Shown here piece by piece: positions 1-64,000 of a DNA stretch of 64,000 nucleotides (positions are counted from its first letter, which is position 1; every line of letters starts with the position of its first letter). The stretch is taken from positions 1 through 64,000 of IMG/VR virus record IMGVR_UViG_3300008459_000024; one strand, written 5' to 3'. A program made the position numbers and the translations under genes. The notes under the pieces were generated by a model. That model searched no databases. It was not told the DNA's origin and saw only the letters and a program-made list of their open reading frames with translations. The DNA is from a virus.

Positions 1-426
1 TCGGTCAGACTTTTCAATCTCAGGCGGAATATTGTGGTCCATAAGTGAATAAACACACCAATCAATGTTTTGGTCAGGATATACTCCTCTGTTCTTGTAA
101 TAAACAACCATTTCATTTTTTAATGAATCGACAACAGGTGTTAAAGCATCCAAACGTTCCATATTGTTTTCTAAGAAGTCGTGGTTACCAGGAATTAGGA
201 TTGTCTTTGCAATCTTGGAACACTCAGTTAATACCCAAGCAATGAACTCAACAAGTTCGGGTGTCATTTGGTTTTTAGAGTGAACTAAATCTCCAGTAAA
301 GACAATGCGGTCAAGAGCAATATTTCTCCACTGCTCGAAGGCATCTTGTAAAATTCTCTTATACAAGTCATGGTCTTTAAATAAACGAACGTGTAAATCA
401 CTGAAATGTACTATTTTTTTAATCAT
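1..426 (-). CDS. 47: gp47-like (SbcD-type) metallophosphoesterase, C-terminus cut by window
   Basis: Start ATG is at 426-424 and the gene runs off the left edge, so only about 142 N-terminal residues are visible. The sequence shows the calcineurin-like phosphoesterase signature in order: FSDLHVR near residue 8 (D-x-H metal ligands), FTGDLVHSK near residue 43 (GD block) and IPGNHDF near residue 75 (GNHD block). In T4 this is gp47, nuclease subunit of the gp46/gp47 (SbcCD/Mre11-Rad50-like) complex that resects DNA ends for recombination-dependent replication. The start overlaps the stop of the preceding small gene (ATGA arrangement), suggesting translational coupling. A generic phosphoesterase cannot be excluded because the rest of the gene and any gp46 partner are outside the window. 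Confidence 0.85.
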   Translation of the reverse strand, partial: MIKKIVHFSDLHVRLFKDHDLYKRILQDAFEQWRNIALDRIVFTGDLVHSKNQMTPELVEFIAWVLTECSKIAKTILIPGNHDFLENNMERLDALTPVVDSLKNEMVVYYKNRGVYPDQNIDWCVYSLMDHNIPPEIEKSDR

Positions 427-656
427 AATTCTAATTTAGGTGAGTCAACATGAAATGGGTTCAACTCATCGTTAATATGTCCGCACTTAATACATGCGTA
501 CGTTGGGAATGGGACAATGGTGTCGTCCTCAGAACCTGTTAAAAGTTTTGGTACTTTTTTCAAGTATGTAACTTCTTTGAATTGGTCAAACTCACATTTT
601 TCGCATTTGACAAAATCCATCTCTCTGAGATTAATTCTTGGTTTTTGTAGTTCCAT
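423..656 (-). CDS. Small zinc-ribbon-like protein (77 aa), function unknown
   Basis: I chose the ATG at 656, directly after the stop (660-658) of the small lipoprotein gene; a longer reading from 716 would run through that gene. The protein has two Cys pairs, CEKC near residue 18 and CIKCG near residue 55, spaced like a four-Cys zinc ribbon. The middle is polar, with no membrane segment. The gene end overlaps the start of the gp47-like gene by 3 nt, so it probably belongs to the same transcript. I do not recognise a named family; a zinc-stabilised accessory protein of DNA metabolism is a guess from context only. Confidence 0.7.
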   Translation of the reverse strand: MELQKPRINLREMDFVKCEKCEFDQFKEVTYLKKVPKLLTGSEDDTIVPFPTYACIKCGHINDELNPFHVDSPKLEL

Positions 657-657
657 T

Positions 658-765
658 TTATTTTTCAATTTTTTGAATGTTATCGTAAGCAGCACATTTT
701 GGGTGTTTTGAAACACAAGATGTCATAAGTGCGATAGACATCAATAGAATTACTACTTTTTTCAT
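658..765 (-). CDS. Tiny predicted lipoprotein (35 aa)
   Basis: An ATG at 765 opens a 35-codon frame ending in TAA at 658. It starts MKK, has a hydrophobic stretch VVILLMSIALM, then the lipobox-like LMTSC, which is a classic signal-peptidase II site with the Cys at residue 17. The mature part is only about 19 residues (CVSK...CAAYDN...). The short SC lipobox followed by a small Cys-containing tail resembles tiny lipoproteins common in Bacteroidetes genomes; that resemblance is from memory of the group. It fits exactly between two neighbours (stop 1 nt before the next ATG, start 4 nt after the previous stop). It may sit in a cell membrane and modify the host envelope, but the function is unknown. 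Confidence 0.65.
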   Translation of the reverse strand: MKKVVILLMSIALMTSCVSKHPKCAAYDNIQKIEK

Positions 766-769
766 ATTA

Positions 770-988
770 TTAGTCATTAATATACATTATTGTTTGTGAA
801 ATTGGAACTCTAAGTACAGGAATTGTTGAATACCCTGACGGAGCGTCATTACTATCTTTTCTTTTCATTACTTCATAGTATCCGTCTCTTACTTGTACGG
901 TTGGGATGTTTTCGTAAGTTTCTTTGTCAAAATTGTCAAAATCGACTACTACTTTTTTTTCTGTTGTGTAAAATGTTAGTTTAATCAT
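770..988 (-). CDS. Conserved-looking small protein (72 aa), unknown
   Basis: A 72-residue ORF starting MIKLTFYTTEKK and ending SQTIMYIND, rich in beta-forming residues with a central VRDGYYEVMKR segment. It has no Cys pairs, signal peptide or membrane helix. It lies 4 nt upstream of the lipoprotein start and 32 nt downstream of the nuclease gene, within a run of tightly packed minus-strand genes, which supports it as real. I do not recognise a family and assign no function. Confidence 0.6.
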   Translation of the reverse strand: MIKLTFYTTEKKVVVDFDNFDKETYENIPTVQVRDGYYEVMKRKDSNDAPSGYSTIPVLRVPISQTIMYIND

Positions 989-1020
989 AATTTAAAATAT
1001 ATTACTTTTTTAGTTGATTG

Positions 1021-1875
1021 TCAATTTAAATAATCCTTCATATCCATATTAAGAACCGTATCAATTACATCTTGTGGTACTCGATATTCTTCAAATTCTG
1101 AATCTTCACGCAATAATACAACAATACATCCATATAACCTAATGTTTTCATATTTTGTCCCTTCAAGCATCTTGAGTAATAACTTACCATAAAGTGGTAA
1201 CTGAACATAATAGTGTCCTAATGCGGTGTTAGGATATTTCTGAAATGGAGCAAACATTTGTTTTGTAAAGTTATTAGCAACAAAGTTCTTTGGTTTATTA
1301 GTCTTATAATCAGTAATTAAAAGTCCAAACTCGTTCCCTTTTTTATTTATTACTAACCATACCTTATCGGGTTGCCCGGTATAACCTAATTGGTTTGAAC
1401 CTAATACTATCTCAGTATCCAAAAGTACAACATCTCGACTCTCCATTAATTTTAAAAATTTTTTACCAGCATTAACCATACTATCACCTTTTAATATTTG
1501 GGTAAAGTCGCAGTTAAATTCCGGTTTTCTTACCACTTTATCAATTTTGAAAACCTTATGAGACTCCTGTTCTAAAATATAGTGAACTCGACTACCCATG
1601 TTTGTTGAGTAGTCTCCTGCCGCAGCCCATTCTTCAATCAATTGTTGTTTAACAACAGGGTCACCTTTCGATTTCTTTTCTGCCGCCTCATCTGTTGGGA
1701 ACTCGGGATAAAACTTCTTTAATACCTTTGATACTGACGGCCAGTTACTGTGTAGAGTACCATCATTATCCATCATAGTGTATTTATGAGATTCCTCCTC
1801 AAATGTTAATTCTAACTCTTTTTGTTTTTGGGAGATTATTTCTAATATCTCCTCTCTAATTTTATATAAATCCAT
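1021..1875 (-). CDS. PD-(D/E)XK nuclease (RecB/Cas4-type exonuclease-like)
   Basis: 284 aa. Residues about 92-100 (NMGSRVHYI) match the G-x-x-vH motif that precedes the catalytic core in RecB-family nucleases. E155 (LLDTEIVLG), D170 (GQPDKVWL) and D189-x-K191 (LLITDYKT) supply the PD-(D/E)XK metal-binding triad in the right order. Such proteins process DNA ends during replication or recombination. The gene sits 5 nt downstream of the primase and upstream of the gp47-like nuclease, so a role in phage DNA processing is likely. There is no Cys cluster, so the 4Fe-4S form of Cas4 is not indicated. The exact substrate cannot be told from sequence. Confidence 0.82.
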   Translation of the reverse strand: MDLYKIREEILEIISQKQKELELTFEEESHKYTMMDNDGTLHSNWPSVSKVLKKFYPEFPTDEAAEKKSKGDPVVKQQLIEEWAAAGDYSTNMGSRVHYILEQESHKVFKIDKVVRKPEFNCDFTQILKGDSMVNAGKKFLKLMESRDVVLLDTEIVLGSNQLGYTGQPDKVWLVINKKGNEFGLLITDYKTNKPKNFVANNFTKQMFAPFQKYPNTALGHYYVQLPLYGKLLLKMLEGTKYENIRLYGCIVVLLREDSEFEEYRVPQDVIDTVLNMDMKDYLN

Positions 1876-1880
1876 TTTTC

Positions 1881-2777
1881 TTAATAAGTCATTTTATAAA
1901 AATAATCATCGATGTTACCCCTTAACTCGGCAACATCTGAATCTTTTGGTAGTTTTAAAATTTTAACCTTACCTCTTAAACTACCACCATTAAGAGTATT
2001 ATATAGTTTTTTAGCGTTATTCCAAGCATCCTCATCCAAACAAATAATCACATCACTTTGAGCTTTATTGTAAATTGCGTCAAACAATAAATCATGTAAT
2101 ACCTTACCTAAAAGGATTACCGGGTTTGGTGTGAAGAATCCATCAAAGACACCTTCACATATGTAAATTGGTTTTGTCCAATCAATTAATTTCTCATTGA
2201 AGATAATTGTTTCTTTTGGGAACTCGGGATTCTTGTATTTGTTCTTTGTTTTGAACCAAGCCCTTGATACAAAATAGTTTAATTCACCATCCATACCATA
2301 AGATGGAACAATTACTCTACCCATGTAATCCCCCTCACTAGCAAATCCAATATTATATTTTTCAATCATTTGGTCCGTAATACCTCGTGACTTTATATAT
2401 TTTAACGCCTCTTTGTGTGGGATATGTAATGGATTTATATCTTTAAAAGATGTAAATTCTTTTGGTAGATGTAGTTTTGGTCTATCTTTTTCCCTTGTCT
2501 TATATTCTTCAGGTTTGAATACATCGTATATTTTTCTCTGTCTTTTGGTACCAAAGGTGTCAATTAACTTACCTAATACACCATGAGTTCCGTTTGACTC
2601 TGCACAACTCCAACATTTGTACACATGCTCATTGATATTAACCTCAAGGTTTCCCTTATTTTTCCCATCATCACAATATGGACAATTAAACGATATTTGA
2701 CCCTTTGAGGAGTAGTAATGTTTCTCCTTCCCAAAAAGGTCTCTCATCATATCAACCAAAACTTCGTTTTCTTCCAT
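1881..2777 (-). CDS. 61: DNA primase (CHC2 zinc finger plus Toprim)
   Basis: 298 aa. The N-terminus has a DnaG-type zinc-binding module: C32-x2-C35 and, about 20 residues on, C55-x2-C58 (CWSC). The C-terminal half carries the Toprim core: the acidic motif in YICEGVFDGFF near residue 205 and the DxD-like motif in IICLDEDAW near residue 247. This layout fits a T4 gp61-like primase that makes RNA primers with the DnaB/gp41-type helicase encoded at 34971-36341. It is the first gene of the left minus-strand group, divergent from the fibre genes that begin at 2854. Confidence 0.88.
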   Translation of the reverse strand: MEENEVLVDMMRDLFGKEKHYYSSKGQISFNCPYCDDGKNKGNLEVNINEHVYKCWSCAESNGTHGVLGKLIDTFGTKRQRKIYDVFKPEEYKTREKDRPKLHLPKEFTSFKDINPLHIPHKEALKYIKSRGITDQMIEKYNIGFASEGDYMGRVIVPSYGMDGELNYFVSRAWFKTKNKYKNPEFPKETIIFNEKLIDWTKPIYICEGVFDGFFTPNPVILLGKVLHDLLFDAIYNKAQSDVIICLDEDAWNNAKKLYNTLNGGSLRGKVKILKLPKDSDVAELRGNIDDYFYKMTY

Positions 2778-2840
2778 AACATTAAAATATAATAATAAAA
2801 ACTTATTAAATCAAACTTCACAAACTTTTCTTACCTTTTA

Positions 2841-2848
2841 TATTTATA
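2841..2848 (+). promoter_or_regulatory. TATTTATA motif, candidate late promoter/start element
   Basis: TATTTATA in the sense strand with 5 nt between it and the ATG of the 73-aa module gene. It lies in the 76-bp divergent space between primase and fibre genes and belongs to a motif set repeated before structural genes throughout the window. Confidence 0.45.
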
Positions 2849-2853
2849 TTCAT

Positions 2854-3075
2854 ATGCCAACATTAGTCACAGTTTCAAGTATAACAGGAGCATCACCATA
2901 TGAAGTATATCTTTGCACATCGGGCGGTACTTCTTGTTATTACATTGACCAAATCACTTCAGGTGATTTGCCGTACACTTTTACACCTCCTGTTCCATTA
3001 CAAGATATGGTTCACTATTGTGTGAAGGCAGTTGATAATGTTGGATGTATAATAACACTTTGTAAAGACGTTTAA
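2854..3075 (+). CDS. Small stand-alone Ig-like fibre module (73 aa)
   Basis: A 73-aa protein with the pattern [12 protein letters not shown] ... [10 protein letters not shown]. The same pattern recurs in the 80-aa protein at 11033-11275 (NGTLPFSVYVCD ... DSQNCETFKVITC) and in the N-terminus of the protein at 12103-13101 ([12 protein letters not shown] ... [13 protein letters not shown]). All three look like one beta-sandwich domain with conserved Cys, similar in rhythm to SprB/Ig-like repeats (small-GxxPYxvY near the start, D-x-x-gC near the end). It is probably a virion accessory or adhesin module. It is first in the plus-strand fibre operon and stops 2 nt before the next start. Confidence 0.65.
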
Positions 3076-3077
3076 TT

Positions 3078-5573
3078 TTGGCTAGTTTACTTTGGATACA
3101 GGTATCGGGTTGTTGTGATAATAATTTATTTCAATTTCAGTATTTATCACCCACTTATGCCTTTTCCGCAAACACATCTTATTATGTTATAACTGACCAA
3201 TACACAGGTTGTACATATACCGTTGGTTCAGGTTTTAATACAGGTTATACTGTACATAACTTAGTTAGTGCAAGTACTTTAACATTTACTTCATGTACTG
3301 AATGTGAAACAACATTCCCATGTGCTCCAGTTCCAACAAGAACCCCAACACCAACTCCAAGACCGTCTACGACACCTACAAGAACTCCAACACCAACTCC
3401 AACCATCACATTAACACCAACTCATACTCCAACTCAAACAGTTACCCAAACTCCAACTAACACCCCAACCGTAACTCAAACCCCAACAAATACCGCAACG
3501 GTGACTCCAACAAGGACCGTCACACCAACTGTAACACCTACGGTAACTAACACACCTACTAATACAATTACTCCAAGTATTACACCAACTAATACTCCAA
3601 CAAGGACAGTTACACCAACAAACACATTAACCGCAACGCCAACACCAACTCCAAGTTTAACCCCAACAAATACCCCTACCCCAAGTATTACACCAACTAT
3701 TACTCCAACTCCAACTATTACAAAAACTCCGTTACCTACTTTTGCGGTAACACCAACAACAACTCCAAGTATTAGTGCGACTCAAACACCGACTCCATCT
3801 GCAACTTCACCTTATCAATGTGAACAGAGTAGTTTTTGTGTATTTGCAAATTTAACATCTTACGAACAATATAATGGAACTTACTACAATTATGGTGAAT
3901 TTAATGGTAAAGCTATATTTTACGCACCTGATTCAGTAACTCCGTCTTACATATATTATAACTCATCTGAAACAAGATGGTGTTTATCAGAAACAAGTGG
4001 TGGAACTTGTGTATTATTTGGTCCAACAGGAAGTTCAAGTTTATGTCCTGATTTGGATTCAGTATTATTTAACACAATATGTCCAAGTCCAACACCAACG
4101 GCATCAGATTGTTATGGTTTTGATTTCACAGCATCTTTTGATTGTTCAGTAACTTCAGGGTCAACACCGACTCCTACTCCAACACCAACGTTAACACCTA
4201 CTCCAACAAATACACCAACACCGACTGTTCCATGTACAGGTAAAGCATTGTCATTCTCAGCAATTAATTTTAACTATCCTGGTGTGACAAGAACTCCAAC
4301 ACCAACTCCATCCAACTTACCTAAAACTGTTTCAGTTACAGGTACGTCAACATTCACCTCATTTAGTTCAACATTCACAAGTTCACTGTCTAAACTATTA
4401 ACAGATTGTAATAATCCATTATCATATATCGTATCAGACCCTGTACCATTTAATACAGGTGCAACGTTTAGTGCAATTATTGATGGTAATCCTGTTTGTG
4501 TTACTTATAGTGCGGATACATTCTCACCTCCAACATCTAAATTGGATTCAATCGAGAGTGGTAATTTATTCAACTGTACTTGGTGTACTCCAGCGTATTC
4601 ACCAACACCTACACCTACAATGACCGTTACACCAACTCCAACTATTCCATGCCCTCATGTTATTGACACTGTAAGTATTGGTATTTATAACGAACCCCAG
4701 CAAATTGCAATTTTTGATTACTATGACGGAACAATTGATTCGTTAATGGTTGGGTACCATGGTCTTGGTTCCCCGGCAACCGCAAGACTTAACTTATCAA
4801 CATTATCCGTACAATCCGCCGCCAACGTATCAGGGGGTACTAACATATTTGGTTTAGTCTCAGATAACCAAAGAGGTTACGCATACTTCAGTATGTCTGC
4901 GACTGTTGAGGTGTATTCAATAACTGGAGCATCAACAACATTTGTATCGTCAATACCTGTCGCCGGGTCTCCAAATAGATTAACCTTAGATAGTACAAAT
5001 AATCGATTATTCGTTGGTAACCAGTTGTCAGACCCAATGACGGTAATTAATACTTCGACTTTAATGACCGCTTCCACAATAACAATACCATATAGCTATA
5101 GTTCTAAATTAGTATCATCTTCAGGTAAATTATTTGCAACTCAGAATTTAGGAAATATACTTAATGTTATTGATACAACAACAACCGCATACACCATTAC
5201 AAACACAATACAATTGGAGAACGCTGCCGGAGCAAGATTAGTAGAATACGCAGATGTTAATGACACACTATACATTACCGATTATAACTTTAATAAGATT
5301 TATACAGTAAACCAAAGTACAGAACTTACAGGTACGACAATATCATTGTCAGGTAGACCGTCAGCAATTGTTTATAATACAATTGATGAGAAACTATATG
5401 TAACTCTTAATAATATAAATCAATTAGTCGTAATTAACCCATTAACTAATACAATTACTAAAGTAATGTCAGTGGGAACTAAAGCCGATTCAATAGCATT
5501 TGACTATATCAATAATAAGATATTAGTGGCAAACTACACTGATAATACAATAACAAGAATCTGTGGAGGTTAA
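3078..5573 (+). CDS. PT-rich fibre/adhesin with C-terminal YVTN-type beta-propeller
   Basis: 831 aa. The start used is TTG at 3078, 2 nt after the preceding stop; no nearby in-frame ATG fits. Residues about 1-85 form a Cys-rich module (GCCDN ... [12 protein letters not shown]) that resembles the N-terminus of the next gene. Residues about 86-245 are a long Pro-Thr linker. A middle domain (about 245-360), a further PT stretch and another domain follow. The last 300 residues contain repeated blades such as [18 protein letters not shown] and [17 protein letters not shown], typical of YVTN/NHL-like beta-propellers that bind ligands. The likely role is a host-surface-binding fibre, with linker and tip separable. 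Virion location is inferred from context. Confidence 0.75.
3333..3810 (+). repeat. Pro-Thr-coding degenerate hexamer repeat tract
   Basis: About 480 bp of degenerate CCAACN/ACTCCA-type units encoding TPTPT linker within the fibre gene. It contains the 15-mer AACTCCAACACCAAC (3383-3397), which is present in inverted orientation at 12827-12841 and 12860-12874. Shorter PT stretches follow near 4159-4234, 4285-4312 and 4600-4650. Confidence 0.85.
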
Positions 5574-5587
5574 AAAAATAATATAAT

Positions 5588-8167
5588 ATGGCATTTGGAT
5601 TTCAAAATTGTTGTGACACGGAAGAATACTTTTATTTAAATGGTATTCCTGCAACCGTATCAGAAAACGAAGTATATCAAATCTCAACCTTGGAGGGTGT
5701 AGATTTTTGTGCAACTTACACTGAGTTACCTGAACTTTTCTATCAACCATTAACGTACACTTTAGATGTAATGGTTGAACAGACTTCATGTACAACATGT
5801 TTGGAGTCATTGCCATGTCCTGAAACAATCGAAGTCCCATTAGATAATAATGTAACAATTTCTAATTATAACGAATGTTCAGTTTTAACTGAGCTTCCGC
5901 TGGTGGTTGAGTGTCAGACAATTCAACCTGTTGCGGGCGCCGATTTTGGTCGGGTTATTTTATCAATAAGTGGTGGACAACCTCCATATTCGGTTTTTTC
6001 CGCCAATACAACAATTCAAGTATTTGGAGCATCTCAAGAGGGTCCATTAACAATATTGTCTCAAGCGTCTCCAGGTGATTATTGTTATGATGTTATTGAT
6101 TCATACAACGCAGTTATATCATTATGTTGTACAGTAAATTACTCACCCGAACCATTAGTTGTAAGTTGTTTGTCAACATCATCAAGTGTTTGGGAAGATA
6201 CGGGTTCAGTTAACTTAAATATAAATGGCGAATCACCGTTTAAAGTATATTATCAAGGAGATGAAATCACACTACCTCTAACTCAATTATCTGCAGGAAC
6301 TTATGATTTTACAGTTGGAGACTCAATTGGTCAAATAGATACAATATCGTGTACTGTTGGTCAAACTATACCAAACTACACTTACCCTCAATACCTATGT
6401 ATGACTTTTCAGTTTTGTCAAGCATCATTCTATTTAACATTTGTAAGTGCGGGTACCTCTAATTATTTACCTTATTATACTTTACAAAATCCTGATGAGA
6501 TTGGTGTAACTTCAATGACATTATCCGCCGATACATCATTTAATTGGTTTACTTCAACAGCATATTCAAATACAAGTTTACTAAACGTTCCTCCAACATG
6601 TTCATTAAGTCCATCGTCAAGTGGTAATGTTCAATTTACTAAAAACACAACAGGTACGTCACCATTAGGTACTTGGACAAGTAGTGGAATATTTAATACT
6701 CAAACAACTGTCTCTGGAAATCAATGTGTTGAGGTTTCTCCATCATTTGTTGCAACTCCAGGTCCTCCGGTTTGTACTTTAGACGAATCTACAAGTAACG
6801 TAACTATAACGCCTCAAGGTGGTTCTGGACCTCCATACACATATTACGTAGATGGGGGTATTTACACATCTCCAATTATTGGTAATCTTTCAACAGGTCT
6901 TCATACCGTTCAAATATCTGACTCAAATTTTAATTTAAGTACAGTTGGTTCGGTTACAATTGGAACTACAAATCCTCAGAATTTATCCTTTAATGCCTGC
7001 GGCTCATTAATTTCATCATTAAACTCAGTTGCCGATTATTTAAATGCCGACTTTACCGCAACGTCAACACCTGTAACATGGCCATCATCAGTATCAGTAA
7101 CGGGTAACTTACAACTCACAGTAACATACAACTTAATAACACCTGATTTTGACCCTAATAGTCAGCAACAAATGTCAAATATACTTGAAGTGCCAGGTAA
7201 AGGTGCGATAGTCGGGTCTCCATTCATACCTTCAACATCAACATATGTTTCAAATGGAGGTACTAATACCACAATACCCTTTAATTCAATACCTTTTGAT
7301 ACCGGATGGTTAACCGGCCCAGCGTATCCAACAGCGTCAGACTTTGTTAATAGAGCAACATTTCAAAGAACTCAAGTGTGGGCATCAACAAACCAAGTGA
7401 CAATAACCAACACTTCGCAACTTGTTGCTAACATTAACACTTTAATTGATTTTGACTTAGGTAATGACATATTTTTTGTACAATATACAAGTCAAGATTT
7501 AACTGTTAATTTTAAATTATCACTAATTAATTTGGACGTAAGTCAAGGTGGTTGTTATCAAGTTGATGCAAATCCCACCATTTTTGAATATCAAGCAACT
7601 AGAACAATAACTTCAGGATATGATGCACCATTTACTGGTCAATTCTTAAATGGTACAGGATGTCCAAATCCACTTAATTGTAATCAATTGTTCCAATTTA
7701 CCACCGGTAGGGGTGGTGCTTCTGTCTTAACTAGTGACAGTACCCCATTCTATAATCAATTTGATACTGTAACTAAACAAATATTATATGCTACATATCC
7801 AAAGGCTAATGTAAGAGGTGGAGGAGGTAATAATAACCCTAATATATTTGTTAGATTACTTGGTGGAGCATGTTTAACACCAGGTCAAACATATTACTTG
7901 AAATTTAATTTTACGTCAAAGGGAAATAGTCCTATTTACGTATCTTTTGAGGGTACTCAGCCGCCTCAAACAGGTATATACACTACTAATGACTTTATAC
8001 TACCTGCAAACATAGAAATAAATACAGACTATTATGTTAGCGTAACTTATAATGGTACATGTAGTTCAGTTGCTCCAATTAAAAAGATGTGGTTCTTTAG
8101 AAATGCCGCATCAACAACAAATGATGATATATTCTATATGGACATATCAACATGTAGTTTCGTCTAA
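5588..8167 (+). CDS. Large fibre/adhesin protein with SprB-like modules
   Basis: 859 aa. The N-terminus (NCCDTEEYFYLNG ... TSCTTCLESLPCP) is paralogous to the N-terminal module of the upstream fibre gene, suggesting a common virion-attachment domain. Several Ig/SprB-like modules follow, recognisable by ISGGQPPYSVF, INGESPFKVYY with LSAGTYDFTVGDS, and GGSGPPYTYYVDGG with LSTGLHTVQISDS. The last third (about 470-859) is less repetitive and may be the receptor-binding or trimer-forming end. There is no catalytic motif. The start ATG is 14 nt after the preceding stop. Adhesin or fibre is the best call, from composition and context rather than close homology. Confidence 0.65.
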   Translation: MAFGFQNCCDTEEYFYLNGIPATVSENEVYQISTLEGVDFCATYTELPELFYQPLTYTLDVMVEQTSCTTCLESLPCPETIEVPLDNNVTISNYNECSVLTELPLVVECQTIQPVAGADFGRVILSISGGQPPYSVFSANTTIQVFGASQEGPLTILSQASPGDYCYDVIDSYNAVISLCCTVNYSPEPLVVSCLSTSSSVWEDTGSVNLNINGESPFKVYYQGDEITLPLTQLSAGTYDFTVGDSIGQIDTISCTVGQTIPNYTYPQYLCMTFQFCQASFYLTFVSAGTSNYLPYYTLQNPDEIGVTSMTLSADTSFNWFTSTAYSNTSLLNVPPTCSLSPSSSGNVQFTKNTTGTSPLGTWTSSGIFNTQTTVSGNQCVEVSPSFVATPGPPVCTLDESTSNVTITPQGGSGPPYTYYVDGGIYTSPIIGNLSTGLHTVQISDSNFNLSTVGSVTIGTTNPQNLSFNACGSLISSLNSVADYLNADFTATSTPVTWPSSVSVTGNLQLTVTYNLITPDFDPNSQQQMSNILEVPGKGAIVGSPFIPSTSTYVSNGGTNTTIPFNSIPFDTGWLTGPAYPTASDFVNRATFQRTQVWASTNQVTITNTSQLVANINTLIDFDLGNDIFFVQYTSQDLTVNFKLSLINLDVSQGGCYQVDANPTIFEYQATRTITSGYDAPFTGQFLNGTGCPNPLNCNQLFQFTTGRGGASVLTSDSTPFYNQFDTVTKQILYATYPKANVRGGGGNNNPNIFVRLLGGACLTPGQTYYLKFNFTSKGNSPIYVSFEGTQPPQTGIYTTNDFILPANIEINTDYYVSVTYNGTCSSVAPIKKMWFFRNAASTTNDDIFYMDISTCSFV

Positions 8168-8182
8168 AAAATAACAAATAAC

Positions 8183-8190
8183 TATTTATA
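8183..8190 (+). promoter_or_regulatory. TATTTATA motif, candidate late promoter/start element
   Basis: Sense-strand TATTTATA with 4 nt between it and the ATG at 8195. It is in the 27-nt gap after the previous stop. Confidence 0.45.
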
Positions 8191-8194
8191 AAAT

Positions 8195-10399
8195 ATGTCA
8201 TATATACTTAAAGATACACAAGGATTATTAGTAACGAGATTGACTGACGTTGGTCGAAGAAAAATTGCAGAAGGTAACTTCAACATTTCTTATTTCCAAG
8301 TTGGTGATAGTGAAGTTGACTATTCCAAACTAGCAGATTACGGTTATAATAATTCTTCGTTTAATATTTTAGAACCCCCATTTAACGCTCACAACAACGT
8401 AGGAATTCCTCAATCAACAAAAAACAATATTAAATATCCTCTTTATTTAGACAGTACTTCAGGTATAACTTATGGTATACCTTTTATGGCCTCTTCAGAT
8501 GAATCAGTATTTAATACCGCAACAGAATTAGGATTTTTCTCAGCATGTACGACTAATTTTAAACCATACACATCAAGTGCATGGACTTATAATTCACAAT
8601 ATACTTTTAAAGCAGGTGAATTACAAGGTAATACAACACAGTTAATCTTATATACAGGAGCATCTTGCGCAGATTCCGCAACCGGAACAGTTTCAGCTGG
8701 AACATATGTTACATTATATACTCAAACAGGATGTACTTGCTCATATGAGACTTGTCATCCAATATTAACATTTAAAGTAATGTCAATAACCCCTGAAGGA
8801 TGTGGTGGTGACTTATGTATTGTTTTAGATAGGACACCACCTAATTTAGACGTATTAGGTTATACAGGTTATGGTAGAGCATTTTTTCACCCATCAGGAA
8901 TGACGGGTTATGACGTTTCAACCCCGTTAAATTATTGGAGTGAGAGTGTGATTAATTACGAATCTATTTGTACTCCTGATGATGGTTATGTTAAAATATG
9001 GAATATGAATATTCCTTGGACTGAGAATCCTGCAGGTTTAAATCCAACTGTAAGTGTTGGTTATGGTAAATTTGCGTCTCGTGATTACATTGGTACAAAA
9101 GAGTATTTAGGTTACACAAATTCAGGAGGTCAGTATTTTTATAACTCATTCTCGTCAACAACTGCTCAAACCGACACATATTACTACAACTCATTCCAAG
9201 AAAGAATTGACGTATTACCTGAGGACCAAAAAGCAATCGCAATTGTTCACTATACTAATAACAGTATAATTAATTTTTATGGTGAAAAATTTGCAACTGA
9301 AGTATATACTGACGGTAGTACCCCAGGCGAGGCAAGAAACTTCTCAATTAAGTTACCTTGGTTGATGTGGCATAAGAATAACTTCTGTTGTAGTGGTGTG
9401 ACGTTTTACATTGACCCAGCAGGTTATAGTAATTTAGATTTATTGACTCCGTTCTATATGAAGTCGTCCAAGAATTCTGATATGAATTCTCCAGGTATGA
9501 GATACTATCACTTATATGATACAAACACTCAAAGTAACGGATATCCAAATAGAGTTGGTAAAGTTTTTCCTGATAACCAAATGATTATATTTGACGATGA
9601 TGAGATTGTAGCAGTACTTAACTCAGTATCAAACAGGAACTTCACATTACCAGCACCAAAGGTAGGTTTAATAAGTCCAGGTTCATGTAATGATGACTCG
9701 ACTGACGGGGTGTTAGACAATGATTCACAATGTATGTGGGTCACTTATGGTTTTGAAAGTGATAACTGGCAAGGAATGCATTGTAATTATTATCAAAAAA
9801 TTATTGGTCCTTCAAGTGGTTGTGGAATAAATGAACAGAATGTAACAGTTAGTTTTGGTAATGAATTTAAATGTATGAACTCAGGGACAACCTCAGGGTT
9901 TTCTGCTGACGCATTTTTCATACTCGCCCAAACAGGTACAACATCTCAAACAAGACCATCAAGTACATCATGGAAAAAAATTGACTATACCTCTCAGGTT
10001 GGTGGTAGTTCAGTCGTTGTAAGTGCATTAACATCCACAACTTTTGTCATCTCAGTTTCATCCTATAATGGTGGTACTACATATGATTTAAGTTCACAAA
10101 TATTAATACCATCACCAAATGACCCAACACCAGGTATGAATTTCGGAGATGATTATTTCTTTTACGGAAACATTACAACAGATATTCAAGCAACAATATA
10201 TGAAATGAGATATTTGGTTAATTTACCAAATAACCAATTTGTAAAGTCTTCAAATCCAACATGGAGAAATAGTGTATCACCATATATGTCAGAGATAGGT
10301 TTATTTGATAGTAATAAAAACTTATTAGCACTTGCAAAATTCCAATCTCCACAAATAAGACAGGGAGTTCAACAAGTAGTTATTAAACTTGATTTCTAA
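8195..10399 (+). CDS. Fibre or baseplate-proximal protein with tail-collar-like N-terminus
   Basis: 734 aa. The N-terminus (LVTRLTDVGRRKIAEGNF, then FQVGDSEVDY) has the layout of phage tail-collar/fibre attachment domains: T-x-x-G-x-x-k-I, a short strand, then a GD motif. This suggests it anchors to the baseplate. The rest is beta-rich with many Gly, Ser, Thr and scattered Cys (about residues 160-260 and 520-560). The C-terminus (MSEIGLFDSNKNLLALAKF) again resembles collar-type fibre proteins, which often contain an ExGLyD-like block. No enzyme motif is visible. It is the last virion gene of the plus-strand arm. Confidence 0.6.
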   Translation: MSYILKDTQGLLVTRLTDVGRRKIAEGNFNISYFQVGDSEVDYSKLADYGYNNSSFNILEPPFNAHNNVGIPQSTKNNIKYPLYLDSTSGITYGIPFMASSDESVFNTATELGFFSACTTNFKPYTSSAWTYNSQYTFKAGELQGNTTQLILYTGASCADSATGTVSAGTYVTLYTQTGCTCSYETCHPILTFKVMSITPEGCGGDLCIVLDRTPPNLDVLGYTGYGRAFFHPSGMTGYDVSTPLNYWSESVINYESICTPDDGYVKIWNMNIPWTENPAGLNPTVSVGYGKFASRDYIGTKEYLGYTNSGGQYFYNSFSSTTAQTDTYYYNSFQERIDVLPEDQKAIAIVHYTNNSIINFYGEKFATEVYTDGSTPGEARNFSIKLPWLMWHKNNFCCSGVTFYIDPAGYSNLDLLTPFYMKSSKNSDMNSPGMRYYHLYDTNTQSNGYPNRVGKVFPDNQMIIFDDDEIVAVLNSVSNRNFTLPAPKVGLISPGSCNDDSTDGVLDNDSQCMWVTYGFESDNWQGMHCNYYQKIIGPSSGCGINEQNVTVSFGNEFKCMNSGTTSGFSADAFFILAQTGTTSQTRPSSTSWKKIDYTSQVGGSSVVVSALTSTTFVISVSSYNGGTTYDLSSQILIPSPNDPTPGMNFGDDYFFYGNITTDIQATIYEMRYLVNLPNNQFVKSSNPTWRNSVSPYMSEIGLFDSNKNLLALAKFQSPQIRQGVQQVVIKLDF

Positions 10400-10442
10400 T
10401 TTCATTTACAAATTATTTAAATATATTAATTTGTTTTAATAT

Positions 10443-11036
10443 ATGGCAAAAAGTATTAAGAATTCACCTAAAATTTTAGGGTTAGACGTTTCAACAAAAA
10501 CAATTGGCGTTGCGTTATTTGATTTATCTTCAAGAGATTTATTAGAATTAACTCATATTTCACCAAGACCAAAACCTACATCTGAGAATAAAATGGAAGA
10601 ATTAATTAATAAATCTACTTTATTCCGCAAAAAATTAGAAGAATACAAAGGTGTAGGAGTTATTCGAGTAGTTATCGAGGAACCTCTTTTAAATAGTAAC
10701 AACGTATACACTATTGCAACTTTATTAAGATACAATACTTTAATATCTAAAGAAGTTTATGATGTATTAGGTGTAGTTCCCGAATACATCTCAACTTACA
10801 ACTCAAGAAAAATTGCGTTCCCTGAATTAGTTCAAAAAAATGAAAAGGGTAAGTACGTACTATTTGGTAATTATCCAAAAGACTGCGATAAAAAAATGAT
10901 TATATGGGAATTAGTCTCTAAACGAGAACCTCAAATTCAATGGTTATATACGAGAAACAATACGTTGAAAAAAGAGAACTTTGATATGACTGATGCATAT
11001 ACCGTTGTACTATCCTATCTTAATTCTAAAAATTAA
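10443..11036 (+). CDS. ruvC: RuvC-like Holliday-junction resolvase (RNase H fold)
   Basis: 197 aa. ILGLDVSTKTIGVALFD (residues 11-27) is the first RNase H-fold strand pair with catalytic D15. VVIEEPLL gives the second acidic residue (E79 or E80), and FDMTDAYTVVLSYL near the C-terminus gives the last Asp. This arrangement matches RuvC and related phage/poxvirus resolvases that cut branched DNA before packaging. T4 uses endonuclease VII instead, so this would be a replacement. There is no TATTTAT start motif, consistent with a non-late gene. It lies between converging fibre arms, and its stop overlaps the stop of the opposing gene by 4 nt. Confidence 0.8.
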   Translation: MAKSIKNSPKILGLDVSTKTIGVALFDLSSRDLLELTHISPRPKPTSENKMEELINKSTLFRKKLEEYKGVGVIRVVIEEPLLNSNNVYTIATLLRYNTLISKEVYDVLGVVPEYISTYNSRKIAFPELVQKNEKGKYVLFGNYPKDCDKKMIIWELVSKREPQIQWLYTRNNTLKKENFDMTDAYTVVLSYLNSKN

Positions 11037-11275
11037 TTACACGTTATTACTTTAAACGTCTCGCAGTTTTGTGAGTCAACTATCTTTATAACTAAGGTCC
11101 CTGCTCCGTTAAATGTTTCAGGAATTGTTATTTGTACGGGCCAATATACTGGGTCAGTAATTGTATATAATAATTCACAGTTATTAAAAAACTCATCACA
11201 CACATATACACTAAATGGTAGAGTTCCATTAGCATTCTCAATGTCGATAGCATCAATTATATAATTTGTACCCAT
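11033..11275 (-). CDS. Small stand-alone Ig-like fibre module (80 aa)
   Basis: 80 aa, paralogous in pattern to the 73-aa protein at 2854-3075: NGTLPFSVYVCD near residue 17 and VDSQNCETFKVITC at the C-terminus. It starts inside the 3' end of the upstream gene (overlap 11257-11275) and has a TATTTATA motif 10 nt before its ATG, within that gene's coding sequence. It ends in convergent overlap with the resolvase gene. It is probably a virion accessory module of the second fibre arm. Confidence 0.62.
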   Translation of the reverse strand: MGTNYIIDAIDIENANGTLPFSVYVCDEFFNNCELLYTITDPVYWPVQITIPETFNGAGTLVIKIVDSQNCETFKVITCN

Positions 11276-12099
11276 CCTGTTACTTTATAAATATATAACC
11301 CGTCAGGACTATCTGTTTGGTAAACGATTAATCCTGACGTTGGTGATGATATTGCAAGTCTCTCAGACTGCGTCATTCTTGGAAATAACACCCCTTGTGA
11401 TGTTGACGCAATCTCCAATATTGCAGATGCACTTGACGGAGCTCCTATTGAAACTGTGGTTCCGTTATCTCTAACTAAACTATTACCTAATCCTGTTGAG
11501 CTTGTCCACTTAGGAATGTAATTAACTGTCCCACTACCACTAACTCCAGTGCCACCACTAGACCCAGTATTAAACTTTCTCCAAGTCGCATTACTACTCG
11601 TGTACCCAGACACATCCTCAATCGTACTTGCAGTCCAAGCATTAATAAAATTCTGACCAGCAACTGTATTATTTTTTACTGTTGTACCAAAATCAGAGAA
11701 TACAACACAATCAGTACTCGCCGTTGCTGCGGTAAATAATGAAGTATAACCACTTATATGAAACTGATAAACTTGGTCTTCTTCATATACATAAACCAAC
11801 ATACCAAGTCTTCGTCTACCTGAAGAAATATTATCTGAACCAAGTGTTAATACATTAGGTGACCAAGCATCTCCCGTTCCTTTTATAAAATCAATTGGTA
11901 TTGTATTTCCTGAATATTCAATACTACCAGTGGTACCTGTAGGAATGGTGTAGATTAAATCACTTAATGAATATACTTCCATATATCCTCCAGTGTTATT
12001 AACACTATATGACGTACCAAAAGTAGCAGTTCTAGGTACCGTAGTAACACCTACGGTCTGAACTGAACTTAATGGATTTTTATAAGGAAAACTACTCAT
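11257..12099 (-). CDS. Tail-fibre-type protein with Bacteroidetes-like C-terminal signature
   Basis: 280 aa. The middle contains GTVNYIPKWTSSTGLGNS followed by VRDNGTTVSIG, and the end contains QGVLFPRMTQSERLAI, SGLIVYQTD and GLYIYKVTGWVQI. This pairing is, from memory, characteristic of phage tail fibres and secreted adhesins of Bacteroidetes (the QGfl-PRMT ... GliVYnTd ... y-ngtgW pattern). It may be a trimeric fibre shaft ending in a short knob. The gene starts 3 nt after the end of the upstream gene, so the two are probably co-translated. Confidence 0.65.
   Translation of the reverse strand: MSSFPYKNPLSSVQTVGVTTVPRTATFGTSYSVNNTGGYMEVYSLSDLIYTIPTGTTGSIEYSGNTIPIDFIKGTGDAWSPNVLTLGSDNISSGRRRLGMLVYVYEEDQVYQFHISGYTSLFTAATASTDCVVFSDFGTTVKNNTVAGQNFINAWTASTIEDVSGYTSSNATWRKFNTGSSGGTGVSGSGTVNYIPKWTSSTGLGNSLVRDNGTTVSIGAPSSASAILEIASTSQGVLFPRMTQSERLAISSPTSGLIVYQTDSPDGLYIYKVTGWVQII
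11286..11293 (-). promoter_or_regulatory. TATTTATA motif inside upstream coding sequence
   Basis: Sense (minus strand) TATTTATA, 10 nt before the ATG at 11275. It lies within the 3' coding region of the 280-aa fibre gene. Confidence 0.35.
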
Positions 12100-12102
12100 A
12101 TA

Positions 12103-13101
12103 TTATGGCTCTAATAAACTACCTCTGAAATATAAATTATCATTATTATCTAATTCGAATGTTTTTGATGGATACGAAGTATACACTCTATAAGTTTGGT
12201 GACTAATTGTCGGTCCACTATATGAGAATGTATTATCATAAATTGTTGGTTCCATATTAACACTTGTAAATACGTTTGGATTAACAACACCTAAATCAAT
12301 CTTAATCTGTTTTTCACTATTAGTCATTGTTGTTGGTATAATCCATGTATACCACCCTTTTGATAATACCGTATCTTCAGGAACTCTGACCGTTTGGAAG
12401 TTGTAAGCAATGATAGGATTCCCATAACTATCAAATCCTCCATCTGTGGTTCTAATAAATCCTTTAATTAATCTCGGGAATTGTCCATTTGTCCATCCTG
12501 AATAATTAACATAACTTACCATATCAGTTTGGAATGTTGACGCAGAAGTACTTGGTCTTGTTCCATTGGTGAAACCATAAAACGTAGAACCTTGACTATA
12601 CATATAACTACCAATGGACGAAGACCCACTATATGGTTCAATAAACAGATACGCTGCAGGTCCTTCAGATGTTACAGTCGGTGTTGGTGTTACAGTGTGT
12701 GTAGGGGTTACAGTCTGAGTAGGAGTAATAGAAGGTGTTATAGTCGGTGTTGGTGTGAGTGTAGGTGTTTGTGAAATGGTAGGAGTAATTGATGGCGTAA
12801 TTGAAGGTGTGGGAGTAAAAGATGGTGTTGGTGTTGGAGTTGCGGGTGTTGGAGTAACTGTTGGTGTTGGAGTTGCCGTTACACACATATGTTGTTCACT
12901 ATAGATACATCCTGTTCTATCAATAACTTTAACTAAAATTATAGGTGCGGTATCAAATAGTGGTGGAGCATAAAATGTAGTTGCCGGTGGAATATAGTTT
13001 TCGTAGGTTGTTACAAGAACACATTGATATTGATTAATATCACAAACATATATTTGATATGGTGGGTCACCACCTAATGTCGTTATAGTAAAAGCTCCCA
13101 T
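12103..13101 (-). CDS. PT-rich fibre protein: Ig-like module, PT linker, C-terminal domain
   Basis: 332 aa. Residues about 1-75 are the small Cys-containing module also found as separate genes at 2854 and 11033. Residues about 76-150 are a Thr-Pro-rich linker ([10 protein letters not shown] type), the counterpart of the much longer linker in the gene at 3078. The C-terminal 180 residues form a beta-rich domain ([22 protein letters not shown] ... RGSLLEP), a likely binding tip. The PT-coding DNA is in inverted orientation relative to the tract at 3333-3810. It is probably a host-binding fibre; the tip's ligand is unknown. Confidence 0.66.
12667..12884 (-). repeat. Pro-Thr-coding repeat tract, inverted relative to 3333-3810
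   Basis: About 220 bp of degenerate ACTCCAACACC-type units (sense on minus) encoding the TPTP linker. The 15-mer AACTCCAACACCAAC occurs twice on the minus strand (12827-12841 and 12860-12874) and once on the plus strand at 3383-3397. Confidence 0.85.
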
Positions 13102-13105
13102 TACT

Positions 13106-13113
13106 GATAAATA
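13106..13113 (-). promoter_or_regulatory. TATTTATC motif, candidate late promoter/start element
   Basis: Sense TATTTATC with 4 nt before the ATG at 13101, in the 27-nt gap after the upstream adhesin gene. Confidence 0.45.
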
Positions 13114-13128
13114 GTTTTGGAACTATTT

Positions 13129-15267
13129 TTAAGTCAAACAAGATACATTATATGTTATTTGTGTCGAAACAGTGACGGTCTCGTCCTTATAATATTCAAC
13201 ACCTCCAACAACCGCAGATTCAATTGTAACTTGATTGGTTACTGGGTCAACATATACAGTATCTAAGTAAGGTATGGTTGATAACACATAATTTAATGCC
13301 GTTGAAAACCCACTAACATTTGGGTAATCAGTTAATGATGTTGTAGTATAAAACGGATTAGAGTAGGTTACCCCATCCAATTCAACTACACATCTGAATG
13401 TTGCACTATTTAATTTACAATAATCATGTCCGTTAGTTAAGTCGTAGAATCCTTGAACTAATATTTTGTCATACGTTAAAAAACTTGTTCTTAATGCAGA
13501 TACCGTATTTCCAGTAATTTCTCCAGATATAGTAGTCGATACACTTGGGGTACACTCAATCGTAGTTTGTATTGTTGTTTGACAGTTATTCTCACCACTC
13601 AATGTTAATGTGTAAGTACCCGCAGTTAGTCCTGAAATGTATACACCTGTTTGACCATTAACGTTATCACTCCATGTAAAATCAAAAGGACCCTCATCAA
13701 ATATAATTGCGGAAACAGTACCACCACTACCATTTAAACATCCTGTACTATATAGTGAATAATTAATTGGGGTTAACCCATCAACCAATACGTTTGATAC
13801 TTGGTTACACAAATTTTGATTGGAAACAGTAACCGTATACGCCCCTGATGATAATGCCGAGAATGTATATGTTTGAGCCGTTGTCGGATATGAAGACAAT
13901 CCATTAGATAGATAATAAGTGTAGAAGTTAGTGGTTGCCGTAGATGGATTTGTCTCAGTTACCGTAACATCAATTAACCCTTTATTTCTATAACAGTATG
14001 TACTTGTTGGAGTTGTTATTATTGTAAATGGATTCTCATCAATAATAACAATTGAACTTGTGTATGAACATGTCCCCAAACTATCGGTAATATTCAAACT
14101 ATAAGTGTTTGCCGATAACGAATTAAATGTTGTAGAATTTAATGTTGTTGTTTGTGTCTCACTATAACCTGAAGGATTAGTTAATGTGTAAGTATACGGA
14201 GTCGCTCCCCCAATAACATTTACACTTATAAATCCAGTATTAAATCCGCAGTTAGCATTACCTTTGTTTACACCAATTACTGAAAAAGAATTAGGGGTTA
14301 ATAAATTAACCGATAATGATTTTTGACAAAGAGCAACATCAGTCACAGTTAGGGTATAACTACCTGAAGATAGATTATTAAAAGTTACAACAGTGTCATA
14401 ACTAACTTGAGAATCACCATTACTTAAAAGATAATAGTAAGGACCTGTGCCACCTGTGATACTATACGTTAAAGAACCTGTAGCTCCCGAACATGATGGT
14501 GGAGTCTGATTTGTATTAATTATTGATATAGGCAATGCATCTACAATAGTTGCACTTTTTGTTACGGAACACCCATACGAATCTGTGACAGTACAAGAAT
14601 AATTGTTAGAGGTTAAACCTGTAATAAAATTATTTGTAGTATCACCTGTTATGAATCCTGACCACTGATATGTAAATGGAGACGAACCAGTTAAACCTGT
14701 GATATAAATTTTACCATTCGTTAAAGAACATGACGGGTTATTAATGACATAAAATCCGTAGTCTAATGTTGGCGAATCGTAAATTATTGTGTTTTCAGAA
14801 GTTCCAATACATCCTCCGTAATTATTGCAAACAGCATAATAAACCCCCTCACCTAAATTACTAAAGGTATATGAGTCACCAACTGTTGTGACTGCAGAGA
14901 TTTGTAAACCATCCTTATATAAAGTTAACGTATTTGTACCGTAGTTTGTTGGTGTTGTCGCAACTAATGAACCATTTGAATTGCCACATGTGGTATTGAA
15001 AACACTACCAAGACTTACAGTTGATGAAGATGTTATGTAAAAATTTATTAACTGATTAACGTTATTGGTATCAGTAACAAAAAATGAATAACTTCCTGCG
15101 GACAATGATGTAATTGAGTAGTTGTTACTTGTAGATGCTGACGCATAAGATGACGGTACTGACCAAGTAATGTAAAATGGAGACGCTCCTGATAATGCAA
15201 TTGACATTGCACCCGAATTTGTACTCTGACAATCTCCTGTTAATGATATGTTATATTCTAAAGGCAT
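13129..15267 (-). CDS. SprB-repeat adhesin-like virion protein
   Basis: 712 aa with about seven tandem beta-modules. Each has the SprB repeat rhythm: a C near the start, then G-x-ssPfxYxWs, then GLtagxYsxtVTDsyGC. Clear examples are GLTGSSPFTYQWSG with GLTSNNYSCTVTDSYGC, ITGGTGPYYYLLSNG with LSSGSYTLTVTD, and GLTAGTYTLTLSGENNC. SprB is the mobile gliding adhesin of Flavobacterium johnsoniae, and these repeats are frequent in Bacteroidetes surface proteins. The last 150 residues are a distinct domain. A fibre or decoration protein is likely. It is followed 27 nt later by the PT-rich fibre gene and starts 2 nt after the end of the 989-aa baseplate gene. Confidence 0.75.
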   Translation of the reverse strand: MPLEYNISLTGDCQSTNSGAMSIALSGASPFYITWSVPSSYASASTSNNYSITSLSAGSYSFFVTDTNNVNQLINFYITSSSTVSLGSVFNTTCGNSNGSLVATTPTNYGTNTLTLYKDGLQISAVTTVGDSYTFSNLGEGVYYAVCNNYGGCIGTSENTIIYDSPTLDYGFYVINNPSCSLTNGKIYITGLTGSSPFTYQWSGFITGDTTNNFITGLTSNNYSCTVTDSYGCSVTKSATIVDALPISIINTNQTPPSCSGATGSLTYSITGGTGPYYYLLSNGDSQVSYDTVVTFNNLSSGSYTLTVTDVALCQKSLSVNLLTPNSFSVIGVNKGNANCGFNTGFISVNVIGGATPYTYTLTNPSGYSETQTTTLNSTTFNSLSANTYSLNITDSLGTCSYTSSIVIIDENPFTIITTPTSTYCYRNKGLIDVTVTETNPSTATTNFYTYYLSNGLSSYPTTAQTYTFSALSSGAYTVTVSNQNLCNQVSNVLVDGLTPINYSLYSTGCLNGSGGTVSAIIFDEGPFDFTWSDNVNGQTGVYISGLTAGTYTLTLSGENNCQTTIQTTIECTPSVSTTISGEITGNTVSALRTSFLTYDKILVQGFYDLTNGHDYCKLNSATFRCVVELDGVTYSNPFYTTTSLTDYPNVSGFSTALNYVLSTIPYLDTVYVDPVTNQVTIESAVVGGVEYYKDETVTVSTQITYNVSCLT

Positions 15268-15269
15268 AA

Positions 15270-18239
15270 TTATGATAAGATGGCGGCAAATGAATATGTT
15301 AATGCGAAGTTACTATAAGGTAAAGTTCCAGGTATAGGTTCGAATTCCGGGTTAATCACAGTTGTAACAATATTACCATTAGAGTCTAAATTAAATTCAA
15401 ATCCAGTTTCAGTTATAGATTGCGGATATGTAATTGCGTTAGTCTCTTCATTAGTAACAACTATTTGGCTCACATTACCTTGGATTATGAAATTATTCAC
15501 AAAGTTCTCCCACTCTGTCTGAGTAAACTGTTCACCACAATTGTATGTTTCACTATTATTTGACGAAATCTGTATTCTATGTATTTGTCCATTATACAAA
15601 TATTTAGTCTTATAATTAATCGCATATACCCAACTTGTTTGTGTTCCCGTACAATTAACAATTGGAACACTTGGGTAAGTAATTGCGGAAGTAAACTCAG
15701 GTGCCGGAGGTTCAATTGGTCCTGTTACCACTGAAGAAGGAGTACTAATAGTTGAAACTTGACATCCTCTTTGTCTTCGGTAAACAAACTTTTGTCTATG
15801 AAATACAGAATTCTCAAACTTAGTACCCGTATTCCATATAGTTGTCGCAGGTACAAATTGTTCAACAAGTCTAATCCAAAAATCACCAATACCATTAATA
15901 TAACTAATCATATTTTGGTAATTAAAGTTATTATTAGTTAAACCTGTATCTTGATTCATTGTTAAATACTTGAAAAATATTGACTGTAAAGTTGGGTATC
16001 CACTTGTTTTACCGTCAGATGAATATTGTCTATTTCTAACATTAATCATCTCACTCCAAAATGTATTATAGAATTTAAAGAAACTCTCATTCTGAGGTTT
16101 AGGATTAATGAATGTAGAGTCCACCCCACCTACTTGCGGGTAAGGACTTGATAATCCAGTAATTGGAATTGGATAGTTTTTTGTTCGTGAAACATACCAA
16201 ACATCATAAGCCAAAGCTTGAGCCGGATTTAAAAATAAATCAACATTTTTTACATTTATAGTTAACCTATCATCACTTTGGTAATAAACCGCATCAAAGA
16301 TATTATCTGTTCCGATTCGATTACCTGTCTCACTATCCGTCCAACTCTTTTTATTGTCAACTTGTTTTTTAATTGAGAACCCTAAATCCATATATGGGAA
16401 TTCTCTAAATCTATCTAAATATTTTTGTCCATAAGTGAATCCTTCTAAAGTAGTTTGAACCGAAGTATTTGGACCTGTAAATGTACTATTGTTAACATCA
16501 ATTACCTGAGGACTTCTATGACTTGGTGTTGATTCAAACCATCCTTCCCCTTTTTGGAAAAAGAAATTGTCATTAAAATTAGGATTGGTCGGGTATCCAT
16601 TTGTGTCGATTGGATAGTCTCCGGCAGTTGTATCAACACTAATTACTTGTGTTGACGATGTGTAAGCCGTGTATTGTATACCTCTAATTAAAAATAAATT
16701 ATTAGGGTCAGATACTGGTGTTGTGGGAATATATGTCCCACCTTCAATCTGTGTAAAGTTTTGATTGAATTGTTCAACATCAATTTTACCGTCAACAAGG
16801 TAAACATTCTCATTAAATTCTAATAATGCGTCAGGTACACCTATGTTTTCCATTAAAAACTCAATGCTCTTTCTCGTACCTTTTGATTTAAAAAGGTATG
16901 CCGAGTTTAATATTAAGTTTCTATAATACTGGTTATTTAAATCGGTAATTGTTTGTGGTGTCGAGTACGCAGGAAATGCGTTTTCAGTCGTACCATAAAC
17001 AGAGTTTAAAAATCCAACATTCGTAATAGGAGATATATTGGTTCCCCACCCTAAGGTCTGAGCTAAATTAACTACCAAATTCGAAGGAATGTCGTTACCA
17101 ATATTATAATTTACTGAATTAGCGTATTGGATAGCGTCAATATACTTTTTATTCTCATCAAAACTTCTACCATAAATTTTGAGAACTTTATCAACTTTAA
17201 GGTCAGGAGTATCGAATTCTTGGAAGGAATCTGTAACATAGAATCTTGAAACCAAGTTTGTTTTAAACACATCAAAATTACTACCAATCTCATTTAAATT
17301 ATTTAAATAGAATGTAAATGAGGATGTACGAATATCTATATTCCATTGACCATCCATCGGCCAAGTTAAATTTTGAAAACTAATAAATTGTGTTCCATCG
17401 TCACCTTCAGTCGGTACTTGGAATTTTGCGGTATACTTTGGGTATGAATATCTATTTAATAGAATCTCTTCAACTTCGTCAAGTTCAAGATTAAACACCT
17501 CATTAACAACAGTATCATTAAGTCTGATAACATAATCATCACTACTTGTAGATGCCCCCGAAAAAGGGTTCCCAATTACTGATATAGTTAATGTTCCTGC
17601 ACTAACTGAAGACGAAGGGGTTAATAAACTAAGTTCATATTTATTATTATTAATATCAAGTATGTAACTTCTAAATGTCTTTTTTAAATTACGGTATTTT
17701 GAAACTGAATAATCTAAACTACCTAAGTTAATGTCCGCATTTTGTGAGAAATCAATTCCAAATGGATTTCTAATAATCTCAATCGGAACCGTAAAACTTG
17801 TAATATTCTCGTTCTGAGTATAAGTAATCCCCGTTGCCGTTGACCCGCTTGTAAAGTTTTGACGATACTTGGAAATCTCTAGCCCAGCAGGAAAAAAGTT
17901 AATTATATTTGTAACCGCAGCTTCAAATCTCTTAACCAATGAACCATAATTAACAAAGTTTAAAACATTTGTTTGGTCAAAGTTTGGATAAATTCTGAAG
18001 TTTTTATCAAAGATATTTTGAGATTGAGCCTCTGAGGTAACTGATAACGAACTTAACGTAATCGGTTCTGAGAATACACCCGTATCAAAATCTCTGTTTG
18101 ACTTTTGAACAACCGATGTGGTAAATGCGAAGTTACCTTGCGTAAGTCCTCCACCATCGGTAATCTGTAAACCGACTAAATTGTCAGAGAATGTACCTGA
18201 ACCTGAATCTGTTTGTGGTGGACATGTGTACTTCGCCAT
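15270..18239 (-). CDS. Large baseplate-wedge-type protein (989 aa)
   Basis: The protein has no single recognisable enzyme domain. Residues about 440-480 (NSAYLFKSKGTRKSIEFLMENIGVP) resemble the kGT-x-x-ai-x-x-ll-x-x-lGi block of phage baseplate gpI-type proteins, and the neighbouring ENVYLVDG supports this. N- and C-terminal parts are beta-rich, and the C-terminal part may connect to fibres. In gene order it follows the gp25 and gp6 genes, as wedge components (gp7, gp8, gp10) follow gp6 in T4, so a wedge/fibre-connector role is inferred. The start overlaps the stop of the upstream gene by 1 nt (ATGA-type), indicating translational coupling. Confidence 0.6.
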   Translation of the reverse strand: MAKYTCPPQTDSGSGTFSDNLVGLQITDGGGLTQGNFAFTTSVVQKSNRDFDTGVFSEPITLSSLSVTSEAQSQNIFDKNFRIYPNFDQTNVLNFVNYGSLVKRFEAAVTNIINFFPAGLEISKYRQNFTSGSTATGITYTQNENITSFTVPIEIIRNPFGIDFSQNADINLGSLDYSVSKYRNLKKTFRSYILDINNNKYELSLLTPSSSVSAGTLTISVIGNPFSGASTSSDDYVIRLNDTVVNEVFNLELDEVEEILLNRYSYPKYTAKFQVPTEGDDGTQFISFQNLTWPMDGQWNIDIRTSSFTFYLNNLNEIGSNFDVFKTNLVSRFYVTDSFQEFDTPDLKVDKVLKIYGRSFDENKKYIDAIQYANSVNYNIGNDIPSNLVVNLAQTLGWGTNISPITNVGFLNSVYGTTENAFPAYSTPQTITDLNNQYYRNLILNSAYLFKSKGTRKSIEFLMENIGVPDALLEFNENVYLVDGKIDVEQFNQNFTQIEGGTYIPTTPVSDPNNLFLIRGIQYTAYTSSTQVISVDTTAGDYPIDTNGYPTNPNFNDNFFFQKGEGWFESTPSHRSPQVIDVNNSTFTGPNTSVQTTLEGFTYGQKYLDRFREFPYMDLGFSIKKQVDNKKSWTDSETGNRIGTDNIFDAVYYQSDDRLTINVKNVDLFLNPAQALAYDVWYVSRTKNYPIPITGLSSPYPQVGGVDSTFINPKPQNESFFKFYNTFWSEMINVRNRQYSSDGKTSGYPTLQSIFFKYLTMNQDTGLTNNNFNYQNMISYINGIGDFWIRLVEQFVPATTIWNTGTKFENSVFHRQKFVYRRQRGCQVSTISTPSSVVTGPIEPPAPEFTSAITYPSVPIVNCTGTQTSWVYAINYKTKYLYNGQIHRIQISSNNSETYNCGEQFTQTEWENFVNNFIIQGNVSQIVVTNEETNAITYPQSITETGFEFNLDSNGNIVTTVINPEFEPIPGTLPYSNFALTYSFAAILS

Positions 18240-19141
18240 TACGCAATTATGTTGTCAAAATTTTTACTAAAATCAATGTTATTACCTCTATCCTGTCTAA
18301 CCTCATATAACAACTCGTTAAATTGGTCACGGATTTCATACAAGTTGTACTGTTTGTAAATGTTATTACTTGAGTCATAAATTGTATAAACACCATCCTC
18401 AATCGATTTAGTTTGATTACCATAAAGAGCAATTGCCAATGTTGAGATGTCTTGGTCAACGACCTCAACTTCAACGACTGTCGGATTAAAGAATGTATTT
18501 GTAATCACAATGTCTTGTCCTGCAACTCCGATATTTGGTGTTGCGTTAGGTCTATTAGTAGGTGATGATGATGGTGATAAAGTACAAAACATTAAGTTAG
18601 TTACTGTATCCGTGTAAATGTATCTTGTTGATTTTAAAATAGTATTTGTAACGTTTTGAGTTACCGGTTCACAAAAAAAGTTTGATGTTATAATTCTAAA
18701 GAAGTTTGGTATTTTAGACCCGTCAGGATTTAAATACTCAACTCTAAATCCTACTAATCTTTGACTAACAAACTTGTTTCTAAACTCAGTAGGTACGTTA
18801 TTCAAATCAATAATAATGCCCTTCACATTTGGTAATGAACTTAATACACCACAATCGGTAATTGATGTTCTAATCTGTGCGGGTCGAATCATTAATGTGT
18901 AGATACCTAAAGCATTAAATTCTTCTGAAGGTAAATTCAAATTATATAACCCACCTAAAATCTCATTAGCATTACCACCAGTTGACCCATTGTTAAAGTA
19001 TGGTGTGATGTTTGAACTGTCTAATTTTTTTAACACGAAATTACTAGTTACATCCCTTGATGGGGTGTAGTTCATTATAATCTCAATATCATCAGGACTA
19101 ACATCTGATGGTCTTATCGTTCCAAAATTACCCGTTGCCAT
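18239..19141 (-). CDS. Baseplate/tail structural protein (300 aa), unknown fold
   Basis: MATGNFGTIRPSDVSPDDIEI opens a 300-residue protein with beta-rich middle and a charged C-terminus (YEVRQDRGNNIDFSKNF). It has no signal peptide, membrane segment or catalytic motif. It is the first gene of a short coupled unit with the 989-aa protein and has its own TATTTATT motif 15 nt before the ATG. Virion location is inferred from its position in the baseplate operon. I do not recognise a family. Confidence 0.55.
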   Translation of the reverse strand: MATGNFGTIRPSDVSPDDIEIIMNYTPSRDVTSNFVLKKLDSSNITPYFNNGSTGGNANEILGGLYNLNLPSEEFNALGIYTLMIRPAQIRTSITDCGVLSSLPNVKGIIIDLNNVPTEFRNKFVSQRLVGFRVEYLNPDGSKIPNFFRIITSNFFCEPVTQNVTNTILKSTRYIYTDTVTNLMFCTLSPSSSPTNRPNATPNIGVAGQDIVITNTFFNPTVVEVEVVDQDISTLAIALYGNQTKSIEDGVYTIYDSSNNIYKQYNLYEIRDQFNELLYEVRQDRGNNIDFSKNFDNIIA

Positions 19142-19156
19142 TTTTTTCTATTATTT

Positions 19157-19164
19157 AATAAATA
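19157..19164 (-). promoter_or_regulatory. TATTTATT motif, candidate late promoter
   Basis: Sense TATTTATT, 15 nt before the ATG at 19141, in the 37-nt gap after the upstream gene. Confidence 0.4.
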
Positions 19165-19178
19165 GTTTATCCTCAATT

Positions 19179-20249
19179 TTAAAACTGAGTTTTAATCACA
19201 TTAAAGAATTTATATCCATATTCTTCAAGTGAACTAAGAGTCCTAACTTCCCCTATCCGTCTAAAGTTTTCCAAAGCACTATTCTTACCCCTTTCAACAA
19301 AAACATTAGATAACAATTGAGCTTGGTCTATAATATTTAAGTAAACCTCATTCTTCACTATCGGTTCGTGTTCAACAAAAGTTTCAGTCAAACCAGATGA
19401 ATAATATCTAAATATAGATGTACCGTTACTATAGTCTACATATTCCAAATCATTTATTGTGTATGCAGTATATGTGGTAGTGTTTTCAGTCATAACACCC
19501 GTTCCTCCCCCATCAATAGGAACTGAAGTCCCTAACGGAGGAAACCCTCCATAAGTTTTAATATCCCCTATTTTTGATTTAGTATATCCAGTTATAAGAT
19601 ATGGTAATGCAACCACCTGAACCTCAGAATCTGTTGTTGTATCTGCTGACGTATAAAAATTCATCTCAGTCGGTATTGTTGACCAAGAATTCTCAAAATT
19701 CTGAAACGTAACTGTCCCGTATGGATTATCTACCGAAGTAACTCCGTATGGTACCGTTATGTCTTTAGTCACAATGATTTGCCCAAAGGATGTTATATGA
19801 ATCAATTTGATTTCATAAGTTCCATTATCAGAATATGTGTGGTCGAAATAAGGGTTAACACTATCAATAAATTCAATCGCCGAACCATCACCCCAAGATA
19901 TTTGAAAAAGTGATGTTGACAAATAATTAACGTTGGAATTCTTGGACGTATTATAAACTATAATAGAATTTAAGTCGGAGTCGTAAGGGTTTTTAATAAA
20001 AATAAAGTTTTCAGACACGTTAATCTGAGCAATGTTTCCATCAAAAACAGAATAATATCCAACGTCTTGATATTCTTGTTTTAATAAAACAGGAATTGTT
20101 AAATTCGTCAATAAAGATGAGCCGTTTGTTCCTCCCGATAATATATACGTCAACCCCGAATAAACTCCAAAAGTATTACTATTATATGTCTCTTGTATTA
20201 TATCCGAATTTAAAAAACCCGGCGATATTTGTATTTTAAAAGTTTCCAT
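19179..20249 (-). CDS. Structural protein with PKD-like domain (356 aa)
   Basis: Residues about 130-175 contain the PKD signature: a WGDGS core (in FQISWGDGSAIEF), then HTYSDNGTYEIKLIH, matching the W-GDG ... H-Y-x-x-x-G-x-Y-x-V pattern of polycystic-kidney-disease Ig-like domains common in Bacteroidetes surface proteins. The flanks are beta-rich, and residues about 300-350 are helical (ENFRRIGEVRTLSSLEEYGYKFF). The start overlaps the upstream stop by 1 nt, so it is coupled to the 260-aa gene. Probably a baseplate component or fibre connector. Confidence 0.6.
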   Translation of the reverse strand: METFKIQISPGFLNSDIIQETYNSNTFGVYSGLTYILSGGTNGSSLLTNLTIPVLLKQEYQDVGYYSVFDGNIAQINVSENFIFIKNPYDSDLNSIIVYNTSKNSNVNYLSTSLFQISWGDGSAIEFIDSVNPYFDHTYSDNGTYEIKLIHITSFGQIIVTKDITVPYGVTSVDNPYGTVTFQNFENSWSTIPTEMNFYTSADTTTDSEVQVVALPYLITGYTKSKIGDIKTYGGFPPLGTSVPIDGGGTGVMTENTTTYTAYTINDLEYVDYSNGTSIFRYYSSGLTETFVEHEPIVKNEVYLNIIDQAQLLSNVFVERGKNSALENFRRIGEVRTLSSLEEYGYKFFNVIKTQF

Positions 20250-21031
20250 TATTGAGTTGGTGGGTTAACATATTCATACCATTTAATATGGTTATAATCC
20301 TTGGGTCCATTAGCCGGGAAATTGTATTCGTAAGTATTAAAATCAAAAATAACCTTTTGATAAAATGAATCGTTACTTACAGAATATGGGTTACCCGCAT
20401 TAAAATTTTGAGGAACACCTTTAATAAATGTAGTGAACTGACCTGTCTTACCATTAAAGAATTTAGCTGTCATATACATCGCACTTAAAGACAAAATATT
20501 GTAATCTTTAAACCAGTGTATAAAATATCCCTCACTACTTTTATTATAATCCAAATTAAAATATGGTTTATAAGTATCAAAGTCAGAACCATTACTTACT
20601 AAAACCTCAGTAGTATTAGGATTAGATAATATTAATGTAAAATAACTTTTATTCTTTTTCCTATCGGTTGTGTCGTAAAAGTCTAACTTGAAAAACGACT
20701 TGTCAAAACTTTTTGAGTTGTAGTAAACTTCGTCAAAAGTAAACAATCCAGAATTAACATAACTATTATAAAACGACAAATCACTACCATTATAAAAATT
20801 AAACTCATGTATTACTGATGTATTAATTTGTTGATTTAAAGTGATAGGTTTTTTAGTAAATCTTGCAAGTTCATAATCGACAGGTATACCTAATACTTGC
20901 TTAATCACATCATCCTGAAATGCGTCAATAGTATCCCCTCTATCTGAAAAATCCCAGTTAATTGATAGTGGTACAACAACTTGTCGGTCACTAACTTTTC
21001 TTAATATTTTAATTTTATTCGCAATCATCAA
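20249..21031 (-). CDS. Baseplate-region structural protein (260 aa), unknown
   Basis: 260 aa, starting MMIANKIKILRKVSDRQ. It is rich in Asn, Tyr, Phe and Asp with alternating strands, no Cys pairs, no membrane helix. It overlaps both neighbours (17 nt with the upstream gene, 1 nt with the downstream one), indicating a tightly coupled structural operon. The second Met (21028) is an equally possible start. No family recognised. Confidence 0.55.
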   Translation of the reverse strand: MMIANKIKILRKVSDRQVVVPLSINWDFSDRGDTIDAFQDDVIKQVLGIPVDYELARFTKKPITLNQQINTSVIHEFNFYNGSDLSFYNSYVNSGLFTFDEVYYNSKSFDKSFFKLDFYDTTDRKKNKSYFTLILSNPNTTEVLVSNGSDFDTYKPYFNLDYNKSSEGYFIHWFKDYNILSLSAMYMTAKFFNGKTGQFTTFIKGVPQNFNAGNPYSVSNDSFYQKVIFDFNTYEYNFPANGPKDYNHIKWYEYVNPPTQ

Positions 21032-22778
21032 TTAATGGGTCAGGTATGCTTGGAGCTGATATAATATTTGTACCTTCAGGTATAATTCTAAAAATAAAAT
21101 TATTATACGGATAATGTTTATTGTTCATAAATGGATAATCCACACCATTTCCGTTTTCGTCTATGAATCCAAACGGATAAATGTCCCTCCAAATAAACTC
21201 TTGAGTCGCGTTTTTATAGTACGCATAATTAGGTAAATTAGCAATAACCGCACCGTCACTCTCCTCAATGTATGGTGAATACACTTTAATCTGAAACTTA
21301 TAATGAGGCTTATAGTAGTACCCTAATGGATTATTAACTGGTCCTCCGATTGAGAAGTTATCGGAATTAAAACTGAATTTATGATAGTATTCAGAAACAA
21401 CTCTTTCCTCTTGGGTGAAATCATTAAACTCACAAAAATCTCCGTGAATTATATCATCAAGATTATACTCATTATTATAATAGAATGTTCTCCCTTGATA
21501 AGAGTTTGTAAAAGGCGTTGTTGTAACATTTGTTAAATTAGTAGGATTGATATTCTCCCACCAAATACTGTTTTGAGTTTCAACATTAAAAGACCACCCA
21601 TGTTTTAGTCCAACATTTAAAGGTCCTCCAGTAGGTTTATTAAACCAACCAAATCGTCCTCGATTAACTACTGTAAAATATAATTCAGTTACAGGTCGGT
21701 TTAAATTATCATACAAACCATTGATATCAACGTTGTTTGTAAATGATAAATTATATGAGTCACTTCCCTCTTTAACCGCAACTCTTGAAACAAAATTTGG
21801 AGATAACTGTGGAGAAATGAATTTTTTAACCGTCCTAAACGCATTATTCTCAAATCCAGAATAGGTTAAAATAGCATTAGATGGGGTATCAATTATTTTA
21901 TGTAATCTAACATAATACCTTGAAGTTGACTCATTCGCAAAATCTCGATTGGTCACTCTTTTAATTAACCCCACCAACCCATCACCAAAATCAGTAAATC
22001 CGATGTCGTAAACATTAAACACATACTTTTCAGAATCTTGTGTTCCGTCACCAAAACTATACACATCAAAAAGGTCGATAGAGTTTGATGTAACTGAAGT
22101 CCTAACACTTTCACCAGGTTTCAATCCGTGAGGCACAGGACATCTAAATTGCCAAACATTTTTACCTCTATAATTAGCCCTTACCATAGTGAATGGTATT
22201 CCATCACCTGATAAAAAATAAAAGGAACTACCAAGACTCGATTCATATAACATACCTTGACTTGTAGAACTACTAAAAGCATAAGATGTATAAAAAGACC
22301 AATTGAGTTTAGCAGCGTCTTTTGCTAATGGGACATAGTGTGGAGGGTACTGAGTACTATTTAAAGTATATCCTGTAACATCGTAGTCAGTACGAATAAA
22401 ATCAAACTCGTTATATTGAGGTAACCCTCCCCACGCAATTTCAGTACCATTAGATTGTATCTGTAGTTGTTTATAATAATTCTCATTAATATAATACAGA
22501 TTATTATTAAATGGTTGGTATGGAGATGCATTAGTCGGAGTTGTCCCTGAATAAGCATTCTCAAAGATGATACTAAACTTAGCCGTCGGATATATATACG
22601 TAGACCTTTGTCTTTCAGCATCATATAAATCAGCCAAATCAACATTAATATTCCTATCAAACTCTTCAAGTTCTTTAACCGTATTGTTTAACGGTATCTG
22701 AAGTCCAATGTTTTGTTCAGGAGACCCTTTGTATCTTTCCGAACCTTTTAAAAACGATATTTTACCTAAATCACTCAA
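21015..22778 (-). CDS. Baseplate-region structural protein (587 aa), unknown
   Basis: 587 aa with a polar N-terminus (MSDLGKISFLKGSERYKGSPEQ) and long beta-rich body with many Tyr and Asn. The segment near residues 205-230 (NVWQFRCPVPHGLKPGESV) resembles beta-helical or fibre-connector proteins, but I cannot name a family. It overlaps the 1859-aa gene end by 8 nt and the next gene by 17 nt. A virion protein, on context. Confidence 0.55.
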   Translation of the reverse strand: MSDLGKISFLKGSERYKGSPEQNIGLQIPLNNTVKELEEFDRNINVDLADLYDAERQRSTYIYPTAKFSIIFENAYSGTTPTNASPYQPFNNNLYYINENYYKQLQIQSNGTEIAWGGLPQYNEFDFIRTDYDVTGYTLNSTQYPPHYVPLAKDAAKLNWSFYTSYAFSSSTSQGMLYESSLGSSFYFLSGDGIPFTMVRANYRGKNVWQFRCPVPHGLKPGESVRTSVTSNSIDLFDVYSFGDGTQDSEKYVFNVYDIGFTDFGDGLVGLIKRVTNRDFANESTSRYYVRLHKIIDTPSNAILTYSGFENNAFRTVKKFISPQLSPNFVSRVAVKEGSDSYNLSFTNNVDINGLYDNLNRPVTELYFTVVNRGRFGWFNKPTGGPLNVGLKHGWSFNVETQNSIWWENINPTNLTNVTTTPFTNSYQGRTFYYNNEYNLDDIIHGDFCEFNDFTQEERVVSEYYHKFSFNSDNFSIGGPVNNPLGYYYKPHYKFQIKVYSPYIEESDGAVIANLPNYAYYKNATQEFIWRDIYPFGFIDENGNGVDYPFMNNKHYPYNNFIFRIIPEGTNIISAPSIPDPLIDDCE

Positions 22779-25700
22779 TTGTTATATTTGTATCAACGTA
22801 TTTTATGAAAAACTTATCTAACGCACTTGCACCTTTCTTTAATCCAAAATAGAAATGATATGGCGAATTTGATAACACTGTTTGACTATAATTATTTGCC
22901 GGCTTAACTTCAGTTGGGTTACCTGCAGAATCATAGTTAATTATGTACCCTTTGTAATAGAAACTATTGTTTCCATCAACTTGAACATATCTTGACGATG
23001 GGTTTATTCTGTCCAATTCTTGGTATTTAAAACTAAAAAATCTACTTGAAAAATCTCCACTACTGTCAGGATATGTGGTCGCATAATTGTTAGATTGTGT
23101 ACCAAAAATTGTGTCAGGGTCGGTGCCATTTAATCCTGTGAAATGCCACAAATAATAAGGAACTTCCTGACTTTTTACCGGAATATTTGTGAAATCATAC
23201 TGTGATGGTGGTATTGGAGTGTTTTCGTTCCATATTGTTCGTCTTGGTGTGATGTAATCTCTATCCTGATTATTACCCTTCATAAATAATCCAAAATAAG
23301 GAAACTCGTTAGCATTTGAGAAATACAATGATGATGCGTTATATGATTCAGGTGAGAACTCTTGTATACCAAATTCAGAATTGATAGCTATCATCTGAGA
23401 ATAATCTCCATCAACAAACCCAGGAATCAATGTCACACCATCTTCTCTCCATCTCGTATTTGAGAATAACGCTTTAATGGTCGGGTCCGACTGCCCCTCG
23501 TTAGGGTCATCAGATATTGGTATTAATTGTTGCAAGAATGATGTATTAATTAAACGACTCAATATAAAGATGTTTAATATGTCATTTATTTCTTGGTATG
23601 AAGTCGCCTTTAATTTTGCAACAATATAACCATCGTAATCGTCGGAATACACCAATTCTTGTAGGAACGAGTCTCTTGGGCCTAAATCTAAGATTGTAGT
23701 TGGAGCACCTAAATATTTTTTATTACCAACACCATCTTCACCAAAAGAATTGGTTTTACCAATAAAGTACCCATCATTAATATTAGTCAATGACGTTGTT
23801 GAGAATGGACTACTTCTATAGTAAAAGTTGTTAGATGGATGTAAAATAACTAAGTCTTTACAGTATAAACTATAAGGTTCATTATTCGAATCAAAAACTC
23901 TAACATTTCTAAATGGATAAGTATATAATGTACCATTCACATATTGATTATTAAATGTGTGGGAAATGATTTCAAAACAAGCTGCCAAATTCATCTTTAA
24001 TCTAGTAATCCATTCAACAACTGATTTAATATCTTTAGGTATTGTCTTAAATGGTTTTGAAACGAGATTATAACATCCATTACCCTTTAAGAAATATTTT
24101 TCTTTACCTGAAGGGTCCATTAATTGGTCACAATTAGGTTTGATAATTGGTTGCCCGTCAGCATCTACATCATAACACTCAAGTGGAACTGCCTTAGAAC
24201 AATCACTTAATGATTCAATAACAGGATTACTACCAAAGAAATATTGAGTGGATTCGTTATTGGTTGTCGGAGTATTTGTTACATTAATTAACGCTTGTTG
24301 TGCTCCCGCATCTGATATTTTGAATATTGCAAATGTACTGTTTTGATGGAGGAAGTAATAATTTTTACCTTCATTACTCTGAACATTGGTTGATGTTGGT
24401 AGTCGGTCTGACCTGAATACTTGTCTTTGTGACGTTAATTGCCATGGGTCAAACGTAAAAGTTGGTGACCCAATTCTTTTAAGGTACGATGTAGAAATAT
24501 AAGCAGGTGAACCGTATTTACCATTTTCATATGGAGTATCTCGGTTATAGAAATCATGTGCTCCGTCTTCATCCCCACCATTCATTAATCTCATAGACAT
24601 TATCGATGCTCCCGCAACATTCTCACCACCATAATATCCTGTAATATTTCTACCACCATTATCAGGACATGTGTTAGGATACATGTTATAAAAACATTTA
24701 GCACCTATCGCATCCCCACAATTTAAAGCGTGATATCCACTAGGATAATAGGGTAATGCAAAATATCGAGTGAATGCATTCACATAATTATTCAATGGGT
24801 TGGTGATTGAATTACTACAAATATCACTACTATCAATATATAATTCACCAGCAATTGTCTGAGTATATACATTTGAGGTTCCTCCATCATCGAAAACAGT
24901 ATTAGTACCGGGCAAATATGTCACATTAATCCCACCATCATCAATGTCAGAATAATAAGCCGGAAGTAAGGTTTCCCCGTCATTATCAAATTGATTATAA
25001 TTAAAACTATAACTTTGGAAAAACACATTTTTATCTAAAACGTTTGTATTAGTATTAACCAAGTGCGATGCGGGTCTCATAGAGTCATTAGTGGACTGTA
25101 TAGGTATATTCATTTTAAAATTACCACTGACAACATAATTAGAATTCCACTGATAATCATCAACACCAAATATTCTACTTAAATCTATTTGCTGAGGTAT
25201 TCTTGGGGAATTTGGGTCAACTCCTCTCATTAGAATAACAATACCATAATCGTCATAATTTTTGATTGCACTACCCTCAATATTATTCTCATCAAATAGA
25301 GGACTTTCTCCGGCGTATTTAACCGCACTTCCCTGGTACCCATACCAACAAGAGTAACATGGATACTCACTTTCACCTAAATCAAGTCTGTAATATCTCA
25401 GGTTTCTATATCCGATATCAATACCATTTAGTCTTTGTAAGTATCTAACACCATATGAGAACTCATTCGCATCTGCAGGTGCAATAGATGCAAAGTCACC
25501 AATTGTCATACCTGTAATTACTTGGAAATACTCTACGTCAGCAGGAAATGGATTATCCACATTTGTAGTATTACCACTAGTATATTCAATAGGTATCGTA
25601 TAGGTAGTTGATAGTGTGGTCGCGCCAAAGTCGTCAGGATTTGAGTAGTTGACAGTTATTTGAGATGGTGTGGTTATGTCACCAGTTTTAACACCAAAAT

Positions 25701-28350
25701 TAATGTCTCCAGATTGAGCCGAGTCTTGGAATGATAAAATCTGACCTGAAGGTAAAGAGCTAACTTTGTTTTTATCCAACACTAAAATCATAACACTATC
25801 TTTATGATTTTTAACATCTGGATTATTTGTATTAGGCAACCAGTTAACCCTAATTTGATTATATCCTTTTATATTTCCATCTCCAAAATTTGGTACGTTA
25901 TTATAATATTTTGACTTGGTGTTAAATAAATTATATAACTCAGCCGGAGGTAAGTTTAATGTGAAAAAATATCCGTTATTTGGTGCGGGACTCCATGGGA
26001 AACGTTTTAACGTTGCTTCCGCACCTTGTCCTGTTGATGAATATCCCGCCCATATTTGTCCAACATTAATTAATTCATCTCCAGTAAATCCATTATACGG
26101 ATTAGGACTTGTTACATCTATCAATATTGAGGTTTGTACGTCGTATACAGGAGCAGCAATTGACTCCGCTAAACCGTCTAATCCTGATAAATCAACACTT
26201 TGTGGGTCATCTTCAGTTTGGTCAATACCACCATATTCAGCCTGACAATTACATCGTTCACACCCATCATCAGTATATAACACTAAAGGTAATCCAATAT
26301 TAAGTAGTTTCTTTGACGCTTCTTTAATTCTGTCAGCATATACTAAAATTAATATAGCAAAAGCGGTAATTATTACACCTTTAGCAATTAACGTAATTGA
26401 CAATGCCACTTGAGGAACTGGAGACGCTAGAGCTGCACCCGCATCAATGTAAAATGACGCCGCCAGTCCTCCCAGATAAATGGAAAACGCAATAATAAAA
26501 GGATAAAAAATATTTGTTAATAAAAATGCCAATACGTGTAATATTAACATTACAGGTATAGTTAAAAACTTAAAGAAATCTAAGAAAAATGATATTATCA
26601 CAAATAAAACATCCACTCGATAAATTGCGTCGTTAGTTGGGAATGTGTTATAAGTCCCCTCACAATTAGAATCGGTAATCTTTTTAATGATTAATGTATT
26701 TCCAGCAAACCTGTTTGATTGGTACCTGTCAATTAATTGTGAGACAGTATATACTTTATTATATACCATTTCATAGAACGTATCCACACAATTAATAGCT
26801 TCGGTAGGATTTGCGTATTCATTCCAATCTAAACTGAATGCGTATGATGATTGTAATAAAAATAAATCAATCGGAACGTTATCAAAATCTATAGTATACG
26901 GATTATTTAAATCTTCAACATCAAATGTAAAAATATAAGTTCCTTCAGTTCTTAATGTTGTACCATTTAACTGAACACCATTAGGGTCGGTAATAACTAA
27001 ATTTTTTATGTTTTCAATGAATGAAAGTCTATATACAGTTTCGGATGGTAAATCAACATACACCGTTTGAGATAATACTCCTCCCTGTGGGTTTGAGGAT
27101 ATTGTTACCGTACTAACATTTGATTCTGAGTCAATCGGGTCCGTATCAGGTCCACTCCACCCTCTTTCTTTAATGTTTGGTAATAAGAAATAAGCCCTTT
27201 TAACTTCTTCAGATAACTGAGGTGATTGTAACCATTTAATTTTGAATCTATATTTACCTTTTGTTGGTACCCCTAAATCAGGATTATTACTAACTCTTTG
27301 TTGTCCATATTCATCAGTATAAACATAGTTTAAGTTCATAGGGACTTCTAATACCCATGTACCATCTATGTCTATTACCTTACCGTCATTATCTAATCTA
27401 TGTTCCTCTAATATTGGTCTACCATTGTCATCTGAGAATATTGTCTGTCGAATAGCAACAATTTGTCCAGGACCTGTGGTCATATCACATAACTGTCCCG
27501 CCTTTGATTTAACTTTACATTTTGAGCCTGAAAAAGAACTACCTATTTTTTTCTTATCATCAATAGAGATAAGTGACCCCATGAATATTGCGGTTGGTTG
27601 TAACTTAATATTTGCTATTGTCGATAAATCATAATCCGTTCTTGTAATAGAGTAATTACAAACTTCAGGTTCACCATAAAATGGTTCCACTTGTATTGTT
27701 TTGGTAACAGTTATGATTTGAGGTAATTCAGAGTAATTCTCAGAGAATTTGAATTTAGTCCCGTCCACTTGGTCTTCGGTAGCCAATCCCAATCTAATTA
27801 AATCTTGTGGAGTTAAAGAGAATTGTCCAATATCTGACAAATCAATCTGCATAAACAAATCATGTTGTCCCACAGGAACTCCAAAAATCATAAAGTCACC
27901 AGCGTCATTTGTCTTTACAGTATACTTGTAATATTTGTCATAAACTTCGACAACTGATTTGTCAATTAAAGCATCACTTCTTTCAGGAAAAGTTCCGACA
28001 GGTACGTGTGCCGAGTGAGATTGTGTATATGGTAATAAATTATACTTATAACCATCTTCGTTCACTGTAGTAAAATCTTTATAAGGATATAATACAGATA
28101 TGATTGAATTTGTTTCGTCTTGTTGTTCTAATGGTATAAAAATAGATATTCTAGCGTTTGGTAATCCAAACCCATTATTAACATAAACTCTACCGCAAAC
28201 AACGCCAAACGGAGCACAAGTACGTAAGTATTCTTGTTCAGGATTAATTGACATCGACAGGATTTCAAGTGAATCAAAATTTTGTTCTAATTTTACTTGT
28301 AATACCTTGTCTGTACCTAAATCTGACTTTATTCTAAATGAATTTGGCAT
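22771..28350 (-). CDS. Giant baseplate-associated protein with internal membrane-like helices (1859 aa)
   Basis: Residues about 45-80 (CGRVYVNNGFGLPNARISIF), then an NDAGDF/GVPVGQHDL block near residue 150, look like a carboxypeptidase-regulatory-like beta-sandwich. Residues about 575-673 hold several strongly hydrophobic stretches (DVLFVIISFFLDFFKFL, LILHVLAFLLTNIFYPF, then IYLGGLAASFYID and GVIITAFAILILVY), unusual for a virion protein. They are followed by a Cys cluster (CERCNCQ). The C-terminal two-thirds are soluble and beta-rich. The position right after gp6 in the gene order supports a baseplate role. The hydrophobic part may be a membrane-contacting or pore-forming element, or a buried core; function is not known. 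A TATTTATC motif lies 10 nt upstream. Confidence 0.6.
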   Translation of the reverse strand: MPNSFRIKSDLGTDKVLQVKLEQNFDSLEILSMSINPEQEYLRTCAPFGVVCGRVYVNNGFGLPNARISIFIPLEQQDETNSIISVLYPYKDFTTVNEDGYKYNLLPYTQSHSAHVPVGTFPERSDALIDKSVVEVYDKYYKYTVKTNDAGDFMIFGVPVGQHDLFMQIDLSDIGQFSLTPQDLIRLGLATEDQVDGTKFKFSENYSELPQIITVTKTIQVEPFYGEPEVCNYSITRTDYDLSTIANIKLQPTAIFMGSLISIDDKKKIGSSFSGSKCKVKSKAGQLCDMTTGPGQIVAIRQTIFSDDNGRPILEEHRLDNDGKVIDIDGTWVLEVPMNLNYVYTDEYGQQRVSNNPDLGVPTKGKYRFKIKWLQSPQLSEEVKRAYFLLPNIKERGWSGPDTDPIDSESNVSTVTISSNPQGGVLSQTVYVDLPSETVYRLSFIENIKNLVITDPNGVQLNGTTLRTEGTYIFTFDVEDLNNPYTIDFDNVPIDLFLLQSSYAFSLDWNEYANPTEAINCVDTFYEMVYNKVYTVSQLIDRYQSNRFAGNTLIIKKITDSNCEGTYNTFPTNDAIYRVDVLFVIISFFLDFFKFLTIPVMLILHVLAFLLTNIFYPFIIAFSIYLGGLAASFYIDAGAALASPVPQVALSITLIAKGVIITAFAILILVYADRIKEASKKLLNIGLPLVLYTDDGCERCNCQAEYGGIDQTEDDPQSVDLSGLDGLAESIAAPVYDVQTSILIDVTSPNPYNGFTGDELINVGQIWAGYSSTGQGAEATLKRFPWSPAPNNGYFFTLNLPPAELYNLFNTKSKYYNNVPNFGDGNIKGYNQIRVNWLPNTNNPDVKNHKDSVMILVLDKNKVSSLPSGQILSFQDSAQSGDINFGVKTGDITTPSQITVNYSNPDDFGATTLSTTYTIPIEYTSGNTTNVDNPFPADVEYFQVITGMTIGDFASIAPADANEFSYGVRYLQRLNGIDIGYRNLRYYRLDLGESEYPCYSCWYGYQGSAVKYAGESPLFDENNIEGSAIKNYDDYGIVILMRGVDPNSPRIPQQIDLSRIFGVDDYQWNSNYVVSGNFKMNIPIQSTNDSMRPASHLVNTNTNVLDKNVFFQSYSFNYNQFDNDGETLLPAYYSDIDDGGINVTYLPGTNTVFDDGGTSNVYTQTIAGELYIDSSDICSNSITNPLNNYVNAFTRYFALPYYPSGYHALNCGDAIGAKCFYNMYPNTCPDNGGRNITGYYGGENVAGASIMSMRLMNGGDEDGAHDFYNRDTPYENGKYGSPAYISTSYLKRIGSPTFTFDPWQLTSQRQVFRSDRLPTSTNVQSNEGKNYYFLHQNSTFAIFKISDAGAQQALINVTNTPTTNNESTQYFFGSNPVIESLSDCSKAVPLECYDVDADGQPIIKPNCDQLMDPSGKEKYFLKGNGCYNLVSKPFKTIPKDIKSVVEWITRLKMNLAACFEIISHTFNNQYVNGTLYTYPFRNVRVFDSNNEPYSLYCKDLVILHPSNNFYYRSSPFSTTSLTNINDGYFIGKTNSFGEDGVGNKKYLGAPTTILDLGPRDSFLQELVYSDDYDGYIVAKLKATSYQEINDILNIFILSRLINTSFLQQLIPISDDPNEGQSDPTIKALFSNTRWREDGVTLIPGFVDGDYSQMIAINSEFGIQEFSPESYNASSLYFSNANEFPYFGLFMKGNNQDRDYITPRRTIWNENTPIPPSQYDFTNIPVKSQEVPYYLWHFTGLNGTDPDTIFGTQSNNYATTYPDSSGDFSSRFFSFKYQELDRINPSSRYVQVDGNNSFYYKGYIINYDSAGNPTEVKPANNYSQTVLSNSPYHFYFGLKKGASALDKFFIKYVDTNITIE

Positions 28351-28360
28351 TCTCTTTTTT

Positions 28361-28368
28361 GATAAATA
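28361..28368 (-). promoter_or_regulatory. TATTTATC motif, candidate late promoter
   Basis: Sense TATTTATC, then 10 purine-rich nt (AAAAAAGAGA), then the ATG at 28350. Confidence 0.45.
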
Positions 28369-28400
28369 GTTTAGACACTAATTTCAAAAAATAAATAATC

Positions 28401-30236
28401 TTAACTGAAATTGGTTGTAGACAAATTCTTAACTCTAATTTGAATATCCGTATTTGGATACCTAACTTGATAAATTTGATTAGGTTCCGCAAAAAGAGTA
28501 TCGTCAATTAATTGAATCTCTTTTGTTGACTCTGAAGAATATCGTTGGGACGTTTGAGCTGAAGAATATAACCCCCCTACTTTATTATAAACTTTCAAGT
28601 CAGATATTGTAATCACCCCATTCTCTTGTTGTATAATTCTTCTTATCTCAGAAATGAAAACATTACCCCCCATATTTTGATTCGCAGGACTCATGTAATT
28701 AGAAATTAAATTAACAACATTTGTTATAACTGTACCCTGATTTTGAGTTGCGTCAAGTACTAAAGATATATCAAATGACACATCAATAACGTTTGCGGAA
28801 CTAATAAAAATATAATCATTCATCATTCTATAATTTGACAAATAATTAGATAAATTAGTTTTTAAGGTATTTGAAACCACGCTAGTTAATTTACCATTAA
28901 CGTCGTAAGATAATAAATTAATTTTAATTTTATTATCCTCTTCAGTTATTGCAACTTTAGCAGGTGCTCCAAATTGTGAAGGCATTTTTCTAATTAATGT
29001 TTCGTAGTCATTAATCGTAACCGCTCTGTTTTGAGCCGAAAAGTTAAATGAAACTAAATTTCTAACTTCCTCAATTGAAGGAACACTCGCACCTCCAATC
29101 GCAGCGGTCACGTTATTACAAGTTAACGAATTAATTACTTGTTGCCTAACATTTGCAGAACTACCATTCACCGCAAAACTTACAGTTCCGACTTGGTTGA
29201 TGACATTGACCCCAACATTAGTTCCTAACCCCCCACCAATTCTATACTGAATAAATAACGTACTATTAGGTTTTAATACTGAACCTAAACTATAATTGTT
29301 TTGGTATTTAGATAAATCTAATGGTGTTCCATTTGCAGCAAATTCTCTTAATAATTCATCTGTAGACGTATTACCTCCACCAAAAGTAACCTTCATAAAT
29401 CCTTGTGGTGTAAACTCGGTAATAAAACGACTACTTGTTTGAACATATTTCCCAACTTTAATTCCAGGAGTATCACTTGGTTTTGTAGGGTCCTCAATAA
29501 AAATTCTATCTTGAGCCAAAGCTTCAACTTCATACCATCTGTTAGCCGAACCTAAAAACTCTTGTACCGATGGAACATTAGTATACGTTGTACCATCTTT
29601 TAATAAAACACTTGTAACTCCTAAAACATTTTTTTCAGGTAAGAATAATTCTAAAAATGGTCTTGAGTCAGCTTGATTAATTACCTTTTTAAATACTTTT
29701 GTAATACCATTAACAACAGGCTCACGTTTAACAATTGTATAATTAACCAACTGATTATTTACAAAATTTGGTATAACTTTTCTATTCGGATAACCCTCGT
29801 TGTTGAATCTTGAAGTGAAGTCAATGTCATACAATGTTTCAAATACCTGTCCAGCACCGATTACCTGACTACCTCTTCTTAATATACCACAATAAGTTAA
29901 GTCTTCTTTATCCCCAAAGGCAGGTACTGTAATTGAAAAATCAACAAGAGCAACTGACGGTCTTTGACCCGGAATCTTTAGTCCATATGTTCGAGCAATA
30001 TTATAGATTGATGACCTTTGTTGGGCATATTGTAATACAGTTTCTTGTAAACTTCTGTCAATGTGATAATGAAGGTTGTCCGTAACCGCTGCGTTTAAAT
30101 CTAAAAACACCGAGAATACCGAAGCGTCATTAACGTTCTGTATTAAATCAGGATAATAAGTTCTTACAAAATTTATAAGTTCTTGTCTTATTGACTGAAA
30201 GTCTCTTGTGGTATATGAAATTTGTTTATTAGCCAT
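28401..30236 (-). CDS. 6: Baseplate wedge protein gp6-like (baseplate J family)
   Basis: 611 aa. The N-terminus (YTTRDFQSIRQELINFVR, then PDLIQNVNDASVFSVFLDLNA and HYHIDRSLQETVLQYAQ) is the typical start of T4 gp6/baseplate-J wedge proteins, including the D-x-aS-x-x-s-vf-lDl block. The central region has the usual gp6-type beta-domain, and the C-terminal part includes NDYETLIRKMP, common to baseplate-J proteins that form the ring around the hub. T4 gp6 is 660 aa, so the size fits. It starts 1 nt after the gp25 stop, as in many myoviruses where gp25 and gp6 are adjacent. Confidence 0.88.
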   Translation of the reverse strand: MANKQISYTTRDFQSIRQELINFVRTYYPDLIQNVNDASVFSVFLDLNAAVTDNLHYHIDRSLQETVLQYAQQRSSIYNIARTYGLKIPGQRPSVALVDFSITVPAFGDKEDLTYCGILRRGSQVIGAGQVFETLYDIDFTSRFNNEGYPNRKVIPNFVNNQLVNYTIVKREPVVNGITKVFKKVINQADSRPFLELFLPEKNVLGVTSVLLKDGTTYTNVPSVQEFLGSANRWYEVEALAQDRIFIEDPTKPSDTPGIKVGKYVQTSSRFITEFTPQGFMKVTFGGGNTSTDELLREFAANGTPLDLSKYQNNYSLGSVLKPNSTLFIQYRIGGGLGTNVGVNVINQVGTVSFAVNGSSANVRQQVINSLTCNNVTAAIGGASVPSIEEVRNLVSFNFSAQNRAVTINDYETLIRKMPSQFGAPAKVAITEEDNKIKINLLSYDVNGKLTSVVSNTLKTNLSNYLSNYRMMNDYIFISSANVIDVSFDISLVLDATQNQGTVITNVVNLISNYMSPANQNMGGNVFISEIRRIIQQENGVITISDLKVYNKVGGLYSSAQTSQRYSSESTKEIQLIDDTLFAEPNQIYQVRYPNTDIQIRVKNLSTTNFS

Positions 30237-30237
30237 C

Positions 30238-30696
30238 TTATATATTAATTATTACAAAATCTTTTGAGTTAAAGACATCTGAGGTTATTGAGTAATCTAT
30301 CCTAACTTTAGCGGTATATTCTCTTGTTGCCATCCCTGGTAAATCGTAAGTATTGTTTTCAACATTACCATTAGTTGTAACATCAGTCCCTTCTTCAGTT
30401 GCAATGGCAGTAACACTTATTGATGTAACTAACAGATTTGGAATATACTTTTCAACAGAATCTTTAATCTCTAATTCAATATCATTAAATGTTGGTCCAT
30501 CCAATGGTTCAAAAATATACTCATATAAACGAGTTCCAAAATCAGGTAAAAAATATCTTGAACCTTTTCTAGTTAAAAGTAAGTGTATCAAACTACTCCT
30601 AATTTCTTCATTAGTGTAATCTGACAAGTCAAGGTACTTACCATCAAAAGAATCTCTAAAAGGGAAATTTATACCGTATGTAACTCCGTTAGCCAT
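30238..30696 (-). CDS. 25: Baseplate wedge protein gp25-like
   Basis: I take MANGVTYGINFPF at 30696 as the start (152 aa) rather than an ATG 21 nt upstream, because a TATTTATA motif lies 4 nt before it, as at other structural genes. The core matches GPW/gp25: SDYTNEEIRSSLIHLLLTRKGSRYFLPDFG in overlapping pieces, then LYEYIFEP and EIKDSVEKYIPNL. In T4 gp25 joins the sheath to the gp6 ring. It is immediately upstream of gp6. Confidence 0.88.
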   Translation of the reverse strand: MANGVTYGINFPFRDSFDGKYLDLSDYTNEEIRSSLIHLLLTRKGSRYFLPDFGTRLYEYIFEPLDGPTFNDIELEIKDSVEKYIPNLLVTSISVTAIATEEGTDVTTNGNVENNTYDLPGMATREYTAKVRIDYSITSDVFNSKDFVIINI

Positions 30697-30700
30697 ATGA

Positions 30701-30708
30701 TATAAATA
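30701..30708 (-). promoter_or_regulatory. TATTTATA motif, candidate late promoter; fixes gp25 start
   Basis: Sense TATTTATA with 4 nt before the ATG at 30696. The longer-frame ATG at 30717 would place the motif inside the coding region. Confidence 0.45.
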
Positions 30709-30748
30709 TAATGTCACATTTTTTTCAGTAAATCACTTATAAAATAAA

Positions 30749-30770
30749 AAATCCCGACGAATCGGGATTT
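30749..30770 (-). terminator. Rho-independent terminator after nrdA
   Basis: Nine-bp perfect stem AAATCCCGA / TCGGGATTT with a 4-nt loop, followed on the minus strand by a T-rich run (TTTTTATTTTAT type). It lies 5 nt after the nrdA stop and separates the replication/nucleotide operon from gp25. Confidence 0.85.
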
Positions 30771-30774
30771 AAAT

Positions 30775-33207
30775 TTAAGATGAACATCCAAAACAATCAA
30801 AATCACTATTCTCAGGTTTTGGAGGTAAATTCATATAACTGTAATCTACCTTTGGCGGTTCAGGTGTTGGTTTTGGCTGGTTGATTTTTGAAACGTCGAC
30901 AGCCAAATGTTTTGCACCAGTTGAAATCGCCTTTGTTCTAACGTAGTAACAAAGTGTTTTCAATCCTTTTTCCCATCCATAGAAGTGAGAAGATGAAATC
31001 TTTGACAATGTTGGGTTACCCATATAAATGTTCATTGATTGTGATTGGTCAATGAATGGTGCTCTATCCGCAGCCATTTCAATCAACGATTTCTGAGAAA
31101 TTTCCCAAATTGTTTTATACTTCTGAATCAAATGTTCAGTTCTTTTAACTTTTGAGTTGTATTTTTTATCCTCTTGGTCCAAGTAATTATTAAAATTAAC
31201 ATTCTGAATTGACCCTTCGTTCATAATAATTTCATTCTTTAAATCTTCTGACCAAATTCCAATTTTTTCAAAATCGTTAATCAAGTATTTGTTAACAATC
31301 ATAATTTCACCACCAACAACACGACGGTTAAAAATTGCTGAATGAGCAGGTTCTGTCATTTCATATGAACCTGTAATCTTAGCAGAAGATGCCACAGGCA
31401 TTTGAGCCGCGAATAAAGAATTACAAACACCATATTTTTCAACATTTTGTTTTAGAATACCCCAAGGCCATCTTCCTGATAACTCATCTTCCTTTAATCC
31501 CCACATATCAAATTGGAAATTACCTTGTGACATAGGAGAACCTTCAAAGTGTGAGTAAGGTTTGTATTTACCGTCCATACACAATCTATTACTTTCAGTA
31601 ATTGCCGCGAAATAGATTGTTTCAAAAATTTCTTTATTCAACTTACGAGCGTCATCTGATGTAAAGATATAGTCCATTAAATAGAATACATCCGCAAGTC
31701 CTTGTGTACCGATTGCAATTGCTCTTTGAGCCAATCCACCAATTCTACCCTTTTCAGTTGAGTAGTTGTTAATATCAATAACTTTGTTCAACGCTCTTAC
31801 CACCTTACGAGTTTCTTCGTATAAAAGTTTGTGGTCAAATTCACCATCCTTAACAAAGTTTTTCAATACCATAGATGATAAGGTGCAAATTGCTGTAGTA
31901 TCTTCATCGGTATATTGATAAATCTCATTACAAAGATTTGATTGTTTAATTACCCCAATGTTTTGGTGATTAGTTTTCTTATTAGCATTGTCTTTAGAAC
32001 ATAGGTATGGAACTCCTGTTTCAATTTGGGATTCAATGATTTTATTCCAAATGTCCTGAGCTTTAACTTTTTTACCGATTCCTAATTCAACCGCCTTGTT
32101 ATAGTTTGACTCATATTCATCACCATAACATTCTTGTAATGCCTTAATCCCTGACTTCTTAATGTCATTAGGACAGAACAAATACCAATCGTCATTGTTC
32201 TTAACCGCTCTCATAAAATTATCAGGAATCCAAAGTGCGGTAAACAAATCTCTTGCCCTTAATTCTTCAGCACCTGTATTCTTTTTAATCTCCAATAAAT
32301 CGAAGATATCTTTGTGCCAAGGTTCCAAGTAAATCGCCGCAGAACCAGGTCTTCTTCCTTGTTGGTTAAAGAAACGAAGTGACTCATTAACAATCTTTAG
32401 ATATTTCAATAATCCACCGGCATATCCGCCTGATGAATTAATACGACTTTCTTTACTACGAATATTTGACATACAAAGTCCAATACCTGCAGCGTCAGAT
32501 GAATAGGTTGAGATATCTCTCATTGTATCCAAAAGACCTTCACGTGAATCCTCATCATTGTATTTTAACACACAAGATGCAAGTTGTGGAGTCTTTGTCC
32601 CAGCATTAATCATGATTGGAGTCGCAGGAGATATAAGTTGCGATGATAAAGACTTATAGTATTCCACAGCCTCCTCAAATGATTTTGTCACCCACAAAGC
32701 CACACGCATATACATGTGTTGTGGTCTTTCAATTACTTTACCTGTTGGTTCTTTTAAAAGATACATCTCTTGTAATGACCTCCAAGCAAAATAGTCAAAA
32801 TTATAATCATTATCGTGATTAATAACTGCGTCGATATTACTTGGTCCGTATTCTTCAATTGTTTCCATTAACTTATCGTTAATGACACCATCAACATGTA
32901 ATGTGTGCATTACATTAGAAAAACTTTCATCAGTTTCTTTGTGATAAGATGAAATAGCAACTGACGACGCCAAACGGGAATAGTCATGGTGACTACCTGT
33001 AAACGCCGCAGCTATTTCATAAATTAGCTTATCTAATTCTTTGGTTGTGATAATACCCTCAGTCGGAACTGAGGTTATTACCTTGATGAATATTTCGTCA
33101 GAATTAACATTCAAACCTTTTGAGGCTCTTTTAATTCTGTTATAAATTTTTTGTGGGTTAAACGACGCATCGTCTCCACTACGTTTTTTAATTCTAAGTG
33201 ACATCAT
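30775..33207 (-). CDS. nrdA: Class Ia ribonucleotide reductase, large subunit
   Basis: 810 aa (second Met at 33204 is an equal start). It reduces ribonucleoside diphosphates to supply dNTPs. N-terminal ATP-cone about residues 1-95. Catalytic residues visible: C212 (LASCVL) and C441 (AICTLSSM) redox pair; thiyl-radical C426 with N424 and E428 (SNLCNEI); YY at 754-755 (CYYVRT) for radical transfer; C-terminal C805-x2-C808 shuttle pair. The set is complete, so the enzyme is probably active. It lies 19 nt downstream of nrdB and ends in a terminator. No TATTTAT motif precedes it, fitting earlier expression. Confidence 0.96.
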   Translation of the reverse strand: MMSLRIKKRSGDDASFNPQKIYNRIKRASKGLNVNSDEIFIKVITSVPTEGIITTKELDKLIYEIAAAFTGSHHDYSRLASSVAISSYHKETDESFSNVMHTLHVDGVINDKLMETIEEYGPSNIDAVINHDNDYNFDYFAWRSLQEMYLLKEPTGKVIERPQHMYMRVALWVTKSFEEAVEYYKSLSSQLISPATPIMINAGTKTPQLASCVLKYNDEDSREGLLDTMRDISTYSSDAAGIGLCMSNIRSKESRINSSGGYAGGLLKYLKIVNESLRFFNQQGRRPGSAAIYLEPWHKDIFDLLEIKKNTGAEELRARDLFTALWIPDNFMRAVKNNDDWYLFCPNDIKKSGIKALQECYGDEYESNYNKAVELGIGKKVKAQDIWNKIIESQIETGVPYLCSKDNANKKTNHQNIGVIKQSNLCNEIYQYTDEDTTAICTLSSMVLKNFVKDGEFDHKLLYEETRKVVRALNKVIDINNYSTEKGRIGGLAQRAIAIGTQGLADVFYLMDYIFTSDDARKLNKEIFETIYFAAITESNRLCMDGKYKPYSHFEGSPMSQGNFQFDMWGLKEDELSGRWPWGILKQNVEKYGVCNSLFAAQMPVASSAKITGSYEMTEPAHSAIFNRRVVGGEIMIVNKYLINDFEKIGIWSEDLKNEIIMNEGSIQNVNFNNYLDQEDKKYNSKVKRTEHLIQKYKTIWEISQKSLIEMAADRAPFIDQSQSMNIYMGNPTLSKISSSHFYGWEKGLKTLCYYVRTKAISTGAKHLAVDVSKINQPKPTPEPPKVDYSYMNLPPKPENSDFDCFGCSS

Positions 33208-33226
33208 AGTTTATAAAGATAGTAAA

Positions 33227-34177
33227 TTAAAAGTCATCAGTAAATGAGAGGGACTCATTTAATTTTGCTTTTTGATATTCAACTGTTCTTGACTCAAAGA
33301 AATTACCTTTTGTTTCAACGGCAATTTGTTCCATAAATTTGAATGGTTGTTCTACATTAAATTGTTTCTTACATCCCAATTTAACAAGTAACCCATCAAC
33401 CACAAACTCCAAGTATTGTTTCATCAAATTTTGGTTCATACCAATAAGTGAAACAGGTAATGATTCAGTAATAAATTCTTTTTCTATCTCAAGTGCCGAT
33501 AAAAGAATCTCTTTAATTCTTTTTTCACTCGGTTTGTTCTCAACGTGATTATTCAATAAATGAATTGCAAAGTCACAATGTAAGTTTTCATCTTTAAAAA
33601 TCAAAGAATTTGCATTACATAATCCTTGCATAATTCCACGAGATTTCAACCAAAAGATTGAACAAAATGAACCTGAGAAGAAGATACCTTCAACCGCGGC
33701 AAATGCCACAAGTCTCTCTTGGAAGGATGCGTTTTCAATCCAATCCAAAGCCCATTTAGCCTTCTTTTGAACCGCAGGTAAGTTATCCAATGCCGTAAAA
33801 CATTTGTTCTTTTCTTCTTCGTTTGAGATGTAGGTATCAATCAATAATGAGTACATTAGTGAGTGAATGTTTTCCATCGCAAGTTGCATTCCGTAGAAAA
33901 ACTTAGCTTCAGGGTATTGTACTTCTCTGTAGAAGTTTTCTGCCAAATTCTCGTTTACAATACCATCAGATGCCGCAAAAAATGACAATACATTTTTAAC
34001 AAAATACTGCTCATTTTCTGAAAGATTTTCCCAATCTCTAATATCACCACTTAAATCAACTTCTTCTGCGGTCCAAAATGCCGCTTGGTGCATTTTGTAA
34101 TATTCCCATATATCATTGTATTGAATGGGGAAAATCACAAATCTGTTCGGATTCATTTCTAAAATTTTTTCTTTCAT
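33227..34177 (-). CDS. nrdB: Class Ia ribonucleotide reductase, small (radical) subunit
   Basis: 316 aa. Diiron ligands and radical Tyr are visible: D71 ([10 protein letters not shown]), E102 and H105 with Y109 ([10 protein letters not shown]), E162 (AVEGIFF), and E196 with H199 (KDENLHCDF). The ENIH-x-x-MY and WTAEEVDLS blocks are closer to the eukaryote-like R2 pattern than to E. coli NrdB. The C-terminus (ESLSFTDDF) ends in acidic and aromatic residues as needed to bind NrdA. It sits between the homing endonuclease and nrdA. The gene is uninterrupted: no intron is seen, unlike T4 nrdB. Confidence 0.95.
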
Positions 34178-34190
34178 TTTTTTTATTTTT

Positions 34191-34919
34191 TTAATTATTC
34201 ACATACTCCCAAAAAAAACCACCACACGAATTTCTAACTCCTTTACAAACTGAAACAATATTACCTTTATTTTTAATATTATTTTTTTTAGAAGCAATTT
34301 CTAACGATGGATATATTTCTAAAACTTTTTTTGTTTTTAAACATATTTTTTTTACTTTTCTAACATTTTTTGCAGGTTTCCCTTTTAAGTAACTATTCTG
34401 ACTAAGTTTTAATTTATGTTCTTTTGTTAATTTTTTCCCAATCAAAGAATTACTTATATTTTTTTTAGTTTGTTGAGTTCTTTTTTTCCCCTTACCGGAT
34501 TTTCCAATTTTTTCTTTATGTTCGTCAGACAATTTTTTACCTTTCCAATAATTATGTTTCCCTTTATTACTTTTTGATATTTTTTTTTTAGTCTCCTCAC
34601 TCGGAACATAATTAAGATTTGACTCACCTCCATCGGTTAAATTAAGCAATTGATTATTTTTTTTATAATTTTTTATCCAATAAATTTCTTTTTCAACCCA
34701 TTCATTATCATTTGTTTCTTCAATTACTCTTATTCCAGGGATTTTATTTTCTTTTAACATTTTTATTATCCACAAATATAGAGGTCTTTTGACATTTTTT
34801 TTACTTAAATAAATGTGTTGTCGTAACCTTTCATTTATACTTTTTTTTGTTTTTCCAACATACCTTATTATATCAGGTTTGTCTGGATGAAAAATTCCAT
34901 AAATCACAATTGTTTCCAT
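34191..34919 (-). CDS. Free-standing GIY-YIG homing endonuclease
   Basis: 242 aa. The catalytic module is at residues about 1-95: VIYGIF and IRYVGKTK form the GIY-YIG pair, ERLRQH supplies the conserved Arg, VEKEIYWI supplies the Glu, and LLNLTDGGE the Asn-containing end. Tandem NUMOD3-like DNA-binding motifs follow ([41 protein letters not shown]), and a C-terminal NUMOD1-like block ([15 protein letters not shown]). It is very Lys-rich and AT-rich in coding sequence compared with its neighbours, a sign of independent mobility. It is inserted between the helicase and nrdB genes with its own TATTTATT motif. Most like T4 Seg-type elements. Confidence 0.92.
34191..34919 (-). mobile_element. Homing-endonuclease gene insertion between helicase gene and nrdB
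   Basis: The stretch interrupts an otherwise compact operon. It has a Lys-rich, poly-T/poly-A biased composition and carries its own start motif. Exact ends of the inserted segment cannot be set without an uninterrupted relative; the target is probably in the flanking helicase or nrdB gene. Confidence 0.6.
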
Positions 34920-34922
34920 ATT

Positions 34923-34930
34923 AATAAATA
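34923..34930 (-). promoter_or_regulatory. TATTTATT motif before the homing endonuclease
   Basis: Sense TATTTATT with 3 nt before the ATG at 34919. It is the only such start motif seen within the replication operon. Confidence 0.42.
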
Positions 34931-34970
34931 TCTGAATATTTTTAATATGACTAATTTATTTAAGTTTTCT

Positions 34971-36341
34971 TTATACCTGTTGTTGTTTTCGTTTCTCCAT
35001 AATTTCTTTAATCCTATTTCGATTTCTTTCTTCTTTTTGTTCTTCAAGACCTAAGAATGTTGTAGTACTTTCAGTATCAATATCTAACATTTCGTTATTG
35101 AATTTACAATTCTCAAATACTACCCCGTCTTTACCAATACGTGATTTTGTAATAGCAATTGTTGCCAAATTTAATTCTTTTTGTTGTAAGGATTTAGCAA
35201 CGGTAATAATAACGTGACCTACTTGAGCTTTCTTAATTGAACCTCCCATTTGGTCTGTCGTTACAACATCTGAAGATATTGAACTTCTATTACCTTGTGT
35301 TGCCGTCCATCCAACAATATTTAATTCATGACACATTGCCTCAAATGCTCTCATTACCGAACCCTCACTTTTCCACTCATCTTCCAAAGCCTTTTCAGGT
35401 GTTACACAATCAATATAATCCAAAATAATCATATCAATATGTGTCCCATCGGCAATCATCTTACGAATTTGATTCTTAATCTGACTCATAGTGAATGTAT
35501 CAGACTGAAGTTTTTTAAGGATTAATTTGTTTGACATCTTTTCCTCAATCTCAGCAACTTTCTTAAACACCTCTTCCCTATGAGCACTAAGGTCATCGGG
35601 AGCAATCCCTGTCCAACAAGTAAAATGTTTCCTTTGGATAATCTTTGGGTTGTCCTCAAAAAATACCTGTAAAACATTAAATCCTAGATTGAACGCATTG
35701 TTTGCAATCTTCGTAGTAAGAGTTGATTTACCAACACCAGTGGGAGCTAATATAACACCAATTTCACCTTTAGCCAAACCACCTTTTAACAAATTGTCAA
35801 TACCAGGTATTCCCATAGGAATTGGGTGTCTATAATCATCCGCTAATACATCTTCTAAGTTCTCAAATACATCACCAGTTCCTCTATCAACATTACCGAC
35901 TTGTAACGCTTCTCGAACCATTTCTTCTAATGTGTCATAGTTCTCAAATTCTCCGTGGTCGATAATCTTTTTCGCCTTCTCCATTACCTTCTGTAACTCT
36001 TGTTGTTTACAGAACTTTAAAGCCTTCTCCTGAACAAACTGAGTACCACTCTCATCAATATTTTTAATATCGGAAATAGTGTCAAGAGTTATCTTTAACA
36101 ATAACTCTTGAGCAATTTCACTTTTAGCAACTTGATTAAGGGTATCAAAACTTGGAGAATGTTCGAACTTTTGATAGTATTCCTTAACCATTTGCACGAT
36201 TAACTTAAAATACTTGTTTTCAAAATAGTTTGGTTCTAATACTTCAATAATGGAATGGGCGAAATCCTTATCAACAATCAATTGATTCAATAATTGTAAC
36301 TGAAATGTTTGTCCTAAGTATTCAAAATTTTTGTCCGCCAT
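34971..36341 (-). CDS. 41: Replicative DNA helicase (DnaB/T4 gp41 type)
   Basis: 456 aa. An N-terminal helical domain (about 1-150) precedes a RecA-type motor. Walker A APTGVGKST is at residues 199-207, and Walker B IIDYID-like (MIILDYIDC) at 304-312. Later SSISSDVVTTDQMGGSIKKAQ and AITKSRIGKDG match DnaB motifs H3/H4 with the Arg finger region. It unwinds DNA at the fork together with the primase encoded at 1881-2777. The gene follows the unknown 150-aa gene by 24 nt, and the homing endonuclease lies just downstream. Confidence 0.93.
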   Translation of the reverse strand: MADKNFEYLGQTFQLQLLNQLIVDKDFAHSIIEVLEPNYFENKYFKLIVQMVKEYYQKFEHSPSFDTLNQVAKSEIAQELLLKITLDTISDIKNIDESGTQFVQEKALKFCKQQELQKVMEKAKKIIDHGEFENYDTLEEMVREALQVGNVDRGTGDVFENLEDVLADDYRHPIPMGIPGIDNLLKGGLAKGEIGVILAPTGVGKSTLTTKIANNAFNLGFNVLQVFFEDNPKIIQRKHFTCWTGIAPDDLSAHREEVFKKVAEIEEKMSNKLILKKLQSDTFTMSQIKNQIRKMIADGTHIDMIILDYIDCVTPEKALEDEWKSEGSVMRAFEAMCHELNIVGWTATQGNRSSISSDVVTTDQMGGSIKKAQVGHVIITVAKSLQQKELNLATIAITKSRIGKDGVVFENCKFNNEMLDIDTESTTTFLGLEEQKEERNRNRIKEIMEKRKQQQV

Positions 36342-36365
36342 ATATCCTTTTTTTATTAAATATCA

Positions 36366-36818
36366 TTAAACCAAGTAGTAACCCATGTAGAATTGTGTTA
36401 ATTTTTTTGACGACAATACCTCAGTCAATGAGAATAAAATATTCTTCAAATAAGGTCTAACATCAACCGTGTATCTAACTTTTGGTGGGTATAATTTAGC
36501 GTCAAAGGTATAGTGACACAATAAATGTTCTCCGTTTCTAACGTAGATATTAAACGTCTCAGGACCATCAGTAAATGATGTATTTAGAATCTCGGGGTCC
36601 TCAGTAATCTGATACTGATTATCCAACATATAACCCAATGTCTTCATTTTAAAATCACGTTTTAAATCTTCGACAAATCCACCCATAATCTCGTTCATTT
36701 CAACCGAGCGATGAGCTTTTGGGTTATACCCTTTCACGTTAAAAAATCTCTGAACAATAAAATTGTTGTTCACTGTCATTAGAAACTCTAGTTTCGTAAT
36801 GTCTTGCTGTTCTCTCAT
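36366..36818 (-). CDS. Unknown protein of the replication operon (150 aa)
   Basis: 150 aa: an N-terminal alpha/beta part with NNNFIVQRFFNVKGY near residue 17 and a C-terminal part (VRYTVDVRPYLKNILFSLTEVLSSKKL). It has one Cys, no membrane segment, no known motif. It is flanked by 12 and 24 nt gaps by the exonuclease and helicase genes, so it is expressed with replication proteins. It could be a small replication or recombination accessory, but nothing in the sequence shows which. Confidence 0.6.
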   Translation of the reverse strand: MREQQDITKLEFLMTVNNNFIVQRFFNVKGYNPKAHRSVEMNEIMGGFVEDLKRDFKMKTLGYMLDNQYQITEDPEILNTSFTDGPETFNIYVRNGEHLLCHYTFDAKLYPPKVRYTVDVRPYLKNILFSLTEVLSSKKLTQFYMGYYLV

Positions 36819-36830
36819 AATTTTTGATTT

Positions 36831-37826
36831 TTACTTTTTGTTTTTTTCTTTTCTGGTTAACTTCATAAATGGTTTTAAAAAATATGTCCATGAGTCGTCA
36901 CCCTTAGGGAGATACTTGAATAATCCGTCCTCAACCATATAACGGATAATATTCTTGTAACTTCTTCCTTCAGTTTCTAATGTTTCATTGACAATTTGGG
37001 AAATTTCTTCTTTGTCCTCGTCTTTGAGGAGTGGGTTTGATAAATCAACGATTTGCTCATTTACTTCAAAAAATTCGTTTTCAAATATACCTGACTTTGT
37101 TTTTCCTGTTAGAAGATTTTTTAAAGTTTGATTATCTTTATTCTCCTTTAATAAATCTTCAGCTCTTATTAAAATATCGGAATAACTAACCTCTTTTTCA
37201 AGTATCTCAGGAAAAAATTTCACTAATGTTTTTTCTCCAAGCAAATAGATACCCTCTATATTATCAGATTTATCACCTGTTAATATTTTTAAAGTTTTCA
37301 CATTATAGTGAGGGTATTCAAAGTCGTCAAATTTAATCTTATCTCCGTGTTTAAACGTAGCTTTAAGTGAAGGTGAGTATACTGACACCTTTTCGGAAAT
37401 TAATTGGGTTAAATCCCTGTCTGATGAAAAAATTAATTTTTGTTCATTCTCAGATATGTGACAATAGTGAGCAATTAAATCGTCAGCTTCTCTGCCGGCA
37501 ATTTCAAGTTGTCTAATGTATACTTCTTCGAGATATTGTTTAATCCTATTTTTCTGTTTTAGATAAGACATAAAAATAGGTTCTTCCATAGTTAATCTAC
37601 GGTTCTGTTTGTATTTGGGGTAAAGAACTCCACGAATACTCGTAGAGTCCTCTCCATCCCAAAGTACCACCACTTTATCAAAGTTTTGTTCTTCAATAAA
37701 CTTTCTTAATGTGTTGATGAAGTGATAAATTGCCCCAATATGTTCCCCATTGTGGAAGTAATCCTTCACACCATGAAACCCAATCTTCATCAAATTATTC
37801 CCATCAACAAGGAGCGTTTTTTTCAC
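36831..37826 (-). CDS. rnh: 5'-3' exonuclease / RNase H-like flap nuclease (T4 rnh type)
   Basis: 331 aa. The acidic metal ligands of the FEN/PIN-like family appear in order: LLVDGNNL (D8), VVLWDGEDST near residue 55, AGREADDLIAHY near residue 112, IFSSDRDLTQLI near residue 131, and LTGDKSDNIEGI near residue 190 as the start of the helix-hairpin-helix (H3TH) DNA-binding element. The family removes RNA primers and 5' flaps during lagging-strand synthesis. It is 9 nt downstream of uvsX. Whether it corresponds strictly to T4 rnh or a DNA polymerase I-type exonuclease cannot be decided. Confidence 0.88.
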   Translation of the reverse strand: MKKTLLVDGNNLMKIGFHGVKDYFHNGEHIGAIYHFINTLRKFIEEQNFDKVVVLWDGEDSTSIRGVLYPKYKQNRRLTMEEPIFMSYLKQKNRIKQYLEEVYIRQLEIAGREADDLIAHYCHISENEQKLIFSSDRDLTQLISEKVSVYSPSLKATFKHGDKIKFDDFEYPHYNVKTLKILTGDKSDNIEGIYLLGEKTLVKFFPEILEKEVSYSDILIRAEDLLKENKDNQTLKNLLTGKTKSGIFENEFFEVNEQIVDLSNPLLKDEDKEEISQIVNETLETEGRSYKNIIRYMVEDGLFKYLPKGDDSWTYFLKPFMKLTRKEKNKK

Positions 37827-37835
37827 AAAAAAATA

Positions 37836-38834
37836 TTAAAATGATTCGTTTTCGTTTTCAAAAGTTTCTTCAGTTTCATCAAGAGTGATTTCTCCTGTAC
37901 CTGAAAGAATTGCGTTCCAATATTGAGAATACTCCTTTTTATATTTTTCAAGAGCATCTTTATCATCAACAATATATCCTTGAGGTGTTGCAATAATCTT
38001 ACCATCTTTATATCCCAAACCATTAATGTGATTTTTTAATACTGAGATTTTAGTTCTAATAGCATAAGATACCGTTCTACCATTTTTAGTTGCCGTAATA
38101 TGGTTAATACCTGCATTTTTCTGATTACCAAACAAGAATACAAGTGCCGATGCTAACCACATCGCCTCTCCACCTTTCGCTTTAATTGTTGGTTGCCCAA
38201 ATGGATTATCTGGTAATTCAACCCAAGGTTGATTAACAACAACCATTGTGTTTGTGTATGGATAATCTTCTTTACGAGACTTAGTGATACGAGCTTGGAT
38301 ACCCATACCGATTTTATCCGCCAATACTGATGCGTTATGTTGCTTTCCACCCTTACCATCAAAAGTCATTTTACAAGGGATTGACCCAACTGAATCCCAA
38401 AGGAAACAAAGTGAATAAGGAATATTACCTTTTTCTTGTTCATCTAATAATTCATTGATGTAATCGGTAACTTGCTCAATGTAGTCAAAATTATCATTAA
38501 AAATAAATTGACCGTCCCATTCTCCGTCAACCATTTTAGCTTCAAGTCCTAACTCCACGGCGTGGTCCCACGACCACTTTTTTTCGCTAATAATGAAAAC
38601 GGGTAAATGCCCCTTCTTCTGAGCCGAAACAGCAGCTTTAACAAGAGCTGTGGTTTTTGAAGAGTTCGAATGACCGAGGAACATATTGATGTTACCCAAA
38701 GCAGGACCAGGTAGACCACAAGCACTATGAAAAGCTTCGTCGACTTCATAGAACTCCGTATCTTTGTATTTAGTTTTTGTAGAATACTTGTTTTTGATTG
38801 CATCTAATGAGAATTCTTTTTTCTTTATCGCCAT
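37836..38834 (-). CDS. uvsX: RecA-like recombinase UvsX
   Basis: 332 aa. Walker A is GHSNSSKT at residues 54-61 (the loop lacks the usual middle Gly but keeps K60-T61), Walker B is CFLWD at 143-147. MVVVNQPWVELPDNPFGQP and KAKGGEAMWLAS match loop L2 and the following strand of UvsX/RecA. It forms filaments on gp32-coated single-stranded DNA for strand exchange and recombination-dependent replication. It ends in an acidic tail (DETEETFENENESF), as in many recombinases. It begins downstream of the gp32 terminator. Confidence 0.92.
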   Translation of the reverse strand: MAIKKKEFSLDAIKNKYSTKTKYKDTEFYEVDEAFHSACGLPGPALGNINMFLGHSNSSKTTALVKAAVSAQKKGHLPVFIISEKKWSWDHAVELGLEAKMVDGEWDGQFIFNDNFDYIEQVTDYINELLDEQEKGNIPYSLCFLWDSVGSIPCKMTFDGKGGKQHNASVLADKIGMGIQARITKSRKEDYPYTNTMVVVNQPWVELPDNPFGQPTIKAKGGEAMWLASALVFLFGNQKNAGINHITATKNGRTVSYAIRTKISVLKNHINGLGYKDGKIIATPQGYIVDDKDALEKYKKEYSQYWNAILSGTGEITLDETEETFENENESF

Positions 38835-38875
38835 AAATGTCTATGCGTTTTAATTGTTAGTATAAAAATGAAAAA

Positions 38876-38908
38876 GGATGGACACTTTGTCTATGCTAGT
38901 GTCCATCC
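38876..38908 (-). terminator. Rho-independent terminator after gp32
   Basis: Eleven-bp perfect stem GGATGGACACT / AGTGTCCATCC with an 11-nt loop, followed on the minus strand by TTTTTCATTTTT. It lies 8 nt after the gp32 stop, so gp32 can be made in excess of uvsX and downstream genes. Confidence 0.88.
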
Positions 38909-38915
38909 GTATAAA

Positions 38916-39761
38916 TTAGAATGGTAAATCACCATCAGGTTCGTCACCAGCTTGTGGGTCAACAATTGACATGTTTCCACCACCAACACTCATTTCAGAA
39001 GCCTCGTCACCGTAGACATACTTACCTAATTCAGATGACCATCTTGGTGTTTCTCCACGAGCGATTGCTTCCAAATACTCAACAGGTTTTTTAGAGTAAA
39101 CATCTGCCCAAGTAAGTGGGTCTTCAATCCATGATTTAGCAGTCTCAGCATCTGCATGAACAGGAGATGGGTCATCGTGCATCACAGTCTGAATAACTGT
39201 GTAGGTAGCACCTTTTGGAGTTTTTGCCTTAGTCAACTCGATGATTAAGTCACGACCATTAGTAGGGTCAGTAATATCTCCTTTAGCTTTCCAAATTGGG
39301 ATGATTTTGTCCAAGATACCCTCGTTCTTGTAATTGTGTTTGAATCTCCAAAACTTAACACCGTCCGCCTCATTGTCTCGGTCAATAACCTTAACGATAT
39401 AGAATTTACGAGGTTTATAAGATTTTGCAAGTTCCTTATCGGACTCTTTACCTGTTGACATAAGTTCATCATGAATTTCTGTCAAAGGAGAACGTTCATT
39501 GTCGTTTTTACCTGGGTCATAGATTTTATTCCATTTACCTTCAACTTGAACCTCGTGGTACCATACTTCTTTAAAAGGAGATGAACCATCAGGTGTTGGC
39601 AAAATACGAAGACGTTTTTGTCCCGAGTTCTCATTCTGCGTCAAGATAGCCGCAAAATATTTTTTCATTCTGTCTTCTTGAGACATTTTGTTCGCAGAGC
39701 TTCCTCCGCTTTTCGCTTTTTCATACTGAGCGAGTACAGCATCTAGTGAATTTGTCGCCAT
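38916..39761 (-). CDS. 32: Single-stranded DNA-binding protein, gp32-like, without Cys
   Basis: 281 aa. The N-terminus has the Lys/Arg-rich region and the OB-fold core (KRLRILPTPDGSSPFKEVWYHEVQ start, FWRFKHNYKNEGILDKI middle), and the C-terminus is acidic, ending DEPDGDLPF like bacterial SSB and T4 gp32 tails that recruit partners. T4 gp32 has a His-Cys3 zinc site inside the core; here there is no Cys in the whole protein, and the place where the zinc loop should be reads YDPGKNDNERSPLTEIHDEL. The gene has its own terminator, as expected for an abundant protein. Confidence 0.85.
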   Translation of the reverse strand: MATNSLDAVLAQYEKAKSGGSSANKMSQEDRMKKYFAAILTQNENSGQKRLRILPTPDGSSPFKEVWYHEVQVEGKWNKIYDPGKNDNERSPLTEIHDELMSTGKESDKELAKSYKPRKFYIVKVIDRDNEADGVKFWRFKHNYKNEGILDKIIPIWKAKGDITDPTNGRDLIIELTKAKTPKGATYTVIQTVMHDDPSPVHADAETAKSWIEDPLTWADVYSKKPVEYLEAIARGETPRWSSELGKYVYGDEASEMSVGGGNMSIVDPQAGDEPDGDLPF

Positions 39762-39828
39762 GATATATATAAATTAATAGTTAATAAACAAGTATAAGTG
39801 TGTCAGCCGTAATAGTCAAATATTTTGA

Positions 39829-40494
39829 TTAAGACTTAACTGGTTGGTATTCTCCAGGTTCAGAATAATCATTGAATGTTCCTTTGATTTCATTGGGTGA
39901 GAAGTCTTGAATCTCGTCTGTAGTTAAAACATACTCATTTTTACCCGACTTTTTCATATCTTCTTCCTTATCTTCAAAAAAATCACTTAATTTTTGGTTG
40001 TATGGTCCCGAATCCAAACTTCTCAATTCCAACTTTTCTTCAGGAGTTTTTTCTCTATATTTCTCAATTTTCGCTTCAATGTCGTTTAACTTTTGTACAA
40101 GTCCGTCCATTTCAGATAATTTACTTTCCAAGTTTGAAATTTGAGTAAATAAATTATTAAAATATTCCTCTTGTTTAGTTTCAACATTTTTTTGAGAATT
40201 TACCAAATCAGTTATATCTAATTCCTCAGTTGACTCTTCTTCTGAACCGATTTTTTCAACTTCAGGGTCATTTGCAACATCTATTGGTTGTGGTTCAGTT
40301 GTTTCAGGTGCCGGTGGAGGTGTTGTACCAGCATCGGGAGCCGGTGCCGTTGCGTCAGTTGCAGGTTCTTCAACAGGAGGTAAATCGGTAGGTAATGCTT
40401 CTTGCTCTGTGATATAATTATTAATTTTATTATACCTTGTCAATTCCTCAAGAATCGCATTTGATATTTCTGATTTGTTTTTCATATTATCCAT
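39829..40494 (-). CDS. Acidic, Pro-rich coiled-coil protein (221 aa), unknown
   Basis: N-terminal helix (EISNAILEELTRYNKINNYITEQ), then a Pro/Thr/Ala/Glu-rich disordered stretch (about residues 40-95), then a predicted coiled coil (about 100-160: YFNNLFTQISNLESKLSEMD, LVQKLNDIEAKIEKY) and a charged C-terminus. The shape suggests a scaffold, core or assembly protein. It overlaps the 74-aa gene by 8 nt; the Met at 40485 is an alternative start. No family recognised. Confidence 0.6.
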   Translation of the reverse strand: MDNMKNKSEISNAILEELTRYNKINNYITEQEALPTDLPPVEEPATDATAPAPDAGTTPPPAPETTEPQPIDVANDPEVEKIGSEEESTEELDITDLVNSQKNVETKQEEYFNNLFTQISNLESKLSEMDGLVQKLNDIEAKIEKYREKTPEEKLELRSLDSGPYNQKLSDFFEDKEEDMKKSGKNEYVLTTDEIQDFSPNEIKGTFNDYSEPGEYQPVKS

Positions 40495-40711
40495 TTAATA
40501 ACTGTTTTATACCAGTTGTAGTTTCTACTTTTATTTTTTTGTTTGTATACATAGTGTTGTCAACTCTTTCAATTAAACCATCCTTCATTCTGATAGTGTA
40601 ACAGTCACCAGTATCTAAATCACACACTTCTTTAAACCCATTACCTTTGTCGGTCTCAGTGATTCTTGTATTTCTTCCAAGATATCTATCAAGTATTTCT
40701 TTTGTGCTCAT
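40487..40711 (-). CDS. Small protein (74 aa), unknown
   Basis: 74 aa with a beta-rich centre (FKEVCDLDTGDCYTIRMKDGLIERVD). The two Cys are seven residues apart. A TATTTATA motif lies 12 nt before its ATG, so it is probably expressed late with the coupled 221-aa gene. Possibly a virion or assembly accessory; not recognised. Confidence 0.6.
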   Translation of the reverse strand: MSTKEILDRYLGRNTRITETDKGNGFKEVCDLDTGDCYTIRMKDGLIERVDNTMYTNKKIKVETTTGIKQLLNG

Positions 40712-40723
40712 ATTATTTTTATA

Positions 40724-40731
40724 TATAAATA
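40724..40731 (-). promoter_or_regulatory. TATTTATA motif, candidate late promoter
   Basis: Sense TATTTATA, 12 nt before the ATG at 40711, in the 43-nt gap after the hub gene. Confidence 0.42.
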
Positions 40732-40754
40732 TGTAGTTTATTTCATTTTTTCAA

Positions 40755-43700
40755 TTATATACCGTTAGCGCTAGCCAAATTAAAATAAGTTTTCACGTTA
40801 GTTTCTAATTGTGTAACACTATCCGGATTATTTGTTTTGTAAGTATCGTAATAATTTGTAGTTGTTCCCGTATCATTAATCAATTGTTTAACAAACTGTG
40901 TCGCAAATTCATTAATATCTGTAAAATTAGTTACTGAATTAAGATATACCGGAACAAACTTACTATTAATAAAAGTCAAAGATTTTTCAGGTGTTTCAAA
41001 AACCGCATATGTATTAGTACTACCATTCTCATCATCCAAACAAATAAACTCCTCATTAAAGAATGATGATAAAGTTCCACCCCATATTCCCCCATCAAGT
41101 CTTGCTAATATTAAATTGTTATTCCAAGTTTTTATTTTAGTAGAAGCCGCATCATAACTAAACGATAATATAAGAGTTAGTAAAATTTTTCTTGAGTTTA
41201 CATCAGTTGTTAATCCATTAATCTTACTAACAATATCCGAAATAGTGAAATTAGTTTCAACTGGATTTGTAGATGCGTAAGTACTGTAGGGTTGAGCAGG
41301 TTCACAAATTTGTGAGGATGCGGGTTTTCTTTTTTGAATTAATGACTTAGTTGTATTCGTTTGTTGTTGGTTAATATTAGTGGTAGTATTTGTCGCAGTT
41401 GCGGCTCTAGAAACTTTATTAGAATAATTATTTCTAGCGTCAGTTATTAACTGTCGTTTAAGTGACATTAATATTGGATTGACATACGGTAATGTTGTTA
41501 CTTTTTGTCTTTGTCCCGTGAAATCGGTACTGAACTCACCAGGCGCAATTGTGTGAACAACTTCTGTAATATAATAAGAACCAGCAAACATAGGAACATT
41601 TCGTAACACAAAATAGTTTGTTGGTTGAATCATCATATTACCTAGACACCGTATTCTCGCCTTGTATTGTCGAGTTTTAAATACATTATATAAACTAACA
41701 GACTGTGTGTTTGTTCTCGACCCTGACTGACTTGTTGCCAATCTAAAATTAGCATCCAAAGATTCACTTGTTGCCTCCCCATTATCTTGTGATACATTAA
41801 TTGACGTAAAAACATTTTGATTTTGTAATCCAAAGTCAACCGCAAATCCAACAGTCTTATTAGATAACGCCCAATCAGTTTTACCAAATTGATTCTCAAT
41901 TATAGGATTTGCGCTAGTTTTTGATAAATCAAAACTATCCGAATTATACCCATTATTAATATTTTTATTATTCAATTGTTCGGAAGGCTTTTGTTGGTAA
42001 ACACAAACCATTTTTGGTTTGGTTTCTTGGAAATCGACATTATCAAATACCCCAAATAATTTATCGGCAAACAACTCTTCAGGGTCCTCATTATTTTGAT
42101 TATCCCCCTGCGGAGTTATTGAGTTATAATAATTAATATAGATAGGGTTATAAGAAATAATAAAACCATTCTCTCTAATTATATTCTCAATAATTTCGTA
42201 AGTTTGAGTTTTTTGACTTGAGTTTTTTAAAGTTTTAGTAAGTTCTGTCACATTAACAATTATTTGGTCGGATATGTTTCTATTGGCTCTATCCAACAAC
42301 AACACGTCTTCCAATAATGTTTGTGAACTATAGTTATTTCCCGCAACCCATTTATCATTTAAAGATTTAAATAAATCATAAAGTTCAACTTTAGTTAAAT
42401 AAGATTTTAATGGAGAATCACTTAAATCGTTCTCAGTTTTAACTGTTTGTGGTAATTTACCAGTTAATGTTTGGAATGTCTGAGTGAATAAGTTATTTTG
42501 GAAATCCTCAATATCCGCAAAATAACTATCTAATAAAGTAACAAAAGAATCTTTAGTTAATGTTGGGTCAAGTAATTTTTGACTCGCAAATACTTTAATT
42601 AGTGAGGAATAATATTCGATATTATTAATTGTAAATCCGATATTCATCACAGGGAAAAAGTCAGTAATATATGACCCAGTATCTGAGTACACTAATTCAT
42701 TTATCGTTGAGAACCCTACATGTGTTTTAAGTGTTTTCCACTCTTCAGGGTAGTTCGCTAACGATACTGATAATGTGATTGTATTTGCCGTAGTAGGTAC
42801 TGCGTTTGGCGTTCCACTATTGTAATCCACCTCAACTTGTGAGTAATTTAATGGATTAGAAGATAAAGAACTAAATGATTGAGGGTTAAAATTATTAGGA
42901 TTACCCTTAACCATGATAAAGTTTTCTGAAAGCAATCCTGCCATAGTTGACACAAAATTATTTATTTGGTCGTTCTGAATTTTGATAACTACATCATCAT
43001 CATTATTACCAAGTACTTTGTAGTCGTATTGGAATAAATCAATCATGTTTTGGTGTAAGGTAAAATTGTTTGTAACCTCGAATCTTGTCTTAGAGTAATT
43101 TAAAAATTCCTGTTCAATAATATCAAGTTCATCTTTTTGGAAAACTGAGAATAATTCTTCAATTTTTGAATACGTTGAGTCACTTACCAAATCAAAAGAT
43201 GACTGTAAAGTTGAGTTAGTATTAATTACTTTGAAGTACTCGTCGGGGGCGGGTAATGATATAGTTGAAGTGTTAAAATATCCATAGTTTGGTGCCCCCC
43301 ATAACAATCTCGCTGAACCGTTATACATAGAAGAATTACCCATTATAGGATTAACTAAACCTGTCACTGAAAAACATTCTTTTTCTGTCTGATTCACAGT
43401 TCCTCCAAACGAAGGTACCGTAACATATTTATTAGTTGCAATGTTTTTAATTAATATACTCCAGGCATTTAGGAATAACGATGATGTTGCTGTGTAATTA
43501 ACTCTATTAATTTTAGAAGAATTAGGTAACAATATTATAATTTCACCACTTTGTATTCTATTATTAATAGCGTCCTGTATTGTTTGTACGGTAAGACCCG
43601 CATCTGATGGGTTATATATATTAACACCATTTACCAAATAAAAGAAATCATTAATTAATTTTGGATAAAATCCAATATTCACATAATCAATATCACCAAC

Positions 43701-46700
43701 ATCCGAACCTATTGTGGATTCTAACTTTATATTAACCGTATTTGAATTATATAAAATATTATACTGTGTTCCGTATAAACCATTTATTGGGTCGTATGCG
43801 TTTAATTTATCAAAATCAGTTAAAGAATTACTTAAAATGTCAGTTCCAGTTTCAATATACTTCTTATATCTATACCACACACTTCCAAGTTTCGCAACCC
43901 ATAATTTTGGAACGGAATGAACCCCTCCAAACTTTTTAATAGTTGCCGCAATATAATCTAAATCATTACCAATGGATTCGTTAGAACTTTTATATTTTTC
44001 TTTTAACGTAGCCAAAGGCAAACTATTCAAAAAGAAGTAAGAACTTGTAACAAATGGATTCTCAGTTGTTTGTCTAACACTTTCAATATCCTGTATTAAT
44101 GCATTAATAAAATAAGGGGTGTTTAATATGGAGGTTGTTTGAGTATCACTCAATAAACTTGTATTTGTAGAATACAATAAATTACCCTCAGTGAAAACTT
44201 GAGTATCTGTTCTATCAATATAAAAACTATTAATATTAACAGGGATAACAATAGTGTTTGTTAATACTTCGAAATTTGTATATGGTCTATTAAAGTTGTT
44301 ATCACCTGTCTTACCTGTAGTTTTTGGAGTTGTATAATTCGCAAACTTCTTAATGTTTGAGTTATAAATTAACGAATCTGAAGTTTTGTTAAAACTAACA
44401 AATTCGAATCCATCCACACTTGATGCTAAATTATTTTGGTTCCATGTATTAGAAATAAATGGATAAGTGTCGGTGAAATAAACAGGGTTTGTAGCACTTT
44501 GCCCTAAATATGATTCAATCACCCCTTCACTTTCTAAAGTAACTTTAACTTCAGGTAAGTCAGTATCTAAAATCTTAAAGTTATTATCAATTTCACTTTT
44601 TAAATATTCAGTATTAAGAATACCATTTTGAAGTTTAATCCATTTATCAGTAGTCCCATTTAAAGTAATGCTCTTCAAATAGTTTTTAAATTCTATTGGA
44701 CTAAATTTGAAGTTTTTTAATAATTCAACTAAATCATAACTCTGTTTAGATATCCCATTTACAATATTCTCAGATTCCGCATCGGGTAAATATTTTAATA
44801 TCACATCTGATATTAATCGAGTAAAACCTTGGTACTGAGAAATTGTAAGTATACGTTCATAAATCTCAAAAAGGAAATTGACAGTTTCTAAGTTAGAGTA
44901 AGGATTATTCGTTGACGGTGTGTCAAATCCCGATATTATATTTCTATTTACTGCGGTTAAATTTATGGTTTGATTATTCGCAGGGGGGTCTAAATCTCTT
45001 TTCAAGTATCCTTTAACAAATTCTTCAACAAATTCAACTTCAGGCCAAATAGTAAAATCATTAGCCCTTGTAACTGAAATATAATCAGAATCACCAGGAT
45101 ACGCATTCTCATAAACAGTATTATTGTTAACCTTTTTTTCTACAACAAACTGAGGCCAAGGATAAACTGGTGAATCCGGCAAATTTTCAATTATGTCAGA
45201 TAATTCAGGACTACCACCTGACGAGACGGCATTTCTTCTAAAAGTACTATCTCGGTTATCAAAAGCTTTGGTGTGTACGTCATCTAAAAGTAATAAAAAA
45301 GCCTCGGCTGAAGCTAAAATGACAGCAATTACATTTTTAACAGTAGGTTTAAATCCAAGTCCACTACTTGATTCTAAAATTCTATCTAATTCTTCAGATA
45401 AGTTGTTTTCAATTTCGTTTTCACTAGCCTTTAAATCTTGTCTAATTTTTTCACTTAAATTTGCATAATACCCATCCCCATCAAGTCGATAAAATGGTGA
45501 AACCTCAACATCCAATAAGCTATTAGCATTTGCAAATATTAACTCTAACTCAGTCCCAAATAAATCAATTTGTTCCTGAGTCGGAGGGGTCCCATTTCTT
45601 TTAGTTAATGTTTTTAAAATATCAACTTGTGAGATACTTAAAGTCGGCATTATTAAAGACGATAATGTTATAGGAACTTTAATCTCTTTACTTCCTCCCT
45701 CACCAAAAGTTGGATTGTTGTTCAAAATTTGATTATTTCTACTAATAGTTTCCTCAAGAACACTTAACGCCGTTACAGAATTTGTTAATTGTTCGGGTTT
45801 AAATGTATAAATTTCATAATCCACATCATTCTCAGTAATTATGAATGGATTTTTAAGGTCCATATATGTTGAGAACCAAGAATTACTTTTAGTGAATATT
45901 TCTCCGTTATAGTTTATTATTGAACTTCTATAATTCTCAAAGTCTGTAAATGAATTAAATGATAATTTACCATATTCTCCCAAAGTAATATTAACAAAAT
46001 TATCAAGTTTATTTATTAATTGGGGAACCGTAAGTTCGGGAAAACTTTCAGGAATCAATCCCTTTTTTTTGTAATTAGAATAAACTAATTTAATTTTTTC
46101 ATATCCCCTGTATGTGGTTATTTCAGATACAGACTTATTGTTACCTCCTATTTGAGTAGTTTGGTCAACTTGTTGGTTATTAGAGAACTTTTTAGTGTAC
46201 ATTTGAGGAACCGCAAATAAATCCGCATATTGCACATCTTTTAAAACACTAAACTGTTCAGTTCTAAATGTTAATTCTATTTCAAAATTACCAGAATTAG
46301 CATTCATCGAGGTGTAAAAATTGTTTAAGTATAATCGAGTTTTTGTCGCTTTACCATAATATCCTTTAAGTGTTAAATAAAAAACAGGCCATGGATAATT
46401 AAAAAATACAGAATACGCCGAGTCGTCCCCACCTTCAAAAAGTGACCTACCTCTGATATCCTCTAATGTTACTTGTACTTCAGGTACGAAACTTAATCCA
46501 ACATTAAACACGATTCTTGTAATACCAAGTAATTCTTTATTTATCGTATTCTGATTTGGTATACCTTCTTGTAGGTCGGTCCAATTTGTTGTTAATTCTT
46601 GGTTTCCATTTGGATTAAGGAAGTTGACCGTACCAGCAGCGACTTGGATTAATTGCCCTGAATTACCTTCGGTTCCTCTTACAAGCCTACTTCTAGGAAC

Positions 46701-46850
46701 TAAGTCACATTCTAAATTAACATACATTACCAAGTCTTCTTGGTTAATTGTTCTTGGTTCGGGTAAATTTTGGTCATTATAAACCCTATTAGGGTCTACA
46801 ACAAATATATTATCAAAATTACTCTCTACATATATGTTTTTACTTGCCAT
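40755..46850 (-). CDS. Very large baseplate hub-type protein (about 2031 aa)
   Basis: I start at MASKNIYVESNFDNIF (46850), seven codons inside a longer frame, because this limits overlap with the gp53-like gene to 11 nt. N-terminal residues about 145-210 (FFNYPWPVFYLTLKGYYG, FEIELTFRTEQF) look like a tube/hub-type beta-domain. Residues about 1720-1780 (RCLGNMMIQPTNYFVLRNV, then FAGSYYITEVVHTIAPGEFST) match the pattern of gpD/gp27-like hub proteins (p-x-x-y-f-x-l-r ... F-x-G-x-Y-x-I-x-x-V-x-H-x-I-x-x-G-x-F-x-T). T4 gp27 is about 391 aa, so this protein is about five times longer, and the middle 1500 residues are unexplained. Hub role is inferred. Confidence 0.65.
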   Translation of the reverse strand: MASKNIYVESNFDNIFVVDPNRVYNDQNLPEPRTINQEDLVMYVNLECDLVPRSRLVRGTEGNSGQLIQVAAGTVNFLNPNGNQELTTNWTDLQEGIPNQNTINKELLGITRIVFNVGLSFVPEVQVTLEDIRGRSLFEGGDDSAYSVFFNYPWPVFYLTLKGYYGKATKTRLYLNNFYTSMNANSGNFEIELTFRTEQFSVLKDVQYADLFAVPQMYTKKFSNNQQVDQTTQIGGNNKSVSEITTYRGYEKIKLVYSNYKKKGLIPESFPELTVPQLINKLDNFVNITLGEYGKLSFNSFTDFENYRSSIINYNGEIFTKSNSWFSTYMDLKNPFIITENDVDYEIYTFKPEQLTNSVTALSVLEETISRNNQILNNNPTFGEGGSKEIKVPITLSSLIMPTLSISQVDILKTLTKRNGTPPTQEQIDLFGTELELIFANANSLLDVEVSPFYRLDGDGYYANLSEKIRQDLKASENEIENNLSEELDRILESSSGLGFKPTVKNVIAVILASAEAFLLLLDDVHTKAFDNRDSTFRRNAVSSGGSPELSDIIENLPDSPVYPWPQFVVEKKVNNNTVYENAYPGDSDYISVTRANDFTIWPEVEFVEEFVKGYLKRDLDPPANNQTINLTAVNRNIISGFDTPSTNNPYSNLETVNFLFEIYERILTISQYQGFTRLISDVILKYLPDAESENIVNGISKQSYDLVELLKNFKFSPIEFKNYLKSITLNGTTDKWIKLQNGILNTEYLKSEIDNNFKILDTDLPEVKVTLESEGVIESYLGQSATNPVYFTDTYPFISNTWNQNNLASSVDGFEFVSFNKTSDSLIYNSNIKKFANYTTPKTTGKTGDNNFNRPYTNFEVLTNTIVIPVNINSFYIDRTDTQVFTEGNLLYSTNTSLLSDTQTTSILNTPYFINALIQDIESVRQTTENPFVTSSYFFLNSLPLATLKEKYKSSNESIGNDLDYIAATIKKFGGVHSVPKLWVAKLGSVWYRYKKYIETGTDILSNSLTDFDKLNAYDPINGLYGTQYNILYNSNTVNIKLESTIGSDVGDIDYVNIGFYPKLINDFFYLVNGVNIYNPSDAGLTVQTIQDAINNRIQSGEIIILLPNSSKINRVNYTATSSLFLNAWSILIKNIATNKYVTVPSFGGTVNQTEKECFSVTGLVNPIMGNSSMYNGSARLLWGAPNYGYFNTSTISLPAPDEYFKVINTNSTLQSSFDLVSDSTYSKIEELFSVFQKDELDIIEQEFLNYSKTRFEVTNNFTLHQNMIDLFQYDYKVLGNNDDDVVIKIQNDQINNFVSTMAGLLSENFIMVKGNPNNFNPQSFSSLSSNPLNYSQVEVDYNSGTPNAVPTTANTITLSVSLANYPEEWKTLKTHVGFSTINELVYSDTGSYITDFFPVMNIGFTINNIEYYSSLIKVFASQKLLDPTLTKDSFVTLLDSYFADIEDFQNNLFTQTFQTLTGKLPQTVKTENDLSDSPLKSYLTKVELYDLFKSLNDKWVAGNNYSSQTLLEDVLLLDRANRNISDQIIVNVTELTKTLKNSSQKTQTYEIIENIIRENGFIISYNPIYINYYNSITPQGDNQNNEDPEELFADKLFGVFDNVDFQETKPKMVCVYQQKPSEQLNNKNINNGYNSDSFDLSKTSANPIIENQFGKTDWALSNKTVGFAVDFGLQNQNVFTSINVSQDNGEATSESLDANFRLATSQSGSRTNTQSVSLYNVFKTRQYKARIRCLGNMMIQPTNYFVLRNVPMFAGSYYITEVVHTIAPGEFSTDFTGQRQKVTTLPYVNPILMSLKRQLITDARNNYSNKVSRAATATNTTTNINQQQTNTTKSLIQKRKPASSQICEPAQPYSTYASTNPVETNFTISDIVSKINGLTTDVNSRKILLTLILSFSYDAASTKIKTWNNNLILARLDGGIWGGTLSSFFNEEFICLDDENGSTNTYAVFETPEKSLTFINSKFVPVYLNSVTNFTDINEFATQFVKQLINDTGTTTNYYDTYKTNNPDSVTQLETNVKTYFNLASANGI

Positions 46851-47163
46851 AATAATAAAAATATTGGTCAATTGCCGACTTATAATCTAACAAAGACGGT
46901 GTTAAAGGAAACGGTATAGTCAATATGGTATTATCAGTAATGTTTAATTCAGAACCTCCTTGTATCCCATTTGCTTGTAATATTAACCATCCAAAAAAAG
47001 GAGTTCCGTAATATAGTTGGGATATCTTATCTAATCTTGATGTGTTGATTTTATATACGTGAGTTTTGTCTGTAGATTTTGAAGGTAACTTAACATACGG
47101 TACCACAGTTTGCATACCATTAGAAACTAAGTTTTGATATCGATTATAATATAAATCAGCCAT
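46840..47163 (-). CDS. 53: Baseplate wedge protein gp53-like (LysM-like)
   Basis: 107 aa. RLDKISQLYYGTPFFGWLILQANGI followed by NTILTIPFPL (quoted in part: DKISQLYYGTPFFGWLIL) matches the LysM-like pattern in gp53/gpX-type baseplate proteins: d-x-Ia-x-x-yYG-x-p-x-yW-x-I-x-x-aN-g, then a P-x-x-l strand. Such proteins help attach wedges to the hub or tube. T4 gp53 is longer (about 196 aa), so only the core is retained. It starts 1 nt inside the stop of the 1544-aa gene. Confidence 0.75.
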   Translation of the reverse strand: MADLYYNRYQNLVSNGMQTVVPYVKLPSKSTDKTHVYKINTSRLDKISQLYYGTPFFGWLILQANGIQGGSELNITDNTILTIPFPLTPSLLDYKSAIDQYFYYYGK

Positions 47164-50100
47164 TATTCAAATATTTTTTTACCATTATATGTTGATAGGT
47201 CACTATTCTCATTAACTGTTTGGTAGATAGATTTAATCTGAGTACCTTGTGTTTCCGTGGCACCTGATGTATTAAATGTAAACAATCTTTCTTTATTTGA
47301 TATAGTAATTCCATTAACTTGCGGGTTATAATCTTTATACGTTTGGTAATCAGTTCCTTCAATAAATGTATTGAATTGAGTTAACCATAAGTTATATTCC
47401 TCATCAAAAATGGTTGCCAAGTTTTCACAAATATTGTCAACTAATCCAACAGTTGTCCCTGAAGAACTTGAACTTAAATTCTCAGTTAATTTACTCTTAA
47501 AGTTATTTCTTAAATCAATATCTAAAAATACTTTAGATAATAGTGTAAATGTTCGGTTATTATACTCGTCGGATAACCCACCGCTTATTGGTGTGAATAA
47601 TGTACTATTCTCAAGTCCATCAACAATAATGTTATTACTTCCAAGTAACGTATAATAATTTTGGAAATTTGTCGCAATTTCTGTATAGTCAGTAGTTAGC
47701 TCAACATCTGAAGATGAAATACCTGATATAATGTAAACTTTAGGTTGACCGTTTGTTAATATTTTACCATCAGTTAAATTAGATATTAAATCTAACTTTC
47801 TAAACACTTGATATGATTCCGCTTGTAAATCTGAAACAGACTGAATTGTTGTAAATATTGAACTAATTTCACTTGAGTAATAATCATTAATAAAATTAGT
47901 ATAGTTATTTTTAACAACATTTACATCTGAATTAGTAACGTATGGGTCAGAATCCAATGAACTAATTATAGTATCATTCTCCGAATCAATATCACTAATA
48001 ATTTGGTCTTTTAAAGCTAGTAATCTTTGTTCAACATTTTTAGGTTTACCTAAAATTTTAACTTCATTAGTTGATGGATTTTTCAAATTATCAAAATATC
48101 CTGTAGAGTAATTTCTTTCAGTAATAATTTGTTTCCAAATACCATAATTGTATTCTTCAATAATTGTCTTATACGTATTTGTAATATTCGTGAAATAACT
48201 TTTTGCCGACTCAACTGCTGTACCAAAGAATTGTGTATATTGGATATCTCCTGTCTGAGTTGCCCCACTAGGTACATTAAGTGTTATTGTTCCAATAGTC
48301 GTTCCTCCATCATTTTGTAAAATATTGTTCACATCATTTAATCCTGCCAAAGGTTCTTGGTTAACAATTGCATTTAAAAATGCAGAATCTAATACGGTTG
48401 TATCTTCAGTAACATCCGCCCTATCATCATACATTTCAGTGTTAGCATAATAATTAAACGACAAAGCATTTTGTAATTTTGCTACAGGTTCTTTTAACCC
48501 GTGACCACCTATCATATCAAAAGACATCGTAACTGAAGCAATCATCGGTTGGATTCCAATCCCTTCGGGATTTAAATCTAATAAATCCTCATCGTAATCA
48601 AACTTGATAGAATTAGGAACGATTTTAGTATTAAAAAAATCACCAATTCTCAAAATTAAAATTGGTGGTCTACCAAAATTAGTATTGAACGAATCAGATG
48701 TAATTAATTTACCTGTATCCGTTTTTGTAGGTATTGTATTTCCAGGTCTTGTACATTGATTCAAAAAAACCAATCTTGAGTTCAATCCTTCAGGAGTAAT
48801 TGAGTGGAATGCCGGATGGAAATATTTAATCTTCGTTTTAATTGAGTCGTAAACAAAAGGTGATTGAGCGTTTAACATCTCAAAATAATCAGATTCCTTT
48901 AATAATCCCCTCAATACTTTTTTAGTTATGTTTTGACTAATATTAGTTTCGTTAATTGTTTGTTTTGGTTTATTACCAATTAACGTTTGTTGATTTGGAT
49001 TAGACTGATTAGTTTGATTGTCCCCCTGTACCGAATTATCAGGAGGAAATGGTGTAATAATAATATTTTTAAACCTAAGAGCTCTACATGCCATTGCCGT
49101 AGGGGAATACACATCTTGTAAACCTCCGAGTGTTTGGTTACAATTAATTGCATCAAAATTACCACCTTTAATTTCAGCATTAGAACTTAACTCAGGTTCT
49201 GAAACAATGATTAATTCCTTATCTCCATATTTTTCCAAGGTACCACCTTCAATAACTCGACTATATATCCAAGTTTTAACACTTTCCAATTCACTATTAA
49301 CAAAATTTTGTGAGCCAGCATCTGAAGTACCAATCTTTTTAGTTCCGTATAAAATAACTTTAACCTGACCTTTTTTACTTGTAAGGATTGATGAGATTTC
49401 ATCAATTATAGTATCAACTTGTGAATTGTTTGTTTCAATAACTGTATTAAAAAATGTTTCACATTGTCCTGATAAATCACCACTTTGTTGTAAAAATACA
49501 GGTAAATTATTTACATATTCGTCATACGCATTCCCATAACCACCACCACCAATTGTATCATTAAAATAAAACCCATAATTCTCATACTCGGAATTGAATG
49601 TTTGTTCAGGATTTTGAACAGGACTATCATTATTACTATTAATAGCTTGCCCGACTAACTGTAATTGTTCATTTGTCGAGTTGGGGTTCTGTAGCACTTC
49701 TTGGTATGCCTCTTGTAATGTCTTTAAATCTAATGTATTAAATCTTCTTGCAAGTTCATAAATATCATATTTTTTAAGCCCCGCAAAAAATGAATCAACA
49801 ACTTCATTTACAGTTTGTGAGTTTTCATTTTGCAACGCTTTGTTAACAATTAAATTTAACACTGAAGGATGGTCAACCACAATTTTAAAACTTAGGTTAC
49901 CACTTCTCTTAGTATTTTTGTATGTATAAATTGGTTCGGGTCTACCTAAAAATTCATTATCAGTAAAACTAGGTGTCGAATCATCGTCAAAACTTAATTC
50001 ATATGGTGGAAACCACATAACTCTACCTCCATTTGGTCCCTTTTCACATTCAGGTAATTCATTATATTCAGCACTTCCCTTCCAAGCTAAATTCTCAATT

Positions 50101-51794
50101 GAGAACATATACTTTTTAACACTAGCATTTGGTGATTGTGGATTTAAAATATTTGTAGAACCTTTTTTATTTACAGGGGCAATGTTTAAGTTATAAGTAG
50201 AATCTAATACCGAATACGAGAATCTTCTAATATTACCATTAGTTTCATTACCACTTGTATTTGCAATTGTTGATTGGAGATTAGAATACGTAAAATATGG
50301 AGTATCTTTTGTGAAAACTCTTCCGTACTCTTGACCTACTTCCTTACCATTTTTATTAACAAATCTTCTTACTTTTGAACCTTTAGTTATTTCTTTATAT
50401 CCATCAAAAAACACTTTAGATACTTGGTTAATTGCGTTACCTACGTGACTTAGTCTATCTCCACCTTTTTTAGGTGTTGAATCAATAATTCTTTGAGTCT
50501 CGTCTAAAATTGAACCGGGTTTAAACTCATAGTTACTTGATAAAACTTGTTCGTAAAATGGAGATATTTGGTTAAAAGTATCACTCTGTCCAAAAGATTC
50601 TCCCCCTTGTCCTATTTTTTTACCAGCATCCGCATTTGTATCAGTACTACCCCAAACAAATCCCCCGTCAAAACTTGGTCTCTCCGTGTAAGATTTACCG
50701 GCCAAACCAAACTGATAGTTATTATCACCTTCATAAAGTTTACCAGCTCTGTCAGGACCATAAACAATGGTACCTGTAACATTACCATAAGCATCTGTCG
50801 GAACTTGGTCAGGTGGAGAATTAATTTCTTGTAACTCAGCCTGTTCAGAACCAATATAATAATTCGTTAAACTTTCACCCTTATTGAATAAATTGGCAAC
50901 CGCCTGTATTCCTTGTATTTGACTTACATATGGAGGTTTAAATCTATTGTATCCTATGTTATTAAACATAGCACTTCTCTGTCCACTTCCTGTATTTTGT
51001 AAGAACTTCTCAGAAGGATTTACTAAATTCTTTAATTTATTAAAAAATTTACCCGTAAGTTTACCGACAGTAGTATTAGCGAGTAACTGACCCGCTTTAG
51101 TTTTTTGTCTCTCAGGTTGTGTAAAATATTCACCCTCAATTGGAGAAACAGGGAAATAGGTTCCCGTTAGTCTTTCCAACCAAAAAACACTCATGTCAAT
51201 CGCACCATCAGGTACTGTAATTGTATAATCTTGATAAACTAATGGTTGTTGTCCTGATACTAATAAAGACGCACTGAATGGGTCCTCAAAGGCTTGGAAG
51301 TTAACTCGTCCCACCGTATATCTTTCAACCTGAACCGCGATTCTTTCTTCAAAAAGTCCTCTTAACTGAGCGGCCGCCAATTGTTGTAAGTAGGAATCCT
51401 GACTAATAACCGGATTACTATTTAGAATATCCACAGGACTATAATTTGAAATAACAAACTGAGGATATTCTGAAGATTGTCTTAGAGCATTTGCAGTTCT
51501 TAAATCAAGAGAAACAGGTGTAGGTCTTATTGGGTATCCGACAATAGTACCTGCATCGATATAATCATTAGTATGATATCTATTTGGAATAGTCGATGAC
51601 TTAGCCTCAGTTTCAACTTCAGTACTTATATCATCTAAATCAATCGGAACTTGTACTCCCTGTACTACCTCATAGTTTTGAGGGTCCACAGACGAAGTAA
51701 ATGAACCCTCAATATTGTAAGGTTTTAGATTAAATTTAATTAATCTTTTTCTAAACTCCTCTGAACCATTAAATGAAAGTATATTCTCAGACAT
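47163..51794 (-). CDS. Large baseplate/tube-cap-like protein (1543 aa)
   Basis: The TTG at 51797 is immediately followed by an ATG (51794), which I take as the start. About residues 590-650: WFPPYELSFDDDSTPSF then FLGRPEPIYTYKNTKRSGNL. About 1080-1160: FGRPPILILRIGDFFNT, GIGIQPMIASVTMSFDMIGG and LQNALSFNYYANTEMYDDRAD. These two blocks resemble tube-like or baseplate-cap beta-domains, so the protein may cap or initiate the tail tube (the role of gp48/gp54 in T4). The position between tape measure and gp53 supports a baseplate centre. The exact family is not recognised. Confidence 0.6.
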   Translation of the reverse strand: MSENILSFNGSEEFRKRLIKFNLKPYNIEGSFTSSVDPQNYEVVQGVQVPIDLDDISTEVETEAKSSTIPNRYHTNDYIDAGTIVGYPIRPTPVSLDLRTANALRQSSEYPQFVISNYSPVDILNSNPVISQDSYLQQLAAAQLRGLFEERIAVQVERYTVGRVNFQAFEDPFSASLLVSGQQPLVYQDYTITVPDGAIDMSVFWLERLTGTYFPVSPIEGEYFTQPERQKTKAGQLLANTTVGKLTGKFFNKLKNLVNPSEKFLQNTGSGQRSAMFNNIGYNRFKPPYVSQIQGIQAVANLFNKGESLTNYYIGSEQAELQEINSPPDQVPTDAYGNVTGTIVYGPDRAGKLYEGDNNYQFGLAGKSYTERPSFDGGFVWGSTDTNADAGKKIGQGGESFGQSDTFNQISPFYEQVLSSNYEFKPGSILDETQRIIDSTPKKGGDRLSHVGNAINQVSKVFFDGYKEITKGSKVRRFVNKNGKEVGQEYGRVFTKDTPYFTYSNLQSTIANTSGNETNGNIRRFSYSVLDSTYNLNIAPVNKKGSTNILNPQSPNASVKKYMFSIENLAWKGSAEYNELPECEKGPNGGRVMWFPPYELSFDDDSTPSFTDNEFLGRPEPIYTYKNTKRSGNLSFKIVVDHPSVLNLIVNKALQNENSQTVNEVVDSFFAGLKKYDIYELARRFNTLDLKTLQEAYQEVLQNPNSTNEQLQLVGQAINSNNDSPVQNPEQTFNSEYENYGFYFNDTIGGGGYGNAYDEYVNNLPVFLQQSGDLSGQCETFFNTVIETNNSQVDTIIDEISSILTSKKGQVKVILYGTKKIGTSDAGSQNFVNSELESVKTWIYSRVIEGGTLEKYGDKELIIVSEPELSSNAEIKGGNFDAINCNQTLGGLQDVYSPTAMACRALRFKNIIITPFPPDNSVQGDNQTNQSNPNQQTLIGNKPKQTINETNISQNITKKVLRGLLKESDYFEMLNAQSPFVYDSIKTKIKYFHPAFHSITPEGLNSRLVFLNQCTRPGNTIPTKTDTGKLITSDSFNTNFGRPPILILRIGDFFNTKIVPNSIKFDYDEDLLDLNPEGIGIQPMIASVTMSFDMIGGHGLKEPVAKLQNALSFNYYANTEMYDDRADVTEDTTVLDSAFLNAIVNQEPLAGLNDVNNILQNDGGTTIGTITLNVPSGATQTGDIQYTQFFGTAVESAKSYFTNITNTYKTIIEEYNYGIWKQIITERNYSTGYFDNLKNPSTNEVKILGKPKNVEQRLLALKDQIISDIDSENDTIISSLDSDPYVTNSDVNVVKNNYTNFINDYYSSEISSIFTTIQSVSDLQAESYQVFRKLDLISNLTDGKILTNGQPKVYIISGISSSDVELTTDYTEIATNFQNYYTLLGSNNIIVDGLENSTLFTPISGGLSDEYNNRTFTLLSKVFLDIDLRNNFKSKLTENLSSSSSGTTVGLVDNICENLATIFDEEYNLWLTQFNTFIEGTDYQTYKDYNPQVNGITISNKERLFTFNTSGATETQGTQIKSIYQTVNENSDLSTYNGKKIFE

Positions 51795-51807
51795 CAAACA
51801 TTTTTAT

Positions 51808-51815
51808 TATAAATA
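51808..51815 (-). promoter_or_regulatory. TATTTATA motif, candidate late promoter
   Basis: Sense TATTTATA, 13 nt before the ATG at 51794 and 20 nt after the tape-measure stop. Confidence 0.42.
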
Positions 51816-51835
51816 GAATCTAAAATGTTTTTTAA

Positions 51836-53722
51836 TTATGCAGTTCGTGTCTCAGACGCCTTTTCAATCGCGAGTGATAATTTCTGTGCGTTTCCCGGTT
51901 TAGTTAACGCCGCCGCCATATCATCAACTTGTTTTTGGGTAAAGGTTCCGTCAGTCTTAAATATTAACTCCACTTTTCCGTTAACGTTTGTGTTATTTGT
52001 ATTTTGAGATGCTGGTTCAGTTGTAATTCCAGGAATATTTATTTCAGGTAATGATAATTGTGGGATTAAACTAGTTTCACCACCAAGGTTTAAACTTTTA
52101 GTAAAATTTTCCAAAGCGGCTTTAGCTGCATCTATTTGAGTTTGGAATCCTGAAAAATCAACACCAGTAAATCCTTGTAAACTTGTTGTTAGATTAGATA
52201 AAGCTCCTGTTAAGGCCCCTAATCCAGCAGAACCGGCAAACGACGCCAACGAAGTTGTTGCCTCCTTTAATTGTCCAAGAGCACCACTTATGTCAGCACT
52301 AGCTAAACTAGTAACAACACCTTGTAAATTATTATTGAATCCTGTTAAAAAAGTTTTAAAATCAGCATTACTCAAACTAAAATTATCAACGAACGCCTTT
52401 GAAGTTGATTGGTAAACAGTTAATGCCGATTTTAATATGTCCACCCCACCAAATTCAGCAAGGGCAAGACCAATAGCATTTTTATTTGCCATCTCAGTTT
52501 CTTTCTGTTGAGCCTCAATAGATTTTGTACTTTTATACCCCCCTTTAACGAATTCATCCGCACTTTGATTAATTTGATTGCTGGCCGTAATATACTCTTC
52601 TAATTCTATTTTTTGTCTATCGGTTAATTTATCCAACTCTTTTGTTATAGTTTCACCATCAGATGTTGTAAATGTAACTTGATACGAAAGTCCACCTTCT
52701 TTATTAGGTAATAACTCCATCATACCTTCTAACTGCTGTAATTGACTTTGACTATAATCAAGATTTAATTCACTAAGTTGTTTAGTTCTTGACTGCATTT
52801 TAAGTAACTCACCTCCAGAACGTACTAAGTCTTGGTATGCAATTCCTGTCTGTTTTGATATCGCCTGTAAATCGTCAACAGAACTTGCAGGTACCTTAAA
52901 TTGTTGTGTTTCCTCATCAAACTCTAAGAATGTTGACGCCATGTCGGCAATTGCGGTTTGTAAATCATCAACCCTATTACGAGCAATATCTTGTAATGCA
53001 AAAGCATCTGTTAACTCAGCATTAACCACTCCCATTCTTTGGAAAAATGCCGCAGTTTCTAATGCCTTTTCAGGTGAGAATAAATCAGTTGCAAGACTAA
53101 AGGTTTCACTCATATCCAATTTCAACCTTCTCGATTGGATAGACATTTTGGTTAATCCTTCAATTCCATTATTAAATCCAAATTCATTTAATTTTGATAA
53201 ATTAGGAATAACATCGTCAGCAACTTGCGATAACGGTACTGAAAAATTCATAGCCTGTACCGCCATTACTTTGGTGTACTCACTAACGGAAGATATTTCT
53301 TTACCGATAGATGCAAAATTAGATATTAATTCTTTAGATGATACCCCAAGAACTTTAGAGTTTGCCAACAAATCAACCATTGATTTTTGTGAAATCACGG
53401 TTCGTCTACCAAACTCATCCATGTACTCTGACATATACTGAGTCGCCAAAGTAACTCCGTTGGCACCTTCTCCCATCACATTTAATTCCGTTGCCGCTTG
53501 TGCCAAATACCCTTGTAATGATTCGGCAAATTTATCAGAAGCACCGAGGGTTCTTTGGAAGTCTTTGGCGAAACTTTCAATCTGTGCGGCAGGGGTCAGT
53601 ATGTTCTTAATTTCAGAACCTGCATCTAAAAATGGCTGAGTAACATTCGCCATTTTTCCAACAGTCCCAATATCGAATGAAGACGCACTACCCGAATTAT
53701 CACCTGGTTTGAGTTGTAACAT
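51836..53722 (-). CDS. Tail tape measure protein
   Basis: 628 aa, mostly helical and Ala/Ser/Gln/Leu-rich, with long helices (EIKNILTPAAQIESFAKDF, SLQGYLAQAATELNVM) and hydrophobic Ala/Gly-rich segments near residues 470-520 (FAGSAGLGALTGALSNLT), typical of tape measure proteins. T4 gp29 is 590 aa, so a tail of similar length is expected. Its place directly after the tail-assembly-chaperone gene and tube gene is the classic one. A TATTTATA motif is 4 nt before the ATG. Confidence 0.78.
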   Translation of the reverse strand: MLQLKPGDNSGSASSFDIGTVGKMANVTQPFLDAGSEIKNILTPAAQIESFAKDFQRTLGASDKFAESLQGYLAQAATELNVMGEGANGVTLATQYMSEYMDEFGRRTVISQKSMVDLLANSKVLGVSSKELISNFASIGKEISSVSEYTKVMAVQAMNFSVPLSQVADDVIPNLSKLNEFGFNNGIEGLTKMSIQSRRLKLDMSETFSLATDLFSPEKALETAAFFQRMGVVNAELTDAFALQDIARNRVDDLQTAIADMASTFLEFDEETQQFKVPASSVDDLQAISKQTGIAYQDLVRSGGELLKMQSRTKQLSELNLDYSQSQLQQLEGMMELLPNKEGGLSYQVTFTTSDGETITKELDKLTDRQKIELEEYITASNQINQSADEFVKGGYKSTKSIEAQQKETEMANKNAIGLALAEFGGVDILKSALTVYQSTSKAFVDNFSLSNADFKTFLTGFNNNLQGVVTSLASADISGALGQLKEATTSLASFAGSAGLGALTGALSNLTTSLQGFTGVDFSGFQTQIDAAKAALENFTKSLNLGGETSLIPQLSLPEINIPGITTEPASQNTNNTNVNGKVELIFKTDGTFTQKQVDDMAAALTKPGNAQKLSLAIEKASETRTA

Positions 53723-53726
53723 TACT

Positions 53727-53734
53727 TATAAATA
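53727..53734 (-). promoter_or_regulatory. TATTTATA motif, candidate late promoter
   Basis: Sense TATTTATA with 4 nt before the tape-measure ATG (53722), downstream of the frameshift-extension stop (53743-53745). Confidence 0.45.
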
Positions 53735-53742
53735 ATGCGTTT

Positions 53743-53895
53743 TTAGTTTTCCGTCGCAGAACCAATTAGTCTATTGACAAGATAATTTCTCATATAGATA
53801 GGCATTAACATAAAATCAGAATAAGATGTGTGTAGTCTTGAACCTAATATCATATATTGGTCCAATAAATTACTTAAATAATCAGAAGAAAGGAC
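53743..53895 (-). CDS. Frameshift extension of tail assembly chaperone (50 codons)
   Basis: A frame offset +1 from the chaperone gene is open across its stop and continues for 50 codons to TAA at 53745-53743. It encodes VLSSDYLSNLLDQY, then MILGSRLHTSYSDFMLMPIY and a basic end (RNYLVNRLIGSATEN). It fills nearly all of the space up to the tape-measure start. If joined at the TTT TTT CGT site, the product is 295 aa (+1) or 296 aa (-2). Alternatively the internal ATG at 53853 could start a separate 36-aa protein. The layout matches the G/GT chaperone arrangement of other tailed phages. Confidence 0.62.
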   Translation of the reverse strand, partial: VLSSDYLSNLLDQYMILGSRLHTSYSDFMLMPIYMRNYLVNRLIGSATEN

Positions 53896-54631
53896 GAAAA
53901 AACTCCGCCCCAAAGGATATTCTTGCCAATACCTTTTTTCCTGACGGGGCTAAAACTTCTCTGTTTAAATCTAATTTAGGTTCATTCTCCATTATGAAGT
54001 TTGAAATAAACTTAGAATCCATGATTGGCATTTTACTTACAAAATCTTGAATGTCAGATATTTCTTTTGACCCGTCAATCTCAACAATTTGTTTTAATAA
54101 TTTATTAGTGACTGTAGGAGCGTATGATGAACCAACATAACCCTTACCATATTTGTTTAGTTCGTTTAACTCACCAAATGTCAATACTTTTAATTTAACA
54201 GACTTACCTGATTTTGGTAACACGACATTAAATAATCCGTTACTATCAGGTTCAACTGAAGGTTTTCTAAACTCAATTTCATCCAAACTAATTTCTCTTT
54301 GGAATTGTTTTCCCGTTTCAGGGTCAATTAATGTAAACTTATATTCACTACCAAATGATGTATTTCTTAGAAAAACTAAAATCGCCTCAATATCACCCTC
54401 CAACATATCTTCAGGTCTTAAATCGGGTTCATACATTTTTCCCCTAACTAAATTAATAATTAATTGTTGTCCGTCCATATTAGCCGCAGATGCCAACATG
54501 TTTTCGTCAACCGCAGTTAAGTAACCAACTTTAACACTTTTTTTATTAGTTTTGTAAAATTTACCTTCGCTAGGTAATTTTACAATATCATGAGGTAAGT
54601 TTAAATGTTCTTGAGCAATTTTGTTGTCCAT
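53882..54631 (-). CDS. 26: Tail assembly chaperone / gp26-like baseplate hub assembly protein
   Basis: 249 aa. DIVKLPSEGKFYKTNKKSVKV near the start, DLRPEDMLEGDIEAILVFLR near residue 75 and SFGSEYKFTLIDPETGKQF near residue 95 match the pattern of the T4 gp26-type baseplate family: LPS-G-x-x-Y, ...GD...iL...lR..sfG. These proteins are believed to be chaperones for the tape measure. It lies between tube (54726-55211) and tape measure (51836-53722), exactly where chaperone genes lie in other phages. Its last codons contain a slippery TTT TTT CGT (53902-53894), and an extension frame follows. Confidence 0.78.
   Translation of the reverse strand: MDNKIAQEHLNLPHDIVKLPSEGKFYKTNKKSVKVGYLTAVDENMLASAANMDGQQLIINLVRGKMYEPDLRPEDMLEGDIEAILVFLRNTSFGSEYKFTLIDPETGKQFQREISLDEIEFRKPSVEPDSNGLFNVVLPKSGKSVKLKVLTFGELNELNKYGKGYVGSSYAPTVTNKLLKQIVEIDGSKEISDIQDFVSKMPIMDSKFISNFIMENEPKLDLNREVLAPSGKKVLARISFGAEFFRPFF
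53894..53902 (-). promoter_or_regulatory. Candidate frameshift site TTT TTT CGT
   Basis: In the zero frame the codons are GAG TTT TTT CGT CCT. Moving +1 from TTT to TTC keeps tRNA-Phe paired; UUU CGU is also the core of the influenza PA-X +1 site. A -2 slip in the T6 run gives the same new frame. Confidence 0.55.
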
Positions 54632-54681
54632 AAATGTTTTTTATTTAAAAATATCTTTACATACCACTTTTGTAAACAAAA

Positions 54682-54702
54682 AAAGTCCCATTTAGGGACT
54701 TT
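54682..54702 (-). terminator. Rho-independent terminator after tail tube gene
   Basis: Eight-bp perfect stem AAAGTCCC / GGGACTTT with a 5-nt loop, followed on the minus strand by a run of seven T. It is 23 nt after the tube stop, allowing high tube expression relative to the chaperone. Confidence 0.86.
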
Positions 54703-54725
54703 AATTTTGAATATTTGTAAGTTTT

Positions 54726-55211
54726 TTAGTATACTAAGACACAATAGTCAGGTCTAAGAGTTGCTTTGATGTCGGCTAATTTATCATCATCATAAGATAA
54801 TGAACCAAAATCAACGTTAGTTAAGAATGTACCAATTAATAACCATTTTTCGATTACAACACCGGTTGGGTCTAACATGTCCAATTCAAGGTCTCTCTTG
54901 TATCCTGCGGCATATCCCATACGTCCTGTTACAGACTCAGCATGTAAACGAACCCATTCCATCAAGGCTTGAGCTGCTGAAGGTCCAATCGGGTCTCTAA
55001 ACGTAACGTCTATGGATTCCCAGTTATATCTTCCAGCTACGTATCTTGACGTATTTAAAAATGGAATTTCAGTTTCAGCAATTTTAATGTTTGGTCTAGA
55101 AGTTGATTCAACAAACCATTCATTAATACCTAAGTTATCAAACTTTAAAATGAACCTGTTTTTTCTTTTTGGCTCATACGGTATCGGCATTTTCATTAGT
55201 AAATCAGCCAT
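54726..55211 (-). CDS. 19: Tail tube protein gp19-like
   Basis: 161 aa (T4 gp19 is 163 aa). FILKFDNLGINEWFVESTSRP, quoted in part as NEWFVESTSRPNIKIAETEI, and GRYNWESIDVTFRDPIGPSA followed by LMEWVRLHAESVTGRMGYA are typical of the T4-type tube: a W-x-a-x-S-x-P-x-i strand and the D-x-x-x-P-s-x-x-x-l-m-x-W helix. It stacks in hexameric rings to form the inner tube. It has its own terminator and a TATTTATA motif 31 nt upstream, leaving a real 5' leader, as also seen for the sheath. Confidence 0.9.
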   Translation of the reverse strand: MADLLMKMPIPYEPKRKNRFILKFDNLGINEWFVESTSRPNIKIAETEIPFLNTSRYVAGRYNWESIDVTFRDPIGPSAAQALMEWVRLHAESVTGRMGYAAGYKRDLELDMLDPTGVVIEKWLLIGTFLTNVDFGSLSYDDDKLADIKATLRPDYCVLVY

Positions 55212-55242
55212 ATTTTTTTTCTTTAGTTTCTTTTATTTTTTA

Positions 55243-55250
55243 TATAAATA
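55243..55250 (-). promoter_or_regulatory. TATTTATA motif, candidate late promoter of tube gene
   Basis: Sense TATTTATA 31 nt before the ATG at 55211. The leader between is very A-rich (sense strand). Confidence 0.42.
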
Positions 55251-55319
55251 GTGGTGTTATTTTTTTTTTCTATTTACTTTGGTTTTTTTTATTGGAAATT
55301 TGCAATAAGACCAGTTTAA

Positions 55320-56135
55320 TTAATAATCTTTCTTAACTCCTCCATGTGTTGAAATTGTTTTAATTATATTGTCTGGGTCTTTTTCTAATTCTTTCTTAAC
55401 TTTTTCTAAATTTCTTAAATCATCATCTGAGAATCCTATTTGTGGTATAAATCGGTTAGATATGTCGTTCTTGAACATACCTGGTTTTTGTAAGGTCTTG
55501 GAAATATATTTAACATAATTTTGGAACTCCCTAAGAGCGTTAACTTTACCTACTTCGGGATTCTGTGCTGAACCTTCACCAAATGTTACAGGATAATACT
55601 TATTCATGTCCATGTAAGCATCAATCAATTCATCATTTGACATATCTTCTTCACCTGCAATATCTCTAAACTTCCTTAAATTTTTCACCAACTCTTTCTT
55701 AGAAATTCCTTTAAAGTTGGTTTCAATCATGTTTTCAATTGCTCGTCTAATAACCAATGGAGAATGTCCTCGAGCAGTTACTATAGAGAAGATTGAACCC
55801 CCATTAATCGCTTCAACAAAGTCATCCCATGCAGGACCTGGTTTTGCCAACATTGAATCAACTATAAACCTCTTATCCCCCTTGGTTGAGAAGTTTCTAA
55901 ATGGGTCTTCAGCAAATCCAACAATTGTTTTACCTTTATATTCAAAAGGTTCTTTACCGACATGAATTCTATGTTCGGCAAAATCTTCGGTACCCATAGG
56001 AACTTCATTACCGTTATCATCTTTTAATATGATTTGTGTTGGCATGTACATAATATTATCGTCCCAATCAAATGCATAATACTTTAACTCAGGTGTAATC
56101 TCTTCTTTAAAATTCTCAACAAGATAAACTTTCAT
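55320..56135 (-). CDS. HAD-superfamily phosphatase-like protein inside the tail cluster
   Basis: 271 aa. Motif I is FDWDDN (D23 and D25), motif II is the T in SIVTARGHSP near residue 120, and motif IV is GFSDDD near residue 232. Helical segments between may form a cap domain. HAD phosphatases act on nucleotides, sugars, or DNA/RNA ends (T4 PseT has such a domain). Here the gene lies between sheath and tube genes and has its own TATTTATG motif. Its role in a tail operon is unclear: it could be a virion enzyme or an independent late cargo gene. Confidence 0.78.
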   Translation of the reverse strand: MKVYLVENFKEEITPELKYYAFDWDDNIMYMPTQIILKDDNGNEVPMGTEDFAEHRIHVGKEPFEYKGKTIVGFAEDPFRNFSTKGDKRFIVDSMLAKPGPAWDDFVEAINGGSIFSIVTARGHSPLVIRRAIENMIETNFKGISKKELVKNLRKFRDIAGEEDMSNDELIDAYMDMNKYYPVTFGEGSAQNPEVGKVNALREFQNYVKYISKTLQKPGMFKNDISNRFIPQIGFSDDDLRNLEKVKKELEKDPDNIIKTISTHGGVKKDY

Positions 56136-56139
56136 ATTA

Positions 56140-56147
56140 CATAAATA
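56140..56147 (-). promoter_or_regulatory. TATTTATG motif before HAD gene
   Basis: Sense TATTTATG with 4 nt before the ATG at 56135, just downstream of the sheath terminator. Confidence 0.42.
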
Positions 56148-56158
56148 TCTGTTAAATA

Positions 56159-56187
56159 AAAAACCCCCACTTTTGGTGAGGGTTTTT
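56159..56187 (-). terminator. Rho-independent terminator after tail sheath gene
   Basis: A hairpin (AAAAACCC / GGGTTTTT outer arm, one mismatch, CAC / GTG inner arm) with a 5-nt loop, followed on the minus strand by TTTTTTATTT. It is 19 nt after the sheath stop. Confidence 0.83.
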
Positions 56188-56205
56188 AAGATTATTAATT
56201 TTTAA

Positions 56206-59200
56206 TTAAATGTTTTCAAAAGACGCTCCTGTTGGAGTGATTAAGAACTCAATGTCGATGAATTCTAACGCTTTAGTTGGTTTGATGTAAATCTTACCTA
56301 CTAATTGGTTTCTATCCAAATCCTCAGGTGTGTTAGAAACAGTTACTCTAAAGTCATATAAACCTCTATCTCTACGAATAGCATCTAAGATTGGGTTAAC
56401 TGAATCTAAGAATTGTTGTCTAACGATATTATCGTTTTGTTCAAACAATAATCTTACCGCCACCGCTGAAATCAACTTACGAGCTTGTAACAACAAACGT
56501 CTTACGTTGATTCTATCAAGAGCTGATTCCGCAACTTGTAAAGTTTTGTTACCCCAAATTACAGTTCCAACGTCGTTAAATGTTGCAATTGGGTTAATTC
56601 TACCTTTATACAACGTATCTCTATCTTCTTGAGTTAATCTTCTTCTCGCTCTGATTGCGTTTACAACACCTCTTGTGTAACCTGCAGTTGCGAACCAAGG
56701 GAATGCGATGTTATCAGTTAACGCTAAGTTTCTTGTAACTTCAGCAGTTGCTGGAAGATAAATTTGTGTGTTATTAACCGTATCACGAGTCAATACCCAT
56801 GGATAGTAAGTTGCTGTGTAGTTTGAATCTATACCTGAAGTTTCCAACTCGTCAACAATTTCTTGTGGGTAAATTAAATTATCCATTGAAGTTGTCGGTT
56901 GTAATAAATCAAAGTCAGGTGATGTCATGATGTAGATAGAGTCAGCTCTATCGTTTTCTACCATGTCGATTGCCGACTCACAAAGGTTAGAGTTGTTAAC
57001 AAAGTCAACACCAGGTGTAACGAACACATTAATATTAGTTACCTCAGGATTATTGAACGATTGAATACCTAACAAGTATGCGTAATAGTCAGTATTTGCA
57101 TAATCTGTAGTATTATCTTCTACCGTAATTGGTTTGAATAATCCCCATCCTGTTGAGTCGGGGTAACGTGTACAACCTGCTAATTGACCAGCTTTGTAAC
57201 CACTTTGTCCTAAAACAAATGTATCACCATTAGTTCTATATTCTCTATAGATATCCCATCCGTCAAATCCGCCTTGTACTAAGAAAGTGAACTTTCTTGA
57301 GAATATTTTGTAATATGGATTATCAGAATTACTTGGGTCAGATTGGAATGATGCGTCACCAACCTGGAAGGCTGATTGTCCTGATGTTACATATGAGTTG
57401 GCAATTGTTACAACAGTTGCTCCACTATCCATGTGGAAACCTTTAGTTAACTTACTCCAATCACTGTATGAACCTTCAACACACCAACTTCCTGTATAGT
57501 TTTGTTTTCCTTTATACGCGAAGAAGTCAGGGTCAAATCCAATACTGTCAGAGATACCTAAGTAAGTTCTACGAATATTGTCACCAGGACTAATTACTGC
57601 ATCGTCTCCAGCAGTTGAACCGAATGGAGGGTTAAATATTTCTTCACCTGGGATATCGTAGTGAGTTTTATAGATTGGGAATGGAGAATCTTTACCTGAA
57701 TAAGTACGAGTAACGTATCCTTCAAAACCACAAGGTAATGAGTCAATTGGAGCGTCAGCATTTAATTCCAACATAATGAATTTAGAATTTACTGCGAACT
57801 CACCATCATTACTACCTACTTTTTTACCGACATAACTATTAAGACTTGGGTCCATAGTACAGTTAGTAAATTTCTCTAAAACAACAGGGTTGGCATCTGT
57901 ATCAAAGTAATCTCTTACGATTAAATCAAATGTTCCATTGTTGAATGACATGTTAGCCACAGATACTTTAACTTCGTAGTTTGCGCTATTACCATCAGAA
58001 ATTGTGTGAACTCTAAATAATTGATAAACTAAATTACCTCTTAATTCAGAAACAACCCATGGTGATTTTGGAGTTTGGTATCTCTCTAAGTAAAAACCTA
58101 TAGATGTAGTATTTTGGTTTCTTGCTTCAGGTAAGTAAGTTAATGACGTATTCAATCCTCTAATATACCCTTTATTATATCCGTAAGTTAACAAGTTTTG
58201 ATATCTTTCTTCAACAAACAAAGGAACTTCAGTTCTATCTTTTTCAAAGTTTTGTGTTCCGAATACCTTACTAATGTAATTTGTACTAGCCTGAGTAAAT
58301 GATGTTTCAAAACTAAATGTTTGACTATCAATATCAGTACCTGAAATTACAAAAGTTGCAAATGGATTTTGAGTAATTGCGGAATATGAACCTGAAGATA
58401 CTAAACTAGCGGTGTCACCGGTTAATTGATATTGGTCCCCAAGATTTGCACTACTGAATGTTGAAATACCTCTTGAACGTAATGTGGCGATTACTAATCC
58501 GTTATAATCTGTGTGTGCAGTAGCGGTGTAAGATAGAACTGAACCTTCGGTTGCTCCTGTGAAAGAACCGCCTCCTATTGATTGTAAATACTTAAATTCT
58601 AAATAGAATGAATATCCACTATAACCATCTCCTGAAGTAACATCAAAATTAGCATAATACCATGCATCATTTAATCTATCACAAAAATCTATTGTGTTTG
58701 CACTGATACTTGTTACCGAGTATTTGTTTGTTACTCCGGTAATTGTTGGTAAATTCCCTAATTGTGTATTACTTAAAGGTCCGTATACTAAAGATGTTGT
58801 TGCAGATAGTGAGTTAGTTAAAACCGCAGAAGTGATAAAAGAATTAATATCTGAACGATAAGATGATGTGGTACCATCAAATTTAGTATAAACTCTATCA
58901 AAATCTGAATATACTGTAGTTCCTGTAAAATCAACTGAGTCGGGTCCCGATGTTGAGTAGGTCACAGTTCCCGCGGTTGTCGCGGTGAAATATATGATAA
59001 CTCCCGGAATTACACTACTAACTGCCACAGTTTCACAGTTAACATTACCCACAGTACTAATTGACCAAGAAGGTCCCGCATCATAACCTGATAATCCAAG
59101 TACACGAGTTACGAAAAGTTGATTTGATTGTTGTAAATATGATTTTGCAATGTATGCGGCCTCATATTTAGGAATTTGTGTATTAACAAATTTTTCAGGA

Positions 59201-59388
59201 GTTGTTCCACCGAAATAAGTAGAAAACTCGTCATAGCTGGTAACAAAAATAGGTTCAAAGGCAGGACCTTTTAAAGTCTCACCAACAATACCTAAAGTTG
59301 TAACACCAACACTTTGAGAAACAAATGATAAGTCCCTTTCTGACGTGTAAACACCAGGAGAAACAAATATTTTACTGTTTGATGCCAT
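56206..59388 (-). CDS. 18: Tail sheath protein gp18-like, with large insertion
   Basis: 1060 aa against 659 in T4. The N-terminus (FVSPGVYTSERDLSFVSQSV, then GIVGETLKGPAFEPIFV) is the standard sheath start: sPGVy-x-x-E-x-D-x-s, then G-x-x-kGP-x-x-p. The C-terminal 200 residues (from about AEVTRNLALTDNIAFPWFA through ARRRLTQEDRDTLYKGRINP and FEQNDNIVRQQFLDSVN) are the conserved sheath core that forms the contractile lattice. The middle 600 or so residues are beta-rich and probably protrude from the tail surface. It has a terminator after the stop and a TATTTATC motif 31 nt upstream, so it is likely strongly expressed. Confidence 0.9.
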   Translation of the reverse strand: MASNSKIFVSPGVYTSERDLSFVSQSVGVTTLGIVGETLKGPAFEPIFVTSYDEFSTYFGGTTPEKFVNTQIPKYEAAYIAKSYLQQSNQLFVTRVLGLSGYDAGPSWSISTVGNVNCETVAVSSVIPGVIIYFTATTAGTVTYSTSGPDSVDFTGTTVYSDFDRVYTKFDGTTSSYRSDINSFITSAVLTNSLSATTSLVYGPLSNTQLGNLPTITGVTNKYSVTSISANTIDFCDRLNDAWYYANFDVTSGDGYSGYSFYLEFKYLQSIGGGSFTGATEGSVLSYTATAHTDYNGLVIATLRSRGISTFSSANLGDQYQLTGDTASLVSSGSYSAITQNPFATFVISGTDIDSQTFSFETSFTQASTNYISKVFGTQNFEKDRTEVPLFVEERYQNLLTYGYNKGYIRGLNTSLTYLPEARNQNTTSIGFYLERYQTPKSPWVVSELRGNLVYQLFRVHTISDGNSANYEVKVSVANMSFNNGTFDLIVRDYFDTDANPVVLEKFTNCTMDPSLNSYVGKKVGSNDGEFAVNSKFIMLELNADAPIDSLPCGFEGYVTRTYSGKDSPFPIYKTHYDIPGEEIFNPPFGSTAGDDAVISPGDNIRRTYLGISDSIGFDPDFFAYKGKQNYTGSWCVEGSYSDWSKLTKGFHMDSGATVVTIANSYVTSGQSAFQVGDASFQSDPSNSDNPYYKIFSRKFTFLVQGGFDGWDIYREYRTNGDTFVLGQSGYKAGQLAGCTRYPDSTGWGLFKPITVEDNTTDYANTDYYAYLLGIQSFNNPEVTNINVFVTPGVDFVNNSNLCESAIDMVENDRADSIYIMTSPDFDLLQPTTSMDNLIYPQEIVDELETSGIDSNYTATYYPWVLTRDTVNNTQIYLPATAEVTRNLALTDNIAFPWFATAGYTRGVVNAIRARRRLTQEDRDTLYKGRINPIATFNDVGTVIWGNKTLQVAESALDRINVRRLLLQARKLISAVAVRLLFEQNDNIVRQQFLDSVNPILDAIRRDRGLYDFRVTVSNTPEDLDRNQLVGKIYIKPTKALEFIDIEFLITPTGASFENI

Positions 59389-59419
59389 TTAATTTGTGTT
59401 TTTTTAAATTTATTTTATT

Positions 59420-59427
59420 GATAAATA
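59420..59427 (-). promoter_or_regulatory. TATTTATC motif, candidate late promoter of sheath gene
   Basis: Sense TATTTATC 31 nt before the ATG at 59388, in the space divergent from the small plus-strand gene at 59506. Confidence 0.42.
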
Positions 59428-59505
59428 TTCTCCGATTTATGAAAAATTTATAAATTAAAAAACTATTTACTTTATAGGAAGAATAAATTCTACCTTTTTT
59501 CTACC

Positions 59506-59655
59506 ATGAAAATTAAGAATCTAAAAATATCTGAAGACTCTCACAAACTACTTAAAAAGTATTGTAATAAAAAAGGATATAAAATTCACAAATTTATTGA
59601 AAAGTTAATCTACGATAACTGTGAGGAAATAAAAGATATATACGGAGAAGATTAG
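59506..59655 (+). CDS. Small ribbon-helix-helix-like DNA-binding protein (49 aa)
   Basis: ATG at 59506, stop TAG at 59653-59655. The protein starts MKIKNLKISEDSHKLLKKYC and continues NKKGYKIHKFIEKLIYD, which matches the CopG/Arc pattern: a short strand (i-x-n-l-k-I), S-x-e helix A, K-x-x-G-x-k-I turn, then helix B (f-I-e-k-L-I). It is strongly basic. It is the only plus-strand gene in the tail cluster, sits divergent from the sheath gene with about 117 bp between, and its end overlaps the stop of the gp15-like gene by 4 nt. It could act as a repressor of the sheath promoter or of other phage genes. Confidence 0.66.
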   Translation: MKIKNLKISEDSHKLLKKYCNKKGYKIHKFIEKLIYDNCEEIKDIYGED

Positions 59656-60707
59656 AGAATTTTAGACTCTAATGATATTTGAGACACCTCTGAAGGATTA
59701 CTTTTTACAATATCAATTCTTAAAATATCGTTAGTATTCACTTGAACTTCTCCAGCGACCAATTGCGGAATATCATTACCATAGAATAAATCATTAATGT
59801 ATACTGAATAAGATGTAATATTATCAGCATTGACTAATTTTAAATTAGTGGTGTATGTGAATGTTTGACTATAACTTGTAACTCCAACAGGGTAACTAAA
59901 TTCAACATTAACAATATCTGAGTTCTTAGGGAACTTTTTAAGTTTTCTCCTTTTTGATGAAGTATTTGTTTCAAATATCTGAAGAGCTCTTGTTATTCCT
60001 GGCTTAACCTCAAACTCTTCTTCATCAATCAAAAATCCCATTAATGTAAATTCATAAGACTGCATATAATACTTTCTCTTTTCTAAATCTAAAACAGATT
60101 CATCTGAGATGTCTTCCATTTGTATCGGAATATAATGTCCTTTAATTTGAGTATATGCTTGTCGAGATGCGAACTTTTCAAGTATAATCTTATTAAACTT
60201 ATTAAGTTCTCTCATTCTATTACAAATGATTTTTACCGAATATTTTATATCAACAGGGACTGGCTGTGGTATGGTGTAAATGTCCACACCTTTTCTATCT
60301 CCATCCCATGTGGGTACCGCTGCGTAATAGTACTGTTTTCTATTGGGTATGTTATATCTAAGTGACGGAATTGTGCCAAACTTAACTTCAGGTGTTCTTA
60401 CCGTTGTGATAAATGGTACGGATACGTTTTTATCAATATTTCTAAAATCCCATGTTTGAGTAAACTGAGCCCAATTTTGAGTTGTAATTAATATGTCAAC
60501 AACAGGTACGGTCTTACCTTCGGAAGTTATCTTTAAATCGTTTTTAACAAAATCTAAAAACCCTCTATCCAAATCCTCATGTAATAATGATTTAGGTAAA
60601 TACGTATCGTGACGATTAATATCGTCAAGTAATTCCACACGTCTATCATATCCCGTTTTTTCAGGATAAAGGTTTAAAGTCTTTTTTATTTTTTTAGGTA
60701 ATGCCAT
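59652..60707 (-). CDS. 15: gp15-like tail sheath stabiliser / tail terminator (probable)
   Basis: 351 aa. The pattern in the middle (TIPQPVPVDIKYSVKIICNR, then ELNKFNKIILEKFASRQAYT, then KYYMQSYEFTLMGFLIDEEE) parallels T4 gp15: pSPI-x-x-x-Y-x-l-x-I-x-x-R, a helix, then a strand ending with i-E-W-x-l-x-f-x-v-x-g. Position is the better evidence: it precedes the sheath gene and follows the gp14-like gene, as 14-15-18-19 run in T4. T4 gp15 is 272 aa; this one has an extra C-terminal beta domain of about 100 residues. The start overlaps the gp14-like stop by 1 nt. Confidence 0.6.
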   Translation of the reverse strand: MALPKKIKKTLNLYPEKTGYDRRVELLDDINRHDTYLPKSLLHEDLDRGFLDFVKNDLKITSEGKTVPVVDILITTQNWAQFTQTWDFRNIDKNVSVPFITTVRTPEVKFGTIPSLRYNIPNRKQYYYAAVPTWDGDRKGVDIYTIPQPVPVDIKYSVKIICNRMRELNKFNKIILEKFASRQAYTQIKGHYIPIQMEDISDESVLDLEKRKYYMQSYEFTLMGFLIDEEEFEVKPGITRALQIFETNTSSKRRKLKKFPKNSDIVNVEFSYPVGVTSYSQTFTYTTNLKLVNADNITSYSVYINDLFYGNDIPQLVAGEVQVNTNDILRIDIVKSNPSEVSQISLESKIL

Positions 60708-61222
60708 TATAATCCTCTAAATTCGTTTTCAGTCACAGGTGATGCAATAATTGTACGATAAAATGGTTTATATCCACCATAAGTGTGTTTATTATCCGAC
60801 ACAATCCTACCATCATTATTAACTGTATAATATCTAACTCTGTTTTCAGTTTCGTAATACCCTATGTAATCACCAAACTCAATTTCAATACCAAGTTCGT
60901 CTAAGTGAGATTGATATACAGATATTCTTGCATTACCCGGCTCCAATTGGTCAACCATACTTTTACCTAAATATTTGTTTTCAGGTGCAGATACCTGCAA
61001 GTAAGCTTTAAATTCAACAGGTGGTAAAAACTTAATACCATCCATTGTGGCTTCACCGTACACATCGTCAGTGTTAGTTTTCTTTTTGTCAACTTTATAC
61101 AAAACAAGTGTAAAATTCATATCTCCCTCTAACCATTCTCTCCCCATATTAATGTCTAAGGCGTAGTCCTCAGCCCCAAAAAATTTACTTAATCTTGTAA
61201 TTGGTACAACTCTATTTGACAT
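60707..61222 (-). CDS. 14: gp14-like neck protein (probable)
   Basis: I start at MSNRVVPITRLSKFFG (61222, 171 aa), not at the ATG 129 nt upstream, because a TATTTATC motif sits 3 nt before it and the longer reading runs across the divergent plus-strand helicase start. DDVYGEA near residue 52 and LDELGIEIEFGDYIGYYETE near residue 108 fit the neck-protein gp14 pattern (D-x-YGE ... L-d-x-x-G-I-e-x-x-x-GD). T4 gp14 is about 256 aa. Synteny (14-15-18-19) supports the call more than sequence alone. Confidence 0.55.
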   Translation of the reverse strand: MSNRVVPITRLSKFFGAEDYALDINMGREWLEGDMNFTLVLYKVDKKKTNTDDVYGEATMDGIKFLPPVEFKAYLQVSAPENKYLGKSMVDQLEPGNARISVYQSHLDELGIEIEFGDYIGYYETENRVRYYTVNNDGRIVSDNKHTYGGYKPFYRTIIASPVTENEFRGL

Positions 61223-61225
61223 ATT

Positions 61226-61233
61226 GATAAATA
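61226..61233 (-). promoter_or_regulatory. TATTTATC motif, candidate late promoter; fixes gp14-like start
   Basis: Sense TATTTATC with 3 nt before the ATG at 61222, within the divergent space facing the helicase gene. Confidence 0.45.
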
Positions 61234-61274
61234 TCTTATTTTTATTATTATTGTAATAATGTATTTTAACTAAC

Positions 61275-63035
61275 TTGGAAAACCAAAAACAACACATAAG
61301 TATTGAGCAAGAGGCCATAAAGGTTTTAGAGGAATATAATGGGTCAAACAACTATATCCTTAAAATAAAAAAACAGTGTGAGGTCAATAAAAAATATGTA
61401 CCCACACGAGCCCAATGTGACTATGTTTTATCCTTTAAGGATATTACACCTAAGGTTGCAAAAAAATGGGTAGACATAGACTCGTACTTTTCAAAAAAGT
61501 TAGTTGAGGATAATCCCTTTATTAAAGAACCCGATAAAATTTACATTGAAAAATTACTAGTCGAAAAGGATAAATCATACCACATATGGGGTAAGGTTTT
61601 TAGTGCAGAGACTATTCATGATTTTTGGGTTCCTAAAGCCGCGGTTATTAAAGAGTATAAGGAAAACGTTGTTGATGTTGATTATTCAAAGTATGAGAAT
61701 CGACCTCCTTTATCTCACCAAAAAGAGGCTATCGAAAAATTATTAAAAAATGATAAGTTTATTTTGGCAGATGATATGGGGCTTGGTAAGACAACATCAA
61801 CCGTAATTGCATCATTAGAAAGTGGTGCTAAAAAAGTATTAATTATTTGTCCAGCATCTTTAAAAATAAATTGGGAACGGGAAATTCGTAATTACACCGA
61901 AAAGAGTGTATATATCTGTGAAGGTAAAAAATTTGAAGATGCCGATTATATCATTGCAAATTACGACATTCTAAAAAACTTCCACGACCCAAAGGATAAA
62001 GACAACTCAATCATTTTAAAATCAAAATTTGATTTGGTTGTTATTGACGAAGCTCATTATGTTTCAAACGCTCAGGCTCAACGTACAAAAATCATAATGG
62101 ATTTAACCAAAAATATTAAAAAACTTTGGTTATTGACTGGTACTCCTATGACTTCTCGCCCAATGAATTATTACAATATTCTTAAATTAATCGATAGTCC
62201 TGTTAGTCAGAATTGGATGGCTTATGCAATTCGTTATTGTGGTGGATATCAATTTAGGGTTGGTAATAAAAAGGTGTGGAATGTTACAGGTGCGTCTAAT
62301 TTAGAGGAACTTCGAGACAGGACTTCTCGTCAAATATTAAGAAGACTAAAAACGGATGTTTTAGATTTACCCGAAAAAATTATGACCCCTGTTTATCTTA
62401 GATTAAAATCTCGACTATATGAAGGTTTAATGGGCGAGTACTACGATTGGTATAATAATCGTCAAGATGAATCAAAATCATTGTCAGTTCAATTTACAAA
62501 ACTAATGAAAGTTAGACAGGTTATTGCTGAGGAAAAAATTTCACATACTATCGAACTTGCTGAGAATATTATCGAGCAAGGTAAAAAGGTTATTATTTTT
62601 AGTAACTTTACGGAACCTTTAAAAAAGATACATGAACATTTTGGTAAGAAGTCAGTTTATTTAGATGGGTCAACCCCAAAACCGGCAAGACAAGAAGCTG
62701 TGGATAAGTTTCAGGAAAGTGATAAAGTACAAGTGTTTTGTGGTAATATAAAAGCAGCTGGTGTTGGTTTAACATTGACGGCTGCCGAGGCGGTAATCAT
62801 GAATGACTTATCATTTGTTCCGGCTGAACACAGCCAATCCGAAGATAGAGCCTATCGATATGGTCAAAAAAACTCAGTTTCAATCTACTATCCAATATTT
62901 GAGAACACGATTGAAGGTTTTATTTATGATATTTTAGATAGAAAAAAGAAGATTATCGGTACTGTGATGGGAGATATTCAAGAAACCGATGCAGATATCG
63001 TAGAACAAATCCTGAACGAAATCAACAATAAGTAA
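61275..63035 (+). CDS. SNF2-family DNA-dependent ATPase/helicase (HepA/SMARCAL1-like)
   Basis: 586 aa. Walker A DMGLGKTTST is at residues 167-176, DEAH (VVIDEAHYV) at 258-261, LLTGTPM (motif III) near 285. Motifs IV-VI: VIIFSNFTEPL, DGSTPKPARQEAV and EDRAYRYGQKNSV, with the R-x-x-R-x-GQ pattern of SNF2 rather than the UvsW type. The N-terminal 140 residues have a small domain before the motor. It could remodel forks or remove bound proteins, perhaps replacing UvsW. The start used is TTG at 61275; no nearer ATG is in frame. It ends 13 nt before the superoxide dismutase start. Confidence 0.88.
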   Translation: MENQKQHISIEQEAIKVLEEYNGSNNYILKIKKQCEVNKKYVPTRAQCDYVLSFKDITPKVAKKWVDIDSYFSKKLVEDNPFIKEPDKIYIEKLLVEKDKSYHIWGKVFSAETIHDFWVPKAAVIKEYKENVVDVDYSKYENRPPLSHQKEAIEKLLKNDKFILADDMGLGKTTSTVIASLESGAKKVLIICPASLKINWEREIRNYTEKSVYICEGKKFEDADYIIANYDILKNFHDPKDKDNSIILKSKFDLVVIDEAHYVSNAQAQRTKIIMDLTKNIKKLWLLTGTPMTSRPMNYYNILKLIDSPVSQNWMAYAIRYCGGYQFRVGNKKVWNVTGASNLEELRDRTSRQILRRLKTDVLDLPEKIMTPVYLRLKSRLYEGLMGEYYDWYNNRQDESKSLSVQFTKLMKVRQVIAEEKISHTIELAENIIEQGKKVIIFSNFTEPLKKIHEHFGKKSVYLDGSTPKPARQEAVDKFQESDKVQVFCGNIKAAGVGLTLTAAEAVIMNDLSFVPAEHSQSEDRAYRYGQKNSVSIYYPIFENTIEGFIYDILDRKKKIIGTVMGDIQETDADIVEQILNEINNK

Positions 63036-63036
63036 G

Positions 63037-63044
63037 TATTTATT
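63037..63044 (+). promoter_or_regulatory. TATTTATT motif, candidate late promoter/start element
   Basis: Sense TATTTATT with 4 nt before the ATG at 63049, just after the helicase stop. Confidence 0.45.
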
Positions 63045-63048
63045 ATTG

Positions 63049-64000
63049 ATGAAATCGTTAAATTTATTATCTGAGTCTTTAATACAAAAAATAACAGGGG
63101 AAAAAAGTTTACCTGAAACCAAGTTTTTTATCAACGAGATGAAAACTATTGGTATTGAAAAATTACCTTATGGTTATGCATCATTAAGAAGATTTATTGA
63201 CCCTGAAACAATGAAGTTTCATTATCAGAAACACTACAAGGGTTATGTAAATAAATTAAACTCCGCATTACGAAAAAAAGATTATGGTGATGTTGAGTTA
63301 GAAAAAATTGTTAGACAAATATCAAAATATAATACAACTATAAGAAATAATGCAGGTGGTGCATTTAACCACGCATTATTTTGGAAGATGTTGTCACCCA
63401 CACCTCAGAAACCAAGTGGTGATGTTTTTAACAAAATAAAAAAGGATTTTGGGAGTTATAGAGAATTCAAAGAACGATTTGAATCGGTTGCTAAAAAAAG
63501 ATTCGGTTCAGGTTGGGTTTGGTTAGTTCTTAATAAGAATGGGAATTTAAAAGTTATGTCCACATCAAACCAAGACAACCCATTAATGAATATTTTTGAC
63601 AGAGGAGGATTTCCAATATTAGGTTTGGATTTATGGGAACATGCGTATTATTTAAAATATCAAAACAAACGAGACGAGTATATTAAAAACTTTTGGGACG
63701 CAATTAACTGGAAGTTCATCAATGAATTATATTTGTCAAAAACAAAAAAAGAAAAAACGATTAAAGAGTCTTACATGATTAATGAACAAAAAGAGTCGTA
63801 CAATCCTAAACGAGAAGAATCTCAAAACTATTCGTTCATATTAAGTAATAACAAACCTTTGTTATGGACATTTAGGAAATGTATCGATTCAATTCTCAAA
63901 GATGTATATGGTAAACAATATTATGAAAAAGGCGAATATGGTCCCGATGAAATGGCGGGAGTTTATGATATTAATGGGGAACAAGGACGTTCAGTTATTA
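63049..64000 (+). CDS. sod: Mn/Fe superoxide dismutase with terminal extensions (cut by window)
   Basis: 317 codons visible. Residues about 39-228 are a complete SOD: metal ligands H58 (FHYQKH), H108 (FNHALFW), D194 and H198 (DLWEHAYY), plus GSGWVWLV near 153-160. G104 and Q175 (STSNQDNPL) place it nearer the Mn-type than the Fe-type. It converts superoxide to peroxide and oxygen. There is an extra N-terminal stretch of about 38 residues and a C-terminal extension after residue 230 (charged linker, then a domain reading LLWTFRKCIDSILKDVYG) which runs off the window. The TATTTATT start motif implies late expression, so it may be packaged in the virion or made to protect the lysing cell. Confidence 0.88.
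   Translation, partial: MKSLNLLSESLIQKITGEKSLPETKFFINEMKTIGIEKLPYGYASLRRFIDPETMKFHYQKHYKGYVNKLNSALRKKDYGDVELEKIVRQISKYNTTIRNNAGGAFNHALFWKMLSPTPQKPSGDVFNKIKKDFGSYREFKERFESVAKKRFGSGWVWLVLNKNGNLKVMSTSNQDNPLMNIFDRGGFPILGLDLWEHAYYLKYQNKRDEYIKNFWDAINWKFINELYLSKTKKEKTIKESYMINEQKESYNPKREESQNYSFILSNNKPLLWTFRKCIDSILKDVYGKQYYEKGEYGPDEMAGVYDINGEQGRSVI

Follow-up and report, generated by a model that had tools for sequence, protein, structure and literature searches.

A probable +1 ribosomal frameshift by which one gene would encode two tail assembly chaperones in an uncultured virus and its relatives

Results

The 64,000 nucleotides of DNA analysed here (hereafter the window) come from an uncultured virus whose record comprises 78,304 bases. 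As read from the sequence, a gp26-like open reading frame (ORF) on its minus strand runs from an ATG at 54631 to a TGA at 53884-53882 and would give a product of 249 residues in frame 0, here called TAC-N. The 5' neighbour on the same strand (54726-55211) matches the tail tube family PHROG_4542 (E 1e-30) and is the expected partner of the C-terminal extension described below. The 3' neighbour (51836-53722, minus strand) is a putative tape measure gene, the expected client of the chaperone, and is placed by its position; it had no curated tape-measure match, and its PHROG hits were all weak (minor tail protein, E 0.009). The location between tube and tape measure proposed in the initial annotation is therefore borne out, by a profile match on one side and by position on the other. 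No tRNA genes were found within the window. Elsewhere in the tail region, the sheath gene (56206-59388) encodes 1060 residues, far more than is usual, and the sheath-domain matches begin at about residue 770, which leaves a large N-terminal or inserted part. A 271-residue gene between sheath and tube (55320-56135) is devoid of Pfam matches and carries in its N-terminal part the motif FDWDDNI, reminiscent of HAD-type phosphatases, and an ORF of 2038 residues at 40755-46871 likewise lacks a Pfam match.

The assignment of the gene at 54631-53882 to the gp26 family of tail assembly chaperones stands up, as judged from profile comparisons. TAC-N matches PF12322 (E 1.5e-11, 44.8 bits, above the curated cut-off of 24.5) and PHROG_150 (E 1.2e-16), a membership common to gp26 and gp51 of T4. 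Its AlphaFold model, made separately from that of the extension, has a pLDDT of 88.8 and resembles predicted baseplate-hub or gp26-like viral proteins; among PDB structures, the HK97 chaperone 2ob9 ranked fifth, as a weak match (E 0.93, TM 0.48).

The 3' end of the gene reads GGG GCG GAG TTT TTT CGT CCT TTC TTC TGA. The +1 frame is open through the gp26-like stop as far as a TAA at 53745-53743. If the tRNA on the second TTT (53899-53897) of the hexamer at 53902-53897 moved forward to TTC (53898-53896), 50 codons would be added (53895-53746, VLSSDYLSNLLDQYMILGSRLHTSYSDFMLMPIYMRNYLVNRLIGSATEN; TAC-C), and the product, TAC-NC, would comprise 245 + 50 = 295 residues. The A-site codon is CGT (53896-53894), a rare Arg codon, and the frame-0 stop follows the first base of the slip codon by 15 nt. 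The coordinates, the added length and the codons at the crossing given by the initial annotation all hold on the minus strand. A -2 slip at this site enters the same frame as a +1 slip, while the -1 frame closes two codons past the gp26-like stop. Taken alone, these features prove little: when the bases of the region are shuffled, an open frame of 46 codons arises in 1.6% of cases, and TTTTTTCG is unremarkable, occurring four times against 5.9 expected in this AT-rich window. The case consequently rests on conservation in relatives.

In two scans of IMG/VR we recovered 104 relatives. Together with the window they form a family of 105 sequences, and 75 distinct versions of the stretch compared occur among them (a second tally counted 74 distinct loci); a genome collection was also searched, and no relatives were found in it. 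The alignment of homologues advocated in the initial annotation showed both the TTT-CGN site and the downstream frame to be conserved across this family. The +1 frame continues beyond the frame-0 stop in 74/74 distinct loci, and that stop lies at +15 in 68 and at +21 in three of 71 distinct relatives. Past the stop, pN/pS is 0.12-0.13 in the +1 frame, and the two remaining frames give 1.1 and 2.7-2.8. Ahead of the slip site, a coding signature is absent from the +1 frame (0.79), and frame 0 stands at 0.46. Low pN/pS thus moves from frame 0 to the +1 frame, which indicates a switch of coding frame at the proposed slip site and supports the earlier claim of a chaperone extended by frameshifting.

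The site itself, TTTGGGG-NN-GAR-TTTTTT-CGN-CCT-TTC-TTC, is kept almost unchanged across the 75 distinct sequences. The slip codon is TTT in all of them, against 69% expected, and the codon before it is TTT in 74 and TTC in one (L208). The A-site codon is CGN in 75/75 (third base G in 29, C in 26, T in 19 and A in one), whereas the other Arg codons of these genes are CGN in 15% and AGA or AGG in 85%. CGC and CGG together account for 55 of the 75 A-site codons and occur elsewhere just twice each among 644 Arg codons. The overlapping +1 codon (G-N-C) accounts for part of this bias, which also places a rare codon in the A site, one that we infer from its rarity to be slow to decode. The Gly codon that lies 12 nt upstream reads GGG in 74/75, compared with 10% of other Gly codons. 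Binomial values for these codon biases are extreme, but they should not be read as probabilities, since the sequences are related. The family accordingly combines a conserved overlapping +1 ORF without its own start with a P-site codon able to re-pair cognately at +1, UUU-Y in all its loci, followed by a presumably slow codon, as is looked for in programmed +1 frameshifting. One member, L267, has a +1-frame TAG immediately 5' of GAG TTT TTT CGG, with no later start codon, so that the extension can be reached there only by a shift between that TAG and the frame-0 stop.

At TTT-C or TTT-T sites, 147 of 151 distinct distant loci likewise show the +1 relation, and so do the cultured phages immuto, Mel-JY01, RM378, SP-15, LIS04, GXN1 and LuckySocke. 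The contexts are TTT CGN, TTT TGG, TTT CTT, TTT CTA, TTT TAC and TTT CAG, their common feature being TTT followed by C or T. Across the 147 loci, the closest upstream stop in the +1 frame ends at -2, and frame 0 is closed at +12 in the tightest case. Four loci depart from this relation. XacN1 (L030) and L293 show a -1 relation, at T TTT TTT and T TTT TTC respectively; in L284 and L288 the slip TTT has been lost (TTC TTG and TTC CTT). In these two (L284:1968-2708 and L288:1971-2708, each with its downstream ORF), the C-terminal domain is a separate ATG-started gene just past the chaperone stop. In immuto, Mel-JY01, LuckySocke and SP-15, short ORFs annotated as "hypothetical protein" follow the gp26 gene (L028:3360-3470, L027:3240-3476, L029:2303-2458, L295:2312-2431); they are likely misannotated pieces of the +1 C-terminal domain, and the annotation of these phages can be corrected in that sense.

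The TAC-C model consists of three helices (pLDDT 86.6) and matched no PDB structure. By hhalign, the TAC-C profile aligns with the cyanophage gp51 domain (E 2.3e-5, probability 76%), and the latter with the C-terminus of T4 gp51 (E 4e-5, probability 70%); direct comparison of the window-family profiles with single T4 sequences was not significant. The link to T4 is therefore bridged via cyanophages, and the sequence comparisons suggest a modest homology between TAC-C and the gp51 C-terminus, at 70-76% probability per step.

Discussion

From the open frame, its conservation as coding sequence, the conserved slip site and the homology with gp51, we infer that ribosomes shift at this site. We propose, with considerable confidence, that a single gene gives rise to two tail assembly chaperones, the longer one by a +1 shift at GAG TTT TTT CGT. 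Most ribosomes would terminate at 53882 and release TAC-N, while a minority would stall on the second TTT with the rare CGT in the A site, where Phe-tRNA on UUU could re-pair perfectly at +1 with UUU or UUC. By analogy with the lambda proteins gpG and gpGT, TAC-N may coat the tape measure protein, and TAC-NC may recruit tail tube subunits via its C-terminal domain.

It is possible that the upstream TTTGGGG (53914-53908, 9-15 nt 5' of the slip codon), or its GGGG, acts as a Shine-Dalgarno-like stimulator of the shift. However, GGGG is absent from many distant loci, and its 8-nt spacing is not what a +1 or a -1 stimulator usually has. TTTGGGG is nearly invariant in the window family, for no dual-coding reason. 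No conserved RNA structure was detected downstream with RNAalifold on 40 relatives: in the weak helix obtained (-4.45 kcal/mol over 150 columns), the pairs surround the slip site, are invariant and show no covariation; none lie downstream, where the energy z-score is about -1.

The initial annotation gave +1 as the likely direction of the shift and -2 as an alternative, and of these the relatives favour +1. A -2 shift within the T6 run would yield the same frame with one extra Phe; such shifts are known for Mu, and TTT TTT in the window and most relatives would allow Phe-tRNA to re-pair two bases back. Nevertheless, TT is absent before the slip codon in 48 of the 147 distant loci, and there, as in L208 (TTC TTT CGC), the wrong bases make -2 re-pairing impossible, yet the frame is the same. 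The sequences in which the slip-codon tRNA cannot re-pair at -2 comprise 12 TTC TTT TGG loci, the TTT CTT and TTT CTA loci, GXN1 (TTC TTT CGT) and LuckySocke (CTG TTT CAG), besides L208. We accordingly favour +1 over -2 for the family and, by analogy with its relatives, for the window, whose own T6 allows both; a -2 shift appears improbable. The runs bear equally on slippage of RNA polymerase, which would give mixed transcripts. There are six T in the window and seven in 96 distant loci, but six is short for transcript slippage, and the run falls to three in 36 distant loci and L208 and to four in 12, so that this explanation can be considered highly unlikely. A slip at CCT was also considered and rejected, GCT standing there in some loci.

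Independent initiation of the downstream frame has some points in its favour. A +1-frame TTG lies 14 nt 5' of the slip codon in 65 of 72 window-family sequences, short separate ORFs have been called by annotators in several phages, and L284 and L288 do carry an ATG-started gene. The TTG, however, is replaced by TCG where the sequence reads TTC GGG, and in L267 the TAG separates it from the extension; ATG or GTG is missing before the conserved domain in 55/72. Moreover, 49 of the 147 distant +1 loci offer no ATG, GTG or TTG for the second frame, and in these separate initiation cannot explain the extension. A downstream gene with its own start, which the initial annotation had named as evidence against frameshifting, was found just in L284 and L288, precisely those without the slip codon. 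We regard a separate gene as very unlikely in the window. An assembly error or a broken gene might be suspected of a homopolymer in one uncultured contig, but the arrangement recurs in 74 distinct contigs and many cultured phages and the extension is under purifying selection, which makes this the least probable explanation of all. The +1 shift remains our preferred reading.

A heptamer of the form X XXY YYZ, on which a -1 shift would depend, is missing from the window group: the hexamer is preceded by G or A, and the -1 frame soon closes. The cyanophage gp26-gp51 genes, in contrast, use the -1 frame at T TTT TTC in 60/60 distinct loci, and in several jumbo phages, too, a -1 frame at T TTT TTY leads into the same domain. 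Within this -1 class, T precedes TTTTTY in 66/66 (60 cyanophage-like loci together with Atu_ph07, PA5oct, RAS14, XacN1, LR756511 and L293). Among 167 distinct loci of the +1 class with TTTTTT, none has T in that position, even though about 57% of the codons for Thr, Ser, Gly, Asn and Asp in these genes end in T. The pattern fits a simple pairing argument, in which both tRNAs can move one base back on T TTT TTY, while any other preceding base would block this and leave the forward slip. We lean towards the broader hypothesis that one base sets the direction of the shift in this chaperone family (U before UUUUUY giving -1, another base +1), that lineages have switched among -1, +1 and separate genes while keeping both proteins, and that +1 lineages avoid U at this position, although the association of base and direction is a correlation across related sequences. 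More than 220 distinct sequences form a natural series of likely +1 phage sites, and the matched -1 series in the same gene family makes the rule testable by a one-base change.

At the level of known systems, the two proteins proposed here have counterparts in T4, whose chaperones belong to the same PF12322/PHROG_150 family as TAC-N and whose gp51 C-terminus matches TAC-C via cyanophage gp51. It follows from this homology that T4 has the short (gp26) and long (gp51) forms as two genes, whereas the window would produce both from one gene by a +1 shift. The cyanophages (S-PM2 and relatives) share with the window the two domains, their order and a shift near the gp26 stop, but their shift is -1 at T TTT TTC and that of the window group +1. 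In S-PM2 (L302, 5472-6364), and also in L303-L382, gp26 and gp51 are joined by this -1 shift; gp51 of S-PM2 is annotated as a separate gene.

Vladimirov, Gautam and Davidson reportedly described frameshifting in T4-like tail assembly chaperones in 2022, and their work may already cover part of the +1 group. It is cited in connection with -1 poly-T sites by PMC12846349. Lambda also makes a short and a long chaperone, gpG and gpGT, from one gene 5' of the tape measure (PMC5009743); its shift is -1, at a heptamer, and the likeness to the window chaperone is one of arrangement. Most described tail-chaperone sites are -1, as the initial annotation stated, in agreement with the literature and with the cyanophage relatives. 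In the HF1 group of haloviruses, a +1 shift was proposed in 2020 at a TTT-CGC close to the 3' end of a chaperone gene, which is flanked by those for tail tube and tape measure (PMC7230728), and for HSTV-2 a +1 shift in the tail chaperone was deemed very likely (PMC5009743). HF2 (L384, 528-1311) has a chaperone with TTT CGC and a +1 frame. This chaperone is of another family (PHROG_14268/12163, no PF12322 match), and the TTT-CGN motif therefore looks convergent. The parallel drawn earlier with the influenza A PA-X site, UCC UUU CGU (as given in the passage of PMC7230728 that cites its source), agrees in the UUU CGU core and in direction; with a eukaryotic ribosome and an unrelated gene, it is an analogy only. 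Since frameshifting in T4-like chaperones and a +1 shift at TTT-CGC in haloviruses, neither of which figures in the initial annotation, had already been proposed, the case of the window is not of a new kind. Within the literature covered, three things appear to be new: that the T4-like family includes a large +1 class, that this class follows a UUU-Y rule, and that one base sets it apart from the -1 class.
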